From the NCBI GenBank assembly GCA_023957335.1, contig JAMLHC010000006.1:1-64000 (forward strand): DNA of 64,000 bases, read 5' to 3'. The translations under genes were made by a program, and so were the position numbers. A model generated the notes under the pieces. That model saw only the letters and a program-made list of their open reading frames with translations. It was not told the DNA's origin and did no database searches. The stretch is from Bacteroidota bacterium (GTDB lineage: Bacteria > Bacteroidota > Bacteroidia > NS11-12g > UBA955). This document shows positions 1 through 64,000 of this stretch, one piece after another (within the stretch, counting starts at the first letter, position 1; every line of letters starts with the position of its first letter).

Positions 1-446
1 AAATGTATGTAATCATCAATTCAACATCCGGTTCAAAAATTCAATTAGATGGCAGATATGGTCTCAGTACAGGAGTAAGCAATGACACCACAAACACACA
101 TGGTACAGTAATGATTAACAATCTAAATCACACAAGTGGTGATGGAGGGTATTCAAAGTATATGTTTTTCCCTGTGGTGCAGGGAACGATAGGGCGATGG
201 GCAAGTAGTTGGACCTTTATAAAGCATGACACAATTTTTCCAATTTATGAAGTAGCTGGCAAGCAATATGAAAATGTTTTGCGGGTACATGACAATGCTA
301 ACGGAGCATATAATGCAGAAACCAAATTTTACCATGCCAAGCATATAGGAGTTATCAAAAAAGAAATATATGAAATGGATAAAGATAACCCCAATCCCAA
401 ACTACTACAAGTTTGGGAACTGACAGACTATAAGGTAATTCAATAA
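1..446 (+). CDS. Lipoprotein paralogue 1 of tandem array (5' end outside window)
   Basis: This is the C-terminal ~147 residues of a protein whose start lies before the window. The first in-frame ATG (position 3) aligns with an internal residue of the downstream copies, so it is not the start. The visible part carries the family signature: an SGDGG motif, MFFPVVQGTIG, an AKHIGVIKKEIYE block and a WELTDYKVIQ end, almost identical to the copy at 455-1162. Only 8 bases separate it from the next copy, and the same spacer recurs after each array member. Function is unknown; by analogy with its full-length neighbours it should be an outer-membrane or periplasmic lipoprotein. Confidence 0.8.
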   Translation, partial: MYVIINSTSGSKIQLDGRYGLSTGVSNDTTNTHGTVMINNLNHTSGDGGYSKYMFFPVVQGTIGRWASSWTFIKHDTIFPIYEVAGKQYENVLRVHDNANGAYNAETKFYHAKHIGVIKKEIYEMDKDNPNPKLLQVWELTDYKVIQ

Positions 447-454
447 ATAAAGTT

Positions 455-1162
455 ATGAGAAAAATAACCCTACTTATCAGTATATTGTTGGTGATTATAC
501 TACAATCCTGCTTCAAAGAAAAAGAATGCAGAGAACCAACAGAAGGACCACCCATTGAACAGGAAATGAGGGATTGGATAATTTTTCAGCCTGGTAGCTA
601 TTGGATTTATTTAGACTCCATTACTAACACTACAGATAGCGTATTTGTTGTAGAAACTCAAGAAAGAAGTGAAGTTACTTATATAAAAAACAAGAAATGT
701 CCACATACAGTTGGTCATGTTGCAGAAATAACAATGGCATCAAGTTTGGGAGGAAAATATTTTATATCTGGTGGCTATGGAATAGGAACTGGCGCACAAA
801 ACGATACTACTAATACAAGAGGAGCGAGTTCTATAAGAAACATCAACCATGCGGGAGGTGACGGAGGGCATTCCCTATATATGTTTTTCCCTGTGGTACA
901 GGGAACGATAGGAGCATGGAATGGATTTACGTTTATAAAACATGATACTATTTACTCCACTTATGGAATAGCCGGCAAGCAATATGAAAATGTATTACGG
1001 GTACATGATACTGGCAACGGAGCATATAATGCAGAAACCAAATTTTACCATGCCAAGCATATAGGAGTTATCAAAAAAGAAATATATGAAATGGATAAAG
1101 ACAACCCCAATCCCAAGCTTTTGCAAGTTTGGGAACTGACAGACTATAAGGTAATTCAATAA
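455..1162 (+). CDS. Lipoprotein paralogue 2 of tandem array
   Basis: A 235-residue predicted lipoprotein. The N-terminus MRKITLLIS with a hydrophobic stretch ends in a lipobox-like LQSC (Cys19), followed by a charged FKEKEC segment. The mature part has a GSYWIY motif near residue 50, a variable centre (about residues 60-110), then a conserved SGGDGG/MFFPVVQGTIG block and the WELTDYKVIQ end. I do not recognise a described domain. The first ~69 bases are identical to those of the copy at 1884, while its 3' third is nearly identical to the copies on either side, a patchwork pattern. It is probably cotranscribed with the other array members. Role unknown. Confidence 0.85.
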   Translation: MRKITLLISILLVIILQSCFKEKECREPTEGPPIEQEMRDWIIFQPGSYWIYLDSITNTTDSVFVVETQERSEVTYIKNKKCPHTVGHVAEITMASSLGGKYFISGGYGIGTGAQNDTTNTRGASSIRNINHAGGDGGHSLYMFFPVVQGTIGAWNGFTFIKHDTIYSTYGIAGKQYENVLRVHDTGNGAYNAETKFYHAKHIGVIKKEIYEMDKDNPNPKLLQVWELTDYKVIQ

Positions 1163-1170
1163 ATAAAGTT

Positions 1171-1875
1171 ATGAGAAAAATAATTTTACTTATCAGTACA
1201 TTGTCGTTGATTGTCCTACAATCCTGCTTCAAAGAAAAAGAATGCAGAGAACTGACCCCGATATTATTAGAACAGGAAATGCTGGATTGGGTTTATTTTA
1301 AGGAAGGAAGTTACTGGATTTACAGAGATACTATAAGTGGTGTTATGGATAGTATTTATGTTACTAATGCGAGAATAGACAGGGAAGAGTACCAAAGTTC
1401 AAGAGAAAATTGTCCTTCTGCAATTTATGATGTTATATATGTTATTACTAATTCAAGTTTAGGTTATAAATTTCAATTAGATGGTAAATATGGAATGAGT
1501 AGTGGTGTACACAATGACACAACAAATATTAGAGGAAATATACTAATTCGGAATCTAAACCATGCAGGCGGTGACGGAGGGTATTCCCTATATATGTTTT
1601 TCCCTGTGGTACAAGGAACGATAGGAGCATGGAATGGATTTACGTTTATAAAACATGATACTATTTACTCCAATTATGAAGTAGCTGGCAAGCAATATGA
1701 AAATGTTTTGCGGGTACATGACAATGCTAACGGAGCATACAGCGCGGAAACCAAATTCTATCATGCCAAGCATATAGGAGTTATCAAAAAAGAAATATAT
1801 GAAATGGATAGAGACAATCCTAAACCTAAACTACTACAAGTTTGGGAATTAATAGACTATAAAACAATTCAATAA
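1171..1875 (+). CDS. Lipoprotein paralogue 3 of tandem array
   Basis: A 234-residue predicted lipoprotein with the same layout as its neighbours: signal peptide, LQSC lipobox (Cys19), GSYWIY motif, divergent middle, and a conserved C-terminal half ending WELIDYKTIQ. The middle (about residues 60-105) has almost nothing in common with paralogue 2, whereas the last ~100 residues differ at only a few positions. It starts 8 bases after the previous stop with the same spacer as the other copies. No catalytic motif is visible, so binding or structural roles are as likely as any enzymatic one. Confidence 0.85.
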   Translation: MRKIILLISTLSLIVLQSCFKEKECRELTPILLEQEMLDWVYFKEGSYWIYRDTISGVMDSIYVTNARIDREEYQSSRENCPSAIYDVIYVITNSSLGYKFQLDGKYGMSSGVHNDTTNIRGNILIRNLNHAGGDGGYSLYMFFPVVQGTIGAWNGFTFIKHDTIYSNYEVAGKQYENVLRVHDNANGAYSAETKFYHAKHIGVIKKEIYEMDRDNPKPKLLQVWELIDYKTIQ

Positions 1876-1883
1876 ATAAAGTT

Positions 1884-2606
1884 ATGAGAAAAATAACCCT
1901 ACTTATCAGTATATTGTTGGTGATTATACTACAATCCTGCTTCAAAGAAAAAAAATGTCCAAAACCTGCACCGCGCTTTTTAGAACAAGAAATGTTGGAT
2001 TGGATAGTGTTTCAACCGGGGAGTTACTGGATATATATTGACTCAATTACAGGTTCTTATGATAGTGTTTATGTATCAGATGTATATACGGATACAATCC
2101 CTCTTGATCAATATTTAAGAAAAGGAATAAAATGTAATGCAGAATGGCGAGAACGGGTCCATATTGTAATGGAACAGACATATAATAATACAAAAATTGA
2201 ACTTATAGGACTGTATGGTGTAAATAGTGGAGTAACAAACAATATAAATCCAGTTAGAGGGGCTGTTAATATTAAGAATATTAATCAGACTTCTGGAGAT
2301 GGGGGCATTTCTGATTATATGTATTTCCCCGTTTTGCAGGGAACGGTGGGGGCATGGAATGGTTTTACTATTATCACACATGATACCTTATTTGCCACAT
2401 TCAAAGTTTTCGACAAAACTTATCAGAATGTCTTATTGGTTTCAGATGGATACAATAGTGCTGTGAATGCTATTACAAAGTATTATCATGCTAAACACAT
2501 CGGTGTAGTCAGAAAAGAAATATATAAGTTTAAAGGTTTTCATGACAAAGACCCGTTAGAGTTGCTCCATGTATGGGAATTAGCCGACTACAAAGTAATT
2601 CAATAA
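1884..2606 (+). CDS. Lipoprotein paralogue 4 of tandem array, most divergent
   Basis: A 240-residue predicted lipoprotein with lipobox LQSC (Cys19) and the GSYWIY motif. It keeps the SGDGG, MYFPVLQGTVGAWNGF and AKHIGV blocks and the terminal WELADYKVIQ, but with more substitutions than between copies 1-3. The signal-peptide region is DNA-identical over ~69 bases to paralogue 2 although the rest is clearly older, which points to local gene conversion of the 5' end. It closes the first part of the array; the next gene, 27 bases on, is unrelated to the lipoproteins. Confidence 0.85.
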   Translation: MRKITLLISILLVIILQSCFKEKKCPKPAPRFLEQEMLDWIVFQPGSYWIYIDSITGSYDSVYVSDVYTDTIPLDQYLRKGIKCNAEWRERVHIVMEQTYNNTKIELIGLYGVNSGVTNNINPVRGAVNIKNINQTSGDGGISDYMYFPVLQGTVGAWNGFTIITHDTLFATFKVFDKTYQNVLLVSDGYNSAVNAITKYYHAKHIGVVRKEIYKFKGFHDKDPLELLHVWELADYKVIQ

Positions 2607-2633
2607 AACACAAAATTAAAAACAATTATCAAT

Positions 2634-3272
2634 ATGAAACATTTATTATTCTTTATTAGCCTGTTGATGCTGACAACACTCCATGCTGTTGCAGACTCAA
2701 CTCAAAACTATGAACCTATGAGAAGAAGCGCCTTCTTTAGCATGGTACAAAGTAACGAAATAGCATTAGACACTTTTAACCAGGAATTTAGTGTGGATTA
2801 CAAAGTGTATTTTACAGACACTACTAATCAAACTATCAGAGTGAAGTTAGCTTTTCCTCAGTTCAACACTGCCGAGCCGCGACCTGCTGAATCAGGTGCA
2901 TTCTTTACCTTTCCAGGTAATCCAAATATTATCACAGGAAGTCATAACCCTGGAGATTCTATTTCCAATTCTCTCAAAATCGGCTTCAACAAAAGCAATA
3001 TTCCCTTTTACTATCAGATAGTACAGGTGCAGATATGGAACAGTACGGAGGAGCAAGAATTATCTTCAGAATCGTTCATGGTTTACTTTACTCCTTGGAA
3101 TACTATTGAAATTTGGAATGAGATAGATTTTGAAAGTTTGCATAGGGTTTGGTTTAGCCAATCTAACAACCATGATACAAGGGTATATATCAATAAAGAT
3201 TCTTTGCCAATAACCGATTTGACACTTGAAGAATTTGCAAACGACAGCATTCCAAAATCTTATTACACTTAA
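2634..3272 (+). CDS. Secreted protein resembling the N-terminal module of the giant protein at 5006
   Basis: A 212-residue protein with a signal peptide (MKHLLFFISLLMLTTLHAVA) and no lipobox Cys. I see no known enzyme motif. Its C-terminal part (W..IDFESLHRVWF..., then a DSLPITDLTL-like stretch) can be laid against residues ~170-225 of the 1566-residue protein at 5006 (W..YDFLGLNREWI..., DTMTIPALDTLLPF). It therefore looks like a stand-alone or truncated copy of that N-terminal module. It sits 27 bases after the lipoprotein array and is probably cotranscribed. No frameshift or broken end is obvious, so it may be a functional short paralogue. Confidence 0.75.
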   Translation: MKHLLFFISLLMLTTLHAVADSTQNYEPMRRSAFFSMVQSNEIALDTFNQEFSVDYKVYFTDTTNQTIRVKLAFPQFNTAEPRPAESGAFFTFPGNPNIITGSHNPGDSISNSLKIGFNKSNIPFYYQIVQVQIWNSTEEQELSSESFMVYFTPWNTIEIWNEIDFESLHRVWFSQSNNHDTRVYINKDSLPITDLTLEEFANDSIPKSYYT

Positions 3273-3351
3273 AACTAAGCACCAAACAAACTATAAATTA
3301 AAAAGTAAAAAAACAATCGACAAATAAATTAGTTTCATCCATTTTTGCCTT

Positions 3352-3359
3352 TATCTTTG
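3352..3359 (+). promoter_or_regulatory. Putative -7 promoter element (TATCTTTG)
   Basis: An exact match to the Bacteroidota -7 consensus TAnnTTTG in the 243-base gap before the lipoprotein pair. No good TTTG at the -33 position is seen. A start near 3366 would give a ~150-base leader before the ATG at 3516, containing the inverted repeat at 3380-3466. Confidence 0.35.
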
Positions 3360-3379
3360 AATCGCAGAGTTTTGAAAAA

Positions 3380-3466
3380 AAAGAGCTATCCTTTTTCTGT
3401 GTTCTTTTGAATTTATCTAAACACATTCAAAAGTATTTCCCAAGCCAAGTTTCCTTATAGCTCTTT
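3380..3466 (+). repeat. Inverted repeat AAAGAGCTAT / ATAGCTCTTT in leader
   Basis: Perfect 10-base arms at 3380-3389 and 3457-3466 are separated by 67 bases, between the putative -7 element and the start codon at 3516. In RNA they would close a long stem-loop just before the gene. This could be a leader regulatory structure or chance; no riboswitch class is recognised. Confidence 0.35.
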
Positions 3467-3515
3467 GAGGGAAGAAAGAACATTAAAAACATATACACTA
3501 AATAGCAATACAATC

Positions 3516-4244
3516 ATGAAAAAACTAATAACCATCCTATCCTCTATCTTATTGTTGCTAATTGTATTTAGCAATAAGAGTTGTACAAAAGACAAGAATG
3601 ATTGTTTTGATTGTACAGATGGACCAAGGGATACACTATACATAGAAAAAGATTTCCTTGACTATTGGTATGCAGAAACCGGTAGCTGGTGGGTGTTTAA
3701 AAGAACAGATACGGTAGGAGTAGATATTTATGATACGATGAGGGTGGTGTATCATACTAGAAAAGTAGTATTTGATAATTTGATTAATGGATTTCATGCA
3801 TTCGAAAAATGTGATTTATATTTCACGCATTCAAATTTTCTTTTTAAGAACCCTGAATATAGAAATTCAATTGTTGGCGAATTTGATGCAGGCATTGAAT
3901 CTTCACCATACTCTAACATAAATAAAATTTACTATGGATGGGTAATGAAAGATAATAGTTATTTTTATGTACCAGCTGATTCATTTGGGCGGAGGATGTT
4001 AGATTTAGAATTTCCCCTAATTGTTTCACAATTTGATTCAAGAAACCTGCCTTATATAATAGAGGAGAGTGATTTCATTCTAGAAACGCCTTATGGGGTA
4101 TTAAATAACACTCTTATTTTAACTGACAAAAGCAATCTAAATGTTCGTTTCTGTATTAGTAGAAGCATCGGCATCAGCCGTATGGAAATCCATGGCGGTC
4201 AGATATGGGAACTCATTGACTGCAACATTATCAGAACACAATAA
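3516..4244 (+). CDS. Lipoprotein paralogue 5 (second subfamily)
   Basis: A 242-residue predicted lipoprotein. I chose the ATG at 3516, not the in-frame codon at 3465, because the signal peptide MKKLITILSSILLLLIVF begins there, exactly as in the next gene. Cys23 (NKSC) is the likely lipidation site, with an imperfect lipobox. The mature N-terminus is Cys-rich (KNDCFDC), followed by GSWWVFKR and DTMRVVYHTRK. The end IWELIDCNII matches the WELxDYKxI end of the first array, and GSWWVF matches GSYWIY, so both groups share ancestry. Function unknown. Confidence 0.85.
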   Translation: MKKLITILSSILLLLIVFSNKSCTKDKNDCFDCTDGPRDTLYIEKDFLDYWYAETGSWWVFKRTDTVGVDIYDTMRVVYHTRKVVFDNLINGFHAFEKCDLYFTHSNFLFKNPEYRNSIVGEFDAGIESSPYSNINKIYYGWVMKDNSYFYVPADSFGRRMLDLEFPLIVSQFDSRNLPYIIEESDFILETPYGVLNNTLILTDKSNLNVRFCISRSIGISRMEIHGGQIWELIDCNIIRTQ

Positions 4245-4269
4245 GAAGAAACTAAAAAATAAATATATT

Positions 4270-4983
4270 ATGAAAAAACTAATAACCATCCTATTCTCTA
4301 TCTTATTGTTGCTAATTGTATTTAGCAATAATAGTTGTACAAAAGACAAGAACGATTGTTTTGATTGTACAGATGGACCAAGAGATACGCTATACATAGA
4401 AAAAGATTTCCTTGACTATTGGTATGCAGAAACCGGTAGCTGGTGGGTGTTTAAAAGAACAGATACCATTGGAGTGGATATTTATGATACGATGAGGGTG
4501 GTGTATCATACTAGAAAAGTAGTATTTGATAATTTGATTAATGGATTTAGTGCTTTTGAAAAGGTGGATTTGTATTTCACTCATTCAAATTATATTTTTA
4601 AAACACCCGAATTAAATAATTCAATATCAGGACAATATGATGCATTAATTCTTTCCTCTCCATATTCTAATATTCATTCAATTGAATATGGGTGGGGTTT
4701 AAAAAGTGTTTTTGCTAAAACATTGACTAAACCTATTTTATCTTTGAAATACCCTTTTCTAATGCAAAGTGAAGAGACAAGAAAACTGCCTTATGCTGTT
4801 GAAGAAAATAATTATAATTTAATTACTCCATATGGTGAACTAAAGCAGACATTGATAATAAAAGATATTGAAGGGCTTAATATTAGGATTTATATAAGTA
4901 AAAACATAGGTATTAGCCGCATGGAACTACTAAATAGTCAGATATGGGAGCTCATAGACTGCAACATTATCAGAACACAATAA
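4270..4983 (+). CDS. Lipoprotein paralogue 6 (second subfamily)
   Basis: A 237-residue predicted lipoprotein, tandem duplicate of the gene at 3516. The ATG at 4270 is chosen because it restores the same signal peptide; the longer frame opening at 4141 runs back into the previous gene. The first ~90 codons are almost identical to paralogue 5, the centre (about residues 95-200) is clearly different, and the last ~20 residues with the downstream spacer (AATAAGAAGAAACTAAAAAATAAA) are again near identical. Conserved ends with a variable core repeat the pattern of the first array. Function unknown. Confidence 0.85.
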   Translation: MKKLITILFSILLLLIVFSNNSCTKDKNDCFDCTDGPRDTLYIEKDFLDYWYAETGSWWVFKRTDTIGVDIYDTMRVVYHTRKVVFDNLINGFSAFEKVDLYFTHSNYIFKTPELNNSISGQYDALILSSPYSNIHSIEYGWGLKSVFAKTLTKPILSLKYPFLMQSEETRKLPYAVEENNYNLITPYGELKQTLIIKDIEGLNIRIYISKNIGISRMELLNSQIWELIDCNIIRTQ

Positions 4984-5005
4984 GAAGAAACTAAAAAATA
5001 AAGTT

Positions 5006-8000
5006 ATGAAAAAGACAATTTTAATTGTTGCAGCCATGGTACTTACAACCCTTGTCGCTAAAAGGTTTAGTAAGACTTTCTACACAAGCAGTACAAAAGC
5101 TCATAATCATTTGTGCGAGCATAGCTTACATGAAAACAAACAAAACTCTATTGACAATAAGGATAATTTTATAACTGATTGTCATGAGTTGAATAACCAT
5201 GAACTTTTAATGAAAATTGAGAGCTGTGTTACAGGCAGTATTGACGGAAATCATTCTGTTAACCTAACAGTTGTAGTTAATGATACCGTTGAATTTTCAG
5301 CAATAGAAATCAGTTCAGGCAACTATTTTGCGATGAGCAGCTTTCCATTGGATACAGGAACTGTTTACCTGCCTGACAGCAACGGATATCAAATCCATTT
5401 GAGTTACAATGAAATGGAATTGCCGGACTATTATCAGGAAATAAAAATTACCTTATTTACAAAAAATAACAGATACGATGAGTTTATTTACCTTTATTTT
5501 GAAAACGACAGCCTTTACACCTGGTCTGCTTATGACTTTCTCGGTTTGAACAGAGAGTGGATTATCCCACATTACAGCGAATCAATAGCTTTTAGTTTGG
5601 GCGAGATTGATACAATGACAATTCCTGCATTGGACACACTGTTACCTTTTCAATATATTCAGGTTCCGGGTAAATCGTATTCCGTTCCTGTAAACATAGA
5701 TACAACGGGTTTAGAAGAGGACGAGCATTACAGAAGACTAATCAAGACTTTCAAGGGAAGGGTTACAGGTAATATAAGCCATTTACACAGAAACGACAAC
5801 AATAGTGAGGTAACTCTAAATATTAAACGAATCAGAGTGCAAGTATGGGAACAGACAGGTGGATGGATGCCAGATAAATTATTAGTTTGGGGAGAAACTG
5901 ATGCAAACGGAGATTTTGACTTATCCTACGAAAGAACTAAGCTCAATCTAGATGGTAATATTCGAGTTTATTTAAGAATTGTAAACATCAACGATTATGT
6001 GACGGTCTCGCGCTTTGAAATAAGTGGTAGCATAGTACCAGTAGCTGCGAGGTTAGGCAGCATGACACATAATTATACTGACGGAAATGAAGTAACCTTT
6101 AATTTAGGCAATATAAACATGCAGTCTGGCGAGTTAGCTCAGGTTTTTCACTGGACAGCAAGAGCAATGGAATATGTTAATGTAGAAATGAATGGCGAGA
6201 GTGGTTTTGAGATGAAACATATACGTATATTCATCGATAATGGCTGGTCCCGATATAATCTGGCAGGCAGCAGGGTTTGGCTAAACCCCATGCATATTTC
6301 TGCCGAAACAGTCGTTCAACACGAAACGGGGCATCATATTCATTTTCGGATTCTACAAAACGGGAAAAGACAGACTCATTCAGGAGGAACTCACACTTTT
6401 GCCCATAATAACAGCCATCCAAATCAAACGATTACCGAAGGGTTCGCAAATGCTGTAGCTTATATTACGGATGCAAGGTATTACTTGGATGATGATGAAG
6501 CTAATGACGTAAGACCATTAATAAGTTGGCTTGATAATAATCATAGACGCTTTGAATCGTTAAATAATACCACCCATCCATTTACAGCAGAAGAGCCTTT
6601 TGCAAGAACTCTGCTTGATTTGTTTGACGATGTGAGTAAATTTCAAGGTTTTGGTATTCCTACAAACACTGGAGATTGGGCTAATTTGATTAATGATGTA
6701 GTAGGAGGTGTCAGAAATGACTATGCAAACTTTTCTTATAAAGAAATTATGATGCCTTTTTATCAAAATCGATCTTCCGATGCAAACACTATTCAGGATT
6801 TGGGGCAGTATTTCAAACAATTAGTTGTAAACACTTCTGATTGTGAGATACGCAGACATATTAAAGAAGTAATGGATTGGAACTTGGTAAATACCAATAA
6901 TCCCACTGCTTTTCCTGAACGCTTTTCAACAGATTTAATTTTTGTAACTCAAACCATAAACCACAGGAATGATAATCTTAGTCAGGATGATGATTTTAAC
7001 CTTGTAGAAGGTACTCCGACATTTTATAATTATACTTACCATGCAATAGACCGTAGCGAACTTAACACCACCACAGGTTCATTCAACATTACCAACAATC
7101 ACAACGGTTGGGGAACAAACCTTTCAGATCCGCTTATCATAACAGATGGTCAAAATTTATTCATTAACAACAATATCAACAGCAATTGGACAAATGGCAG
7201 CAACTCCAACCCTGCGCAACACAGCCATGTTAATATGTCATTTTGCAATCAACTCACAACAGTAGAAGAAACAGGAAGAATCATTATAGGAGATTGGACA
7301 GAATATTCAACCGCTACCGCTTACATTGGTTCCGGTACTACCATCGTTCTCGAATCCGGTTCTGAACTCATCATCAATAACAACTCCAAACTTGTCATCG
7401 AGGCAGGCGGACGAATTGATTTCCACCCCGGAGCAAAGATTGTTCTCAACGGTGACAATGCGGTTTTAGAAATAAAAGGAGACATCCGCCTGATGCCCAA
7501 TGCAGATTTTGCAGTAGAGGGCGGAGCACAAGGGTTTGGATATTTGAAAATACACCGCAATGAAAACCATGCCTGGAAAAAACCCATTTATGGCATGGGA
7601 AATAACAAAATCCTGTTGGAAGGAAGCAGCACAAGCCACAAGCTAATAGAAGTGACAGGAAATGAAGGCTGGTTTGTTCCCAACAGCATTTCCACGGTTC
7701 AAATTAGCAACTGCCAAATAGAATTGGGCAGTACAAGCCGCCTCAACATGGAAATGGCAAACACCCTTGTCATGGAAGACGTACAGGTGCTGCCCATCCA
7801 CTCCACCCAATCGCCCCGACACAAAGGCATACAAATTTGGGGTTGGGGTGCTGCCTCTGCCCTGACACGAGTAAAAATCACACACGGAGAAAACGGACTG
7901 TTGTATTATCCCCTCTGGCAGCACGAGCAACAATCCGATATCCATGTTCGCAACCATGTACGCACCCACACAGTTGAGGACTGCGATTTTGAAAATAACC

Positions 8001-9706
8001 AGACGGGTATTAAAGCAATACGAGTACCCGTGTGGGTCAAAGACAGCCGTTTTAGCGGGTACGAAACTAGCGGAATCCTTACCTATGGGACGGTGTCCAG
8101 TAGGGTATATATAGTAAACAATCTTTTTCATCATTCAGCCGCTCCATCCACCTCCACCGGCATCCTGTTTCAGGGTACAAGCGGAATCAACAATGTGAAT
8201 ATTCGCAAAAATGAAATCACTGACAATAGAGTTGCAATACACGGATTTGCCGCTACTGTGTTTGCAGGCTGCAATCAAATCTATGGTAACGCCAGTGCAT
8301 TTCACTTGGAAGAACACGCAGACCTTTATGCAAGCTCCCAAAGGCTGAGCGGATATAACACGTTAAGTTCAAACCCCAATGCAATCATGAGCAGATACAA
8401 TGGAATGGTTTGGTTAAATGAGGGCTATAATATCCTGTCGAGCAATCCCAACCATCTGCAAAAAGACCTGTCTTTTTTCCTCAACGGAAAAATAGGCACT
8501 ACCCTACCCACGCCCAACTTGTCATCCAGCTACAATTTCATTAACCCCACACCGGAATACATGCTTGCTGACGGGCAATATGCACAAGCGGATTGGACAG
8601 ACGGCAACACCCATGCTCCCTTTAACACGTTTCTGTATAACCGATACACCCCCAACATGAACCAATATTATACATTTGATTTTGGAGCCCCTCCCATTTC
8701 CGTCACTTATACCTATCTCACAGAGGAGATACAGACGGAATGTGCACAAAGCAAATGGGAGGATTTTTCGCTCCCTCCGGTTTCAAATCCTGCTGACTAT
8801 GCAGACGAAATTTATTCCCATGACAATCTCGCCTCCGGCTTTCTTGTTTTTAACACCCCTAACTTCCCAAACTTAGAACTAAACGACATCAGAGCCTCTC
8901 TCTTTGAAGCAGGATATTCCCTGACACAATACTCCCCCACCGCTATTATCCATTTGTACAAAGAGGTTTTGGTGGATAATTATATTAGCAATACGGCTGT
9001 CAATGTTGGATACAACGAGTTGCTCAAACAACTCTTGGAACAAGTCGCATATTGGTCGGAAAACATGCATATAAACAACCGGGTGAGCGACAGTCTGCAA
9101 GAAGGTTCGGAATATACAATGCTCCACAATTTGCTGGAGGACATCCTGACCCAAAGCACTTTGGATTCCAATCACTTTATGCATGGAGATTCTTTTGGAT
9201 TAAGGACTATGCAAGCAGAATTAAAGCGTGTGGCTGGGAATTATCAGAGCGCCCTTGCTGCCATAGAGAATATACGCAGCACGGCATTGAGTCCTTTTGA
9301 AAACTTTGTCTTGGACAAACTTGAATGTCAGAACCATGCCGAACAAGATTTGCGAGAAGGTGTAGTTTCTCCTGACAGTGTTTTTAGCCTCTATCCGTGT
9401 CTGGATGGCTATTTTGTAGAAGTGCCGTCCGAAAACGAAAACAGGGTGCTTAACACAGATATAATCACATCCTCTCAAAGTGCTCTCTGGGTATATCCTA
9501 ATCCCGCATCCAAAGAACTGTTTGTGCAAACAGCAACAGAGGCAGGCACGTATTTCATCTACAATATTACCGGCAGCCTTGTCGTAGCAGGCAGACTCAA
9601 CGACAAGCGAATAGACATCAGCGAACTGAGCGAAGGCATGTATTTCATCCGGCTCAACACCGCTGCACAAACCTGTCATGCCAAGTTTGTTGTTGCAAAG
9701 GAATAA
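5006..9706 (+). CDS. Giant T9SS-exported protein: HEXXH metalloprotease-like domain, beta-helix, type A sorting domain
   Basis: A 1566-residue protein. A hydrophobic N-terminus (residues 4-18) suggests export. Residues ~60-230 resemble the secreted protein at 2634. A gluzincin-like zinc site is visible as H439-E-T-G-H443, with a candidate third ligand in TITEGFANA (Glu478). From ~770 to ~1130 there are short strand-turn repeats typical of a right-handed beta-helix. The last ~80 residues (VYPNPASKELFV ... GMYFIRLNT) form a type A T9SS C-terminal signal. Likely role: cell-surface or secreted protease/adhesin (inference). The spacer before it is shared with the lipoprotein pair, so it may be their operon partner. 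Base composition shifts inside the gene (about 28% GC in 5101-5220 versus 46% in 8461-8580 by hand count), suggesting a chimeric origin. Confidence 0.85.
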   Translation: MKKTILIVAAMVLTTLVAKRFSKTFYTSSTKAHNHLCEHSLHENKQNSIDNKDNFITDCHELNNHELLMKIESCVTGSIDGNHSVNLTVVVNDTVEFSAIEISSGNYFAMSSFPLDTGTVYLPDSNGYQIHLSYNEMELPDYYQEIKITLFTKNNRYDEFIYLYFENDSLYTWSAYDFLGLNREWIIPHYSESIAFSLGEIDTMTIPALDTLLPFQYIQVPGKSYSVPVNIDTTGLEEDEHYRRLIKTFKGRVTGNISHLHRNDNNSEVTLNIKRIRVQVWEQTGGWMPDKLLVWGETDANGDFDLSYERTKLNLDGNIRVYLRIVNINDYVTVSRFEISGSIVPVAARLGSMTHNYTDGNEVTFNLGNINMQSGELAQVFHWTARAMEYVNVEMNGESGFEMKHIRIFIDNGWSRYNLAGSRVWLNPMHISAETVVQHETGHHIHFRILQNGKRQTHSGGTHTFAHNNSHPNQTITEGFANAVAYITDARYYLDDDEANDVRPLISWLDNNHRRFESLNNTTHPFTAEEPFARTLLDLFDDVSKFQGFGIPTNTGDWANLINDVVGGVRNDYANFSYKEIMMPFYQNRSSDANTIQDLGQYFKQLVVNTSDCEIRRHIKEVMDWNLVNTNNPTAFPERFSTDLIFVTQTINHRNDNLSQDDDFNLVEGTPTFYNYTYHAIDRSELNTTTGSFNITNNHNGWGTNLSDPLIITDGQNLFINNNINSNWTNGSNSNPAQHSHVNMSFCNQLTTVEETGRIIIGDWTEYSTATAYIGSGTTIVLESGSELIINNNSKLVIEAGGRIDFHPGAKIVLNGDNAVLEIKGDIRLMPNADFAVEGGAQGFGYLKIHRNENHAWKKPIYGMGNNKILLEGSSTSHKLIEVTGNEGWFVPNSISTVQISNCQIELGSTSRLNMEMANTLVMEDVQVLPIHSTQSPRHKGIQIWGWGAASALTRVKITHGENGLLYYPLWQHEQQSDIHVRNHVRTHTVEDCDFENNQTGIKAIRVPVWVKDSRFSGYETSGILTYGTVSSRVYIVNNLFHHSAAPSTSTGILFQGTSGINNVNIRKNEITDNRVAIHGFAATVFAGCNQIYGNASAFHLEEHADLYASSQRLSGYNTLSSNPNAIMSRYNGMVWLNEGYNILSSNPNHLQKDLSFFLNGKIGTTLPTPNLSSSYNFINPTPEYMLADGQYAQADWTDGNTHAPFNTFLYNRYTPNMNQYYTFDFGAPPISVTYTYLTEEIQTECAQSKWEDFSLPPVSNPADYADEIYSHDNLASGFLVFNTPNFPNLELNDIRASLFEAGYSLTQYSPTAIIHLYKEVLVDNYISNTAVNVGYNELLKQLLEQVAYWSENMHINNRVSDSLQEGSEYTMLHNLLEDILTQSTLDSNHFMHGDSFGLRTMQAELKRVAGNYQSALAAIENIRSTALSPFENFVLDKLECQNHAEQDLREGVVSPDSVFSLYPCLDGYFVEVPSENENRVLNTDIITSSQSALWVYPNPASKELFVQTATEAGTYFIYNITGSLVVAGRLNDKRIDISELSEGMYFIRLNTAAQTCHAKFVVAKE

Positions 9707-9772
9707 AAAGTGTAAACCGGGAAAACCTATCTCAAATCAATGGCTTCTAAGGGCAATACCCGCAACACTTCA

Positions 9773-12700
9773 CTACAACCCCAACACCTTTTTATGCTTA
9801 TCCAGATTTTTCCGAAAATAGACATAATCCAGATTTAATTTAAATGAGATACGCTGCATGAAGCTGATTTTATTAAGGTCATAGAAATCTTTAAAGTTTT
9901 GACCATAAACCAATGGCATATATATTTCAGCAACATCTTTCAATAAAACAAAGGAAATACCTCCTACCCAATAAAGAGTGGCTTTATCAAACAAACTCGG
10001 ATTGAGCGCAAAGTCACCATATACACGCACAATTTTAATCAAAGGCAAACTACTCTCAAGTTTAAGCGTCATATAGGAATTGCCTATAAATGAAGGGGCA
10101 TTGATTCTCATATCTCCACCTTGGGTGATTAACTGTTGACCCCAAATATTATTTTTAATACTCTCATTGCGTCCCATCATCAAATCATTGAACAAATAGT
10201 CAAAAGTACCTGAATTTCCGCTTCCCCTAAAAAGATAAATCCCGCTCAAACCCTTGGATTGGTATAGTATGGCACCGGTTCTAAACTCTGCTTTCATTCC
10301 CCTGCCCTTTTTGTTCAATACTTGTTCTATCGAATAACTGAAATCAAACTTTGCGAATTGAACATGGTTGGCTTGGTAGCCAATGCCTGTATTTCCACCT
10401 TCCAATCCAAAGTTCATTGATTGAGGGTTGACAGCATGGAAGTCTTTGAAACGGTATTGAATCCTAAGATAACGAGCGCGCGTAGAAGGATTAAATTGCA
10501 AAACATAAGTAGTGTCTAATGTCTCATTATAAATTCCATAGGTAGTTTTGTCAGAAAAAATTCCAATGGCTTCAATGTTTAACTTCTTCTCAAATCTTTG
10601 TGCAGCTTTGCCCTTGGTTTTAAAATAGAAAGTAACAAAAGGATTAATTTTATTATAGACATTAGCAAAACCATTGGGTTTGTAGTCAAACCGACTTGTA
10701 TTTACTCCGGTTGAAATTCTGTAAAAAGGTTTGCCAAATACCCTGAAATTAAACTTAACTTCAGCCATTCCTATGATACTTTGCGATTTGAGCGCGTACA
10801 TCGGCATCAAACTGAATTCAAACTTTTTATTAGGGAAAACCCTATTGTACATATTCACGCCAAATCCCCAACCTGAATATAGATTTGTGCCCACGGCAGG
10901 TTGCACAATCAGCTCTCTTTTGTATTGATTTTCAATAATTGACAGCATCTTAACTGTGAGTTTGGATCCGGGCTTAATTTTTTTATTTTCTTTCCCAAGT
11001 TTAACAAGGTTGTCAACCCTTTTATTTTCAGGCAACAGAAGATATGGGTCTATCCTAAAATCTTCCAACCTGCCATATATTGTACGCACTTGAATTACCG
11101 TATCCTGATTGTAGAAGGGTGCTACGAATCCTTTTTCAATAAACATATTTCCATCCTGTTGCACAAATCCATATTGTAGGGGAATTTTGAGTTCTGAATT
11201 ATTTCGGATTTTAACTTCAAAATTATTTGGGGTTAACTGTTTGATATATACAATAGAGAAGTTGGTTCCTTTGAAGTCATGCAACATTCCCTCAAAAAAC
11301 CAATTCAGATTTTGTTTAGTAGAGTTCTCAAAAGATGTTTGCATATCCTTCGGTAGCGGGTGTTTGAACTTCCATTTTTGGTAATAATCAGACATGGCTT
11401 TTCTGAAAACTGCATCACCGAGATATTCGCGCAAATAAGTAAATGAATGAGGATTCCGTCCATACACAACCGAATAATAGCTCATAGAATTATATTCCTC
11501 AGCCGGCAAATCTCCACTTTGAGACTCCCCCATCCTTCTATAATCCAAGTCTAATAATTTGTCAATGTTTGAATTGGCGAAACTCAATGCAACACCGGTA
11601 TTAACAGACGACATACGTACAGCATCAATTTCAAATCCTCTTTTAGAAGTAATGGAATATAAATTCTCATAAAAAGTATTTACAGATTCATCCATCCACG
11701 GGAATTGACGCTCATTTGAGCCTAAAACACCGTAAAACCAATTGTGCCCTATTTCGTGCATCACAGTGCTAAAATCATTGGATGCGCATATTGTAATCGT
11801 GGGATATTCCATACCTCCACCGGCTTCTAATGGACCAATTACAACTGAACAAACATTATAGCCATAATCTCCCACATGGTCTGAATAATGAATAAGCGAA
11901 GTTTCAATCTTATCCAAATCTCTATCGTTTGGTATTTGGGTTGAAAAGAAACGAGTAAAAACGGCTTTACCACTTTTGAGTTTAATCTCTCTTCCAATAA
12001 CTTTAAATTTTGAGGAAGCAAACCATGCAAAGTCATGTACATTTTGTTGGGTATAAACCACAGTATGCTTATCCGTCCATGGCATAGCAGGCTTGTTTCT
12101 AACTATCTGAACTTTTGTATAAGTATGGCCTTTTGTTGTTACTTTGTGTTCAAGTGTATCAATCTTGTCATAAGTTCCCAAATAAAAATCGGAAAGACTG
12201 TCGAAATAAACCTTTTCTTGTTCGGTCTGTATTTCACCTGAAGAAGCAACCAAAAAATCTTTAGGTACAGTAATTGAAACTTTATAATCTCCAAACTCAC
12301 TGTAAAACTCACCTTGGTCAAGGTATGGCATGGTGTTCCAGCCGTTCACATCATACACTGCTGGCTTTGGATACCATTGGGTTGCTGCCACAAATGTTGC
12401 GGACGCTCCCATTCTGGAATAGAACGGAGGCACCAATACAGTAAAATCCATATCCATTGTTAGAGATTCGTTAGGTAAGAGAGGCTTGGCAAGAACAACT
12501 TTGGCAATTTCCGTTTCTGCATTCAACATCTCTGCATTCTGTCCGTTTACTTTTATATTGCTAACATTGATATTGCCTTTCTTGGCTCCGGGCAATAAAA
12601 AATCTTTTTTGCCCATTGTCCCCATTTGAAGCGCATAAGGAGTGGAATTATCCCGATATGCATTGGGCCACAAATGCAGATAAATTTCGTGCAATGTATC

Positions 12701-12892
12701 AGGTGAATTATTAATATATTCCACACTTTGGCTTGCTTTTAAATAAGCTCTTTCATTTTCATAAACTAACTCAACCTGAATTTCATGGTTAACTTTCTGC
12801 TGCCAGACTGATTGTTTCACAAAAAAGCTCTTTTCTTGGGCAAACACCGCGTTACACAACAAAAGAATTAATAATAGAGAGTATCTTTGCAT
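9773..12892 (-). CDS. M1 family metallopeptidase (aminopeptidase N-like)
   Basis: About 1039 residues from the ATG at 12892. A TTG six codons earlier is possible, but the signal peptide MQRYSLLLILLLCNAVFA starts at the ATG. The zinc site is complete: H379-E-I-G-H383 with Glu402 19 residues after the second His (HEXXH-X18-E, MDES motif), and a GGMEYP stretch before it corresponds to the family's GxMEN exopeptidase loop. The N-terminal domain is the usual M1 saddle. The long C-terminus (from about residue 640) is rich in alternating aromatic strands and may be an outer-membrane beta-barrel-like or strand domain. Likely a periplasmic or surface peptidase. Convergent with the giant protein gene; divergent from the TPR gene. 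Confidence 0.88.
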   Translation of the reverse strand: MQRYSLLLILLLCNAVFAQEKSFFVKQSVWQQKVNHEIQVELVYENERAYLKASQSVEYINNSPDTLHEIYLHLWPNAYRDNSTPYALQMGTMGKKDFLLPGAKKGNINVSNIKVNGQNAEMLNAETEIAKVVLAKPLLPNESLTMDMDFTVLVPPFYSRMGASATFVAATQWYPKPAVYDVNGWNTMPYLDQGEFYSEFGDYKVSITVPKDFLVASSGEIQTEQEKVYFDSLSDFYLGTYDKIDTLEHKVTTKGHTYTKVQIVRNKPAMPWTDKHTVVYTQQNVHDFAWFASSKFKVIGREIKLKSGKAVFTRFFSTQIPNDRDLDKIETSLIHYSDHVGDYGYNVCSVVIGPLEAGGGMEYPTITICASNDFSTVMHEIGHNWFYGVLGSNERQFPWMDESVNTFYENLYSITSKRGFEIDAVRMSSVNTGVALSFANSNIDKLLDLDYRRMGESQSGDLPAEEYNSMSYYSVVYGRNPHSFTYLREYLGDAVFRKAMSDYYQKWKFKHPLPKDMQTSFENSTKQNLNWFFEGMLHDFKGTNFSIVYIKQLTPNNFEVKIRNNSELKIPLQYGFVQQDGNMFIEKGFVAPFYNQDTVIQVRTIYGRLEDFRIDPYLLLPENKRVDNLVKLGKENKKIKPGSKLTVKMLSIIENQYKRELIVQPAVGTNLYSGWGFGVNMYNRVFPNKKFEFSLMPMYALKSQSIIGMAEVKFNFRVFGKPFYRISTGVNTSRFDYKPNGFANVYNKINPFVTFYFKTKGKAAQRFEKKLNIEAIGIFSDKTTYGIYNETLDTTYVLQFNPSTRARYLRIQYRFKDFHAVNPQSMNFGLEGGNTGIGYQANHVQFAKFDFSYSIEQVLNKKGRGMKAEFRTGAILYQSKGLSGIYLFRGSGNSGTFDYLFNDLMMGRNESIKNNIWGQQLITQGGDMRINAPSFIGNSYMTLKLESSLPLIKIVRVYGDFALNPSLFDKATLYWVGGISFVLLKDVAEIYMPLVYGQNFKDFYDLNKISFMQRISFKLNLDYVYFRKNLDKHKKVLGL

Positions 12893-12962
12893 ATTGAATT
12901 TGAGTGGCAAGTTTAGTTAATAAAATATGGAAAAGTTAAAAAGCACCCTTATTTTATTCATT

Positions 12963-12970
12963 TACTTTTG
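12963..12970 (+). promoter_or_regulatory. Putative -7 promoter element (TACTTTTG) of TPR gene
   Basis: An exact TAnnTTTG match 25 bases before the ATG at 12996, in the divergent spacer with the M1 peptidase. On the other strand, TAAACTTG (12908-12915) is a near match for that gene. Confidence 0.45.
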
Positions 12971-12995
12971 ACTTGAACTTAAACATAACAATAGT

Positions 12996-14429
12996 ATGTG
13001 GGAAGAAGAAGACGAAGACGAAGAAGATTACTTTATTGAACCGGACAGCAAACAATCCGAGGAATTATTATCACGATTTTCCGAATGGGAGTCAGGTGCA
13101 ACCGGGTACTTTAGTGAAATTGAGTTAGAGTTTCTCTATGAACATTTCTGGCATGCCTCACGAAAAAACAATGCTCAAGTCAAAAAGGTATTAGAATTAG
13201 GGATTGATACTTTTCCTAATTCAGCGGTATTCTACCTATATCTTGCAATGTATTACTTGGAAAATGATTTACCGAAAACGGCAATTCCAATTCTCTTTAA
13301 TGCAAAACTACTGGACCCTATGAACCCCAATGTAACAATGCGGCTGTCCGAATGTTATGAAGCATTGGGAGAATACAATAAATCTTATGAAATCTTGAAA
13401 GAAACAGAGTCTTCTATTCCGGAATTTAATTTAGAGTTACAAATTAAATTGACAACACTCCTATTTCGATTTGAACGCAAGGACGAAGCCATGCACAAGT
13501 TAGTTCAATTAGTTAAGTTTGATTGCAGTAATGATATAGAATGTGCTCTTTCACCCATGATATTTGACCACGAAACCGTCTTAGAAGCTACTGAGACGCT
13601 TATTAATGAAGATCCGTTCAATTGCAATTATTGGCTTTTCAAAGGTCAATTAGCGCTCATGTATATAGAGGATGTAGAACTTGCAATTGAATCTTATGAA
13701 TATGCTCACTACTTAAACGAAAAAGATTCGCAAGCAATATTTTCTCTGGGGCTTTGCCACCAAGAGAGTAAACATTACAATTTAGCAAAAAAGTATTTTA
13801 CAGAAGCGTCAGAAGCAGGTTATCCGAAAGAAGATTGTATTATTCACACTGCAATTTGCATGAATCGCCTTGAAGACTATGCACAGGCTCGTTTTATTCT
13901 ACTAAACTTACTCTCCAACGAAGAAGCCAATCGGGATGTAGTATATGCTGAAATAGGGTATTCATATCTGTATCAAGGAGATGCAGCCAAAGCAATGCCT
14001 TATATAAAAAAGTCGCTTGGACACTTCACCAATATTGAAAACTATCTTTTACTTGGAGAAGCTGCACTGATGCTCAATGATACTGATGAGTTGATTAATA
14101 GCTTTAACCTTGCCAAGTTATTTTATAATGCTGAACTTGACTATCTTACTAGTCGTTTTTTCGGGTTATTCTTACGTGCAGAAGAGTTGACATATATGTA
14201 TGAAGTATATGTTTTCCATAAAACAGAAGATAGTGAATCAGAATTCTCATTGCTCACCATGCTCTTAGCCGCGTTGATTGCCAGAACTGAAGGAAAAAAC
14301 CTGCATTTTATGCAAGAAATGATGAACTGCTTTACGCTCAACGCTGCTGACACAATTGAATATTTGGAGATGATAGACAAAGACTTAGTTCAAGACCCTG
14401 AAATCATGAACTTGAAAGAATTGTTTTGA
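12996..14429 (+). CDS. Acidic-N-terminus TPR repeat protein
   Basis: A 477-residue cytoplasmic protein with no signal peptide. The first ~20 residues are strongly acidic (WEEEDEDEEDYF). The rest is helical with tetratricopeptide-type repeats; clear units include AVFYLYLAMYYLENDLPKTA, a run around AIFSLGLCHQESKHYNLAKK, and VVYAEIGYSYLYQGDAAKA. TPR proteins are protein-binding scaffolds; no partner can be named from sequence. The stop codon is just upstream of the ComA-like gene, which appears to have its own promoter inside the end of this gene. Confidence 0.85.
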   Translation: MWEEEDEDEEDYFIEPDSKQSEELLSRFSEWESGATGYFSEIELEFLYEHFWHASRKNNAQVKKVLELGIDTFPNSAVFYLYLAMYYLENDLPKTAIPILFNAKLLDPMNPNVTMRLSECYEALGEYNKSYEILKETESSIPEFNLELQIKLTTLLFRFERKDEAMHKLVQLVKFDCSNDIECALSPMIFDHETVLEATETLINEDPFNCNYWLFKGQLALMYIEDVELAIESYEYAHYLNEKDSQAIFSLGLCHQESKHYNLAKKYFTEASEAGYPKEDCIIHTAICMNRLEDYAQARFILLNLLSNEEANRDVVYAEIGYSYLYQGDAAKAMPYIKKSLGHFTNIENYLLLGEAALMLNDTDELINSFNLAKLFYNAELDYLTSRFFGLFLRAEELTYMYEVYVFHKTEDSESEFSLLTMLLAALIARTEGKNLHFMQEMMNCFTLNAADTIEYLEMIDKDLVQDPEIMNLKELF

Positions 14430-14435
14430 AAAAAT

Positions 14436-14443
14436 TACTTTTG
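14436..14443 (+). promoter_or_regulatory. Putative -7 element (TACTTTTG) at the ComA-like start
   Basis: An exact consensus match ending 9 bases before the ATG at 14453. If transcription starts ~7 bases after the element, the mRNA would be nearly leaderless, which supports ATG 14453 over the TTG at 14426 as start. Confidence 0.45.
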
Positions 14444-14452
14444 CGACCGCAA

Positions 14453-15220
14453 ATGAACAATCAAAGTCTTTTCCATCTTATCAATATACCTGAACGTACT
14501 GCAAAGCCCCGCACAAATGGATTAACAATGGTGATGGACAAAGGGGCAAGTTTAAACGAAGCGCAATCCTTAGCTGAAAACGGTGAGCACATTATAGACC
14601 TTATAAAACTTGGATTTGGCACTGCATACATAACTCCCAGATTAAAAGAAAAAATTGCCTTATATCAACAAGCCGGATTTAAGGTTTATTTAGGAGGAAC
14701 GCTGTTTGAGGCTTACTTGATACGCGGACAATTTGATGACTACTGCCGACTGCTTGACAACCTTAAACTTGACACAGTTGAAGTTTCAGATGGCTCAATA
14801 TTAATTTCACATGAAGAAAAGTGTAAACACATCGAAACGCTCTCTAAACAATTTACTGTACTTAGCGAAGTAGGCTCTAAAGATGCTGAAAAAATCATCC
14901 CTCATCATGAATGGATTGCGATGATGAAAACAGAGTTGGAAGCAGGTGCATGGAAAGTCATTGCAGAAGCACGTGAAAGCGGTACGGTTGGTATTTTTAA
15001 AGAAAAAGGTGAAGTGCGAACAGATTTGATCGATCAGATTGTCAATACCATACCGGAAGCGCAAATTTTATGGGAAGCTCCACTAAAATCTCAACAAGTG
15101 TGGTTTATCAAACTATTTGGACAAAATGTAAATTTGGGTAATATCAACCCACACGACATCATCGCATTGGAAGCCTTACGTTTAGGTCTCCGTGGCGACA
15201 GCTTTAATTTCTTTCTTTGA
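14453..15220 (+). CDS. Phosphosulfolactate synthase-like protein (ComA family)
   Basis: About 255 residues from ATG 14453; an in-frame TTG at 14426 overlaps the previous stop. The sequence matches the ComA/YitD-type TIM barrel family: TMVMDKG near the start, IDLIKLGFGT, YLGGTLFE, VEVSDGSI, LSEVGSKD, VIAEARESG and LRGDSF near the end, in the family's order and at its usual length. ComA joins sulfite to phosphoenolpyruvate giving (R)-phosphosulfolactate, first step to sulfolactate, coenzyme M or cysteate. In Bacteroidota this could feed sulfonolipid or sulfolactate synthesis (inference). No ComB/ComC-like gene lies nearby. A paralogue of unknown activity cannot be excluded. Confidence 0.82.
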   Translation: MNNQSLFHLINIPERTAKPRTNGLTMVMDKGASLNEAQSLAENGEHIIDLIKLGFGTAYITPRLKEKIALYQQAGFKVYLGGTLFEAYLIRGQFDDYCRLLDNLKLDTVEVSDGSILISHEEKCKHIETLSKQFTVLSEVGSKDAEKIIPHHEWIAMMKTELEAGAWKVIAEARESGTVGIFKEKGEVRTDLIDQIVNTIPEAQILWEAPLKSQQVWFIKLFGQNVNLGNINPHDIIALEALRLGLRGDSFNFFL

Positions 15221-15278
15221 TTTGTTCTACCGGACAGACAGCACTGCACAGACTCCTGTCAACATTCAAACACCAAGG

Positions 15279-15437
15279 ATGTCAAATCCCAATCATGACA
15301 ACCCTTCTCCAAAAGATTTTAGTATTGAACAAAACGGACTGAATGAGACCTATCTGTGGAGCGAGGAAACTAATTTATTGCAGGGAATCAACATAAACCT
15401 GGAGCCAAGCAAAGAATCTGTAATTTATATGCAGTAA
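15279..15437 (+). CDS. Possible small protein, 52 residues
   Basis: A short open frame in the 284-base gap between the ComA-like gene and the first C10 protease, starting with MSNPNHDNP and ending KESVIYMQ. The frame stays open upstream to 15192 by overlapping the ComA-like gene, but the ATG at 15279 is the more natural start. The product would be polar, without signal peptide or recognised motif. Codon use looks protein-like, but nothing else supports it; it may be non-coding. Confidence 0.3.
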   Translation: MSNPNHDNPSPKDFSIEQNGLNETYLWSEETNLLQGININLEPSKESVIYMQ

Positions 15438-15469
15438 AAAAAAACGCATATTATGAGGTGAACTTTGAC

Positions 15470-15477
15470 TAAGTTTG
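15470..15477 (+). promoter_or_regulatory. Putative -7 element (TAAGTTTG) of C10 protease 1
   Basis: Exact TAnnTTTG match 27 bases before the ATG at 15505. Confidence 0.4.
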
Positions 15478-15504
15478 TCATTACATTTTACAACCATAAA
15501 TATC

Positions 15505-18087
15505 ATGAAAAAATTATTACTCTCTTTTTTTTCCATCTGCTTATTCAGTTCCCCTTTATTTGCCAAACATGTGGATATTGAAACAGCAAGAAATGTAGGA
15601 CAAGGCTTTATTGCAAAGTATAGCAAAACCCCTGAACGCAGAGAAACTCCAACGCTCTCACTATCAAGCAAACCTACGTATGAGATTAACCAAACCACTC
15701 ATACTTTGTATTATATATTCAATGTTAATTCGACAGGATTTATTATTGTTGCTGGTGACGACAAGATAACACCCATCATTGCCTATTCCAACGAAGGCAC
15801 TTTCAACCCTTCTAATATTCCTTTCAGCGTAAAAGCTTGGTTAGAAGAATATAACGAGCAAATAAAAAACATTCTCTATAACAACATTCCCTCAAACCCA
15901 CAAATTGAACAGGAATGGCAAATTTATTCAGGCTCCGGTGTCCAGCCTACTGCTCCTGCAGGTGCTACCGCCACCAAAGTAGATCCTTTGGTAAAAACCA
16001 AATGGAATCAACGTCCTTATGTCAATGATATGTGTCCGGGAGGCTCTGTAACAGGCTGTGTAGCTACCGCAATGGCTCAGGTGCTCAAATTCTGGAACTA
16101 CCCTCCTACCGGCACAGGTTTCCACTCCTATAACCACAAATCTTATGGCAGTCTTTCAGCAAATTTCGGCAGCAGAACATACCAATGGGACTCCATGCCC
16201 AACTTGGTTAACAGTCCAAACAATGCAGTAGCTACATTGATGTATGATTGTGGTGTCAGTGTGAACATGAATTACAGCCCATCCTCAAGCGGTGCTTATG
16301 TAATTACTTCGCAAAGTCCTGTACAGAATTGTACTGAATACGCACTTAGAAACTACTTTGATTACAAGTCTTCACTTCAAGGAGTTGTCAGAAGTAGTTA
16401 TAGCGAAGCACAATGGATAGCAGCTCTCAAAAAAGAGCTTGATGAAGGACGTCCTATTATTTATGCCGGATTTGGCTCCGGTGGCGGACACTGTTTTATA
16501 TGTGACGGCTATGATGAAGCAGGTTTATTTCATTTTAACTGGGGCTGGGGAGGTTCTTATGATGGTTATTTCTCTATCAACGCATTGAATCCATCCGGTG
16601 TTGGTACGGGAGGAGGAACCGGAGGTTTCAATTCCGGACATCAAGCTATTCTTGGGGTAGAGCCAACAGACGGAACAGGGCTAAACAAAAATACCCGATT
16701 GGAACTCAATGCGGTTATTACCGCTCCCGACACCGCAATTTGGTTTAAGAGCCAATTTCAAGTTTCTGTCAGTATCAAAAATTTTGGTATCAGCAATTTT
16801 TCAGGCAAATTGGGTGCTGCCATTTTTGATAAAAACATGCAATTCTTATCTTTCATAGATAGTACAAATGCATCCATTAAAAACGACAGCAGTTTTGCTG
16901 CCTTATTTAAAAATAAAGGAAGTGCCGCTTATGTTCCCGGAAATTATTTTGTGCAAATATTTTACAAAAAAACGGATGGTGGTTGGACGATAATTGGCGA
17001 CAGTTTGTTCGCAAATTCAGCACAAATTCAGTTCAAATTCTCCTCAGATGAAATCGAGACTAATTCAAACTTTGTTATCACCGGAGACAAACTTGTCCTG
17101 AGTGAGAGTGCTAATATTGCTGTAAGCGTTAAGAACAGCAGCGATTTTGCCACTTTTGTAGGCACATACAGAATCAGTCTATCCAATTTAGACGGCTCAT
17201 TAGCACAAACAATTGGCACATCAACAGAAGCGGGTGTTTTCCCTGATGCAAACAGAAATCTTAATATTTCGGGAATTATCAGCGTTCCTCCCGGTACATA
17301 TTTAATGGATGTGTCATACAAATACCAAGGTTCTCCTCAATGGTACTATGCCGGAAGCACTAATTTTTCAAATCCTATTTATGTGAAAGTAATCTCACCC
17401 ATTCTTTCACCTGACAAATATGAAAACAACGACAGCATTGGTGCTGCCTATCTCCTGCCGGTAACATTTTCCGGACTCACTGCCAAAGTGAAATCAAGCG
17501 AATCCAATATACACATTGGCACAGACAATGATTTCTATAAAATCAAACTACCCGCAGGAAATAACTATACTGTCAAGGCGCGACTGCAAGACTCATACAG
17601 CAGTGATGACGGCAACGATTATTATGTGGACGCACTCTTCTCCTATTCTTTAGACAGCATTACTTGGACAGAAACTTATGACGATGTGATGCCCGGTCAG
17701 ATTGTGTTGGATAATAACCAAGGTGGCACTATCTATTTTCACGTTGCGCCATATTTCGAAGGCGAAAATGGAACCTATTTGCTTGATATCACAGTTGAAA
17801 AAGACGACAAAAGCAGTGTTCTTGCAATCCTTGCAGACGGCATAGTCAACTTGTATCCCAATCCTGCCAATTCTTACATTGTTGTAGATGTTAGCCAATA
17901 TCCTGAAAACATTGACAAAATTGAAATTTGGGATTTAACCGGCAAATTAATCAGCCAAACCACGGTTAACGGTTCTAACCGACTGATTGAGATACCTACC
18001 CTCCATATTCCAAACGGCATTTACCTGATTCAGACCAGCAGCCAGCATTATATTGACACAAAAAGATTAGTGATTTTCAAAGACTAA
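15505..18087 (+). CDS. C10 (streptopain-like) cysteine protease with T9SS sorting domain, copy 1
   Basis: 860 residues from ATG 15505; the upstream TTG at 15475 is rejected because the signal peptide MKKLLLSFFSICLFSSPLFA starts here. Residues ~20-130 form a Spi-type propeptide (FNVNSTGFIIVAGDD...IAYS). The papain-like C10 domain follows, with catalytic Cys185 in TGCVATAMAQ, His329 in GGGHCFICDGYD, and the HFNWGWGGSYDGYF signature. The middle contains Ig-like segments and a PPC-like domain. The last ~80 residues (NLYPNPANSYIVV...NGIYLIQ) are a type A T9SS signal. A secreted or surface protease, probably for protein degradation. Close paralogue of the gene at 23787. Confidence 0.92.
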   Translation: MKKLLLSFFSICLFSSPLFAKHVDIETARNVGQGFIAKYSKTPERRETPTLSLSSKPTYEINQTTHTLYYIFNVNSTGFIIVAGDDKITPIIAYSNEGTFNPSNIPFSVKAWLEEYNEQIKNILYNNIPSNPQIEQEWQIYSGSGVQPTAPAGATATKVDPLVKTKWNQRPYVNDMCPGGSVTGCVATAMAQVLKFWNYPPTGTGFHSYNHKSYGSLSANFGSRTYQWDSMPNLVNSPNNAVATLMYDCGVSVNMNYSPSSSGAYVITSQSPVQNCTEYALRNYFDYKSSLQGVVRSSYSEAQWIAALKKELDEGRPIIYAGFGSGGGHCFICDGYDEAGLFHFNWGWGGSYDGYFSINALNPSGVGTGGGTGGFNSGHQAILGVEPTDGTGLNKNTRLELNAVITAPDTAIWFKSQFQVSVSIKNFGISNFSGKLGAAIFDKNMQFLSFIDSTNASIKNDSSFAALFKNKGSAAYVPGNYFVQIFYKKTDGGWTIIGDSLFANSAQIQFKFSSDEIETNSNFVITGDKLVLSESANIAVSVKNSSDFATFVGTYRISLSNLDGSLAQTIGTSTEAGVFPDANRNLNISGIISVPPGTYLMDVSYKYQGSPQWYYAGSTNFSNPIYVKVISPILSPDKYENNDSIGAAYLLPVTFSGLTAKVKSSESNIHIGTDNDFYKIKLPAGNNYTVKARLQDSYSSDDGNDYYVDALFSYSLDSITWTETYDDVMPGQIVLDNNQGGTIYFHVAPYFEGENGTYLLDITVEKDDKSSVLAILADGIVNLYPNPANSYIVVDVSQYPENIDKIEIWDLTGKLISQTTVNGSNRLIEIPTLHIPNGIYLIQTSSQHYIDTKRLVIFKD

Positions 18088-18106
18088 AATCACGCAAACC
18101 AAATCC

Positions 18107-18152
18107 CTTTTTCAGCCGTGCTTGGTGATATTACCATGCACGGCTGAAAAAG
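18107..18152 (+). repeat. Perfect 15-bp inverted repeat (hairpin) after protease 1
   Basis: Arms CTTTTTCAGCCGTGC (18107-18121) and its exact reverse complement (18138-18152) flank a 16-base loop that can extend by TGGT/ACCA pairing. The stem is strong and lies 20 bases after the stop codon, so 3'-end formation or mRNA protection is likely. It is not a textbook terminator: no T-run follows on either strand; instead the T-run is on the 5' arm. Confidence 0.6.
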
Positions 18153-18362
18153 AAGGTAATAGTATTTTAACACTTCTGTACTATTATATTTTCAGGAATA
18201 TAGAAATCGCAATTCTCATTCATAGTAGAAATTAATTTAAGAAACCAAAAATTCAATGTTAAGTTTGCAAAACAATTGTGGCTTGAATTTTTATGTTCTT
18301 GTTTATAATAAGTTACAAGATAAATTTTCACGACAGAAGGCTTATCACTATCTTATAAAATA

Positions 18363-18370
18363 TAATTTTG
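18363..18370 (+). promoter_or_regulatory. Putative -7 element (TAATTTTG) of DUF1697 gene
   Basis: Exact TAnnTTTG match 55 bases before the ATG at 18426; a second match is at 18260-18267. Confidence 0.3.
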
Positions 18371-18425
18371 TTTGTGAATTACTATATTCACATACTTCCC
18401 AAATCAGCAAGTAGAACCATATACA

Positions 18426-18986
18426 ATGAAAAATGAACCAATGCCAACATACATTTCAATTTTAAGAGGTATAAATGTAAGTGGACAAAAATTAATCAAA
18501 ATGGATGTTTTAAAAAAGATGTATGAGAAACTAACATTTGAAAATATCAGGATCTATGTTAAAAGCGGAAATGTTATTTTTTCTTCAAATGAAAAAGAGC
18601 CGAAAAAGCTAGAGAAAATAATCTCAACTAAAATTAAAACTGAATTAGGATTTGATGTTCCTGTTATTGTCTTAACTGTAAAAGCTTTGGAAAACATTAT
18701 TCAGAAAAACCCGTTCGCAAAAGATGCTTTGAAAGATGTTTCATTTTTACACGTTACGTTTTTGGCTGACAGACCGGAACACTTTAATAAAGAGATTATC
18801 ATCGAAAAATGCTTATCTAATGAAGAAATTGAGTTTTCGCCCAATGCAATTTATCTTTATTGTCCAAATGGATATGGTAAGACAAAGCTTAATAATAGTT
18901 ATTTAGAAGCTAAACTAAACGTAACAGCTACAACACGCAATTGGAAAACTACAAACGAACTTTTTAAATTAGCTACATTAATATAA
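18426..18986 (+). CDS. DUF1697 family protein
   Basis: A 186-residue cytoplasmic protein of the DUF1697 family: the N-terminal YISILRGINVSGQKLIKM and IRIYVKSGNVIFSS blocks are characteristic, and the C-terminal ...TTRNWKTTNELFKLA matches the family end. Full length. An ATG five codons downstream (18441, MPTYIS) is the usual family start and may be the real one. Biochemical role is not established for the family. It lies alone in the accessory segment between the two C10 proteases, AT-rich like its surroundings. Confidence 0.85.
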   Translation: MKNEPMPTYISILRGINVSGQKLIKMDVLKKMYEKLTFENIRIYVKSGNVIFSSNEKEPKKLEKIISTKIKTELGFDVPVIVLTVKALENIIQKNPFAKDALKDVSFLHVTFLADRPEHFNKEIIIEKCLSNEEIEFSPNAIYLYCPNGYGKTKLNNSYLEAKLNVTATTRNWKTTNELFKLATLI

Positions 18987-19250
18987 CAAGCAAATACATA
19001 CCACTCTCAACTCTATCAACAAAAGCAAGACAATTCGTAAAACTCACACTTATCAATTGAAAACGTCATTACTTACCGCAACTGCAAAAAGCATAGAATT
19101 ACATGTAATTTACAAAGTAAAAATTAACATTAATGCTGTTTATATAACTAAAATTTAGGCTAAAAAGTCCACATCAAATCACTAAACAATGAAAGTGACA
19201 GAGAATTAATAATGACTGCCATGCAAAATTCAGACGATTACAATATAACT

Positions 19251-19907
19251 TTACTCCTTTTCCACTAACAGCCTTTCACAAACCGTTTGGCTTAAAGTTT
19301 CTGATAAACGTTTACCATAGCTGACAACCATTGTATTATCAAATGGTTCAACCGATATTATTTTTAACATTAAACCTAAACTCAATTCCCGGCTGTTAAG
19401 AAAACTCAAAAAATCAGCAGTGGTATTGATTACCGCAGACAATTTGACCTTATCCCCAGCCCTACATTCACTCAAATTGCTGTATGCTACCCAAACCATT
19501 TTACCGTTTTTGTCGGGAATAGGCGAACCATGAGGGTCAAACTTCGGGAAACCAAGTAGTTCGTCCATTTTAGCAAAAAGTTCAGGTGACTTAATATGTT
19601 CAACCTGTTCGGCTATATCGTGAACTTGCTCCCAACCAAAGCCCATTTGCTCCACCAAAAACATTTCCGTAAGACGGTGCTTCCGAATAATCAATATAGC
19701 TTCTTTTTTTCCTTTATCAGTGAGCTTTAATGGCTTGTAACTTTCGTAATGCACTAATTTTTTGGATGCTAGTTTTTTCATCATACTGGTCACAGTAGGC
19801 ATTTTTATCTCTAAGTGTTTAGACAGTTCATTTACGTTAACTTCACCTTTATCAATAGATATAGAAAACAACGCTTTTAAATAATTTTCTTCTGTCAAAG
19901 AGTTCAT
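19251..19907 (-). CDS. DtxR/MntR-type metal-dependent transcriptional regulator with FeoA-like domain
   Basis: About 218 residues from ATG 19907 (MNSLTEENYLKALFS, the usual family start; an extension to 19940 is open). Residues ~1-60 are the winged-helix DNA-binding domain (VNELSKHLEIKMPTVTSMMKKL). Residues ~70-130 are the dimerisation/metal-binding region (HRLTEMFLVEQMGFGW, then HDIAEQVEHI supplying His/Glu ligands). The C-terminal ~70 residues look like a FeoA/SH3-like domain. Such proteins repress Fe or Mn uptake genes when metal is bound. It is divergent from the TonB receptor at 20022, which is the obvious target. Which metal it senses cannot be told by eye. Confidence 0.88.
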   Translation of the reverse strand: MNSLTEENYLKALFSISIDKGEVNVNELSKHLEIKMPTVTSMMKKLASKKLVHYESYKPLKLTDKGKKEAILIIRKHRLTEMFLVEQMGFGWEQVHDIAEQVEHIKSPELFAKMDELLGFPKFDPHGSPIPDKNGKMVWVAYSNLSECRAGDKVKLSAVINTTADFLSFLNSRELSLGLMLKIISVEPFDNTMVVSYGKRLSETLSQTVCERLLVEKE

Positions 19908-20021
19908 TTTACAAAAATACATATTGATTTTGGTTATCATCTAACTATTAAAAATATTATCAAAATATTATTGTTTGATTAGTCTAACTTTTTACTTTTG
20001 CAAGCTAAACAATAATGGCTG
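19908..20021. promoter_or_regulatory. Divergent promoter/operator region of regulator and TonB receptor
   Basis: The 114-base spacer has a plus-strand -7 element TACTTTTG (19993-20000) with a TTG 19 bases before it, and a minus-strand TATTTTTG (19919-19912) abutting the regulator's ATG. Between them lie a direct repeat AAAATATTAT (19951-19960 and 19962-19971) and a short dyad TTAGTCTAA (19979-19987), with another TCTAAC at 19940-19945. These are candidate DtxR-family operator parts (inference). Confidence 0.45.
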
Positions 20022-22334
20022 ATGCAAAATACAAAATATAACAGAACCCTTATTTTAGCAGTAACAATGCTGCTGGCAAGTATAGCAACACATGCACAAT
20101 CGGCCACCATAAAAGGTAAAGTAAGATTCGAAAATCAACCCGTAGAGTTTGCAAATGTGGTTTTGGGCGAAACTATCTATGGTTCGTCAACTAACACAAC
20201 CGGTGCATTTCTAATACAAAATATTCCTGCGGGAACATATAAGGTAACAGTTACTGCGATTGGTTTTGACATATCTGAAAAGACGATCACACTTACAGAG
20301 TATGAAACAAAATCTGTTGATTTCGACTTAGTTTCCAATCACTTGTCATTGGGCGAAGTAGTAATATCAGGAACAATGAAAGAAGTATCTAAATTGGAAA
20401 GCCCTGTCCCTGTTGAAGTTTATAGTGCTAAATTTTTTAAAGCAAATCCTACCTCGTCCATTTTTGATGCTTTACAAAATGTAAACGGTGTACGTCCTCA
20501 AATAAATTGCAATGTTTGCAACACTGGCGACATTCATATCAATGGTTTGGAAGGTCCGTATACAATGGTCTTGATTGACGGAATGCCTATTGTAAGTGGA
20601 CTTTCTACAGTTTACGGTTTGCAAGGTATTCCGCAAGATTTGATAGAAAGAGTTGAGATTGTTAAAGGTCCTGCGTCCACACTGTACGGGAGTGAAGCGG
20701 TTGGCGGACTTATCAATATCATTACTAAAAAGCCTAACAATGCACCAATCTTTTCAGCAGACATATATGGCACAACTTGGGGTGAACTGAACACTGACCT
20801 TGCAGGCAAATTCAATGCAAGCAAGAAAGTGCAATCTTTAATTGGTGTTAACTACTTTAATTATTCGCTTCCTATTGACAATAATAAAGACGGTTTTACG
20901 GATTTAACTTTACAAGACAGAATTGCTGTTTTCAATAAATGGAATTTCGAAAGAAAATACAATCGTATTTTCACATTGGCAGGTCGCTATATATATGAAG
21001 ACCGTTGGGGAGGAGAAATGAATTGGGCAAAGAAATACAGAGGCGGGAATGTAGTATATGGCGAAAGTATTTATACCAAACGTTGGGAAATCTTTGGCAC
21101 TTATCAATTGCCTGTCAAGGAAACAATTATGTTTCAGTTCAGTGCCAATGGGCACGACCAGAATAGTGCTTATGGCAAGATCACTTACATAGCAAAACAA
21201 TACATAGGTTTCGGACAACTGACTTGGAACAAGCGAGTAAAATGGAATGATATTTTTGTTGGTTCAACTTTCCGATATACCTATTATGACGACAACACAC
21301 CTGCAACTACTATGTTTGACACACTTGGCACAAAACAAAATCTGACTTCAAATACATATCTTCCCGGAGTATTTATTCAGGACGAAATCAGCATCAACGA
21401 GAATAACAAAGTACTTATTGGTATTCGCTACGATTACAATTCTATTCACGGTAGTATTGTTACGCCACGCTTTAATTACAAATGGAATTCAAAAAATAAA
21501 AATAATGTCATACGTATGAGTCTCGGAAATGGATATCGTGTAGCAAACGTATTTACCGAAGACCACGCAGCATTGACAGGAGCTAGAAAAATTGAATTTT
21601 TATCAGACCTAAAACCAGAAACTTCTTGGAATGGAAATATCAATTTTGTAAAAAAGATTTATGCAAAAATCAGGACATTTATTGGCATAGATGCATCTGT
21701 ATTCTATACTTATTTTACTAATAAGATTATTGCCGATTACGACACAGACCCAAATAAAATTATTTACGATAATTTGGACGGACACGCAATATCGCAAGGT
21801 ATTTCATTAAATCTTGATATTGCTTTCAAGAATGGGTTGAAATTTCTTTTAGGAGGTACATACATGGACGTTTACAGTATTAAGAATGATATAAAAACCA
21901 GACAGATGTTTACCGAACATGTAACAGGTGTATGGAATGCAGGATATACCATCAGAAAAATCGGACTTTCTTTTGACTATACAGGTAATGTTTACAGCCC
22001 GATGCGCTTGCCTTTGTTAAGCAATTTTGACCCACGTAGCGAATATTCACCTTGGTACAGTATTCAAAACATCCAGATAACTAAGAAATTCACTAAAGGT
22101 TTTGAAGTGTATGGTGGTGTGAAAAACCTTTTGAATTGGACACCAAACAAACGAAATCCCTTTATCATAGCAAGAACCAACGACCCTTTTGACAAAGACG
22201 TGCAGTTTGATGCTAACGGACAAGCAATGGTTACACCAAACAATCCTTACGGACTGACGTTTGACCCTGCTTACGTTTATGCTTCCAATCAGGGTATCAG
22301 AGGCTTTTTGGGGATTAGATATACGTTTAAGTAA
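20022..22334 (+). CDS. TonB-dependent outer-membrane receptor
   Basis: 770 residues. A signal peptide ending near THAQS is followed by a carboxypeptidase-regulatory-like Ig domain (~27-105: IKGKVRFENQPVEFANV...GFDISEKTITL). Then comes the TonB plug (~120-240: ...INGLEGPYTMVLIDGMPIV, IERVEIVKGPASTLYGSEAVGGLINIITK) and a 22-strand-type barrel ending in aromatic LGIRYTFK. The plug contains a CNVC pair just before the INGLEGPY motif. Its divergent partner is a DtxR-type regulator, so a metal or metal-chelate substrate is likely (inference); siderophore, haem or free-metal chelate cannot be distinguished. The downstream small membrane gene has a strong ribosome-binding site and probably belongs to the same operon. 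Confidence 0.9.
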   Translation: MQNTKYNRTLILAVTMLLASIATHAQSATIKGKVRFENQPVEFANVVLGETIYGSSTNTTGAFLIQNIPAGTYKVTVTAIGFDISEKTITLTEYETKSVDFDLVSNHLSLGEVVISGTMKEVSKLESPVPVEVYSAKFFKANPTSSIFDALQNVNGVRPQINCNVCNTGDIHINGLEGPYTMVLIDGMPIVSGLSTVYGLQGIPQDLIERVEIVKGPASTLYGSEAVGGLINIITKKPNNAPIFSADIYGTTWGELNTDLAGKFNASKKVQSLIGVNYFNYSLPIDNNKDGFTDLTLQDRIAVFNKWNFERKYNRIFTLAGRYIYEDRWGGEMNWAKKYRGGNVVYGESIYTKRWEIFGTYQLPVKETIMFQFSANGHDQNSAYGKITYIAKQYIGFGQLTWNKRVKWNDIFVGSTFRYTYYDDNTPATTMFDTLGTKQNLTSNTYLPGVFIQDEISINENNKVLIGIRYDYNSIHGSIVTPRFNYKWNSKNKNNVIRMSLGNGYRVANVFTEDHAALTGARKIEFLSDLKPETSWNGNINFVKKIYAKIRTFIGIDASVFYTYFTNKIIADYDTDPNKIIYDNLDGHAISQGISLNLDIAFKNGLKFLLGGTYMDVYSIKNDIKTRQMFTEHVTGVWNAGYTIRKIGLSFDYTGNVYSPMRLPLLSNFDPRSEYSPWYSIQNIQITKKFTKGFEVYGGVKNLLNWTPNKRNPFIIARTNDPFDKDVQFDANGQAMVTPNNPYGLTFDPAYVYASNQGIRGFLGIRYTFK

Positions 22335-22340
22335 GGAGGT
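22333..22340 (+). promoter_or_regulatory. Strong Shine-Dalgarno (TAAGGAGG) before small membrane gene
   Basis: AAGGAGG lies directly after the receptor's stop and 5-6 bases before the ATG at 22346. Shine-Dalgarno sites are uncommon in this window and in the phylum, so it stands out; it supports the ATG at 22346 and translational coupling to the receptor. Confidence 0.6.
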
Positions 22341-22345
22341 TTTTT

Positions 22346-22675
22346 ATGTGGGAAACAAATTCGCTTTGGTTTGAAATTGCAATAGTAAGCATTACCATTG
22401 CTTTAGGTCATATTCTTTTGGGGCACTTTGAAGAACGAACGCCAAGAATACGAAAATTGATTAAGTACATAGTAACATTAATTGTGGTAGTCGGGCTATC
22501 CCTATGCTTTGGAAGAACAGTCGCACTTACTGTTTACTCTATTTTCTTCATTCCTGTTTTATACATACACGGAGTTTTGCTTCCCAAAAAAGGGATAAAC
22601 GGGTGGACAGGCGAACCCAAATCAAAATATTATGAATTTAGAAAATGGGACAAGGACATTTTTAAGGATGTGTAA
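22346..22675 (+). CDS. Small membrane protein downstream of TonB receptor
   Basis: A 109-residue protein with about three hydrophobic segments (roughly residues 7-25, 37-57 and 60-82) separated by a charged EERTPRIRKLIK loop, and a hydrophilic tail ending WDKDIFKDV. I do not recognise a family. It begins 11 bases after the receptor gene with a strong Shine-Dalgarno, so it is likely coexpressed with metal uptake. Possible roles include an accessory inner-membrane component of that uptake system; this is inference from position only. Confidence 0.7.
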   Translation: MWETNSLWFEIAIVSITIALGHILLGHFEERTPRIRKLIKYIVTLIVVVGLSLCFGRTVALTVYSIFFIPVLYIHGVLLPKKGINGWTGEPKSKYYEFRKWDKDIFKDV

Positions 22676-22949
22676 ACGTATTTAAATAAATTCTTGCTGA
22701 TAGTGGTAGTATGCTTACCGTATGCAGAATCTCAACCTTAGTCATTTGTCAAGCTTGACTACTTACAAAACATAACAAAGAAAAACATTGAACGCAAGCA
22801 ATGGAAAATTGCCCCGTTTGGATATTTGTGCTATTATTGAAATGTGCTTCGCACATCATCACTTGTGCCACCCTGCATTCGGCAATCCGTTGATAGTCAA
22901 CAACAAAAGACTCTGTACAAGTAATGAGATTGAAACTAATGTAGAAAAA

Positions 22950-23543
22950 ATGGATTCAAGGGAAAAATCATATAAGCATTTATATAACAAAGCTCAGACT
23001 GAATACGATTTGAGATGGCATCGGGAGTCTATTCCTTCATTACTAATTGATATTTTATCAAAAATGCCCGCAGGTTCTAATGTTCTTGATATTGGATGTG
23101 GAACCGGAGTGTATTCCTGTTACATGGCAGAAAAAGGATTTAATGTAACAGGCATTGATTTTATTGAACGAGCTATAGAGTTTGCAAAACATCGAGCTCG
23201 AGATAAAAATGTAGTTGTTGACTTTCAAAAAGTTGACATTGCCAAATGGGAAGCCAACAGAAAGTATCAGTTAATTTTTGATTCCGGTTGTCTGCATAGT
23301 ATGGATAAGGAGTATAGGGAAGTATATAAACAGAATATTCTTAAATTAGCTAACAATCAAACTATATACATTTTGTTGCACTTTGGCAGACGACATTTCC
23401 TTGACTTTAGCTTTGCCGGACCAAAACGTTATTCAAAACACAAGATTTTAGACTTTTTTAGTCCGGAATTTAAATTAAACACTTTTTTTATCGAACCTAA
23501 AAGTAAGGGACTGTTTCATTATCAATTTGTCAAAACCAATTAG
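22950..23543 (+). CDS. Class I SAM-dependent methyltransferase
   Basis: About 197 residues from the ATG at 22950 (MDSREKSYKHLYNKAQTEYDLRWH). The frame is open back to 22788, but that stretch (CAIIEMCFAHHHLCHPAF...) does not look like protein of this family and includes a small hairpin. Motif I VLDIGCGTGVYSCYMAE, acidic post-I residue in VTGIDFIERAIEFAK, and FDSGCLHSM mark a Rossmann methyltransferase. The family is broad (often annotated as tellurite-resistance/thiol-methyltransferase-like); substrate unknown. It stands alone in the accessory segment between the two C10 proteases. Confidence 0.82.
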   Translation: MDSREKSYKHLYNKAQTEYDLRWHRESIPSLLIDILSKMPAGSNVLDIGCGTGVYSCYMAEKGFNVTGIDFIERAIEFAKHRARDKNVVVDFQKVDIAKWEANRKYQLIFDSGCLHSMDKEYREVYKQNILKLANNQTIYILLHFGRRHFLDFSFAGPKRYSKHKILDFFSPEFKLNTFFIEPKSKGLFHYQFVKTN

Positions 23544-23752
23544 TGTAATAGTTAAAACCATTAAAATAAACCAACCTTCAATTCCACAAATTAATACGGA
23601 GGCAATAAAAGCACAAAATCCTTCGAAAAGCAGTTATAATGTTTTTCAACCGAGAAGTGTGTTATCATCAAGTACAACTATGAATCACAAATCTGAGTCT
23701 GTTTCTATTTTCAATGGAATGAAAAAAAAAAGTGAACGAAAAAGAATTCAAC

Positions 23753-23760
23753 TAATTTTG
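23753..23760 (+). promoter_or_regulatory. Putative -7 element (TAATTTTG) of C10 protease 2
   Basis: Exact TAnnTTTG match 26 bases before the ATG at 23787, similar in placement to the element before protease 1. Confidence 0.4.
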
Positions 23761-23786
23761 CTCATTCGTAATTAAATATTCATACT

Positions 23787-26417
23787 ATGAAAAAACTATT
23801 ATTATTACTCAGCCTGGCAATACTGATTGTTTCTGACATAATCTCTAAGCCGGTAGATGCCATCACTGCCAAAAACGTAGGACAGTCATTTTTGTCTTCG
23901 TTAAACATGTTGCAAATCAGAAGAAGTGAGGTAAATCTTAAATTAGTATATACATCCACTTCCACATCAAGCAGCAGTTATGCATCGTCTGTACCAACGA
24001 ATTACTACTATGTATTCAACAATTCCGAGCAAGGTTTTATTATCATTTCGGCAGATGACAATGTAATCCCTATTTTGGGCTATTCAACAGAAGGCACATT
24101 TGATCCGAACAACATACCTTCAAGTGTTCAAAAATGGTTTGAGGGTTACAAAAGTCAAATACGCGAAGCCATTGACAATAATATTGCTGCCACAACAGAA
24201 ATTAAGGCACAATGGGCTGCATACTCAAATGGCACTCAGTCAAATCCACCTACAGCGCCAACAGCAGCAGTTGCTCCAATGCTACAAACCAAATGGAATC
24301 AATCTCCTTATGTAAACGAATTATGTCCTTATGATAATCAAAATGCAGAAAGAACAGTTACCGGTTGCGTAGCAACAGCAATGGCACAAATAATGAAATT
24401 CTGGAATCAACCTGCCACCGGTTCAGGTTTCCATTCATATAATCACAGCAAATACGGCACACTATCCGCAAACTTTGGCAGCACAACTTATCAATATGGT
24501 TCTATGCCCAATACAGTCAATAGTGCGAATAGTGCAGTATCAACCCTGATGTACCATTGCGGGATAAGCGTAGATATGAACTATGATATTGGTGCTAATG
24601 GCGGAAGCGGTGCTTATGTTATCTCATCAGAAAGCCCTGTAACACATTGCTCCGAATATGCCTTTAAAACATATTTTGGATACAAGAGTACTTTATCAGG
24701 CAAAGCACGAAAAAATTATTCAGAATCTCAATGGATAAGTATGTTAAAATCTGAGCTTGATGCAGGCAGACCTGTGTTATATGCAGGATTTGGTAGTGGA
24801 GGCGGACATTGTTTTGTGTGTGACGGATATGACAATAACAGTTATTTTCATTTTAACTGGGGCTGGGGCGGTGCTTATGATGGTTATTTCGCCATTAATG
24901 CTTTAAATCCTTCAGGTGTAGGAACAGGAGGCGGGTCTGGCGGATTCAACAGCGGACACCAAGCTATTTTTAATTTAGAACCCACAAACACCGGTGGTGG
25001 TGGTGGCGGTGGTGGCAATGCCAATATTGACATGCAAATGTATTCGTCTATTTCTTTGTCAGCCAACCCAATTTGGTTCACATCTGCTTTCAGTTCTTCA
25101 TTTAAAGTAGCCAATTACGGACCCGATAATTTTAGCGGAGAAATTGGTGCTGCCGTGTTTGATGAGAACTATAACTTTGTTGATTTTATGGATAAAAAGA
25201 CAATTGGAATTAACAGTGGTTACTATGATGATTTTTCATTTAATAATCCCGGCTCACCAAAATATGTTCCGGGCACTTATTATTTAGCCGTATTCTACAA
25301 ACAAGGTAATTCTGACTGGACTATTGTAAAAGACGGCTCATATTCAAACCTCAAACAATTCACGGTTGAGTATTCCACAGACATTGAGGTATATTCAAAT
25401 TTTACAATAACCGGAAACAAACTTGTACAAAAACAATCTGCTTCTGTTAATGTTGACATTATAAACTCCGGTAGTTCAAACTTTATTGGAAGTTACAGGC
25501 TTGATTTATCTAACTTAGATGGCACTACTGCTCAATCAATTCAAATAATCAACGAAACGAATGGTTTGCAGCCTAACTACCATTATACAAATGGGCTTGA
25601 TTTTAACGGAACTATTACGGTTGCTCCCGGTACATACCTTCTATCTGTTGCTTACAAAGCAAACAATTCAAGCAGCTGGTATTATGCCGGTAGCAGTAAT
25701 TTTAAGAATCCAATTTATGTCATTGTCGAAGAAGCCCCACCCAGCCCGGACATGTATGAAAATAATAACACCAAGGACAATGCGTATAATTTCAATCTTT
25801 CTTTCAACGGAGAAACCGCTAAAGTCTTGACTACCGGTTCTAACGTACACATTGGTACAGACAATGATTACTATAAGTTTAACTTACCTGCAGGAGGCGA
25901 CTATACAGTAACTGCACGTGTCCACGACCTTAACAATAGCGGAAATGGGAACACTTATAGCGTTGATGTATTATTTTCTTTGTCCAAAGATGGCATGTTT
26001 TGGTCTGATACTTATGATGATATTATGAGTAGTGGAGTTGTAACTAATGGAGGCAGCACATTTTATATTCGCGTAGCACCTTATTTTACGGGATCAATTG
26101 GCACATATCTTTTAGACATTACTGTAAATAAAGGGAACAACTCAGGAGTGAGCACTCCTAAAGAAACTTTGGAACAGGTATCAATCTACCCCAACCCTGC
26201 ACAAAATTTCTTACACGTTGATTTGACCCAATCTGCAGAGCATATCAATCAAATCAGAATTCTCAATTCAATGGGGCAAATGATTGCTATGCAAAATATT
26301 AGCAATAATGAGTCTTTCATCACAATACCTTTAGAACAGTATGCAAACGGTATATATTTTGTTCAGCTATTTTCTGAAACAGGAATATCAACTAAGAAAA
26401 TTATAATCAACAAATGA
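23787..26417 (+). CDS. C10 (streptopain-like) cysteine protease with T9SS sorting domain, copy 2
   Basis: 876 residues, paralogous along its whole length to the gene at 15505. Signal peptide, Spi-type propeptide (NNSEQGFIIISADDNVIPILGYS), then the catalytic domain with Cys194 in TGCVATAMAQ, His341 in GGGHCFVCDGYD, and HFNWGWGGAYDGYF. An eight-glycine linker (codons at 24993-25016) follows the protease domain and is absent from copy 1. The remaining Ig-like and PPC-like segments match copy 1. The C-terminus (SIYPNPAQNFLHV...NGIYFVQLFS) is a type A T9SS signal. Its stop overlaps the start of the next lipoprotein gene (ATGA), suggesting cotranslation. Confidence 0.92.
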   Translation: MKKLLLLLSLAILIVSDIISKPVDAITAKNVGQSFLSSLNMLQIRRSEVNLKLVYTSTSTSSSSYASSVPTNYYYVFNNSEQGFIIISADDNVIPILGYSTEGTFDPNNIPSSVQKWFEGYKSQIREAIDNNIAATTEIKAQWAAYSNGTQSNPPTAPTAAVAPMLQTKWNQSPYVNELCPYDNQNAERTVTGCVATAMAQIMKFWNQPATGSGFHSYNHSKYGTLSANFGSTTYQYGSMPNTVNSANSAVSTLMYHCGISVDMNYDIGANGGSGAYVISSESPVTHCSEYAFKTYFGYKSTLSGKARKNYSESQWISMLKSELDAGRPVLYAGFGSGGGHCFVCDGYDNNSYFHFNWGWGGAYDGYFAINALNPSGVGTGGGSGGFNSGHQAIFNLEPTNTGGGGGGGGNANIDMQMYSSISLSANPIWFTSAFSSSFKVANYGPDNFSGEIGAAVFDENYNFVDFMDKKTIGINSGYYDDFSFNNPGSPKYVPGTYYLAVFYKQGNSDWTIVKDGSYSNLKQFTVEYSTDIEVYSNFTITGNKLVQKQSASVNVDIINSGSSNFIGSYRLDLSNLDGTTAQSIQIINETNGLQPNYHYTNGLDFNGTITVAPGTYLLSVAYKANNSSSWYYAGSSNFKNPIYVIVEEAPPSPDMYENNNTKDNAYNFNLSFNGETAKVLTTGSNVHIGTDNDYYKFNLPAGGDYTVTARVHDLNNSGNGNTYSVDVLFSLSKDGMFWSDTYDDIMSSGVVTNGGSTFYIRVAPYFTGSIGTYLLDITVNKGNNSGVSTPKETLEQVSIYPNPAQNFLHVDLTQSAEHINQIRILNSMGQMIAMQNISNNESFITIPLEQYANGIYFVQLFSETGISTKKIIINK

Positions 26418-26935
26418 GAATCATTGCCCTAATCCTTATCTCAGCGCTCACCATGTCAATGAGTTGTAAAACAAGAAAAAAAGCAACAAAAGACCCTGAA
26501 TCCACTGCCACATTGTTTACACCTCAGTTCACGCCCGGACCACCTGCTTTTATCTATAAAACAAAAAAAGATTATGGAAATATGGTTCCGGTGTTGATGA
26601 ACGATGACAAAACAGAGATTGTTTCATATCCGCATCCAACCGATTTATATCCGGCTGATATGTTGCTCCTCCCTACCCCGCTCAACAATGGATATATCCT
26701 TGACAACAAAGGGATTAATAAAAATGTTGCATTTCTAAATATTACATATCAAGAATATGCAAAACTGACCGAGCCTCCTACCTTAGAAGAAATGAAAGGG
26801 ATGCTTTTAGATATCAATCCTTTGACCGAACTTTGCGACTGCGGAAATAAAAATGCGTTTGACAACATCGAAAAACAACTCAATGAGTTGATAGATGCCA
26901 AACAACTTCGCACCAAATGTAAAGTCATAAAATAA
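26414..26935 (+). CDS. Predicted lipoprotein coupled to protease 2
   Basis: 173 residues with a short signal peptide and lipidation site at Cys18 (MSMSC followed by KTRKKATKD). The mature protein is proline-rich at first (FTPQFTPGPPAFIY), then has a LCDCGN cysteine pair near residue 140. No family recognised. It overlaps the protease gene by 4 bases (ATGA), so it may be its partner, for example a periplasmic chaperone or anchor; that is inference from position. The next gene follows after 1 base but is of housekeeping type. Confidence 0.75.
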   Translation: MRIIALILISALTMSMSCKTRKKATKDPESTATLFTPQFTPGPPAFIYKTKKDYGNMVPVLMNDDKTEIVSYPHPTDLYPADMLLLPTPLNNGYILDNKGINKNVAFLNITYQEYAKLTEPPTLEEMKGMLLDINPLTELCDCGNKNAFDNIEKQLNELIDAKQLRTKCKVIK

Positions 26936-26936
26936 A

Positions 26937-27386
26937 ATGAGTATATCCGAAAATATTAACAAACAAGTCATAGACGCCATGAAGGCTCGCAACGAAGACA
27001 GATTGCGGGCTTTGAGAGGAATCAAAGCAGCCTTCCTTTTGGCTGCAACAGAATCAGGTAATAGAGAAGTTACAGACGAAGTAGCTGTTAAGACCATACA
27101 AAAACTGGCAAAACAGCGCAAAGACAGTATTGAGATTTTTTCACAACAAAACCGTCAAGATTTAGTTGAGAAAGAATCAGCAGAACTGAAAGTATTGGAA
27201 GAATTTCTACCCAAACCCTTGTCAGATGAGGAAATTATTCAAATTCTCAAAAACATTATCACCGAAACCGGGGCTATGGGCATGAAGGATTTAGGTAAAA
27301 TCATGCCACTTGCAATGAACAAAACCGCAGGCAAAGCCGATGGTTCTAAGATTTCAAACTTATTGAAACAACTTCTTACTGCTTAA
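26937..27386 (+). CDS. GatB/YqeY domain protein
   Basis: 149 residues, full length for the YqeY family, a stand-alone homologue of the tRNA-binding tail domain of GatB. Typical features: helical N-terminus with MKARNEDRLRALRGIKAA, a KQRKDSIEIF segment, LEEFLPKPLSDEEI, then GMKDLGKIMPLAM and KADGSKISNLL near the end. Its exact role is not settled; it is thought to touch tRNA metabolism. Immediately upstream (8 bases) of gatB, which fits the shared domain and suggests an operon. Confidence 0.9.
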   Translation: MSISENINKQVIDAMKARNEDRLRALRGIKAAFLLAATESGNREVTDEVAVKTIQKLAKQRKDSIEIFSQQNRQDLVEKESAELKVLEEFLPKPLSDEEIIQILKNIITETGAMGMKDLGKIMPLAMNKTAGKADGSKISNLLKQLLTA

Positions 27387-27394
27387 AATCGAAG

Positions 27395-28831
27395 ATGAAG
27401 TATAAGGCAGTCATTGGACTTGAAATCCACGTTCAGTTACAAACAAAAACAAAAGCATTTTGCGGTGATGCCAACCTTTATGGAGAGTCACCCAACACAC
27501 TTGTCAGCCCTGTGAGTTTGGGACATCCGGGCACTTTGCCCATGCACAATATTAAGGCAGTTGAAAATGCAACCAAGCTCGGACTTGCCCTGAATTGTAA
27601 TATCACCCGCATTAACCAATATGCACGCAAGAACTATTTCTATGCCGACCTCCCCAAAGGCTATCAAATAACACAAGACAAGACACCTCTTTGTACCGGA
27701 GGATTTGTAGAAATTATAGACGCTGAGGGCAATCCCAAAAAGATTCATCTGACACGTATTCACATGGAAGAAGATACGGGAAAAAGTATGCATGACCAAG
27801 ACCTCTATGATACCCTTGTGGACTACAACCGCGCAGGAGTTCCATTGGTTGAAATTGTGTCTGAGCCCGAAGTAGCAAGCGGAGATGAAGCGTATCAATA
27901 CCTGGCAGAAATCCGTAGATTAGTGCGATACTTAGATGTTTGTGATGGCAATATGGAAGAAGGAAGTATGCGTTGTGATGCCAACGTTTCTGTGATGCTT
28001 GCAGACAGCAAAGTGTATGGAACCAAAGTAGAAGTTAAGAATATGAACTCCATGACAAACGTGAAAAGAGCCATCGAGTTTGAGATTCAACGTCAGATTG
28101 AGTGTCTGGAGAAAGGCGAAACAGTGGTTTCTGAAACACGCTCTTTCAATGCTGCCAAAGGAAATACTATTTCAATGCGTTCAAAAGAAAGTGCTCAGGA
28201 TTATCGTTATTTTCCGGAACCAGACCTACCTCCTTTTATAGTTACAGATGAGTTTTTAGCAAAAATCAAATCCGATTTGCCCGAGTTGCCGAAGGTTTTG
28301 TATCAAAGACTTCAAACCGATTATAAACTTTCACCCTATGATGCAGGAGTGATTACAGAAGACAAGGCAACAGCAGAATATTATCTCGCGCTGGTTCAGT
28401 CTTGCGCTAACTTTAAAGCTGCTGCAAATTGGCTGTTAGGTCCTGTAAAATCATGGATGAACGAAAATGCAAAATCTATTCATGACTTTCCGGTATCAAC
28501 ACTACGATTGGCTGAATTAATTGCTTTGGTGGACAATAATATGGTTAGCCACACTGCGGCATCAGGTCAAATTTTTGCAGAGTTAATAAATAATCCGAAT
28601 CTTCATCCGCAAGATATTGCCAAGAATATGAACCTGATTCAAACTTCTGATAGCGGAGTGCTGGAAGGTTTTATACACGAAGTTCTTGCCAAATATCCCG
28701 ATAAAGTGGAAGAATACAAAACCGGCAAAAAGGGGCTTATGGGCTTGTTTGTTGGCGAAGTAATGAAGCTGTCCAAAGGCTCTGCCGACCCTAAGAAAGT
28801 GAATGAGTTGCTAAGAAAATATTTAGACTAA
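27395..28831 (+). CDS. gatB: Aspartyl/glutamyl-tRNA(Asn/Gln) amidotransferase subunit B
   Basis: 478 residues, complete. Starts with the typical KYKAVIGLEIHVQLQTKTKAFC and has PVSLGHPGTLP, ADLPKGYQITQ, LTRIHMEEDTGKS, DYNRAGVPLVEIVSEP, EEGSMRCDANVS, EVKNMNS and DYRYFPEPDLPP in order, then a helical and YqeY-like tail. GatB with GatA and GatC converts Glu-tRNA(Gln) or Asp-tRNA(Asn) to the amide form in the cytoplasm; GatB binds the misacylated tRNA and does the kinase/transamidase step. gatA and gatC are not in this window. Confidence 0.97.
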   Translation: MKYKAVIGLEIHVQLQTKTKAFCGDANLYGESPNTLVSPVSLGHPGTLPMHNIKAVENATKLGLALNCNITRINQYARKNYFYADLPKGYQITQDKTPLCTGGFVEIIDAEGNPKKIHLTRIHMEEDTGKSMHDQDLYDTLVDYNRAGVPLVEIVSEPEVASGDEAYQYLAEIRRLVRYLDVCDGNMEEGSMRCDANVSVMLADSKVYGTKVEVKNMNSMTNVKRAIEFEIQRQIECLEKGETVVSETRSFNAAKGNTISMRSKESAQDYRYFPEPDLPPFIVTDEFLAKIKSDLPELPKVLYQRLQTDYKLSPYDAGVITEDKATAEYYLALVQSCANFKAAANWLLGPVKSWMNENAKSIHDFPVSTLRLAELIALVDNNMVSHTAASGQIFAELINNPNLHPQDIAKNMNLIQTSDSGVLEGFIHEVLAKYPDKVEEYKTGKKGLMGLFVGEVMKLSKGSADPKKVNELLRKYLD

Positions 28832-28841
28832 TTTCTTATTT

Positions 28842-30482
28842 TTAGACTTGAATCACTCCCACATTAAATTTTTCAACGGGAGCGTGATTAGCAGCAGCAA
28901 TACCTTCTGAAATAATTGTTCGAGTTTCAATCGGGTCAATCACACCATCCACCCAAAGACGAGCAGCTGCATAATAAGGTGATAATTGCTTATTATATCT
29001 GCTTACAATCTTATCCAATAAGGCTTTCTCATCTTCTGCACTCATCTCTTGACCTTTAGCTTTGTGTGCGGTTTTTTCTATTTGCAAAAGCACTTTTGCG
29101 GCTTGTTCTCCACCCATCACAGCAATCCTTGCAGAGGGCCACGCATAAATCAATCTTGGGTCATAAGCTTTTCCGCACATGGCATAATTGCCTGCACCAT
29201 AACTGTTTCCAATGATGATTGTAAACTTGGGAACTTTACTATTGCTCATTGCATTTACCATTTTTGCTCCATCCTTAATAATACCGCCATGTTCAGACTT
29301 TGAACCTACCATAAACCCGGTAACATCTTGAAGAAAAACGAGCGGAATTTTCTTTTGATTACAATTCAAAATAAAACGTGCAGCTTTATCAGCCGAGTCA
29401 GAATAAATTACACCTCCAAATTGCATTTCACCTTTTTTGGTTTTGACCAATTGACGGTTATTGGCAACAATGCCTACAGCCCAACCGTCAATCCTACCAT
29501 AACCGCAAATAATTGTTTTGCCGAAACCTTCTTTGTATTGCTCAAACTCACTATTGTCCACCAATCGTTTGATAACTTCCTTAGTGTCATAAGGCTTGGA
29601 GTTGTCAGCAGGTTTAATTCCAAATATTTCTTTGGGATTTAGTTTAGGTTCTGACGGCTTAACACGGTCAAACCCTGCTGTTTCCTGTGCTCCTATTTTA
29701 TCAATAAGGAATTTTATTCTGTCAAGACAACTTTTGTCATCCGGAAAACGGTCATCAATGACCCCTGAGATTTCGGTTTGCGAAACAGAGCCACCTAGTG
29801 TTTCATTGTCAATATCCTCTCCTATTGCTGCTTTTACCAAATAGCTTCCTGCCAGAAAAATAGAACCGGTTTTGTCCACAATCAAGGCTTCATCGCTCAT
29901 AATGGGTAAATATGCACCGCCTGCGACACAACTTCCCATCACTGCAGCAATCTGAATTATACCTTGACTGCTCATAATGGCATTGTTTCTGAAAATCCGC
30001 CCAAAATGTTCTTTATCGGGGAAAATCTCATCTTGCATAGGAAGAAAAACCCCTGCACTGTCAACCAAATAAATAATAGGCAGACGGTTTTCCATCGCAA
30101 TTTCTTGTGCTCTCAGGTTTTTTTTACCCGTGATTGGGAACCATGCTCCTGCTTTTACTGTAGCATCATTAGCCACAATTACACATTGTCTTCCTTTGAC
30201 ATAGCCTAAACCCGCCACCACTCCTCCACTCTGACAACCTCCGTATTCGGGATACATATCATCGCCTGCAAACGCCCCAATTTCAACCCAAGGCGTGTTA
30301 TCATCTCTAAGGTATTCAATTCTTTCTCTACAAAGCATTTTACCTTTTTCGTGTTGTTTTGCAGCAGATTTTTCACCCCCGCCTTTGGCTACTTGTCTAA
30401 ATTTATATTTTAACTCATCCACCAACAAGCGCATTGCATCTTCGTTCTTATTGAATTCTAATTCGTTTTCACTTATTGCCAT
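28842..30482 (-). CDS. Acyl-CoA carboxylase beta (carboxyltransferase) subunit, methylcrotonyl-CoA type
   Basis: 546 residues with both carboxyltransferase halves: the N-terminal half has GGVVAGLGYVKGRQC, VDSAGVFLPMQDEIFPD, HFGRIFRNNAIMS and VMGSCVAGGAYLP; the C-terminal half has DVTGFMVG, GNSYGAGNYAMCG and WPSARIAVMGGEQAA. These spellings are closest to the methylcrotonyl-CoA carboxylase beta subunit (leucine breakdown), but propionyl- or geranyl-CoA use cannot be excluded. The biotin-carrying alpha subunit is not adjacent. A TAATTTTG element (30495-30488, minus strand) lies 5 bases before the ATG, suggesting a leaderless transcript. Divergent from the methyltransferase gene at 30550. Confidence 0.93.
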   Translation of the reverse strand: MAISENELEFNKNEDAMRLLVDELKYKFRQVAKGGGEKSAAKQHEKGKMLCRERIEYLRDDNTPWVEIGAFAGDDMYPEYGGCQSGGVVAGLGYVKGRQCVIVANDATVKAGAWFPITGKKNLRAQEIAMENRLPIIYLVDSAGVFLPMQDEIFPDKEHFGRIFRNNAIMSSQGIIQIAAVMGSCVAGGAYLPIMSDEALIVDKTGSIFLAGSYLVKAAIGEDIDNETLGGSVSQTEISGVIDDRFPDDKSCLDRIKFLIDKIGAQETAGFDRVKPSEPKLNPKEIFGIKPADNSKPYDTKEVIKRLVDNSEFEQYKEGFGKTIICGYGRIDGWAVGIVANNRQLVKTKKGEMQFGGVIYSDSADKAARFILNCNQKKIPLVFLQDVTGFMVGSKSEHGGIIKDGAKMVNAMSNSKVPKFTIIIGNSYGAGNYAMCGKAYDPRLIYAWPSARIAVMGGEQAAKVLLQIEKTAHKAKGQEMSAEDEKALLDKIVSRYNKQLSPYYAAARLWVDGVIDPIETRTIISEGIAAANHAPVEKFNVGVIQV

Positions 30483-30487
30483 GCGGA

Positions 30488-30495
30488 CAAAATTA
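30488..30495 (-). promoter_or_regulatory. Putative -7 element (TAATTTTG) of the carboxylase gene
   Basis: Exact TAnnTTTG match on the minus strand, 5 bases before the start codon at 30482. Confidence 0.4.
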
Positions 30496-30528
30496 GTTCA
30501 AACCCTACATAAATGAAAAGTTAAATCT

Positions 30529-30536
30529 TATTTTTG
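30529..30536 (+). promoter_or_regulatory. Putative -7 element (TATTTTTG) of the methyltransferase-PAP2-ZIP operon
   Basis: Exact TAnnTTTG match 13 bases before the ATG at 30550; back to back with the carboxylase element on the other strand. Confidence 0.45.
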
Positions 30537-30549
30537 CGCAGCGAAAAAT

Positions 30550-31278
30550 ATGACTTGGTTTAAACATTGGTTCGGCTCTGAGTTTTATGACAGGTTGTAT
30601 GACAACCGAAACGATGAAGAGGCTGTGGATTTTATTCACAAAGTATTTCGTAATCTACCTGAGGTTCACAACCCAAGCATATTAGACTTGTGTTGTGGCA
30701 ACGGACGGCACGCCATAGCCATGTCGGAATATGGCAGTGTGACGGGGGTAGATCTCAATTCTGAACAGATTGCCAAAGCCCAAGCCAGAAATATTGATAA
30801 TGCTGTGTTTTCAGTGCATGATATGCGTGAAATTGTGCATGCAAATCATTTTGATTTTGTATTTAATTTGTTTTCAAGTTTTGCATATTTTGAGGATTCT
30901 TCGGAAGATTTAAAAGTGCTGCAAAGTGTGTATGCTGACCTAAAAGCAAACGGAATCTTTGTGCATGATTTCTTAAATGCCGACTATGTACTCCCTCGTC
31001 TCAAACATTCAGAATACAAAAAGGATGGCGACCTCGCTTTTGACATTATACGAGAATACACAAACAAGAAAATTATAAAAAGAATAAAAGTTACTCAAGA
31101 CAACCGTATTCAAGGTATTTTCGAAGAAAAATTGACCGCTTATGTACCTGATGAGATACTTGCAATGCACCATAAAGCCGGTTTGCAACCTTATCAAGTT
31201 TGGGGTAACTACAAACTTGCCGACTTTGACAAAGACAACTCTCCCAGAATTATTATACTTTCTAAAAAGAACGGATAA
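30550..31278 (+). CDS. SAM-dependent methyltransferase
   Basis: 242 residues with Rossmann methyltransferase motifs: ILDLCCGNGRHAIAMSEYG (motif I), VTGVDLNSEQIAKAQ (motif II) and FDFVFNLFSSFAYF (motif IV). The C-terminal part (about 150-235) is a mixed beta region as in class I methyltransferases of the type 11/25 groups. Substrate unknown. First gene of a tight three-gene unit with PAP2 phosphatase (next codon) and ZIP transporter (17-base overlap). Confidence 0.88.
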   Translation: MTWFKHWFGSEFYDRLYDNRNDEEAVDFIHKVFRNLPEVHNPSILDLCCGNGRHAIAMSEYGSVTGVDLNSEQIAKAQARNIDNAVFSVHDMREIVHANHFDFVFNLFSSFAYFEDSSEDLKVLQSVYADLKANGIFVHDFLNADYVLPRLKHSEYKKDGDLAFDIIREYTNKKIIKRIKVTQDNRIQGIFEEKLTAYVPDEILAMHHKAGLQPYQVWGNYKLADFDKDNSPRIIILSKKNG

Positions 31279-31863
31279 ATGTTTGAATTTTTAAATGAAG
31301 TAGATAGAGTCTTGTTTGAGTTTTTTAACGGCAAACTACACAATGCATTTTTGGATTGGCTAATGCCGATTATCACTAATGCCAAGACTTGGATACCCTT
31401 GTACATAGGGCTATTGGTTTATATGATATATCGTTACAAGAAACTTTTCTTTATTCCTTTTATAGGAGTATTGCTCAGTTTTGGATTATCAGACTCTATA
31501 TCAGCCAAAGTATTTAAACCAATGTTTGAACGTACACGTCCATGCAACGAAACAACCGTAAAGTCAAGGGTTGTAGGTGTTGAGTGTAGAAACAGTTTTG
31601 GTTTCCCATCTTCACATGCTTCTAATCACTTTGCCATAGCCGTTTTCATGACGGTTTTAATAGGTACAAGAAAAAGAATCGGGCTTGGATTTTGGATGAT
31701 TTGGGCAGGTCTTATCTCATATTCAAGGGTTTATGTAGGTGTGCACTACCCTTTTGACATCTTGGGCGGAGCCGTTCTTGGAATATTGATAGGATTGGTA
31801 TGTGCGCTGATTATTAATAAAATCTTAAAGAAAGTTCAATCTCAAAATGCCGTCTCTATTTAA
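31279..31863 (+). CDS. PAP2-family membrane phosphatase
   Basis: 194 residues, several membrane helices. The three-part phosphatase signature is present: K-x4-ERTRP (KPMFERTRP), PSSHAS in place of the common PSGH, and SRVYVGVHYPFDILGG carrying the catalytic Arg and His and the final Asp. Likely dephosphorylates a lipid phosphate such as undecaprenyl pyrophosphate or phosphatidic acid at the outer face of the inner membrane. It starts directly after the stop of the methyltransferase gene and overlaps the ZIP gene. Confidence 0.92.
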   Translation: MFEFLNEVDRVLFEFFNGKLHNAFLDWLMPIITNAKTWIPLYIGLLVYMIYRYKKLFFIPFIGVLLSFGLSDSISAKVFKPMFERTRPCNETTVKSRVVGVECRNSFGFPSSHASNHFAIAVFMTVLIGTRKRIGLGFWMIWAGLISYSRVYVGVHYPFDILGGAVLGILIGLVCALIINKILKKVQSQNAVSI

Positions 31864-32548
31864 TATAGCCATATTATTTATTTTCCCATTAATAGGAGGA
31901 CTTCTTGCACTCTATTCAAAACAAGAGTGGAAGAACACCATCAAATTATTTTTGGCTTTCAGCGGTGCATTTCTGTTTGCAATTACTTTCTTGAATTTTA
32001 TTCCGGAAGCGTACCATCATGTTGAAAATGCCGGAATTTGGGTTTTGGCAGGATTTTTCTTTCAGATTTTTATAGAGCAGTTTACGAAGGGAATTGAACA
32101 CGGACACAGCCATTTGCATGACATAAAGAACATTGCACCTATTTTTATTGGATTAGGTTTACATGCATTTTTGGAAGGTATTCCTGTAGGCTCTCAAAAT
32201 TCCGGGATTACTAATGGGCTTTTGTATGGAGTAGCATTACACGAAATGCCGGCTGCCTTTGTATTAGCCATCAGTATAAAGGCGCTTATGCCTGACAAGA
32301 ATATTTTACCATACATCCTAATCTACGCTTTATTTTGCCCTGCAGGAGCTACACTCGGTTACTATGTAGAACATATAGAGCATGGAGATAAGATTTTTAT
32401 GATTTTGTTGGCTTTTGTTTCGGGTACATTCCTTCATATTAGTACCACCATTCTTTTTGAAAATTCAGAAGAACACAAAATCAGCAAACGCAAACTAACT
32501 GCTGTTGTGATTGGAACAGGTTTGGCAATCCTGACTACGCTGATTTAA
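31847..32548 (+). CDS. ZIP-family metal transporter
   Basis: 233 residues with about eight membrane helices. A His-rich loop HGHSHLHD follows helix 3, and the binuclear metal-site helices are recognisable as GLGLHAFLEGIPVG (helix 4) and VALHEMPAAFVL (helix 5). ZIP proteins bring divalent metals such as Zn, Fe or Mn into the cytoplasm. Overlaps the PAP2 gene by 17 bases; its 3' end also overlaps the convergent NorB-like gene by 14 bases. Confidence 0.92.
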   Translation: MPSLFNIAILFIFPLIGGLLALYSKQEWKNTIKLFLAFSGAFLFAITFLNFIPEAYHHVENAGIWVLAGFFFQIFIEQFTKGIEHGHSHLHDIKNIAPIFIGLGLHAFLEGIPVGSQNSGITNGLLYGVALHEMPAAFVLAISIKALMPDKNILPYILIYALFCPAGATLGYYVEHIEHGDKIFMILLAFVSGTFLHISTTILFENSEEHKISKRKLTAVVIGTGLAILTTLI

Positions 32549-33857
32549 GTGACTTTTTTCTAAGCAAAGGGATTATCACCAATACAAATCCCGCAATCAT
32601 TGTTACTCCTGAGAGAAGGAACAGATAAAACCAATTATGCAAATGATTCATCATAATTTGATATGGCATATCGGTCTCTGTAAACTGATAATAAGTTTTG
32701 AGAAAACCGGCAATAATCAAGGTCAGCCAGAATACAAGTAATGAGTAGTTAATAATCCTATATCCATACTTTATCATCTTTCCGTCTTGTTCTTTGTATC
32801 CGATGATATCATAAGCAAAAGCCAATAGCAACATGGTATTAATTCCGATTGTTGCACCCATTGTATGTCCTACAATCACATGGGTTCCATGCATATATAC
32901 ATTGAGTGCAGGAATAGACATAAGAATCGCAAGGGCAAGAGTCAAAAACACCCATATATCTGCAGCAAACAAGAATCGGAATGCGACCTTGTGAAAATTT
33001 ATTTTAGCTGTGGACAGAGAAGATTTCCATAGATAAATGATTCTGCCAAACAATAACAATTCTGTCATACTCACCAAATAACCTATGTGTTTGACATAAG
33101 GCTGTGTAGGCAGCAAATAAACGTGATGTCCCCAATTAAACATCAGATTAAAGACCCCAAGAAAATAAAGTCCGAAAGCAATATTGGAAAAACTGTACTT
33201 CTTGTTTCCCAATATTTTATCCATCAGATAAATGGACGTTCCATAAATCAACTGATTCCACGCTCCCACTAATGATCCATAAGATTTCCATTGAATGGTC
33301 ATGTCTTTCACGAGATTATTTCTCACTTGCGGCAACAACCACGAATTAGACTCTAAATAGGTTAAAAGAAAGAAAATTGCCCCGGTAAACCACATCCATA
33401 TATAAACCGGTTGGTTCTTGAGGGTTTTCATATTGGCAACAAATACAATGATGAAAATAATCCAACCTACACTGATGGGGATTGAAAAGACAGGGTTAAA
33501 CTCCCAATATTCTCTGCCACCAAAAATTCCAAAAATAAATGAAATAAGAATTGCGGAGAATGTCAAAGCAAGGATATAAAATATCACTTTGATTAAGCCT
33601 TCAAACTTCAATCGTCCTCCAATATCTTCCTTTAAATAATATAGAATTCCTCCAATTGCACAAGTCAAAATCCAGAATATGGAAGAAGAAACGTGCAGCG
33701 GACGTATTTTAGCAAAAGAAAATATATCTCTCCAAAAGCCGGGCACCGCATACTCAATCGCACCCAATAATCCAAATAATAAAGTTGAAAGCAAGAATAT
33801 CAGCCCTGCTTTAATAAAAATAACGGGGTAATCTCTCTTACTGTGATATTGTTCCAT
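32535..33857 (-). CDS. NorB/cbb3-like haem-copper oxidase superfamily large subunit with atypical ligands
   Basis: 440 residues, about 12 membrane helices. Family landmarks: RPLHVSS (His55, low-spin haem ligand), TIQWKSYGSL (189-196), NWGHHVYL (His244-His245, two active-site metal ligands), and HGTHVIVGHTMG (His331, high-spin haem ligand). Glu266 in SMTELL matches a conserved NorB glutamate. Two expected ligands are missing: Ser195 stands where cbb3 enzymes have the YGHN histidine, and Met333 stands where the second low-spin haem histidine (HxH) belongs; the NorB WVEG glutamate is also absent. Paired with a NorC-like cytochrome that overlaps its start by 20 bases. Probably NO reduction or a related haem reaction, but altered chemistry is possible. 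Confidence 0.8.
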   Translation of the reverse strand: MEQYHSKRDYPVIFIKAGLIFLLSTLLFGLLGAIEYAVPGFWRDIFSFAKIRPLHVSSSIFWILTCAIGGILYYLKEDIGGRLKFEGLIKVIFYILALTFSAILISFIFGIFGGREYWEFNPVFSIPISVGWIIFIIVFVANMKTLKNQPVYIWMWFTGAIFFLLTYLESNSWLLPQVRNNLVKDMTIQWKSYGSLVGAWNQLIYGTSIYLMDKILGNKKYSFSNIAFGLYFLGVFNLMFNWGHHVYLLPTQPYVKHIGYLVSMTELLLFGRIIYLWKSSLSTAKINFHKVAFRFLFAADIWVFLTLALAILMSIPALNVYMHGTHVIVGHTMGATIGINTMLLLAFAYDIIGYKEQDGKMIKYGYRIINYSLLVFWLTLIIAGFLKTYYQFTETDMPYQIMMNHLHNWFYLFLLSGVTMIAGFVLVIIPLLRKKSLKSA

Positions 33858-34239
33858 CTAAATGTGTTGAAAATGTTCTGGGATCGGCAACCCCTGTTGA
33901 ATTTGTATATTTAAAAAACGCTATAAATTCTTTAATTTCTTGATCGTTCAATTTAAAATCCGGCATCACATTAGTCCCTGTATGTAAAACAGAAGATAAA
34001 TATTCCTCTGTCCGTTTGGAATATATATTTGTCAAATCAGGACCCAAATGCCCTCCCAAGCCATAAAGCTGATGACAAGCTACACAATTTTTCTTCTGCC
34101 ACAATATTCTTCCATTTTGCGCTAATTCATTGGGGAACTCCGCTTGTGGTTCATCAGAATCATATAAGACAATGCTATAAACCAAAAAAGCAACAAACAG
34201 CAAAATCAAAATGAAAATCTTACTTCTAAACTTCCCCAT
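33838..34239 (-). CDS. NorC-like membrane-anchored cytochrome c
   Basis: 133 residues. An N-terminal membrane anchor (about 8-25) precedes a single c-type haem domain: C52-V-A-C55-H56 with Met92 (NVMPDF) as sixth ligand. The order CVACHQL, GPDLTNIY, MPDF, then LNDQEIKEFIAFFKY closely follows NorC of cytochrome-c-dependent NO reductases. It would feed electrons from periplasmic cytochromes to the large subunit, whose gene overlaps its 3' end by 20 bases. No norD/norQ-type genes are nearby. The pair is divergent from the maf gene. Confidence 0.88.
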   Translation of the reverse strand: MGKFRSKIFILILLFVAFLVYSIVLYDSDEPQAEFPNELAQNGRILWQKKNCVACHQLYGLGGHLGPDLTNIYSKRTEEYLSSVLHTGTNVMPDFKLNDQEIKEFIAFFKYTNSTGVADPRTFSTHLDGTISQ

Positions 34240-34337
34240 ATAAAACCAAATACACTATCGACAAATACGCCACAATACTAATTCATTTCTTTATTCTATT
34301 CGCAATCACTTTATCAATAACTTTTTATATTTCATAC

Positions 34338-34345
34338 TACTTTTG
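34338..34345 (+). promoter_or_regulatory. Putative -7 element (TACTTTTG) of maf
   Basis: Exact TAnnTTTG match only 4 bases before the ATG at 34350, implying an essentially leaderless transcript. Confidence 0.45.
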
Positions 34346-34349
34346 TCAA

Positions 34350-34913
34350 ATGAATTTCCCTCCGATTTTACTTGCCTCCGGGTCTCCCAGAAGAAGATTT
34401 TTATTGCAAGATGCGGGTTTTGACGTGCAATTTACCAACCCCGATATTGATGAGAGTTTCCCTCCTACATTGCCTGCAAACGAAATACCTCTTTTTTTGG
34501 CAAAGGAAAAGAACCTCGCAGTTGACTCAGAATTGCTCATTGTTTCGGCAGACACCATTGTTTGTATTAAAGATGAAATCCTGAATAAACCGGCAAACGA
34601 TAAGGAAGCTTTCGAGATGCTGAACAAACTCAGTGGCAAAGCTCACTCGGTATATACCGGTGTGTACATGCGTCATAAGCATCAACAACAAGGGTTTGTT
34701 GAGGAGAGTAAAGTTTTTTTCAAAGACCTAAATCCTGATTTTATCAAAACCTATATCCAACAATGTAAACCATTTGACAAAGCCGGTTCTTATGGAATTC
34801 AAGACATGATGGGATATTTCGGGATTTTCCGGATAGAAGGATGTTATTACAACGTGATGGGATTTCCACTGGCAAGATTTTACGATGAACTGAAAGTGTT
34901 TTTGCAAAAGTAA
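34350..34913 (+). CDS. maf: Maf-family nucleoside triphosphate pyrophosphatase
   Basis: 187 residues, complete. Typical motifs: the N-terminal ILASGSPRRRFLL, then SADTIVC, LNKPANDKEAFEML, GKAHSVYTGV and the C-terminal DKAGSYGIQDMMGYFG with the following NVMGFPL. Maf proteins hydrolyse dTTP/UTP or modified nucleotides to monophosphates in the cytoplasm, and overexpression blocks septation in Bacillus. The M16 peptidase gene follows after 21 bases but has its own -7 element. Confidence 0.93.
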   Translation: MNFPPILLASGSPRRRFLLQDAGFDVQFTNPDIDESFPPTLPANEIPLFLAKEKNLAVDSELLIVSADTIVCIKDEILNKPANDKEAFEMLNKLSGKAHSVYTGVYMRHKHQQQGFVEESKVFFKDLNPDFIKTYIQQCKPFDKAGSYGIQDMMGYFGIFRIEGCYYNVMGFPLARFYDELKVFLQK

Positions 34914-34919
34914 TTGCCA

Positions 34920-34927
34920 TACATTTG
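34920..34927 (+). promoter_or_regulatory. Putative -7 element (TACATTTG) of M16 peptidase
   Basis: Exact TAnnTTTG match 7 bases before the ATG at 34935; supports that ATG over the upstream TTG at 34914. Confidence 0.4.
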
Positions 34928-34934
34928 CCCTTGT

Positions 34935-37868
34935 ATGAAACGATTCAAATTCATTTTGGGCACGTTTGCCCTTCTGTTCACATTGTCCGCACAGGCACAA
35001 CAACAATTTACAACAGTTAAACATGTTACTGACAGCGAATTCCCTTACGATTACATCGAAAACGACCCGGCAAATGCGCGTTTCTATGTACTTCCTAACG
35101 GACTGACTGTTATTCTTGCTAAAAACACAGAAAAACCCACCATTCAAACCCTGATTGCTACTAAAGCAGGCAGCAAAAACGACCCTGCAACCAATACAGG
35201 GCTTGCACATTATCTGGAACACATGCTTTTCAAAGGAACCGACAAATACGGAACCCTTGACTATACAACAGAACACATCTATTTGCTTCAGATTGATTCT
35301 TTGTACAATGTTTACAACAAAACCACAGACGAACAAAAACGCAAATTGATATACAAAGCCATCGACTCAACATCTCAAATTGCCGCACAATATGCCATTC
35401 CAAATGAGTATGATAAATTAATGCAAACCATTGGGGCTTCCGGCACAAACGCATTTACTAGTTTTGAACAAACCGTTTATGTAAATCAAATACCTGCCAA
35501 TGAGGTGGACAGGTGGCTCGAAATTGAAGCGGAAAGATTCAGGAATCCTATTCTGCGCATATTTCATACAGAATTAGAGGCTGTTTATGAGGAGAAAAAT
35601 ATTTCTTTAGACAATGACCAAAACAAAGTTTTTGAGTCATTATTTGAAAAGTTATTTCAAAATCACACCTACGGCACACAAACAACAATCGGCACAATAG
35701 AACACCTGAAAAACCCGTCATTAGACGCTATCCGCAATTATTATAAGACCTATTATGTGTCAAATAACATGGCAATTATCATGGTAGGAGATTTAGATTT
35801 TGACAAAACCATTCAGATTATTTCTGACAGATTTTCATATATGCAACCTAAACCCATTCCTGAATTTTCTTTTAAACCCGAAACACCTAAGAATGAGCCA
35901 ACTGTTGTAAATATCACAGGACCTTCTGCTGAAATGGCTATATTGGGCTATAGAATACCCGGAGCCGGAACAAAAGAGGCAGACCTTTTAAGCATGATGG
36001 ACTTGGTTCTGTCTAATTCTACTGCGGGATTGATTGATTTAAACCTAAACAAAAGTCAAAAAGTATTGGGAGCCGGCAGTTCTACCGAAATCATGAAAGA
36101 CTATTCGGTGCACTATTTCTATGCTATGCCCAAGGAAGGTCAAACCTTAGAAGAAGCTAAAAACTTAGTATTAGAACAAATCAAAGCTGTGCAAGACGGT
36201 AATTTTGATGAAAATCTCATGAAAGGTATTATTTTTAATCAAGAAGTAAGTGATATACAGAATTTTGAAGACAATCAAGGAACTGCTTATACCTTATTGG
36301 ATGCATTTGTTAAAAATCAAAAATGGGTGGATGTGCTGAATAGCAATTACAGAATGAGCAAAATTACCAAGCAAGAACTTATTGATTTTGCAAAAAAATT
36401 CTATCAAAATGATTATGTAATCATCTATAAGAAACAAGGCGAGAGCGACCAAACTGCCAAAATTGAAAAACCTCAAATAACTAAGATTCCTGTTAATAGA
36501 GATAATGTCTCAGGGTTTGTAAAACATATTTCCGAAGAACCCGTAACTCCCATTGCACCTCAGTTTCCTGATTTCAAGAAAGACATGCAACAAGGAAACT
36601 TAGGAATAGCAAACTACTTCTATATCCCCAACAAACGAAATGAATTATTTACGCTCTATTACGTGATAGATGCAGGTACATACAGCAACAAAGAACTTTC
36701 AATAGCATTGGATTACCTTGAATACATGGGTACCGACAAATACACTCCGGCTGAAATAAGTGAAAAATTCTATTCATTAGGCTGTAGTTTCGGGGTGAGT
36801 GCAGGCAATAGACAATCTTATGTTTATCTTTCAGGATTGCAACAAAACTTTGAACCTGCATTGGAATTGTTTGAACACTTGCTTTCCAATATGCAACCAG
36901 ATGAAGAAGCACTTAAAGATTTAAAAGGAAGATTGCTAAAATCCCGTGAAAACAACAAATCAAACAAAGGAGCCATTAGAACAGCACTCAACTTTTACGC
37001 AATGTATGGGCAAGACAATCCACAAAGATTTATATTAACCAACAAAGAAATAAACAAGATAAAGTCCAAACAGTTAATCAAATCCATCAAAACTCTTATG
37101 CAAACCAAACATGACATAGTTTATTATGGACCGAAGGATACAGAACAGATTTTATCAATGCTCTCAAAGTATCATAAACTGCCTAAGAAGTTTGCAAAGT
37201 CGCCTGTAATGAAAGTATTTAATCTCCAGCACCCGGCTGAATCCACTGTATATTTTGCAAACTACGACATGGTACAAGCTGAAATTACTTGGCAAAAACC
37301 CACACAACCATTCAATATATACATAGTACCCCAAGTAGCTATGTTCAACGAATATTTTGGTGGCGGCATGAGTTCAATTGTATTCCAAGAAATTAGAGAA
37401 GCGCAAGCTTTGGCATACTCCACCTATGCTTATTTTTACCAAGCATCATATCCTACGGAACTTGGCAGAATGTTAGCTTATGTAGGAACCCAAAGTGACA
37501 AAATGCCAGCCGCAATCAGCAGTATGGATGATTTAATTAGAAACTTACCACAAAATCAAAATTCATTTGCACAAGCTAAAACTTCTTTAGAAAATGGTAT
37601 TCGCACAAGTAGAACCACGAAAACAAACATCTATTTTGTCTGGAGAAATATGCAGCTCATGAATTTACCTAAAACTTCCAACGAGATTGTATTTGAACAG
37701 CTTAATAAAATCACGCTAAATGATGTTGTACAATTCCACGATAAGTATGTCAAACAAGGTATTTACACCCTGACCGTACTTGCAGACAAGAATAAAGTAA
37801 CTGAGGCTGATTTAAAAAAATATGGAAAAGTGATAAGTGTAAGCCTCGATGAGCTTTTCGGGTATTAA
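34935..37868 (+). CDS. M16 family zinc metallopeptidase (insulinase/pitrilysin type), secreted
   Basis: About 977 residues from ATG 34935, where the signal peptide MKRFKFILGTFALLFTLSAQA begins. The inverted zinc motif is His92-Y-L-Glu95-His96 (GLAHYLEHMLFKG), with a later EAVYEEKN supplying the third ligand. Two M16 halves are present; the second (from about residue 540) lacks HXXEH and is the usual inactive partner, ending with the GMSS.VFQEIREAQALAYS stretch typical of M16 C-terminal domains. Expected in the periplasm, degrading peptides. Ends 14 bases before the ATP-cone gene. Confidence 0.92.
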   Translation: MKRFKFILGTFALLFTLSAQAQQQFTTVKHVTDSEFPYDYIENDPANARFYVLPNGLTVILAKNTEKPTIQTLIATKAGSKNDPATNTGLAHYLEHMLFKGTDKYGTLDYTTEHIYLLQIDSLYNVYNKTTDEQKRKLIYKAIDSTSQIAAQYAIPNEYDKLMQTIGASGTNAFTSFEQTVYVNQIPANEVDRWLEIEAERFRNPILRIFHTELEAVYEEKNISLDNDQNKVFESLFEKLFQNHTYGTQTTIGTIEHLKNPSLDAIRNYYKTYYVSNNMAIIMVGDLDFDKTIQIISDRFSYMQPKPIPEFSFKPETPKNEPTVVNITGPSAEMAILGYRIPGAGTKEADLLSMMDLVLSNSTAGLIDLNLNKSQKVLGAGSSTEIMKDYSVHYFYAMPKEGQTLEEAKNLVLEQIKAVQDGNFDENLMKGIIFNQEVSDIQNFEDNQGTAYTLLDAFVKNQKWVDVLNSNYRMSKITKQELIDFAKKFYQNDYVIIYKKQGESDQTAKIEKPQITKIPVNRDNVSGFVKHISEEPVTPIAPQFPDFKKDMQQGNLGIANYFYIPNKRNELFTLYYVIDAGTYSNKELSIALDYLEYMGTDKYTPAEISEKFYSLGCSFGVSAGNRQSYVYLSGLQQNFEPALELFEHLLSNMQPDEEALKDLKGRLLKSRENNKSNKGAIRTALNFYAMYGQDNPQRFILTNKEINKIKSKQLIKSIKTLMQTKHDIVYYGPKDTEQILSMLSKYHKLPKKFAKSPVMKVFNLQHPAESTVYFANYDMVQAEITWQKPTQPFNIYIVPQVAMFNEYFGGGMSSIVFQEIREAQALAYSTYAYFYQASYPTELGRMLAYVGTQSDKMPAAISSMDDLIRNLPQNQNSFAQAKTSLENGIRTSRTTKTNIYFVWRNMQLMNLPKTSNEIVFEQLNKITLNDVVQFHDKYVKQGIYTLTVLADKNKVTEADLKKYGKVISVSLDELFGY

Positions 37869-37882
37869 TCATCTTTAATACC

Positions 37883-38719
37883 ATGAAGGTACGCAAATAT
37901 TCGGGGGAGCTAACAGAGTTTGATATAGACAGACTTCGTAAGTCTTTAACCAAATCCGGAGCTTCAGAAGATGATGTTGAGGCGGTATTACAAAGCATAA
38001 AACCGAGGTTGCATGACGGAATGCATAGTAAAGAAATATACAAACTCAGTTTTAAAGAGTTAAAAAAAATAGCGCATTCATTCGCAGCGCGATACAGTCT
38101 CAAAAGAGCATTGCGTGACTTAGGTCCTACCGGCTTTTATTTTGAAAAATGGGTGGCTAAATTTCTTGAATGCTACGGATACCAAACCTTGCATAATCTC
38201 GTGTTACAAGGACATTCGGTTTCACACGAAAGCGATGTAATTGTGCTCAGAGAGAATGAACTGTATTGGATTGAATGCAAGTTTCGCAATGCAATGGAAA
38301 CCAAAATTCCGGTAACCATTCCTATGTATTTCCTATCACGCATTAAGGACATTTCAGATAAAGACTTTTCATTATTTGGACAAGAGAGGAAGTTTACTAA
38401 TGGCTGGCTTATTACAAACTCTTATTTCACTTCAGACTCCATTGCATTCGCTGAATACTATAATATGAAATTATTGTCATGGGAATATCCTATCGGAAAC
38501 AGTATCAAAAATCAAGTTGACAAAAAAGCATTATACCCCATTACTTGCCTGACAACGTTAAACATCAAGGAGAAAAGGTTTCTACTGGAAAAAGAGCATA
38601 TTCTGGTAAAAGAACTCAGTGAAAACAACGAGATACTTGAAAAAATGGGAATTGATTTTAATAGACGAAATAAGATTGAACAAGAAATCGAAGAGCTAAT
38701 TCCCAATCAAGCTAATTAA
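37883..38719 (+). CDS. ATP-cone domain fused to PD-(D/E)XK nuclease-like domain
   Basis: 278 residues, cytoplasmic. Residues ~1-85 are an ATP-cone (MKVRKYSGELTEFDIDRLRKSL ... HSFAARYSLKRALRDLGP), the nucleotide-sensing module of ribonucleotide reductases and NrdR. Residues ~86-190 look like a restriction-endonuclease fold of the Mrr type: Glu88 in FEKWVAKFLECYGY, Asp118 in SHESDVIV and Glu131-Cys-Lys133 in YWIECKF give a complete D-(E)xK catalytic set. The C-terminus (~225-275) is a charged helix, possibly coiled coil. A nucleotide-gated nuclease is the plain reading; substrate and role are unknown. Between the M16 peptidase and a convergent surface-protein gene. Confidence 0.82.
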   Translation: MKVRKYSGELTEFDIDRLRKSLTKSGASEDDVEAVLQSIKPRLHDGMHSKEIYKLSFKELKKIAHSFAARYSLKRALRDLGPTGFYFEKWVAKFLECYGYQTLHNLVLQGHSVSHESDVIVLRENELYWIECKFRNAMETKIPVTIPMYFLSRIKDISDKDFSLFGQERKFTNGWLITNSYFTSDSIAFAEYYNMKLLSWEYPIGNSIKNQVDKKALYPITCLTTLNIKEKRFLLEKEHILVKELSENNEILEKMGIDFNRRNKIEQEIEELIPNQAN

Positions 38720-41700
38720 CTATCTTAGCAATGTAAATGTTCCCTTTGTGCTGTAATATCTATCAGCATAATCTGTGTATTCAATAAAGAACACATAAAC
38801 ATCCTGCTTGCAGGGTACACCCATGTAGTTACCATCCCAAGTTTGTTTAAAATCATCCGTAACAAAGAGTTTTTCGCCCCATCTGTCAAACACAGTCATT
38901 TTAAAGGTCTTGACAACAGCTGCACTAGGACCAAAGCCTTCATTCAACCCATTGCCATCGGGAGAAAATGCATTTGGAATATACATCAAGGGCGGATAAT
39001 TAAAGCAAACTTCGTTTGACCATGACTCCTCGCCTCTACCCTCGTTTTCATTAGCTTTGATTCTATAACATTGGGTATAATGGTCTGTTCCATTATCATA
39101 TTGTATCCTTACAGTGGATGTTTTCCAATCATATTCTTCAAAAGGAGTTTTGTTTAAGAGTTTTCTGTTAATTTTATAATTTTCAACACCTTGATGCCAG
39201 CCGAGATAATCAGTAAAGTCAAGTTCCGCACTATATTCAGTAGGCTTATCGCCTTTTAATAAAATAGTTCGGTGAATGGGAGAAGTTATTTCAGTTCCAC
39301 ACAGGTTAGTGCCTTTAATCACATAATCAAAAGGCGTAATTTTAGTGTTGACTTTTTTCTCTGTAAATGTAAACACATTGCCCTGCACTTCACCAATTTG
39401 CTGAAAAGCATTTTCAGGATTTACCGTGCGTTTATATATCCTAAAAGTATTGTCATATCTGGGAGCATTCACAAGTTCCCAATTTATAAAAACCTGCTTG
39501 TCACCTGCCGGAGGAGGACTAACGGTTACAACTTTAATATCAACACCTATACTATCAATAAATACATTTTTGGATAAAGTATCTCCTATGCATCCAAAAT
39601 CAGAACGTTCATACACAGAAATTGAATTGTATTGTTTTCCACTCCAGTCAACCATCACAATAGGAGCCAAAAGACTATCCTGAACACCACTATTAACTGT
39701 CCAATGGAATGTAGAGCTTGGAAATCCCGTAACCGTATACTTCTTGTTTAAAAAATCAGGGAAGCAGAGTACATCTTCTCCTACAATAGGAGTAGTTGTG
39801 GGTTTTGGATGAATAATAAACACACTGTCTATGACTGCACCTTCACAATGAAATTCACTGGTTTCGATGACTTTGATTATATACTTTCCGGCAATATTGG
39901 TTGGATATTGAATTGATTTTGTACCTTGACCTATCAACATTGTATCACCGTTCACCTCCCAATGATATCTTGAATTCGGAAACCCATTCAGCGTAAATGT
40001 GAGTGGGCTCGTATATTGACAAACTTCAAAAACACCTTCTATCTTATCTGCTTTAGGTACAGGATTGATAATTATATCAATGTCAACAGTATTACTCACA
40101 CATTGCTTACTGTTCAACGTATCATAGGCGGTCTGGTAGTATTTGATTTTGCCCATGCCTTCTGCTCCCCAATTTACGTATAAGAAAAAGAAATTAGTAT
40201 CAATTTCATCTATGGCTCCACCGGTTACATCCCAATAGTATATGGTGTTGTAAACAAAGGGATAAGGAATATATTTTTCTCTCTTACTAAACTCACAAAC
40301 GGAATAATTACCCAGAGGTTTTTCGATTATCAAATCGTATGTAACATTGATAGAGTGATACAAAGTATCGCCCACACATCCAATACTTGTGGTTTCAATT
40401 GCTTTCAGTATGATGGTGGATGGTTCTCCAAATGCAAGCGTAACAGTGTCCGTGCCCTGCCCTCTCTGAATGGTCGCTCCATCAGCAATCCATTGATAAG
40501 TAGATCCCGGTGCTCCTTTTACATAGAATTGAATATTGCCATTATTAGGACACGCTGTTTGAGGTCCAAAGATACTGTCCGTAAGTGCTTTAACGGCTAT
40601 GACAGTTTTTTGGGTTGTATCACTGGGACAACTATACTGAGATTTATAATACAATCCGGCAGTATATCTGCCGACATCATTTGCAAGCATCCCCAAAACA
40701 CCCATTGATGCAACTTCATTGTTGAGTGAATCAAGCCAAGTCCAATCCAATGCATTTACAGAAGTAGTTGCAGAATGAACAAAAAATATACTATCCCCTA
40801 CGCAAACACTATCCGCTGGCACTGGCGGAAATAAAGAACGATAAGTAAGAATTTCAGGAGCGGGAGGTGTGGGTGCATATTTTACACTATATGATTTTGT
40901 AATATCCTCACATCCGGATTTAGAAATCTCTTTGGCTTTTACAATTCCCGAAGTTTTAGTAAAATCCCAATCCACTATTATTTCTTTAGTTCCTTGTCCG
41001 GAAACAATATTTCCATTATCAAGCTCCCATTGAACGGTACTTCCGGCTACAACATTAAGAGCTTGGTATTTAACTCCTTTCGCATTAGGACACACGGGAT
41101 TGACTCCTGTAATGAGCAATTTGCTCTTAAAAGGTTTTACATAAATATAATATGTTTCATTAATAAATTTTGGGGGACAACCATCATCCACCGATTCTAA
41201 TACAAAAGTGTAGGGCGCAGCGCGTCCTTGCTCACACGAAGTTTGCCAACAAAAAGTAGAAGTTACGGTTTTGAATCCTGTTTTGGATGGAAATGTTGCA
41301 GTAGGACCAACCCATGCACCGCCACCTGTGAAAATTTCTCCGTAGGCTGTAAGCTTAACATTTTGGTTGTCAAAATCCTTTGAGGTAATATTAAAACAAA
41401 GTTGTTCTCCGGCTGTAACCTCTCGGGTATAAATTGCCGAAGAAGCATCCAAATAGGGTTTATTATTGGCAGCACAATCAATTACCAACAATTGTAAATC
41501 CAGTCGAACAGTATTAATCAAAATTCCATTTCTATATTCATCCACATCAACCGCAAGCGCATATCTACCTAAGGCACGCGCCATCACAGTCATAGTTCCG
41601 GTTGATGGATTGATATTGGAGTAACCACTGGAGCCAAAAGGTCTCGTCTCGTCATATCCGCTGTTATAAACAATACTCTTTGGGGTTAAATAGAAATTTT

Positions 41701-42364
41701 CACATCCGGGAATTGCATCATCCGGTCCTCCACCACCCCATGGTCTGGCAAATGTAAATACAAGTGAGTCTCCGTCCGGGTCAACAGCATAACTTCTGAT
41801 TTGAGTAGTATCATCAATACAGATAAAAGGCACAGGGACTCCTGTGAAATATGCAGAGTTGTTGGGTATAGAGGTTGGTGGAATTTTACAGAGATAGGTT
41901 TGTCCTTGTGTTGGTTGATAAACCCCTTGAATATATCCGTTGGGTAAATTTTGTTGCGTATTACGGCAACAACGCTCCCACTTTAGAATGTAACCAAAAT
42001 TGCTTTGAGGCAAAACGATTATCTTTTCATAAACACTCACTTCAATACAAGCCTGTGCATTTTCCGGACACTTTGTATTACCCACAGGATCAACCTTAGT
42101 AGGACGACCATTGGGAATAACCACTGATGATACACGATCTCCCTTCCCGCTATATATACAGACTACCATGTCTTTATCAAATTCAACAGTGCTTTTACAA
42201 TCCCTATACACTGTAAAATAGACCCTATACCGGTAATCTGTAGTATTTCCAATCCTCCCCAATAATTCATAGCCGGCATATCCACCCACAAGATGAGTAG
42301 CAAATGCAGCGTTGGTTAGACCAAATGCAAAAAATAGAAAAATAAGGATTCGCTTTACCCTCAT
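38720..42364 (-). CDS. Giant surface protein with gliding-motility-type (T9SS type B) C-terminal domain
   Basis: 1214 residues from ATG 42364, where the signal peptide MRVKRILIFLFFAFGLTNAAFA starts; the upstream extension to 42463 is rejected. The N-terminal ~330 residues contain a Cys-rich module (FTVYRDCKS, CCRNTQ, DPDGDSLVF) homologous to the start of the protein at 43750. The middle has several repeated PKD/Ig-like domains of ~80-90 residues with ...STYQW and ...RYHWEVNG motifs. The end IPNAFSPDGNGLNEGF ... VFDRWGEKLF ... TWDGNYMG is the CHU_C/gliding-motility sorting domain. Probably a large adhesin or surface filament exported by T9SS. Confidence 0.9.
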   Translation of the reverse strand: MRVKRILIFLFFAFGLTNAAFATHLVGGYAGYELLGRIGNTTDYRYRVYFTVYRDCKSTVEFDKDMVVCIYSGKGDRVSSVVIPNGRPTKVDPVGNTKCPENAQACIEVSVYEKIIVLPQSNFGYILKWERCCRNTQQNLPNGYIQGVYQPTQGQTYLCKIPPTSIPNNSAYFTGVPVPFICIDDTTQIRSYAVDPDGDSLVFTFARPWGGGGPDDAIPGCENFYLTPKSIVYNSGYDETRPFGSSGYSNINPSTGTMTVMARALGRYALAVDVDEYRNGILINTVRLDLQLLVIDCAANNKPYLDASSAIYTREVTAGEQLCFNITSKDFDNQNVKLTAYGEIFTGGGAWVGPTATFPSKTGFKTVTSTFCWQTSCEQGRAAPYTFVLESVDDGCPPKFINETYYIYVKPFKSKLLITGVNPVCPNAKGVKYQALNVVAGSTVQWELDNGNIVSGQGTKEIIVDWDFTKTSGIVKAKEISKSGCEDITKSYSVKYAPTPPAPEILTYRSLFPPVPADSVCVGDSIFFVHSATTSVNALDWTWLDSLNNEVASMGVLGMLANDVGRYTAGLYYKSQYSCPSDTTQKTVIAVKALTDSIFGPQTACPNNGNIQFYVKGAPGSTYQWIADGATIQRGQGTDTVTLAFGEPSTIILKAIETTSIGCVGDTLYHSINVTYDLIIEKPLGNYSVCEFSKREKYIPYPFVYNTIYYWDVTGGAIDEIDTNFFFLYVNWGAEGMGKIKYYQTAYDTLNSKQCVSNTVDIDIIINPVPKADKIEGVFEVCQYTSPLTFTLNGFPNSRYHWEVNGDTMLIGQGTKSIQYPTNIAGKYIIKVIETSEFHCEGAVIDSVFIIHPKPTTTPIVGEDVLCFPDFLNKKYTVTGFPSSTFHWTVNSGVQDSLLAPIVMVDWSGKQYNSISVYERSDFGCIGDTLSKNVFIDSIGVDIKVVTVSPPPAGDKQVFINWELVNAPRYDNTFRIYKRTVNPENAFQQIGEVQGNVFTFTEKKVNTKITPFDYVIKGTNLCGTEITSPIHRTILLKGDKPTEYSAELDFTDYLGWHQGVENYKINRKLLNKTPFEEYDWKTSTVRIQYDNGTDHYTQCYRIKANENEGRGEESWSNEVCFNYPPLMYIPNAFSPDGNGLNEGFGPSAAVVKTFKMTVFDRWGEKLFVTDDFKQTWDGNYMGVPCKQDVYVFFIEYTDYADRYYSTKGTFTLLR

Positions 42365-42432
42365 ATATACAATGCAAATTACGTCTTTTTTTATTATCAT
42401 CAATCTGAATCTTTTCAATATTTGACAAATGC

Positions 42433-42440
42433 TATATTTG
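42433..42440 (+). promoter_or_regulatory. Putative -7 element (TATATTTG) of glycosyltransferase gene
   Basis: Exact TAnnTTTG match 27 bases before the TTG start proposed at 42468, in the divergent spacer with the giant surface protein gene. Confidence 0.4.
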
Positions 42441-42467
42441 CAACAGTTTAAATAAAAATACATTCAC

Positions 42468-43550
42468 TTGCTTGTTATACATTCAAACTGCCTTTATTTC
42501 AAAGGTGATATTCCTTGCAAACCTCATAAAGAGCACGGTGTTCACTGTGAAGATTGCAGTTTTTATCGTCCAATTGACAAACGTATCTTAATTATCAAAT
42601 TAGGTGCCATAGGTGATGTGATTCGGACAACCCCTCTGGTAAGAAGATATAAAACTCTCTACCCAAATTGCAAAATCACATGGCTGACTCTTTCACCGGA
42701 TATATTGCCAAAGAGCGAAATACATGAAATACTGTCATTGACACCGGAAGCCATTCTCTATCTCCAAAATGCAAGTTTTGACATTGCCATTAATTTAGAC
42801 AAAGAGAAAGAGGCGTGTTCCTTGCTCAAACAAGTGGATGCAAAAGAAAAATACGGCTATACTCTGATTGACAACGTCCCCGCCCCTATAAACGAAATGG
42901 CAAGGCGCAAATTCGAAACAGGTGTTTTTGACGATGTTAGCCAACAGAATAGACTTTCTTATTGTCAAGAGATTTTTAACATCTGCGGTTTGGAGTATCA
43001 ACGTGAAGAATATCTGCTTGATAATCACTCAGACAAAGGATTTCGCTGGGATAATATTGATAAAAATAAAAAAATCATTGGATTAAATACAGGCTGTGGT
43101 GGCAGGTGGACAACCAGATTATGGTCTATTGATAATTTTTCGCTACTTGCTTCTGCCCTACTCAAGCAAGGTTTTGAAGTAATACTGTTAGGAGGTAAAC
43201 AAGAACATGAACGCAATCTTGAAATCAGCTTAAAATCCGGTGCTAAATATTTGGGACATTTTCCTCTTGAACAATTTATTAACCTGATTGACCAATGTGA
43301 TTTGGTTGTTACTCAAGTTACAATGGGAATGCATCTTACACTCGGACTACGCAAGAAGATTGTTTTAATGAATAACATTTTCAATCCTCACGAATTTGAC
43401 CTGTTCGACAGAGGCATTTTAGTTGAACCTGATAAAGAATGTGTTTGCTACTATTTGGGTACATGTAAGTTGGGACAAAGTTGCATGCACGATCTTCCAC
43501 CTGAAAAAATCTTGCAAGCAGTAAATAAATTATTGCCATTTGAAAAATAG
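42468..43550 (+). CDS. Glycosyltransferase family 9 (heptosyltransferase-like) with Cys-rich N-terminus
   Basis: 360 residues from an apparent TTG start; no in-frame ATG precedes the conserved part. After a short segment with four cysteines (Cys8, Cys17, Cys27, Cys30, with CKPHKEHGVHCEDC) comes the GT9 fold: RILIIKLGAIGDVIRTTPLVRRYK, then IIGLNTGCGGRWTTRLW and the acceptor/donor block LLGGKQEHERN ... CDLVVTQVTMGMHLTLGLRKK. More cysteines cluster near the end (ECVCYYLGTCKLGQSC). GT9 enzymes add heptose or related sugars during LPS-core assembly. The cysteines may bind a metal (inference). Confidence 0.85.
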   Translation: MLVIHSNCLYFKGDIPCKPHKEHGVHCEDCSFYRPIDKRILIIKLGAIGDVIRTTPLVRRYKTLYPNCKITWLTLSPDILPKSEIHEILSLTPEAILYLQNASFDIAINLDKEKEACSLLKQVDAKEKYGYTLIDNVPAPINEMARRKFETGVFDDVSQQNRLSYCQEIFNICGLEYQREEYLLDNHSDKGFRWDNIDKNKKIIGLNTGCGGRWTTRLWSIDNFSLLASALLKQGFEVILLGGKQEHERNLEISLKSGAKYLGHFPLEQFINLIDQCDLVVTQVTMGMHLTLGLRKKIVLMNNIFNPHEFDLFDRGILVEPDKECVCYYLGTCKLGQSCMHDLPPEKILQAVNKLLPFEK

Positions 43551-43568
43551 AAAATATTACTATTTTTG
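43539..43568 (+). promoter_or_regulatory. tRNA promoter: TTTG (43539-43542), 18-base spacer, TATTTTTG (43561-43568)
   Basis: The best two-part match to the Bacteroidota promoter in this window, 17 bases before the tRNA. The -33 TTTG overlaps the last codons of the glycosyltransferase gene. Confidence 0.6.
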
Positions 43569-43585
43569 CGCCTCGTTTGAGCAAT

Positions 43586-43659
<74 letters not shown>

Positions 43660-43667
43660 CAAACAAG

Positions 43668-43696
43668 AAAAGGTCGTCAATTTGACGACCTTTTTT
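43668..43696 (+). terminator. Intrinsic terminator after the tRNA
   Basis: AAAA plus the stem GGTCGTCA/TGACGACC with a 3-base loop, then six T. A textbook rho-independent terminator eight bases after the tRNA. The A-run on the left also makes it usable for the convergent PKD-protein gene on the minus strand. Confidence 0.9.
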
Positions 43697-43749
43697 GTTT
43701 GTATAATTCAACTTTAGGCAAAAAACCGTAAAGTTAAAACGAAATAACC

Positions 43750-46395
43750 TTACTCCTTAAACACCTTTCCGACCACAAAGTATCCGTCCACATCTTGGAT
43801 ATAAACCATATAAACACCAATGGGCAATCTGCTAAAATCAACAAATTCAGTATTCTCCCTCTCTTCCACAAGCAAACTACCTTTACTGTCAAACACTTTT
43901 ACCGTTTGGATGGGTTTATCCGTTTTCAAATAGAGTAAATCTTTTACAGGATTAGGGTAGAGTTTAACCTCAACACCTCCAATATTCTGAACTCCCAGTT
44001 TACTTGTGTCTGTAACATAAACCGCCAAATTTGCAGTGTCTTTGCAACCATCAGCATTTGTAATAACATAGCTAACATGTGTCCACCCGAACTGTTGCCA
44101 AAGGACATCAATCATTCTTGTATTTTGTCCAAATATAATTTTTCCATTGGGTACTATCCAAAAGAAAGTATGATTAAATTGTAATGGTGTACTATATTTA
44201 AAAAGTGAACGACTATTGCTTGCCAACGCATTTCCCACTATAGGCTTTGCATTCGGAGAGGGAGCTACCCTAACCCACATTATAGATGTATCTTTACATT
44301 GTTTGTTATCTGTTACTACCTGTGTGATTTCATATTCTCCTACGTTCGAGAAAGACTTCTTAGGGTTTTTCATATTTGCGTTTGAACCATCGCCAAAATC
44401 CCAGAAACTGCTAATAATGATACCATTTGCTGTAGTTGATTTATCATAGAATTCAAAGACGGGGTTCTTAGAACAAGCGACAGTATCAGAACATGTGAAA
44501 AAACTTGTCGGTTTTGCAAACACTATGACTTTCTTCTCAATATGGCTGACACAACCAAAGTTTGAAGTTATTTGCAATCTTACGGTGTAAGTACCAGCGC
44601 TATCATAACGTTTGTTGACTGTTTTGCCATAAGCAGTATCACCATCTCCGAAATCCCAAAAGTATTCGGTTATAGACCCTAAGTCAATTTTTGAGTCATC
44701 TATGAATTTAAATAAGTTTCCTTGCAAACATTGACCCGTGTCACTCAGCACGGTCATATTAGGATGCAATGCACTTACATTATATGGAGCAGATGTAATA
44801 TTAATAGTATCTACACCGGTTGACGGGCAGTTCAAAGGTGGATTATTGATATAATAATTCAAATAATAGGTACCTAATGGCAAATTAATGTGGTCAATTT
44901 GTTTATTAGAATTGAGTATGGTTTTACCGGAAGTATCTGTAATATACCAGTCGTATTGTGTATTTACTCTATTGGTAAAGATATTAGCATGATTTATATC
45001 AATTGCGTAGTTGTCGCAATTTTTTATGGCAACAGTCTTTCCTATCTTAGCACTTCGTTTCACTTGAACTGCAAATGTTCTTGATGAAACTCCATTGTTG
45101 GGACAAGCCTTATCTCTTGCCGTAATTGAAAAAAAGTACGGAGCTTCTCTGCCGTCCCCTAATTTTGTCTGCCAACACACCTGCGCTTCACGTACAGATG
45201 TAGTAACCCCATTTTGAAACACGAAGTAAGGATCGCCCACAGCAAACGTTGCATTAGGGAGACCGTTGTTCCATGAAAGTTCTATTGTATCTTTCCATGA
45301 TTGTGCCCCCCATCCTCCAATATACTCATCATCTTCTACCTTGATTGTCATACAAACATTTTCGCCCTCACAAATGCTCGGATTAATGGCATCTTTGATG
45401 AACGGAGGATTGTTGTCAGCACAATTAGTAGCAGATATTTGCAGATTGAGTTCTCTTTTTGTATAGCCCACATATAACCATTTATTTGCAAGTGTATCAA
45501 GTCGGTACTGCTCCACTCGTATTACAAGTAGTCCTGACTCGTCACACGCAGTAGGGTGAAATTTATACATTTCCAATTCGGGTTCAAAACAGAATCCTTC
45601 GGTGGGTCTGCTCCTGTCTCCCGGTCTACAATTACAAGGCGCGGTTTTTCTACAATAACCTGTCATGGGCCATGAGCCGGAGTTGAATAGCGTAGAATAG
45701 GTTACATCCGAATTATCACTTTTGCGGGCAGGCACCAAAGAAAATGCAAGTGAATCACCGTCTATATCAATCACTCCATTACTTAAAGCTACTGCTTGAT
45801 TACAACACAAATTCACCACGGGGTCGTTCCTGAACTCAGGGCTGTTGTCTCCATCCGGGTAATATGAATTCCTTAGGTTGCATAATTCTATCTCTGCATC
45901 TATAGCAAAAAAGGTATTGGCACCTATCGTTGTCAGACTTGCACTGCGACAACATTCTTCAAAGTAGAATCGAAACACACAACAACCTTTATTTTGCATG
46001 GTGTCTAATAACCCTGAACCAAAATCTATTGTGGCTTGATAAACATGTTTTTCAAGCCCATTGCCTGCCGAATCGGTATTCCCTATCGCTCCACAAGGGT
46101 TGGTATTGGTCAAACAAGCCGGGGTTATATCTTTAAAAACTATGTATTCCACATCCAAATAAAATGTGTCGGTTACTATACCTCGACCACAAAATATTTT
46201 TAATGTCTTGGTTTGCTCTGCCGCACTCCCCCTGCAATCACGATAGTAATTGAGCGAAATTTCATATTTCTGTGCTGACAAATGTTCCCATTGAATCTCA
46301 GCTCCTCTGATTTCGGCAGCATGTACAATGTGCGGACAAGTAAACAATGTCAAAATAAGAATGACAAATGAAAAAGCGGTATTTTTTTTATTCAT
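43750..46395 (-). CDS. PKD-domain surface protein with T9SS type A sorting domain
   Basis: 881 residues from ATG 46395 (MNKKNTAFSFVILILTLFTCPHIVHA signal peptide); the frame is open to 46491 but that part does not look like protein. The N-terminal ~390 residues hold the same Cys-rich module as the protein at 38720 (SLNYYRDCRGS, FEECCRSAS, DIDGDSLAFSL). Two PKD domains follow (EYFWDFGDGDTAYGKTVNKRY and the DFGDGSNANMKNPKKSF unit), then an Ig-like segment. The end KLYPNPVKDLLYL...LPIGVYMVYIQ is the type A T9SS signal. Likely an exported adhesive surface protein. Convergent with the tRNA, divergent from hpd. Confidence 0.9.
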   Translation of the reverse strand: MNKKNTAFSFVILILTLFTCPHIVHAAEIRGAEIQWEHLSAQKYEISLNYYRDCRGSAAEQTKTLKIFCGRGIVTDTFYLDVEYIVFKDITPACLTNTNPCGAIGNTDSAGNGLEKHVYQATIDFGSGLLDTMQNKGCCVFRFYFEECCRSASLTTIGANTFFAIDAEIELCNLRNSYYPDGDNSPEFRNDPVVNLCCNQAVALSNGVIDIDGDSLAFSLVPARKSDNSDVTYSTLFNSGSWPMTGYCRKTAPCNCRPGDRSRPTEGFCFEPELEMYKFHPTACDESGLLVIRVEQYRLDTLANKWLYVGYTKRELNLQISATNCADNNPPFIKDAINPSICEGENVCMTIKVEDDEYIGGWGAQSWKDTIELSWNNGLPNATFAVGDPYFVFQNGVTTSVREAQVCWQTKLGDGREAPYFFSITARDKACPNNGVSSRTFAVQVKRSAKIGKTVAIKNCDNYAIDINHANIFTNRVNTQYDWYITDTSGKTILNSNKQIDHINLPLGTYYLNYYINNPPLNCPSTGVDTINITSAPYNVSALHPNMTVLSDTGQCLQGNLFKFIDDSKIDLGSITEYFWDFGDGDTAYGKTVNKRYDSAGTYTVRLQITSNFGCVSHIEKKVIVFAKPTSFFTCSDTVACSKNPVFEFYDKSTTANGIIISSFWDFGDGSNANMKNPKKSFSNVGEYEITQVVTDNKQCKDTSIMWVRVAPSPNAKPIVGNALASNSRSLFKYSTPLQFNHTFFWIVPNGKIIFGQNTRMIDVLWQQFGWTHVSYVITNADGCKDTANLAVYVTDTSKLGVQNIGGVEVKLYPNPVKDLLYLKTDKPIQTVKVFDSKGSLLVEERENTEFVDFSRLPIGVYMVYIQDVDGYFVVGKVFKE

Positions 46396-46600
46396 AATCA
46401 AGAAGTTGTTTATATCACTCTTATGACACCACAAAGTGTCTAAATGTTGCATGTGAAGATTTTTTTTTAAAAGTGTTTTATACATAATCAATCATTCCTG
46501 TTTAGTTACCAACTCTCATTGTCGACAAATTTCAGATGTCAAAATTGCAAAAAAACGTGAACAATCGATGTAAGTGTTTTTTAAACACAAATAGAAAATA

Positions 46601-46608
46601 TAAGTTTG
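46601..46608 (+). promoter_or_regulatory. Putative -7 element (TAAGTTTG) of hpd
   Basis: Exact TAnnTTTG match 24 bases before the ATG at 46633, in the 237-base divergent spacer between the PKD-protein gene and hpd; nothing else is evident there. Confidence 0.4.
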
Positions 46609-46632
46609 CAAAAGCAAAATAACAAATAAGAT

Positions 46633-47760
46633 ATGATAGCAAATCCTCTACATACACAAGGTGCAACAGAACCTGATTTTCTTCCGATAAACGGAACAGA
46701 CTACGTTGAATTTTACGTTGGCAATGCAAAACAAGCTGCTCATTATTATAAAACCGCCTTTGGTTTTCAAGAACTTGCTTATGCCGGACCGGAAACCGGA
46801 GTAAGAGACCGTGTCAGCTATGTCATCAAACAAGACAAAATACGTTTTGTGCTTACCAGTCCACTACACCCGGATTCTCCCATAGCAGAACACATCAAAC
46901 AACACGGAGACGGAGTAAAAGTATTGGCATTGTGGGTTGATGATGCACGCAAGGCATGGGAAGAAACTACCAAACGTGGCGGAAAATCATGCATGGAGCC
47001 CACTGTTATCAAAGATTCTCATGGCGAAGTAGTTCGCTCAGGCATTCACACTTATGGCGAAACTTTGCACATATTTGTTGAAAGAAAAAATTACACAGGA
47101 CCATTCATGCCGGGTTATGAAAAGTGGGAAAGCGAATACCACCCTTCCGGTACAGGGCTTTTGTATGTTGACCATTGCGTAGGAAATGTAGGTTGGAATC
47201 AAATGAATAAGTGGGTGGCTTTTTATGAAACCGTAATGGGATTCAAAAACATCCTTTCCTTTGACGACAAAGATATTTCAACTGAATATTCTGCTTTGAT
47301 GAGCAAAGTGATGAGCAATGGAAACGGTTATGTAAAATTCCCCATCAACGAACCGGCAGAAGGCAAGAAAAAGTCTCAGGTTGAGGAATATCTTGATTTT
47401 TATCACGGAGAAGGCGTTCAACACGTTGCTCTTGCTACACATGACATTGTCAAAACTGTGTCAGACCTCAGAAGCAGAGGCGTTGAGTTTTTGACCATTC
47501 CCGATTCTTACTATGTTGATTTGCTTGATAGAGTAGGCAAAATAGATGAAGACCTTGCACCTTTGAAAAAACTCGGAATACTTGTTGACAAAGACGATGA
47601 AGGGTATTTGCTTCAAATATTTACCAAACCCGTACAAGACAGACCTACTTTATTTTATGAAATTATTCAGCGAAAAGGTGCAAAATCATTTGGTAAAGGG
47701 AACTTCAAAGCTTTGTTTGTTTCTTTAGAAAAAGAACAAGAAAGAAGAGGAAACCTTTAA
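46633..47760 (+). CDS. hpd: 4-Hydroxyphenylpyruvate dioxygenase
   Basis: 375 residues, complete, two vicinal-oxygen-chelate halves. The C-terminal half carries the 2-His-1-Glu iron site: LLYVDHCVGNV (first His), GEGVQHVALATHDI (second His) and PTLFYEIIQRKG (Glu). The C-terminus GKGNFKALFVSLEKEQERRGNL is the gating helix typical of HPPD. It converts 4-hydroxyphenylpyruvate and O2 to homogentisate in tyrosine breakdown. No homogentisate dioxygenase or other pathway gene is adjacent. Confidence 0.96.
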   Translation: MIANPLHTQGATEPDFLPINGTDYVEFYVGNAKQAAHYYKTAFGFQELAYAGPETGVRDRVSYVIKQDKIRFVLTSPLHPDSPIAEHIKQHGDGVKVLALWVDDARKAWEETTKRGGKSCMEPTVIKDSHGEVVRSGIHTYGETLHIFVERKNYTGPFMPGYEKWESEYHPSGTGLLYVDHCVGNVGWNQMNKWVAFYETVMGFKNILSFDDKDISTEYSALMSKVMSNGNGYVKFPINEPAEGKKKSQVEEYLDFYHGEGVQHVALATHDIVKTVSDLRSRGVEFLTIPDSYYVDLLDRVGKIDEDLAPLKKLGILVDKDDEGYLLQIFTKPVQDRPTLFYEIIQRKGAKSFGKGNFKALFVSLEKEQERRGNL

Positions 47761-47872
47761 AAACGGTTACTCCAACAAATCACTCTTCATATACTCAACA
47801 TTATTAATTTCGGGGTTACACCTAAACTCTGCTTGGGTATTGTACTTGTTTCATTAATCAGCACGGATTTAG

Positions 47873-47880
47873 TACTTTTG
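47873..47880 (+). promoter_or_regulatory. Putative -7 element (TACTTTTG) of surE
   Basis: Exact TAnnTTTG match 5 bases before the ATG at 47886; implies a leaderless surE-lpxB transcript. Confidence 0.45.
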
Positions 47881-47885
47881 CAACG

Positions 47886-48653
47886 ATGACAAAGCCCCTG
47901 ATATTAGTGAGCAATGATGACGGGATAACCGCACCCGGACTTAAGGTTTTAGTAGAAATAGCAAAAAAAATTGGTCGTGTTGTAGTAGTCGCTCCCGATG
48001 GACCTCAAAGCGGTATGGGGCACGCCATAACCGTTAATCAACCTTTGCGTGTAGAAAAGATGGATATTTTTGAAGGAGCCGAATCCTATCAAACTACAGG
48101 AACTCCGGTAGATTGCGTTAAACTTGCTATTGAAAAACTGATGATTGCGAAACCTGACCTGCTTCTTTCAGGTATCAACCATGGGAATAACTCTTCCATC
48201 AATGTCATTTATTCAGGCACGATGAGCGCAGCCGTAGAGGGCGCTATCAATGGTATTCAGTCTATTGGATTTTCGCTAACCGATTACAGCTATCATGCTA
48301 ATTTTGAACCTGCAAAACATTATATAGAAAAAATTATACTTAGTCTTTTGGCAAACCCACTCCCCCCTAATTCATTATTAAATGTGAACATCCCTACCAC
48401 AGAAAATATCAAAGGAATAAAAGTTTGTCGTCAAGCTAATGCCAAATGGGAAGAAAGTTTTGAAGAGCGTGTTGACCCCTATGGACGAAAATATTATTGG
48501 ATGATAGGCAATTTCGTAAGCATTGACAGTGGTGAAGACACGGATGTATTTGCCCTTTCGCAAGACTATATTTCGATTGTACCCACCCAATACGACCTGA
48601 CCGATTATAAGAGTATTTCGATTGTTAACAACTGGAGGCTCAATGAAAAATAA
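47886..48653 (+). CDS. surE: 5'/3'-Nucleotidase SurE
   Basis: 255 residues, complete. The N-terminal LVSNDDGITAPGL holds the metal-binding Asp pair; VVAPDGPQSGMGHAIT, TTGTPVDCVKLA and LLLSGINHGNNSS with YSGTMSAAVEGA follow in the usual order. SurE dephosphorylates nucleoside monophosphates in stationary-phase or stress conditions. First gene of a short operon with a small membrane protein (11-base overlap) and lpxB. Confidence 0.96.
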   Translation: MTKPLILVSNDDGITAPGLKVLVEIAKKIGRVVVVAPDGPQSGMGHAITVNQPLRVEKMDIFEGAESYQTTGTPVDCVKLAIEKLMIAKPDLLLSGINHGNNSSINVIYSGTMSAAVEGAINGIQSIGFSLTDYSYHANFEPAKHYIEKIILSLLANPLPPNSLLNVNIPTTENIKGIKVCRQANAKWEESFEERVDPYGRKYYWMIGNFVSIDSGEDTDVFALSQDYISIVPTQYDLTDYKSISIVNNWRLNEK

Positions 48654-48939
48654 ACCATTAATCATTGGAATCATTACCGGCATTTTAGCTCCCCTGCTAT
48701 GTTGTATTGTGGTTCTATATGCACGTTTTCCGCAATATATGAGCGTGTCTTACATAGTTGACTTATGGTTGGGAAACGACAAAACCGCATTACCTATCAT
48801 CAAGGCATCGATGTTGATTAATCTACCCATTTTTTTGATTGCATTAAACAGATTTAAGAATCAGAAATTTGCCAGAGGCGTTGTTGTTGGTACTTTATTA
48901 ATCGGGGCATACATCTTCATTATTCACTTTTTCAAATAA
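48643..48939 (+). CDS. Small membrane protein between surE and lpxB
   Basis: 98 residues from ATG 48643, preceded by a Shine-Dalgarno-like GGAGG (48633-48637) lying inside the end of surE; an in-frame TTG at 48622 is less likely. About three hydrophobic segments (residues ~5-25, ~55-72 and ~80-96) around a polar loop. No family recognised. The 11-base overlap with surE and 3-base gap to lpxB indicate tight cotranslation, so an envelope role linked to lipid A synthesis is possible (inference). Confidence 0.75.
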   Translation: MKNKPLIIGIITGILAPLLCCIVVLYARFPQYMSVSYIVDLWLGNDKTALPIIKASMLINLPIFLIALNRFKNQKFARGVVVGTLLIGAYIFIIHFFK

Positions 48940-48942
48940 ACC

Positions 48943-50049
48943 ATGAAATACTATCTGGTTGCAGGCGAACCGAGCGGTGACATGTATGGTGCCGAAATCA
49001 TGCAAGTAATTAAAGAACAAGATTCCGAAGCTGAATTCCGAATCTGGGGTGGCGACAAAATGGAAAATGCAGGTGGCACACAAGTCTCACATATCAAAGA
49101 ACGTGCTTTCATGGGGATTTGGGAGGTGGTGAAAAATTTGCGAAAAATCAAAAAGAATCTCAACCTATTCAAAAACGACATTTTACAACACAAACCTGAT
49201 GCACTCATATTGATTGATTACCCGGGATTTAATTTGCGAATTGCACCCATAGCCAAGGAATTGGGAATTCCCGTACATTTCTATATTGCACCCAAAGTTT
49301 GGGCATGGAATAGCAAACGAATCAAGGACATCAGGGCTTATGTGGATTATCTTTATACTATTTTACCTTTTGAGCCTGCTTTCTTCAGTCAACATAATGT
49401 CAAATCTGATTATGTAGGGAATCCTTTGATGGACTTAATTTCCGAATACAAACACAGTCCTGAAGTCTTGCAAAATTTGCGCACAGGCAAACCGGTCATA
49501 GCGTTGTTACCCGGCAGTCGCAAAATGGAGATTGCCAACATTCTTCCCATTATGGCAACTATTCCAAAGCATTTTCCTGACTATCGCTTTGTAATGGCGG
49601 GTTCTGATTCTTTTTCACAAGAAGAATTAAACACGCTATCACATCAATATAACATAGAAATTTTCAGAGGTAAAACTTATGAAATCCTCTCCTGCTCCCA
49701 AGCAGCTTTGGTTACCAGCGGAACCGCCACTCTCGAAACGGGACTATGGCAAGTACCCCAAGTAGTTTGTTATAGATTTTCCAAAATCTCGTATCTGATT
49801 GTAAAACCGTTAATGAAAGTCAAATATGTTTCTTTGGTTAACCTGATTCTGGACAGTCCTCTTGTTACCGAACTCATACAAGACGACCTTACCGAAAAAA
49901 ATATTATTAAAGAGCTTAACGCCATTTTGAACACAGACAAAAGAGCAAAGATTATGACGGGTTATGCCGCACTCAAAATCAAAGTAGGCGAACCGGGAGC
50001 TTCCCACAGGACAGCCAAATTGATAGTAGAAAGAACTAAGAACAATTAA
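48943..50049 (+). CDS. lpxB: Lipid-A-disaccharide synthase
   Basis: 368 residues, complete GT19 enzyme. Typical motifs: YYLVAGEPSGDMYGAEIM at the start, FRIWGGDKMENAGG, MGIWEVVKNLRKI, DYPGFNLRIAPIAKELG, HFYIAPKVWAWNSKRI, GNPLMDLI, ALLPGSRKMEI and ALVTSGTATLETGL. It joins UDP-2,3-diacylglucosamine to lipid X, giving the lipid A disaccharide, at the inner-membrane cytoplasmic face. Its stop overlaps the stop of the convergent desaturase gene by 4 bases. Confidence 0.96.
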   Translation: MKYYLVAGEPSGDMYGAEIMQVIKEQDSEAEFRIWGGDKMENAGGTQVSHIKERAFMGIWEVVKNLRKIKKNLNLFKNDILQHKPDALILIDYPGFNLRIAPIAKELGIPVHFYIAPKVWAWNSKRIKDIRAYVDYLYTILPFEPAFFSQHNVKSDYVGNPLMDLISEYKHSPEVLQNLRTGKPVIALLPGSRKMEIANILPIMATIPKHFPDYRFVMAGSDSFSQEELNTLSHQYNIEIFRGKTYEILSCSQAALVTSGTATLETGLWQVPQVVCYRFSKISYLIVKPLMKVKYVSLVNLILDSPLVTELIQDDLTEKNIIKELNAILNTDKRAKIMTGYAALKIKVGEPGASHRTAKLIVERTKNN

Positions 50050-51119
50050 GCAGCTTGCCCCACCACTTTCAGATGTTTCACATGTGATTTGAGTGCCTGA
50101 AACATCGTAGGATATTCCTTGTAATCAACATGATATTCCTTGCAAGTTGCTTTCACAATCTTATTTAATTTTGCATAATGAACATGGCTTATTCGAGGAA
50201 ATAAATGATGCTCGACTTGGAAATTCAAGCCACCTAATAACCAATTTAAAAACTTACTGCCTGTTGCAAAGTTGGCGGTAGTTTTAAGTTGATGTACTGC
50301 CCATTCATCTTCTACCTGAAATTCAGTAGAAACAGGATCTACAAAATCTGCCTTTTCAACTACATGAGCCAATTGAAAAACAACGGAAATCAACAATCCG
50401 GTAACATAACTAATGACCAAATATCCTATAAGCATGGGAATCCAACCTACCATAAAACCCGGTATTACAATAAAAATGACGGTATAGAAAATCTTTGAGA
50501 ACCAAAAATTCAAATGTTCCTTTAAATTCATCTTAGGCATGGGAGCATACTCAGAAATTTTACCTTTAAAATACTTGTAAAAATCATTATAGAACACCCA
50601 GAATATGTAAGTAGTACCATAGAGTAATATCCATGAGAAATGTTGAAAAGCGTGAAAAATATTCTTCTTTTGTGCAGTATGGACTCTAATAAAAGGTTGG
50701 ATATCTATATCATCATCCATTCCTTCAATATTGGTAAATGAATGGTGGTTTACATTATGCTTTTGCTTCCATATATAAACATTTCCGCCCATCACATTGA
50801 GAGAAAAACCCATAATTGTATTCACCGCAGAATTGGTGGAATAACTCCCATGTGCACCATCATGCATCACATTAAAACCAATAGCAGCAAGCGTAACACC
50901 CATCATTACACAAAGAACCAGCGACAAAATAATACTCGAAGGAGTGAAAAAAACGAGGATGGTATAAAGTGCAATAAGAGCAGTAAACAAAATTACTGAC
51001 TTGGAATACAATCTATAATCACCGGTTTTTTTAATATTATGTTCTTTGAAATACCCGTCAATCCTATTCCTAAGAACAAGAAAAAAATCGGGTTTTACTG
51101 TAAACTTTATTTGAGACAT
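50046..51119 (-). CDS. Membrane fatty-acid desaturase (front-end-like)
   Basis: 357 residues with paired membrane helices and the three His boxes: HDGAHGS, HNVNHHSF and QVEHHLFP. The Q in place of the first His of the third box is the hallmark of front-end and related acyl-lipid/acyl-CoA desaturases; no cytochrome b5 domain is fused. Introduces a double bond into a membrane fatty-acyl chain using O2, for membrane fluidity. The regiospecificity cannot be read by eye. A TAAATTTG element (51147-51140, minus strand) lies 20 bases before its start. Confidence 0.92.
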   Translation of the reverse strand: MSQIKFTVKPDFFLVLRNRIDGYFKEHNIKKTGDYRLYSKSVILFTALIALYTILVFFTPSSIILSLVLCVMMGVTLAAIGFNVMHDGAHGSYSTNSAVNTIMGFSLNVMGGNVYIWKQKHNVNHHSFTNIEGMDDDIDIQPFIRVHTAQKKNIFHAFQHFSWILLYGTTYIFWVFYNDFYKYFKGKISEYAPMPKMNLKEHLNFWFSKIFYTVIFIVIPGFMVGWIPMLIGYLVISYVTGLLISVVFQLAHVVEKADFVDPVSTEFQVEDEWAVHQLKTTANFATGSKFLNWLLGGLNFQVEHHLFPRISHVHYAKLNKIVKATCKEYHVDYKEYPTMFQALKSHVKHLKVVGQAA

Positions 51120-51139
51120 TGTTCTAATTTTTTCGGCTG

Positions 51140-51147
51140 CAAATTTA
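51140..51147 (-). promoter_or_regulatory. Putative -7 element (TAAATTTG) of the desaturase
   Basis: Exact TAnnTTTG match on the minus strand in the divergent spacer with wecB. On the plus strand the spacer has TATATTTG (51163-51170) and a near-match TACTTTCG (51248-51255) that could serve wecB. Confidence 0.4.
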
Positions 51148-51264
51148 AGGGCATTTTATGATTATATTTGCTTTAATAGCTTTTGTTCTGCACATTCATT
51201 CCTCCACAAATCCATTCTATCCAATACTGTTAATGAGGATTTTCCATACTTTCGCACACCTAAA

Positions 51265-52332
51265 ATGAAAGTACTGACAATTATTGGAGCGCGTCCACAA
51301 TTTATCAAAGCAGCACCTATGAGTAAAGAAATCTCAGGAAGAGAAGGTGTAACAGAAGTGATAGTGCATACAGGGCAACATTTTGACGAGAACATGAGCG
51401 ATATCTTCTTCCGCGAAATGCATATACCCACCCCAAACTACCAATTAAACATCAACAGTCTGGGACATGGAGCCATGACCGGAAGAATGTTAGAAGAAAT
51501 TGAAAAAATACTTTTGATAGAAAAACCCAATATCGTTCTTGTATATGGAGACACTAACTCCACCTTAGCGGGTGCTTTAGCAGCAAAAAAATTACATATA
51601 AAAGTAGCACATGTAGAAGCGGGGCTTCGTAGTTTCAATATACGAATGCCTGAGGAAGTCAACAGAATTCTTACTGACAGAATCTCTGACTTCTTATTTT
51701 GCCCTACAGACAGCGCAATTCAAAATCTGCATAACGAAGGATTTGACAAACTAAACTGTTCTGTTGTGCGTAATGGAGATATTATGTACGATGCTCTCAA
51801 ATTCTTTTCGCAATATGCTCCTGACGCCTCCTATGCCTTTGAAACTGCCGGAAACAAAAAATATGCTCTTTGTACGATTCACCGAGCAGAAAATACCGAT
51901 GACCCCATTCGATTACGAAACATCATCTCCACTCTCAATAAGATATCAGAAGAAGTTCAAATCCTGCTGCCACTGCATCCAAGAACCCAAAAGCTACTCC
52001 AATCACTTTCTATTGAACCAAAATTCAATATAATTTCTCCTGTAGGATACTTATCAATGTTAACACTCTTGGAGCATTGCCAATTTGTTCTAACCGATAG
52101 TGGTGGCTTACAAAAAGAAGCTTATCTCAAAAAGAAATATTGCATCACCATGCGCGATGAAACCGAATGGGTAGAGTTAGTTGAAAACGGAGTAAATTTT
52201 GTGGTTGGTGCAGACTCTGAGAATATCTACAGTACGTTTAAACTGATATATACCAAACCATTCCGAGCCATAGAAGGAATATACGGCAATGGGAATGCGG
52301 CTAAAGAAATTGTAGATAAAATACTTGAATAA
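51265..52332 (+). CDS. wecB: UDP-N-acetylglucosamine 2-epimerase (non-hydrolysing)
   Basis: 355 residues, complete. Starts KVLTIIGARPQFIKAAPMS, then VHTGQHFDENMSDIFF, VYGDTNSTLAGALAA, AHVEAGLRSFN, MPEEVNRILTDRISD, and later TDSGGLQKEA. Interconverts UDP-GlcNAc and UDP-ManNAc, supplying ManNAc units for surface polysaccharide. It stands alone here; no polysaccharide cluster is adjacent, although glycosyltransferase and LpxB genes lie within 10 kb. Confidence 0.95.
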   Translation: MKVLTIIGARPQFIKAAPMSKEISGREGVTEVIVHTGQHFDENMSDIFFREMHIPTPNYQLNINSLGHGAMTGRMLEEIEKILLIEKPNIVLVYGDTNSTLAGALAAKKLHIKVAHVEAGLRSFNIRMPEEVNRILTDRISDFLFCPTDSAIQNLHNEGFDKLNCSVVRNGDIMYDALKFFSQYAPDASYAFETAGNKKYALCTIHRAENTDDPIRLRNIISTLNKISEEVQILLPLHPRTQKLLQSLSIEPKFNIISPVGYLSMLTLLEHCQFVLTDSGGLQKEAYLKKKYCITMRDETEWVELVENGVNFVVGADSENIYSTFKLIYTKPFRAIEGIYGNGNAAKEIVDKILE

Positions 52333-52432
52333 GTGTTTTCCTAATCATGCTTATAAGGAAGTATTAGAGATATTAACAAGAAGCGAATCTGACTTACTTT
52401 AACCGGTAAAGCACGCAACTCAGATGAGCGCT

Positions 52433-54592
52433 TTATTCTTCTTCTGATTTTTTAAATATAGAACCAATTCCTTTTCCAATTTTTTGAACAGCTTCAAGTC
52501 CCTTATTCAGAGGCTCTCCTGAAATATCGCTGAAACGTTCTATGGCAACGCTGTCATATTCCTGAGGATAAATGACAATGAGGTTATTTTCCTCAAAATA
52601 TTTTTCCATTTTCATGGGTACAGCATCCATTGCATTTATGTGAGAAGTAGCGCCCCTACGTGCAGACACCATGACCAATAAATCATCTTTGCGAATGTCT
52701 TTGGCAACAATCAAAAAGTCGTCCCAATCTATCATGGGCTTCATGGTTACCGAAGGAGTTAGTTTGTTGCTGGCAAATACTTTTTTGATAGCATTTTGGG
52801 AGGCTTCGCAACAATAAAAAATAACAGACATACTTAGTTCTTGCGACAACAAGGCTATTTTTTTCAACCAAAGTGCAAACCCCTTTTCATATTCAGCCAT
52901 GCGAGGCACTGCAATAACTATCCTCTTATGCAATGCCAACGGACTATCAAAACGGCAGACCATGACAGTTTTATCAATATTCTTGAGAATACTTTCTAAT
53001 TTCTCTCCCACAATTTTGTCAAAAATGCCGGCACGGCTTGGCCAGCCCAAAGTAACAATATTCGCCATAATTTCTCTTGAAATTCGGCTTATTCCGCTTG
53101 CTGTATTATGATCGATAGTTGTGATTACATTGGCTTTTGTTTCAGAAGCGGATGCTTGTTTCACAAACTCCTCCAATTTATTTCTTGTTTTGACAATATT
53201 CATTTCTGCCTCATTGTCATTGGAAACTACGGATAGAATAGAGATAGGATTAGCGGATTTTTTGTCTTTAATAAAAATGGCAAATTCGAGCAATCTTTCG
53301 AGTTTGGTCAAATCATACATCGGAAGTAAAATATGTTCATTGTGTATGCCATTGGCTTTATGAGGCTCCGCATTTTCATTTTCAGATTGAATTACAATTT
53401 GTTTAGCTGCTTTTTCTGCTGCAAAGGATGCTACAATACAAGTTACTAAAATAAGGATGATGGTACCATTGAGTATATTTTCGTCAATGATTCCATGTTT
53501 GTAACCCACCAAAATCACGGCTAAAGTAGCCGCTGCATGTGCTCCACTCAACCCAAATATCAACTGTCTTTGGGCTTTGCTGTATTTAAAAGCAAGTTGC
53601 GTAAATAAGGCAGCTATCCATTTGCCTGTAATTGCTACAACAGAAAGCGTTCCTGCAACAATCAGAGCCATTGGTCCACTCAAAATCACAGTAATGTCAA
53701 CAATCATTCCCACGCTTATCAAAAAGAATGGGATAAAAAGTGAGTTCCCGATAAACTCTATTCTGTTCATTAAAGCAGATGAATTCGGAATCAGTTTATT
53801 GAGCGCCAAACCCGCAACGAAAGCACCGATAATTGCCTCAATCCCGGCAGCTTCTGCCAAGAATGCAGCAAAGAATACAACTGAAAGCACAAAAATATAA
53901 TGTGAGTGCTTTTCGCTTTCCAATTTTTTAAAAAACCATTTAGCAATTCGCGGAATAACCATGAACATAATCAAAGAGAAAATCGCTAATGACACTCCCA
54001 ACCGAATCCAAAACTCGTTGGTTAAACTGCCCTGGCTATTGCCCAAAATAACAGCCAAAATAATCAGTACAGCCGTATCTGTCAGGATAGTACCTCCCAC
54101 TGTAATTGCAACAGCCTGATTTTTGGATATACCGAATTTGCTCACAATCGGGTATGCAACCAATGTATGTGTTGCAAACATGCTGGCAGAAAGTAAACTT
54201 GTATTAAAATCGTAGTGCAACAAGTAGTAACAAACCGGATAACCAATAGAAAGCGGAATGGCAAAGGTAAAAAAACCAAAAAGTAAACTTTTGTTCTTAT
54301 TTGCCTTGAACTCATTCAAGTCAAGTTCTAATCCGGCTATAAACATGATGTAGAGCAAACCGATGGTGGAAAACAAATCCACAGCCGAGTTTTTTTCTAA
54401 AACATGCAATCCGTGCGGACCAATGATTATGCCCGCAATAATCAAACCTATTATACCCGGAATATTGAACTTCCTGAGCAAAATTGGTGACAGCAAGATG
54501 ATTAAAAGAATCAGCGAAAAAACCAAAATGGGACTTTCCAAAGGCAGATTGAACTGATGAATTAAATGTTTAAAATATTCCTTAAAATCCAT
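52433..54592 (-). CDS. CPA2-type cation:proton antiporter with universal-stress-like C-terminus
   Basis: 719 residues. Residues ~20-390 are a Na+/H+ exchanger-type domain of about 12-13 helices (IPGIIGLIIAGIIIGPHGLHV, FIAGLELDLNEFKANK, GGTILTDTAVLIILAV, AFVAGLALNKLIPNS). From ~410 the protein is cytoplasmic, with two universal-stress-protein-like repeats (ILLPMYDLTKLERLLEFA and RIVIAVPRMAEYEKGF). This architecture is frequent in Bacteroidota; it exchanges Na+ or K+ for protons, with nucleotide control through the C-terminal domain as a possibility. No TrkA-N domain is seen. Confidence 0.93.
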   Translation of the reverse strand: MDFKEYFKHLIHQFNLPLESPILVFSLILLIILLSPILLRKFNIPGIIGLIIAGIIIGPHGLHVLEKNSAVDLFSTIGLLYIMFIAGLELDLNEFKANKNKSLLFGFFTFAIPLSIGYPVCYYLLHYDFNTSLLSASMFATHTLVAYPIVSKFGISKNQAVAITVGGTILTDTAVLIILAVILGNSQGSLTNEFWIRLGVSLAIFSLIMFMVIPRIAKWFFKKLESEKHSHYIFVLSVVFFAAFLAEAAGIEAIIGAFVAGLALNKLIPNSSALMNRIEFIGNSLFIPFFLISVGMIVDITVILSGPMALIVAGTLSVVAITGKWIAALFTQLAFKYSKAQRQLIFGLSGAHAAATLAVILVGYKHGIIDENILNGTIILILVTCIVASFAAEKAAKQIVIQSENENAEPHKANGIHNEHILLPMYDLTKLERLLEFAIFIKDKKSANPISILSVVSNDNEAEMNIVKTRNKLEEFVKQASASETKANVITTIDHNTASGISRISREIMANIVTLGWPSRAGIFDKIVGEKLESILKNIDKTVMVCRFDSPLALHKRIVIAVPRMAEYEKGFALWLKKIALLSQELSMSVIFYCCEASQNAIKKVFASNKLTPSVTMKPMIDWDDFLIVAKDIRKDDLLVMVSARRGATSHINAMDAVPMKMEKYFEENNLIVIYPQEYDSVAIERFSDISGEPLNKGLEAVQKIGKGIGSIFKKSEEE

Positions 54593-54741
54593 TCATTATT
54601 TTATTTGAGTGCAATGTATGAAACAGAGTTGAATCTCAACGGGCAATATTACAAAAAAAGCGCTAATAAGGACGATAACTTCATGAGCAAAGTGTCTTTT
54701 GAAAATCCAAATTTCATTACTTAACAAATACACATCTATAC

Positions 54742-54749
54742 TATATTTG
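54742..54749 (+). promoter_or_regulatory. Putative -7 element (TATATTTG)
   Basis: Exact TAnnTTTG match 23 bases before the ATG at 54773. Confidence 0.4.
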
Positions 54750-54772
54750 AAAGGTAAAAATGGGATAATAAT

Positions 54773-55255
54773 ATGCACCCTGAAATTGAAATAAGGCTTA
54801 CAAACCAAGACTATATAGATGCTGACATGATAGAAGCTGCATTTAGCTTCTGGTTTTCAGACAATCAACACTTGCGTTCTCCCTTCCCTTTTTATATTCG
54901 TGAAAAGTTACAAATGGATGCGAGTCATCATTTCTTAGACTGGGCTGAAAAACTCACAGACAAAGCAAAAAAAGACATCAATGATGAAATTTTAGCTGAA
55001 AAATTAGAGGAAATAATCTTTGAAATGGCACTTAAAATGGTTTTAACAGAGGATGAAAAGATTAGTATTCGCTATCCGTTTATGCCTCGCAAAGGAGACC
55101 AACTCAATCAAAAAGACCAACAAGGAGTTGAAACTCCAAGTGTGGTAACAGATAGAATTTACTATAAAAAAGGCGATGAAGCATTTTTAAAGGTAAAACT
55201 CAAAAACCTTGCAACTAACAATGAATGGGTAACCGAGTTTGAGTTGCCCGAATAA
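54773..55255 (+). CDS. Conserved-looking hypothetical protein, 160 residues
   Basis: No signal peptide or membrane segment. The N-terminal half is helical and acidic (DYIDADMIEAAFSFWFSDN, then EEIIFEMALKMVLTEDEK); the C-terminal half is strand-rich (DRIYYKKGDEAFLKVKLKNL). I do not recognise the family. It has its own -7 element and is convergent with the MORN gene at 55261 with 5 bases between stops. Confidence in it being a gene is good; function unknown. Confidence 0.75.
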   Translation: MHPEIEIRLTNQDYIDADMIEAAFSFWFSDNQHLRSPFPFYIREKLQMDASHHFLDWAEKLTDKAKKDINDEILAEKLEEIIFEMALKMVLTEDEKISIRYPFMPRKGDQLNQKDQQGVETPSVVTDRIYYKKGDEAFLKVKLKNLATNNEWVTEFELPE

Positions 55256-55260
55256 TTAAA

Positions 55261-55683
55261 TTATTTCTTTGAACCATCAAGATTGAATGATTCTGATTCA
55301 ATCATTTTATCATCTTTGTAAACACCCCTACTTTCAATATTTCCGCTGGCATACCACCGCACAAATTCTCCATTTAGTTTGTCATTAACATAGTTTGTTT
55401 GACTTATTTTGTTGCCGGAAGAATCCCATATAACCCATACTCCCGAACGTTTTCCATGCACAAAATCACCTTGCATTTGTTTCTTTCCGTTTGAATAAAA
55501 CCATGTCCATGTCCCTTCATCCTTGCCGTTGATATGCTGCCCTGTAACCTTGGCTTGACCGTTACTATAATCCCATGAGTCTGTACTGAATTCATATTGA
55601 ATCCAGATATATGCAAGTACGATAGCATATACCACAAAACGCAAATACCGTAAATTCTCTTTTAAAGTTGAACGGTCTGCCAT
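55261..55683 (-). CDS. MORN-repeat protein (YwqK-like) with membrane anchor
   Basis: 140 residues. A hydrophobic segment (about 12-28) is followed by at least four MORN-type repeats of ~22 residues: YSNGQAKVTGQHINGKDEGTW, FYSNGKKQMQGDFVHGKRSGVW, WDSSGNKISQTNYVNDKLNGEF, WYASGNIESRGVYKDDK. Such repeats are common in Bacteroidota; some are annotated as YwqK antitoxins, but no toxin is adjacent, so I would not infer that role. It starts 12 bases after moaCB and is the last gene of the molybdenum operon. Confidence 0.85.
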   Translation of the reverse strand: MADRSTLKENLRYLRFVVYAIVLAYIWIQYEFSTDSWDYSNGQAKVTGQHINGKDEGTWTWFYSNGKKQMQGDFVHGKRSGVWVIWDSSGNKISQTNYVNDKLNGEFVRWYASGNIESRGVYKDDKMIESESFNLDGSKK

Positions 55684-55695
55684 AGATCTTTTGTT

Positions 55696-56604
55696 TTATT
55701 CGTGTCTGCCGCCCCCAATAATATTAAACAAATGAAGTATTGCCGGAAACAATGCATCCATTGACTCCTTTGCACCTTTGGTTGAGCCGGGCAAAGCCAA
55801 CACAAGTGTGTTTCCAATCAACCCCGCCACTCCGCGCGAAAGCATTGAGTAAGGAGTTCTCGCTTGTCCATAATTTCTTGCAGCCTCCATCACTCCCGGA
55901 ATTTCTCTATCCAATAAGGGTTTTAATGCCTCCGGTGTCATATCTCTGGGCGACAAACCTGTTCCACCCGTAAGCACAACCAGGTCATTCTCGGCAGCCA
56001 ACATTTTTACCTTTTGTTGAATTACTGAAAGTTCATCAGGGATAATGCAATAATTTGTAATGACAACTTCACAATTTTCAAGTTTTGCAATAATTGCCTT
56101 GCCTGCTTTGTCTTCTTTCTTACCGGCTGAAATACTGTCTGAACATACAATCACTGCCGCTTTCAGGTCTTTCTTGAATTTATCTTTGAAGTCGGATTTG
56201 CCGCCAAACTTTTCAATTAGTTTTATGTTTGAAATTTCTATCCCTTTGTCTATGGGCTTGAGCATATCATACATAGTCAGCGCAACCACAGAAACGCCAT
56301 GCATTGCCTCCACCTCCACCCCGGTTTTATATATAGTATGCACCTCCATCTCAATATAAACCTCTAAGCCTACAACCTTATATCGAACAGCAGTAAATTC
56401 TATGGGCAGCGGATGACAGTCCGGAATCATATCGCTGGTGCGTTTTACAGCAAACAAACCGGCTGTTTTAGCCATTTCAAACACATCGCCCTTGGGTACA
56501 CGTTTTTCTGTAATTGCCTGAATCGTTTCATCCTTGCTAACTCGCACAATGGCTTGCGCAACAGCCTGTCTTAACGTACTATTTTTATGTGTGATGTCAA
56601 TCAT
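55696..56604 (-). CDS. moaCB: Fused molybdenum cofactor biosynthesis protein MoaC-MoaB
   Basis: 302 residues. Residues ~1-150 are MoaC (cyclic pyranopterin monophosphate synthase: [19 protein letters not shown]-type [44 protein letters not shown]). Residues ~155-302 are MoaB/Mog-like ([58 protein letters not shown]), which adenylylates molybdopterin. Fusion places two steps of Mo-cofactor synthesis in one chain. A TACATTTG element (56622-56615, minus strand) suggests its own promoter at the end of the operon that encodes a Mo enzyme. Confidence 0.95.
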
Positions 56605-56614
56605 ATTACCGCAA

Positions 56615-56622
56615 CAAATGTA
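56615..56622 (-). promoter_or_regulatory. Putative -7 element (TACATTTG) of moaCB
   Basis: Exact TAnnTTTG match on the minus strand 10 bases before the ATG at 56604; could give Mo-cofactor synthesis independent of the upstream operon promoter. Confidence 0.4.
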
Positions 56623-56683
56623 AGGTTATCTATATTCAAGGAAATAAAAAAGTAGGGATTTGCTTCTCTTGATTAATAAATAA

Positions 56684-57193
56684 TCAAACTATCTTGCTTT
56701 CCCAATCCTTCTTTTCATCCACACCCAATTCTCGGTCGCAATCTTCAAAACGATACAAAATAGTCAGCAATTCATCTTCGCTCATTATGGTTTCGGCTAT
56801 TTGAAAAACCTCTTCATCTTCCACCGCAATATGCTCTAATAAAGCTTCTGAATATGCTTCAAACTTTTTCTTTGCACCTTGTATATCACTCGCATTCACT
56901 GCCTCTTCCAAGTCCGCAAGCATCTCTCTGAAATCTTCGTGATTCTGTAACATCTCATGAATAACACCATATTCAAGCATTTCATTTCGCTTAATCATTT
57001 CAGGAAACAAAACCTCTTCTTCTTTGTGATGATGATACCCATCAGCATAGGTTCTAAAAAATATTATACGTTCGTTCATCTCACTGATATCAACATTTCC
57101 GGCTTCTATATCCGCAAAAAGTGCATGGGTGTTGTCAATGGCACGTTTGATATTTTCGTGTTCTCTTGTTAATACTTTTACTACTTCATTCAT
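56684..57193 (-). CDS. Hemerythrin-like (HHE domain) protein
   Basis: 169 residues, all helical. The HHE ligand pattern is present: His12 (REHENIKR), the HHHKEEEVLFP motif (His54-56, Glu58-60), His85 (QNHEDF) and His121 with Glu125 (LLEHIAVEDEEVF). Expected to bind a diiron centre and so sense or scavenge O2, NO or reactive oxygen in the cytoplasm. It starts 21 bases after the FAD-subunit gene, inside the Mo-enzyme operon, where it may protect oxygen-sensitive Fe-S proteins (inference). Confidence 0.9.
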   Translation of the reverse strand: MNEVVKVLTREHENIKRAIDNTHALFADIEAGNVDISEMNERIIFFRTYADGYHHHKEEEVLFPEMIKRNEMLEYGVIHEMLQNHEDFREMLADLEEAVNASDIQGAKKKFEAYSEALLEHIAVEDEEVFQIAETIMSEDELLTILYRFEDCDRELGVDEKKDWESKIV

Positions 57194-57214
57194 AATTATT
57201 TATTTTATTGATTT

Positions 57215-58153
57215 TTAATTGGTTGGAATCCCTAATTCAGTTAAGCTATTTTCCAAAAACACCTTAATCATATCTTTTCTGTAAGTGCGAGAATAAAAAT
57301 CATTTTCCACTATTCTCGGTTTTTTGATTGCAGTTGTAAGTAATGTTTGCAGGTCATCTTTATTAAGATTTCCTTCAACAACAATAGGCTTAGGATCTAC
57401 CCCACCCACAACAATGCGTAAGTTCTTCTTTTCATCCAATGAAACGGCAGTGGTGAGTGAAGTAAAATCAAGGGATTGACGTGGTCGGAGTTTTTTAAAA
57501 ATAACTCTCTTTGTACCAAAAGGAATTTCAACAGATTGGAGTAAGGTTCTTTTTTCCAAAGCTACTGAAACAATTCCATCTCCGGTATAAATACTTTCTA
57601 TAGGTACTATACGTTCGCCCGATGCATCTAACAATTTCGCATTTGCACCATAAGCAATCAGCACAGGTGCAGTATCACTGACAAATTTTGAAAAACAGTT
57701 TTTCTTACCGCCTGTTGCCAGACAAATATCACCGTTGCATTTAAGACAGTGTCCTACAGCCTCACGCCACCATTCACTTTGGTTGTAATAAAAACAACGA
57801 TTTTCACACAATAAATTACCTCCTATTGTGGCTGTCTTACGGATAACAGGCGTTGCCACAGCAAGTGCTGCCTGCACAAGTCCAAAAAACCTTTCAATAA
57901 TCTCTGTGGATTGAATAATTGTTTCCAGCGTAACCATTGCACCTATCTCCATACGGTCAGCATGCAATCGAACCGATTTAAGTTCTTCTATTCCCGAGAC
58001 ATCAATCAGGCAATCAGCTTCAATATTTCCTTGTTGTTTATTGACAAATACATCCGTACCTCCCGCTACAAATATGGCGTTGTGCAAACTGTTTATCAGT
58101 TGCATGGCTTCGTTTACGGTTTTTACTTTAATGTAAGATTGCGTTGCTTCCAT
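57215..58153 (-). CDS. FAD-binding subunit of xanthine-oxidase-family enzyme, 4-hydroxybenzoyl-CoA reductase beta-like
   Basis: 312 residues from ATG 58153; the open frame to 58225 overlaps the upstream gene and is rejected. FAD-binding motifs AIFVAGGTDVFVNK (about 26-39) and TATIGGNLL (108-115) are typical of CoxM/XdhB-type subunits. Between them and the C-terminal domain is a Cys-rich insert of ~40 residues: Cys116, Cys120, Cys136, Cys139, Cys144, Cys153, including FYYNQSEWWRE. Such an insert, binding an extra [4Fe-4S] cluster, is known from the HcrB subunit of 4-hydroxybenzoyl-CoA reductase. It starts 13 bases after the fused Mo subunit gene. Confidence 0.88.
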   Translation of the reverse strand: MEATQSYIKVKTVNEAMQLINSLHNAIFVAGGTDVFVNKQQGNIEADCLIDVSGIEELKSVRLHADRMEIGAMVTLETIIQSTEIIERFFGLVQAALAVATPVIRKTATIGGNLLCENRCFYYNQSEWWREAVGHCLKCNGDICLATGGKKNCFSKFVSDTAPVLIAYGANAKLLDASGERIVPIESIYTGDGIVSVALEKRTLLQSVEIPFGTKRVIFKKLRPRQSLDFTSLTTAVSLDEKKNLRIVVGGVDPKPIVVEGNLNKDDLQTLLTTAIKKPRIVENDFYSRTYRKDMIKVFLENSLTELGIPTN

Positions 58154-58166
58154 AGTTTTTCGGGTT

Positions 58167-60959
58167 TTAGTTAATTGATATTGATTCTGATTGCATATTG
58201 GCTTTAATCTGTGCCAACACTTCATCCGCTTTTATTGGCAATTTCGTGATTCTCACACCGCAGGCATTAAAAATGGCATTCGCAATAGCAGGAATCACCG
58301 GATGCAAAGCACCTTCTCCGCACTCTTTTGCACCATAAGGACCTTCGGGATCACCGGATTCTATAATGTTAGTGTCCATTTCGGGTGTGTCTAATGTTGT
58401 GGGTATTTTATAATCACAGAAATTGTTATTGAGCAGCAAACCGTTGTAATATTTCATTTCTTCACTCATCGCCTGCCCAATTCCCATGTGCCATGAGCCT
58501 TCCAACTGTCCTTCTACCGCCAAAGGATTGAGTGCTTTTCCGCAATCGTGTGCTCCCCATACATTTAATACCTCTACCTGTCCGGTTGTTTGGTTGACAT
58601 TCACTTCTGCAATGCAAGCTCCAAAACTATAGGAAGGACTTAATCCTGCTCCGGCACCTTTGAAATCTCCTCCTAATTTTGGTGAGATATAATTGCCGCT
58701 CACGGTCAAAGCACCTCGATTAGCCGTAGTAATATCAATAGCTTCCAACCATTCTAAATTTACACTGTTGTCATTGGAACGCACACGACTATTTTCTATG
58801 AATAACTCATCTATGGCAATTTGTTTTCTCTTGGAAACTGCTTCCAAAATTTCTGTTTTTAATTTTTCTGCTGCCTGCTTGGCTGCATTGCCACACATAA
58901 AAGTTACTCGACTTGAATAACTGCCTAAATCCACAGGTGTAAGTAGGGTGTCAGCAGCCAAAACAAACACTTTCTGCATATCCACTCCCATAGTTTCTGC
59001 CACCACCATTGCGAGCATAGTATCGCTTCCTTGCCCAATATCACTTGCTCCCGATGAAATCAAAATCCTACCATCAAAATCTAATTTTAAGTGCACTACT
59101 GTTTGTGGATATTCATTCCAAATGATGGGTAATGCGCTTCCGCTAATAAAGAAACCGCAGCCCACTCCAATCCCTTTGCCTTTGGGCAAATTTCCTCTTT
59201 TTTCTTTCCATCCTGAACGCTCCATAACTTGTTGCAAAGCCATTCTGCTACCGTTGGAAGTGATTCTGAATTCTCCTACTGTAACTATATTTTCTTTGTA
59301 AAAGTTTTGCAGCCGCATCTCACAAGGGTCTATGCTCAAGCGGTGTGCAATATCATCAATCAATGTTTCAGCAGCAAAGCGTGTATTTACCGCGCCATGA
59401 CCACGCATAGCGCCACATTGCGGTTTGTTAGTATATACGCGATAGGTTCTAAATCCAAAGTTTTTGATTTCATAAGGTGCTTGCAACAATACCCCGTTAT
59501 AGTATGAAGTAACTACGCCAAAACTACCATAAGCACCTCCATCAATAGCAACGTCTGCATCCAACACTTTCAGCATCCCTTTGCTGTCTGCCCCCATTTT
59601 CATTTTAAACTTAGATGGATGCCTTCCGTGATTGCTAAGAAAAACCTCTTCTCTTGTGAAAGTAGAACGCACAGGTCTTCCGGTTTTGCGAGCAATATGT
59701 GAAATAATCATTTCGTGTGGAAAAGGATCACTTTTGCCTCCAAAACCGCCCCCTACATAAGGTTTAATCACGCGGACTCTACTCAAAGGAACCTGCATCA
59801 CTTTGGCTAATGCTCTGTGCAAATAATGCGGAACTTGTGTTGCTGTATGTATTGTCAAGCCATTTTCATCCCAAAAGGCTGTAGCAGAATGTGGCTCTGT
59901 AAAAGCGTGCGAAACACCTTCTACATCAAATTCCATTTCTGAAACAATATCTGAAGTTTGAAAAGCCTCTTGCTGATTACCAAATCGCAACTCGGCTTTT
60001 TTGTGAATATTATTATTGAATTTGCAATGTTCATGAATCTTCGCATCTGTTCCCACATCATTCAAAGACTCTTCTATGGTGAAATAGGTTCGAAGCGGCT
60101 TGTATTTTACCCTAATCTTTTTGCAGGCTTCTTCTGCTATTTCAAAACTTTCTGCAGCAACAGCCGCAACAATTTCGCCAAAATAGCGTGTTTTATCAAT
60201 TGCCATAGCAGTTTCGTCATGCGAAACGGGCAATACTCCAAACTTTTCGGGGAGTTCCTTCCCAACCGTTACATATACCACGCCTTCCATTGCTTGCGCA
60301 TCAGAAATGTCAATATCTTCGATAATGGCATGAGCATAAGTGCTTCTCAAAAATTTGCAATACAATAGGTTTCTAAATTGTAAATCATCCGCATACAATG
60401 CTTTACCCAATGCTTTTTTTTCAGCTTCAATATACGGTCTGCCTACTCCAATTATATTTTTACTTTCCGGCACGGTTGGCAAATGTTCAATCCCTTGTTT
60501 TTTTAATTCGGTATAATCCGTAACAGCTTCAATAATTTTCTTGTATCCGGTACAACGACAAAGGTTTCCGGACAGAGCTTCTTTGATATCTTGTTTACAA
60601 GCATCGGGATGTTTTTCCACAAAATCTTTAGCTGTCAAAATCATTCCGGGTGTACAAAATCCGCACTGAACAGCCCCCTTGCGCACAAAGAGTTCTTGCA
60701 ATAATTCAGGTGTAGCATTTTCTGCCAACCCTTCCACAGTCTGAATCTCCGCATTATCAAATCTAAAGGCAGGAGTAATACAACTGAGTACGGGTGTCCC
60801 GTCTGCTATGACCGTACACGCACCGCAACTACCTTGGCTACACCCCACCTTAGTACCGGTTAGCCCGGCACGTTCGCGAATCAAATGCGACAGCGTTTCT
60901 GAGTCTTCTGCAAGGAATGTAAAGGGTTTATTATTGATTTTCAGACTTATCTTTCTCAT
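58167..60959 (-). CDS. Xanthine-oxidase-family Mo enzyme: fused [2Fe-2S] and molybdopterin subunits
   Basis: 930 residues. Residues ~1-160 carry two [2Fe-2S] clusters: Cys40, 45, 48, 60 (GCSQGSCGACTV) and Cys99, 102, 134, 136 (QCGFCTPG, GNLCRCTGY). From ~172 on it is a molybdenum subunit (ALYADDL, YVGGGFGGKSDPFPHE, CGAMRGHGAVNTRF, ASDIGQGSDT), ending with GAKECGEGALHP whose Glu882 matches the catalytic glutamate. In most relatives these are separate genes (HcrC and HcrA, or CoxS and CoxL). With the Cys-rich FAD subunit downstream it suggests a hydroxybenzoyl-CoA-reductase-like or related aromatic/N-heterocycle enzyme; substrate uncertain. Confidence 0.9.
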   Translation of the reverse strand: MRKISLKINNKPFTFLAEDSETLSHLIRERAGLTGTKVGCSQGSCGACTVIADGTPVLSCITPAFRFDNAEIQTVEGLAENATPELLQELFVRKGAVQCGFCTPGMILTAKDFVEKHPDACKQDIKEALSGNLCRCTGYKKIIEAVTDYTELKKQGIEHLPTVPESKNIIGVGRPYIEAEKKALGKALYADDLQFRNLLYCKFLRSTYAHAIIEDIDISDAQAMEGVVYVTVGKELPEKFGVLPVSHDETAMAIDKTRYFGEIVAAVAAESFEIAEEACKKIRVKYKPLRTYFTIEESLNDVGTDAKIHEHCKFNNNIHKKAELRFGNQQEAFQTSDIVSEMEFDVEGVSHAFTEPHSATAFWDENGLTIHTATQVPHYLHRALAKVMQVPLSRVRVIKPYVGGGFGGKSDPFPHEMIISHIARKTGRPVRSTFTREEVFLSNHGRHPSKFKMKMGADSKGMLKVLDADVAIDGGAYGSFGVVTSYYNGVLLQAPYEIKNFGFRTYRVYTNKPQCGAMRGHGAVNTRFAAETLIDDIAHRLSIDPCEMRLQNFYKENIVTVGEFRITSNGSRMALQQVMERSGWKEKRGNLPKGKGIGVGCGFFISGSALPIIWNEYPQTVVHLKLDFDGRILISSGASDIGQGSDTMLAMVVAETMGVDMQKVFVLAADTLLTPVDLGSYSSRVTFMCGNAAKQAAEKLKTEILEAVSKRKQIAIDELFIENSRVRSNDNSVNLEWLEAIDITTANRGALTVSGNYISPKLGGDFKGAGAGLSPSYSFGACIAEVNVNQTTGQVEVLNVWGAHDCGKALNPLAVEGQLEGSWHMGIGQAMSEEMKYYNGLLLNNNFCDYKIPTTLDTPEMDTNIIESGDPEGPYGAKECGEGALHPVIPAIANAIFNACGVRITKLPIKADEVLAQIKANMQSESISIN

Positions 60960-60976
60960 GTGTTTTCTTATTTATT

Positions 60977-61699
60977 TTACAATCCGGCTCCTATGCTTTT
61001 CCCCCCATCTACATAAAGGGTTTGACCTGTTACAAACTGCGTTCTTTTATCGCACAGAAAAGCAACAGCTTGTGCAATATCTTCGGGTTTTCCCATGCTT
61101 TGTGTGGGTTGCGCTTGAATCAACTTTGCACGCACTTCATCTGACAATCCACGCGCCAAAGGAGTATCAATAAAACCGGGTGCAATTGCATTTACTAAAA
61201 TGCCATACCTTCCCAATTCCAATGCCAACACCCTCGTAAGGCTGACCACACCTGCTTTTGAAGCCGCATAATTAGATTGTCCGGGATTGCCCAACCATGC
61301 ACGCGAGGCAATATTTACAATACGTCCGTTCTTTTGTTCTTTCATTTTAATAGCCGCTGCTCTACACATCATCCAAGTACCTTTGAGATTAATATTGGTT
61401 ACCAAATCAAAATCTTCCACAGACATTTTCCATATCATATTATCCCGAATGATTCCGGCATTGTTGACTAAAATATCTACTTGCTCTATGGATGCAAAAA
61501 GGCTTTTTACATCAGATTCATTGCTGATATCACATTTGTAAAATGTTGCACCATTGTTCAATTCTGCAGCCAACGCCTGCCCTTTCGCTTCATCTATATC
61601 TACCAAAATACACAAGCAACCCTCTTGTGATAGCCGTTGAGCGATAGCTCTTCCAATTCCTTGTGCTGCTCCGGTTATTATGGCTGTTCTTTTATACAT
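60977..61699 (-). CDS. Short-chain dehydrogenase/reductase (FabG-like)
   Basis: 240 residues, classical SDR. Cofactor motif TGAAQGIGRAIA near the start, Asp in CILVDIDEA favouring NAD, NNAG in DILVNNAGIIRD, and the Ser-Tyr-Lys set in IVNIASRAWLGNPGQSNYAASKAG. The end DIAQAVAFLCDKRTQFVTGQTLYVDGG is typical. Likely a 3-hydroxyacyl(-CoA or -ACP) or alcohol dehydrogenase; given its place between xdhC and the Mo enzyme genes it probably acts on the same substrate pathway (inference). Overlaps xdhC by 22 bases. Confidence 0.92.
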   Translation of the reverse strand: MYKRTAIITGAAQGIGRAIAQRLSQEGCLCILVDIDEAKGQALAAELNNGATFYKCDISNESDVKSLFASIEQVDILVNNAGIIRDNMIWKMSVEDFDLVTNINLKGTWMMCRAAAIKMKEQKNGRIVNIASRAWLGNPGQSNYAASKAGVVSLTRVLALELGRYGILVNAIAPGFIDTPLARGLSDEVRAKLIQAQPTQSMGKPEDIAQAVAFLCDKRTQFVTGQTLYVDGGKSIGAGL

Positions 61700-62487
61700 T
61701 GCTCTATTTGTTTAATTTGTTTAATCATATTAACGCTTCCAATGTTTTTGACCTCAATCAACTTTGCAATGATACTAACAGCAATTTCATAGGGAGTTTC
61801 GGCTCCAATATTCAATCCGATTGGCATATCTACTTTGTCCAACTCGTCTTCGCTTGCAACACCCTCTTGCAGTAACATTTTACGGGTTAGCAAGATTTTT
61901 CTTTGACTGCCAATGAATCCTAAATAGGCGTGTTCTTTGCGCAAACAGTATCGCAGTAATGCTCGATCAATATCATGGCGGTAAGTCATGATAGCAATAT
62001 AGGTATTATCATCAAAGGATATTTGTTTCAAAGCTTCGGCAAAATCAATACAGTGTGTGTGCACCTGCTTATGGTTTATTTGCTGAAAATATTCAGCTCT
62101 ATCATCATAAACCGACACATCAAAATCCGCTCTCACAGCTTGATTTGCCAACTCCTGTCCAACATGACCGGCTCCAAAAATTACCAATTTTTTTTGCACT
62201 TCCTCAGGTTCTATATACACTTTCACCATACCACCGCAACACATGTGATGTTGTTGGAGAAGCTGATGTTCAAACAATTTTGGACTTCCTATTTTGATTT
62301 GTGTAATGGCATCCTCAATAATTTTTTTCTCTAATGCACCACCGCCTATACTACCCTCTATTGTCCCATTTTCAAACACACGCATCTTTGTCCCTGCCTT
62401 ACGAGGAGTAGAGCCTCGTGTATCAACAATAATGCAGAGTGCTGATTTAAGCGGTTTATGATTATATGGAATTATAGGTTCAGACAT
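61678..62487 (-). CDS. XdhC/CoxI-family Mo-cofactor insertion protein
   Basis: 269 residues. N-terminal domain (about 10-90) with SALCIIVDTRGSTPRKAGTKM and GSIGGGALE; C-terminal Rossmann domain with KLVIFGAGHVGQELA, YLGFIGSQRK and GLNIGAETPYEIAVSI. XdhC binds the molybdenum cofactor, helps its sulfuration and hands it to xanthine-dehydrogenase-family enzymes. Overlaps the MobA-like gene by 8 bases and the SDR gene by 22, consistent with serving the Mo enzyme encoded two genes further on. Confidence 0.92.
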   Translation of the reverse strand: MSEPIIPYNHKPLKSALCIIVDTRGSTPRKAGTKMRVFENGTIEGSIGGGALEKKIIEDAITQIKIGSPKLFEHQLLQQHHMCCGGMVKVYIEPEEVQKKLVIFGAGHVGQELANQAVRADFDVSVYDDRAEYFQQINHKQVHTHCIDFAEALKQISFDDNTYIAIMTYRHDIDRALLRYCLRKEHAYLGFIGSQRKILLTRKMLLQEGVASEDELDKVDMPIGLNIGAETPYEIAVSIIAKLIEVKNIGSVNMIKQIKQIEQCIKEQP

Positions 62488-63103
62488 TGTTAAATTGCAT
62501 GTTTAAATTTGGAAAGTGCTTTTTGTATTCCTCAGGTGTATCAATATTGTACAACACAGATTGGTCACGGGTTGCATAATCAATGCGGTTTTGGTTGGCA
62601 AGAATGCTTTTCAGACTTCTGTCTGTTCCTGATTCTTTAATCGCTGCAATCTCATTGCCACAAAGCAAAACCGGATGTCCACCCTTGTCGGATACCCGTG
62701 GAGAAACATAGCCGTCAATAGGTTTCATTGCAAGCATATCCTGCAAAACACTCGCATTGACAAAAGGATTATCTGCATTTTGTATAAATATCCTGTTCTC
62801 GTGTACTGTTTCCAAGCCAAGTTTGATAGAAAATGTTCTGCCAAGCTCAGGATGAGTGTTGGGTACAATCCTTATCCCCTGTAATTGTTCAAAATAATTT
62901 TTGTATTGATTCAAAACTGCATCATTCAACACCAACACAATCGAACCTTGCATGACTGTGCTATAAACTTTTACAATCTGTTCAATAAAGGTTTTGCCAC
63001 TATCAAACGGCAATAGCAGTTTAGGAAAGCCCATTCTTTTGGATTCCCCTCCTGCCAATATAATTACAGCCGATTTATTGATATTTGACAAATTCTCTAA
63101 CAT
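62480..63103 (-). CDS. MobA/MocA-like molybdenum cofactor nucleotidyltransferase
   Basis: 207 residues with the nucleotidyltransferase start AVIILAGGESKRMGFPKLLLPF, then QNADNPFVNASVLQDM (metal-binding Asp) and VSDKGGHPVLL. This matches the MobA-like NTP transferases that make the cytosine (MocA) or guanine dinucleotide form of the cofactor. Xanthine-oxidase-family enzymes use the cytosine or undinucleotide form, so CTP is the likelier substrate (inference). It starts directly after the ferredoxin stop codon and overlaps xdhC. Confidence 0.88.
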   Translation of the reverse strand: MLENLSNINKSAVIILAGGESKRMGFPKLLLPFDSGKTFIEQIVKVYSTVMQGSIVLVLNDAVLNQYKNYFEQLQGIRIVPNTHPELGRTFSIKLGLETVHENRIFIQNADNPFVNASVLQDMLAMKPIDGYVSPRVSDKGGHPVLLCGNEIAAIKESGTDRSLKSILANQNRIDYATRDQSVLYNIDTPEEYKKHFPNLNMQFNNV

Positions 63104-63451
63104 CTATTCATGAAGTTTTCTTTGTTTCTCTTCCAATTCTTCTCTTGACTCTTTGTGATTTTCATCCGGCAAACAGCAATCCACGGGACACACAGAAGCA
63201 CATTGTGGTTCATCGTGAAAACCAACGCACTCGGTGCATTTGTCAGTAACGATGTAGTAAAACTCATCAGAAATGGCATTTTGCTCCCTATAAGGGTCAA
63301 TCGTTTCTCCGTTCATCAGTTCGTAATCGGAGGTGATGTTGGTTCCATCAGCCATAGTCCACGGTACGCCATTGGCATAAATCGCTTTGTTAGGACATTC
63401 GGGCTCGCAAGCTCCGCAATTGATACAGTCATCAGTAATTTTAATAGCCAT
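63104..63451 (-). CDS. 2[4Fe-4S] ferredoxin (YfhL-type)
   Basis: 115 residues. Cluster I ligands: Cys9, 12, 15 and 19 (CINCGACEPECP); cluster II: Cys72, Cys75, Cys84 and Cys88 (CTECVGFHDEPQCASVCP), with extra Cys92-Cys93. The long second-cluster loop and the ~20-residue charged C-terminal helix match the Allochromatium/YfhL type of low-potential ferredoxin, the kind used by benzoyl-CoA-pathway enzymes in Thauera. Sits 15 bases after the 2-oxoacid:ferredoxin oxidoreductase gene, its probable electron source. Confidence 0.93.
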   Translation of the reverse strand: MAIKITDDCINCGACEPECPNKAIYANGVPWTMADGTNITSDYELMNGETIDPYREQNAISDEFYYIVTDKCTECVGFHDEPQCASVCPVDCCLPDENHKESREELEEKQRKLHE

Positions 63452-63466
63452 AGTATTTTTTGTATT

Positions 63467-64000
63467 TTAATTTACTTCAAATGTGTTTCCGCTAAAAAAT
63501 AAATCATCCACTGTTTTGTACTTCCCTTCTTTCTTACCTTCTGTGATTTGTCGGTGAAATTCTTCATCATATACCGATGATTCAACATTTCTAATAACAC
63601 CCATTGCAACAGGAAAGTCAGGCAATTTCATCTGAATCAACATATTATGTAACACCGTTGATTTTGAATGTGCATCATGTATCAATATATCTTGTTCAGT
63701 AATCCCATTTTCTCCTATTGTTACCACCTGCAAATCCAAACCATTCAGACGCAAACCCTTATTGTTATTTTCACCAAAGAGCATGGGTTTACCATGTTCT
63801 AAAATGAGTTGTGTATTGGCTTTGTTTTCTTTTGCTGTAATAGAAGCATGGGTGTCATCATTAAAAATCACACAATTTTGAAGAATTTCAACCACCGAAG
63901 TTCCTTTATGCTTTTCTGCTTCAATAAAAACACTTGCCATCAATTTCACATCTGTATCCGGCACTCTGGCATAGAACTGACCTTGTGATCCCAACACCAA
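63467..64000 (-). CDS. 2-Oxoacid:ferredoxin oxidoreductase beta subunit (5' end outside window)
   Basis: The C-terminal 177 residues of a KorB/PorB-type beta subunit; the start lies beyond the window. Visible family features: GSQGQFYARVPDTDVKLMASVFIEAEKHKGTSVVEILQNCVIFND (the region after the thiamine-pyrophosphate site), then the partly variable GLRLNGLDLQ segment and a tail ending SGNTFEV. The enzyme oxidatively decarboxylates a 2-oxoacid (2-oxoglutarate or pyruvate) to acyl-CoA and reduces ferredoxin; substrate cannot be told from this fragment. The ferredoxin gene follows 15 bases later. Confidence 0.87.
   Translation of the reverse strand: MVLGSQGQFYARVPDTDVKLMASVFIEAEKHKGTSVVEILQNCVIFNDDTHASITAKENKANTQLILEHGKPMLFGENNNKGLRLNGLDLQVVTIGENGITEQDILIHDAHSKSTVLHNMLIQMKLPDFPVAMGVIRNVESSVYDEEFHRQITEGKKEGKYKTVDDLFFSGNTFEVN

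Follow-up and report, generated by a model that had tools for sequence, protein, structure and literature searches.

The open reading frame at positions 37,883 to 38,719 of the analysed stretch of Bacteroidota DNA (the window, 64,000 nucleotides) encodes an N-terminal ATP-cone fused to a PD-(D/E)XK nuclease domain with an invariant catalytic set, and genes for related proteins across the phylum recurrently adjoin genes for a ribonuclease-like beta-CASP protein, a nucleoside or nucleotide phosphorylase-like enzyme, and PRPP synthetase. We tentatively read the protein, at somewhat under even confidence, as an adenine-nucleotide-gated nuclease that would act in the turnover or salvage of the cell's nucleic acids under low oxygen or low energy. 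Because its relatives usually share an operon with an RNase and with nucleotide-dismantling enzymes, a nuclease that recycles at low energy is more likely than an anti-phage weapon.

Domain architecture and catalytic residues

The frame is intact, begins with ATG and comprises 278 codons (Table 1). The Pfam ATP-cone model (PF03477) spans residues 1–79 (E = 7e-9; 36.5 bits versus a cut-off of 25.8), and the cone runs directly, with no linker, into the PD-(D/E)XK domain (residues 84–200), where both Mrr_cat (PF04471; residues 84–198, E = 1e-6, 29.3 bits versus 21.0) and NERD (PF08378; 25.2 versus 22.1) exceed their cut-offs. These matches bear out the fusion proposed in an earlier note on this DNA, and the residues that it named as the nuclease set, Glu88, Asp118, Glu131 and Lys133, stand at the positions given there.

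Loss of this set was looked for in an alignment of 56 full-length Bacteroidota sequences (34–79% identity to the window protein), and all four residues are unchanged in 56 of 56. Residues G81, P82, G84, F87, G110, H115, E116, C132, Y149, R153, D156, T178 and N179 likewise never vary. Because the catalytic set is invariant, the protein is almost certainly an active-type nuclease as judged from its sequence; an inactive or regulatory-only nuclease was considered and is ruled out by the same invariance. Selection on the gene, measured against the other species of the window's genus, is purifying (dN about 0.12–0.14, dS saturated); the two proteins differ at 21% of their residues, with synonymous change saturated. 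The fusion is neither chance nor an assembly artefact. A structure model computed from two sequences, those of the window and of its sister species L004, reached a pLDDT of 37.

Table 1. Features of the ATP-cone nuclease gene and its surroundings in the window.
Feature	Coordinates	Strand	Basis
ATP-cone / PD-(D/E)XK nuclease gene, 278 aa	37883..38719	+	ORF, Pfam, full-length homologues in 49/296 phylum genomes
ATP-cone domain, aa 1-80	37883..38122	+	PF03477 above cut-off; residues align with RNR cones
PD-(D/E)XK (Mrr_cat/NERD-like) nuclease domain, aa 81-200, opening with invariant GPxGFxFE-type motif	38123..38482	+	PF04471 and PF08378 above cut-off; 1Y88 match
E88 codon (helix-1 Glu)	38144..38146	+	invariant 56/56
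D118 codon	38234..38236	+	invariant 56/56; equivalent to predicted catalytic D of AF1548
E131-C132-K133 (ExK) codons	38273..38281	+	invariant 56/56; equivalent to predicted E and K of AF1548
C-terminal domain, aa 201-278, common to AF1548	38483..38716	+	1Y88 profile match reaches C-terminus
M16 peptidase gene, 14 bp upstream of nuclease	34914..37868	+	PF00675/PF05193; same order in sister species L004
Maf-type nucleotide pyrophosphatase gene	34350..34913	+	PF02545
Haem-copper oxidase-family subunit I and c-type cytochrome	32535..34239	-	COX1, Cytochrom_C; clusters c45/c46
Convergent gene, type IX-secreted PKD/CHU_C protein; outside the system	38720..42463	-	domain annotation

Comparison with known proteins

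The closest comparison is with AF1548 of Archaeoglobus fulgidus (PDB 1Y88), a predicted restriction-endonuclease-like protein for which D38, E51 and K53 are the predicted catalytic residues (PMC1821046). Its nuclease and C-terminal domains match those of the window protein along their whole length (phmmer E = 7.6e-20; family profile E = 2.4e-47), and D118, E131 and K133 of the window protein reproduce the 13- and 2-residue spacing of the archaeal triad exactly. The last ~75 residues correspond to the C-terminal portion of AF1548, a domain that we take, from its sequence pattern, to be helix-hairpin-helix-like. Unlike the window protein, the crystallised AF1548 chain has no ATP-cone. In that chain the first residues behind the tag already lie just beyond the site of the helix-1 Glu, and the AF1548 gene start may have been annotated too late, so that an upstream ATP-cone was missed.

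Type IV restriction enzymes of the Mrr group (Mrr_cat, PF04471) share the catalytic domain family above the curated cut-off, but carry an N-terminal DNA-reading domain where the window protein has the ATP-cone and where Pfam lists no Mrr_N match; the stress-type neighbourhood of the window family sets it further apart. The cones of ribonucleotide reductase (RNR) and NrdR are the same domain, with the VxK, G, F, K[IL] and DG...[ST] motif in common, but they are joined to a reductase or to a DNA-binding zinc ribbon rather than to a nuclease, and their K-R pair is K-[A/S/Y] here. Nucleases of the Can2/Card1 type (7BDV) embody a similar idea of a ligand-gated PD-(D/E)XK enzyme, and their nuclease part is a weak sequence match; their sensor, however, is a CARF domain, whereas the window protein has an ATP-cone and its CARF matches cover the nuclease part only.

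Distribution and phylogeny

Of 296 genomes sampled evenly across the phylum, 49 (17%) encode a full-length homologue. Such homologues are also present in 7 of 108 genomes of the window's order and on two plasmids, one from Pontibacter and one from Criblamydia (Chlamydiota). The plasmid homologues are recorded in databases as 'ATP cone domain-containing protein', and under this name the fusion is already present there. Our search for literature on an ATP-cone joined with a nuclease, a restriction enzyme or a universal stress protein (Usp) found no paper on the fusion. Beyond the Bacteroidota, the searches took in plasmids, phage records and viral contigs, together with one scan of genome contigs by patterns derived from a single protein, which matched only the sister species.

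In the family tree, pairing with the beta-CASP gene described below is present on both sides of the midpoint root. The window's clade (window, L004 and L034) nests inside a clade of 15, the other 12 members of which are all paired, which suggests that the linkage was lost in the window's lineage, though counts alone cannot tell gain from loss.

Genomic neighbourhoods across the family

Around 55 homologues, genes were called and clustered over flanks of up to about 7 kb either way, and the clusters were named by Pfam. In 32 of the 55 loci the nuclease gene is closely followed, on the same strand, by a beta-CASP metallo-beta-lactamase gene, which is the very next gene in 31 and stands behind one small ORF in L052; the spacing is mostly within 60 bp, often with a 4 bp overlap. 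The pair covers 13 genera of 4 families plus the two plasmids, and the closest solved relative of the beta-CASP protein is the RNase TTHA0252. Most of the paired genomes tested hold a single close beta-CASP copy, the one beside the nuclease, so that chance adjacency, at about 1 in thousands per genome, is negligible. The partner is missing in about 40% of loci, which counts against a role in salvage.

Genes for a phosphorylase and for PRPP synthetase come after the nuclease gene in L052, L061, L088, L094, L095, L109 and L111. The phosphorylase passes models for the archaeal-type putative thymidine phosphorylase and comes near, but stays below, the AMP phosphorylase cut-off (506 versus 535 bits). 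The Pontibacter plasmid has the order 2-hydroxyacid dehydrogenase, nuclease, beta-CASP, phosphorylase, PRPP synthetase, and the Criblamydia plasmid the order P-type ATPase, phosphoketolase, glycogen phosphorylase, ATP-cone nuclease, beta-CASP, thymidine phosphorylase family, PRPP synthetase, acetate kinase, glucoamylase. On the latter (L094, 137-12886) the entire energy-stress operon lies near a site-specific integrase, suggesting transfer between phyla.

Within the window's order, five of five homologues outside its genus adjoin some of the partner genes: beta-CASP and phosphorylase in L108; phosphorylase, PRPP synthetase and Usp in L109; beta-CASP and PRPP synthetase in L110; a P-type ATPase, a short beta-CASP frame, phosphorylase, PRPP synthetase and 2-hydroxyacid dehydrogenase in L111; and phosphorylase, PRPP synthetase and PEP synthase in L088. 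Across the family, 29 Usp genes, some in tandem, lie near the nuclease in 14 loci and P-type cation ATPase genes in 20, and the further recurring neighbours are Hsp20, D-lactate-type dehydrogenase, Crp-type regulators, glutaredoxin, CDGSH proteins, M50-CBS peptidases and haem-copper/cytochrome pairs. Such company does not fit the roles in phage defence, control of DNA uptake or repair that the earlier note had preferred.

Two clusters of small conserved proteins with no Pfam match, c14 (L057:9816-10262) and c25 (L065:7848-8258), recur beside the nuclease in Usp-rich loci. In one genus (L035-L039, L044, L045 and L048) the nuclease/beta-CASP pair is flanked not by stress genes but by two small membrane proteins and a TonB receptor; by eye, and with no Pfam match, the membrane proteins resemble an exosortase-F pair.

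The neighbourhoods also bear on two alternatives to salvage. An unlikely though still credible one is a nuclease for DNA repair or recombination in times of stress, whose cone would sense the supply of dNTP or ATP so that DNA ends or junctions are left alone until synthesis can proceed, with the C-terminal domain binding DNA. The PD-(D/E)XK/Mrr-type fold is weakly similar to Holliday-junction resolvase families, the C-terminal pattern is helix-hairpin-helix-like, and the nuclease is present without operon partners in some lineages, the window's included; however, the neighbour clusters that recur showed no genes of recombination or repair, and the partners are instead an RNase and nucleotide-catabolic enzymes. 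Rather unlikely, too, is that the protein is an RNA-processing partner of the beta-CASP enzyme, either a regulated ribonuclease or part of a stress RNA-decay complex (e.g. for rRNA/mRNA shut-off), and not a catabolic supplier. That 32 of 55 loci join it to a gene for a TTHA0252-like ribonuclease speaks for such a partner, but in L088 and L109 the nuclease stands with phosphorylase and PRPP synthetase in an operon without a beta-CASP gene, and Mrr and NERD folds mostly cut DNA.

A related low-oxygen module

The same three kinds of partner gene are found in Bradyrhizobium diazoefficiens, where the consecutive tags bll3115-3117 denote an MBL-fold hydrolase, PRPP synthetase and a thymidine phosphorylase family protein; at 0.5% O2 the proteins rise by log2 2.9, 4.4 and 2.1 and the transcripts 15.4-, 7.7- and 5.1-fold, and the same microoxia-induced list includes Usp, Hsp20, phosphoketolase and a P-type ATPase (PMC6515984). 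The gene order suggests that bll3115 is a beta-CASP protein. Three proteobacterial plasmid copies that were examined hold the trio, or its MBL-phosphorylase core, without the ATP-cone nuclease. The nuclease is therefore not essential to the pathway, which tells against the salvage reading, and is probably an added, regulated member of a wider low-oxygen module. FNR/Crp-type sites showed no enrichment upstream of the operons, a further point against salvage, and regulation is for this reason inferred from the neighbours and the Bradyrhizobium data only.

The window locus

At the window locus itself the nuclease is not linked to beta-CASP, phosphorylase or PRPP synthetase genes; its neighbours are the M16 peptidase gene, with which it is probably co-transcribed, and the gene for the secreted protein. 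The haem-copper/cytochrome pair, which may be NorB/NorC-like, lies 3.6 kb upstream on the opposite strand, and in L078 and L081 a homologous pair sits immediately upstream of the nuclease. The earlier note was correct that no DNA methyltransferase gene adjoins the nuclease: the nearest methyltransferase found, at 30550-31278, has a Methyltransf_25 domain, a type that mostly acts on small molecules.

No phosphorylase homologue was detected in the window's genome by a search that was positive in other genomes, a search for phosphoketolase, run without a positive control, gave no match there, and the beta-CASP homologue of this genome is unlinked to the nuclease and only 33% identical. These observations weigh against salvage in the window's organism, and because of them the operon argument rests on relatives and may not hold in full there. 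In the window's genus the gene has either lost its linked partners or never possessed them, and the local role of the nuclease may be a reduced version.

The ATP-cone as a candidate sensor

In the cone, K5, L18, S21 and A27 never vary among the 56 sequences, and G8, F13, K17, S/T49 and Y53 are strongly kept while other cone positions vary freely. In an alignment with RNR ATP-cones from the same phylum, K5, G8, F13, K/R17, D45-G46 and S/T49 find their counterparts, with coincident V-x-K, G, K[IL] and DG...[ST] positions. The Arg that follows the first Lys of RNR cones is not kept in the nuclease family, where A, S or Y is common, and because of this nucleotide binding by the cone, as predicted from sequence, is not assured. 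A nucleotide-gated nuclease remains the natural reading. It is improbable that the cone senses nothing and is only a dimerisation or structural module, leaving the nuclease constitutive: the missing second basic residue and the R17 and S49 of the window cone, in place of K and T, would agree with this, but the strong retention of K5, G8, F13, K17, S/T49 and Y53 amid freely varying positions argues against it.

The nuclease is the sole ATP-cone match in the window's whole genome; its RNR therefore seems to be without an activity-site cone, and NrdR was not detected. In some loci a glucoamylase-family (PF10091) protein encoded near the nuclease gene (L049:8178-9710, L053:8179-9711, L047:1241-2773) has an N-terminal stretch that resembles the same ATP-cone (in L049, residues 6-59, E = 3e-5, slightly below the cut-off), and it is possibly a second ATP-cone-regulated catabolic enzyme in these clusters.

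Defence

An anti-phage effector that cuts DNA when infection shifts the ATP/dATP balance has the least support beside DNA repair and RNA decay with beta-CASP, and we regard it as very improbable: patchy presence (17% of phylum genomes), plasmid-borne copies and a weak resemblance between the nuclease part and CARF-PD-(D/E)XK effectors speak for it, but the neighbours are not defence genes, the stress and metabolic neighbourhoods are conserved across families, and no copies were found among 50,697 phage records or in the viral contigs of IMG/VR. Only about four of 77 representative neighbours match defence models (PADLOC, 1e-10), no CRISPR genes were seen among the neighbours, and the defence-island association to which the earlier note had pointed was dropped on these results.

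Proposed mechanism

In the favoured reading as a salvage nuclease, the protein would be the optional first member of a Bacteroidota low-oxygen/energy-stress operon, followed by the beta-CASP ribonuclease, the AMP/thymidine phosphorylase-like enzyme and PRPP synthetase. Phosphoketolase, acetate kinase, PEP synthase, Usp, Hsp20 and P-type ATPases are present as well in some species. Adenine nucleotides bound at the N-terminal ATP-cone would set the activity of the PD-(D/E)XK nuclease. Nucleotide-driven association of ATP-cones is known in RNR, and since the cone runs straight into the GPxGFxFE motif with the helix-1 Glu, a like association could open or shut the nuclease. ATP/dATP would be the 'off' signal in an energised cell, a sign that is our guess. 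A stop in respiration would then cause the cell to break down its own nucleic acid in a regulated way: the nuclease and the RNase would release nucleotides, and the phosphorylase and PRPP enzymes would recover pentose phosphates (and bases) to be reused or fermented. We infer this substrate and this order of steps.

A more specific proposal, which is possible but doubtful, is an emergency programme by which cells running low on oxygen or energy would consume their own nucleic acid as a source of ATP. Low ATP (or dATP) would free the cone-gated nuclease, and together with the beta-CASP RNase it would feed nucleotides to the AMP-phosphorylase-like enzyme, PRPP synthetase, phosphoketolase and acetate kinase to yield ATP, PRPP synthetase possibly being run backwards to make it. 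Such a programme, if true, would be previously undescribed.

Work on the ATP-cone has been confined almost entirely to ribonucleotide reductase and NrdR; the domain is here extended to a nuclease, and a family known in databases just as 'ATP cone domain-containing protein' is offered a concrete function. To our knowledge, nucleic-acid breakdown under anoxia is poorly understood outside a few models; the operon connects this process, in bacteria exposed to anoxia, with a likely energy sensor.
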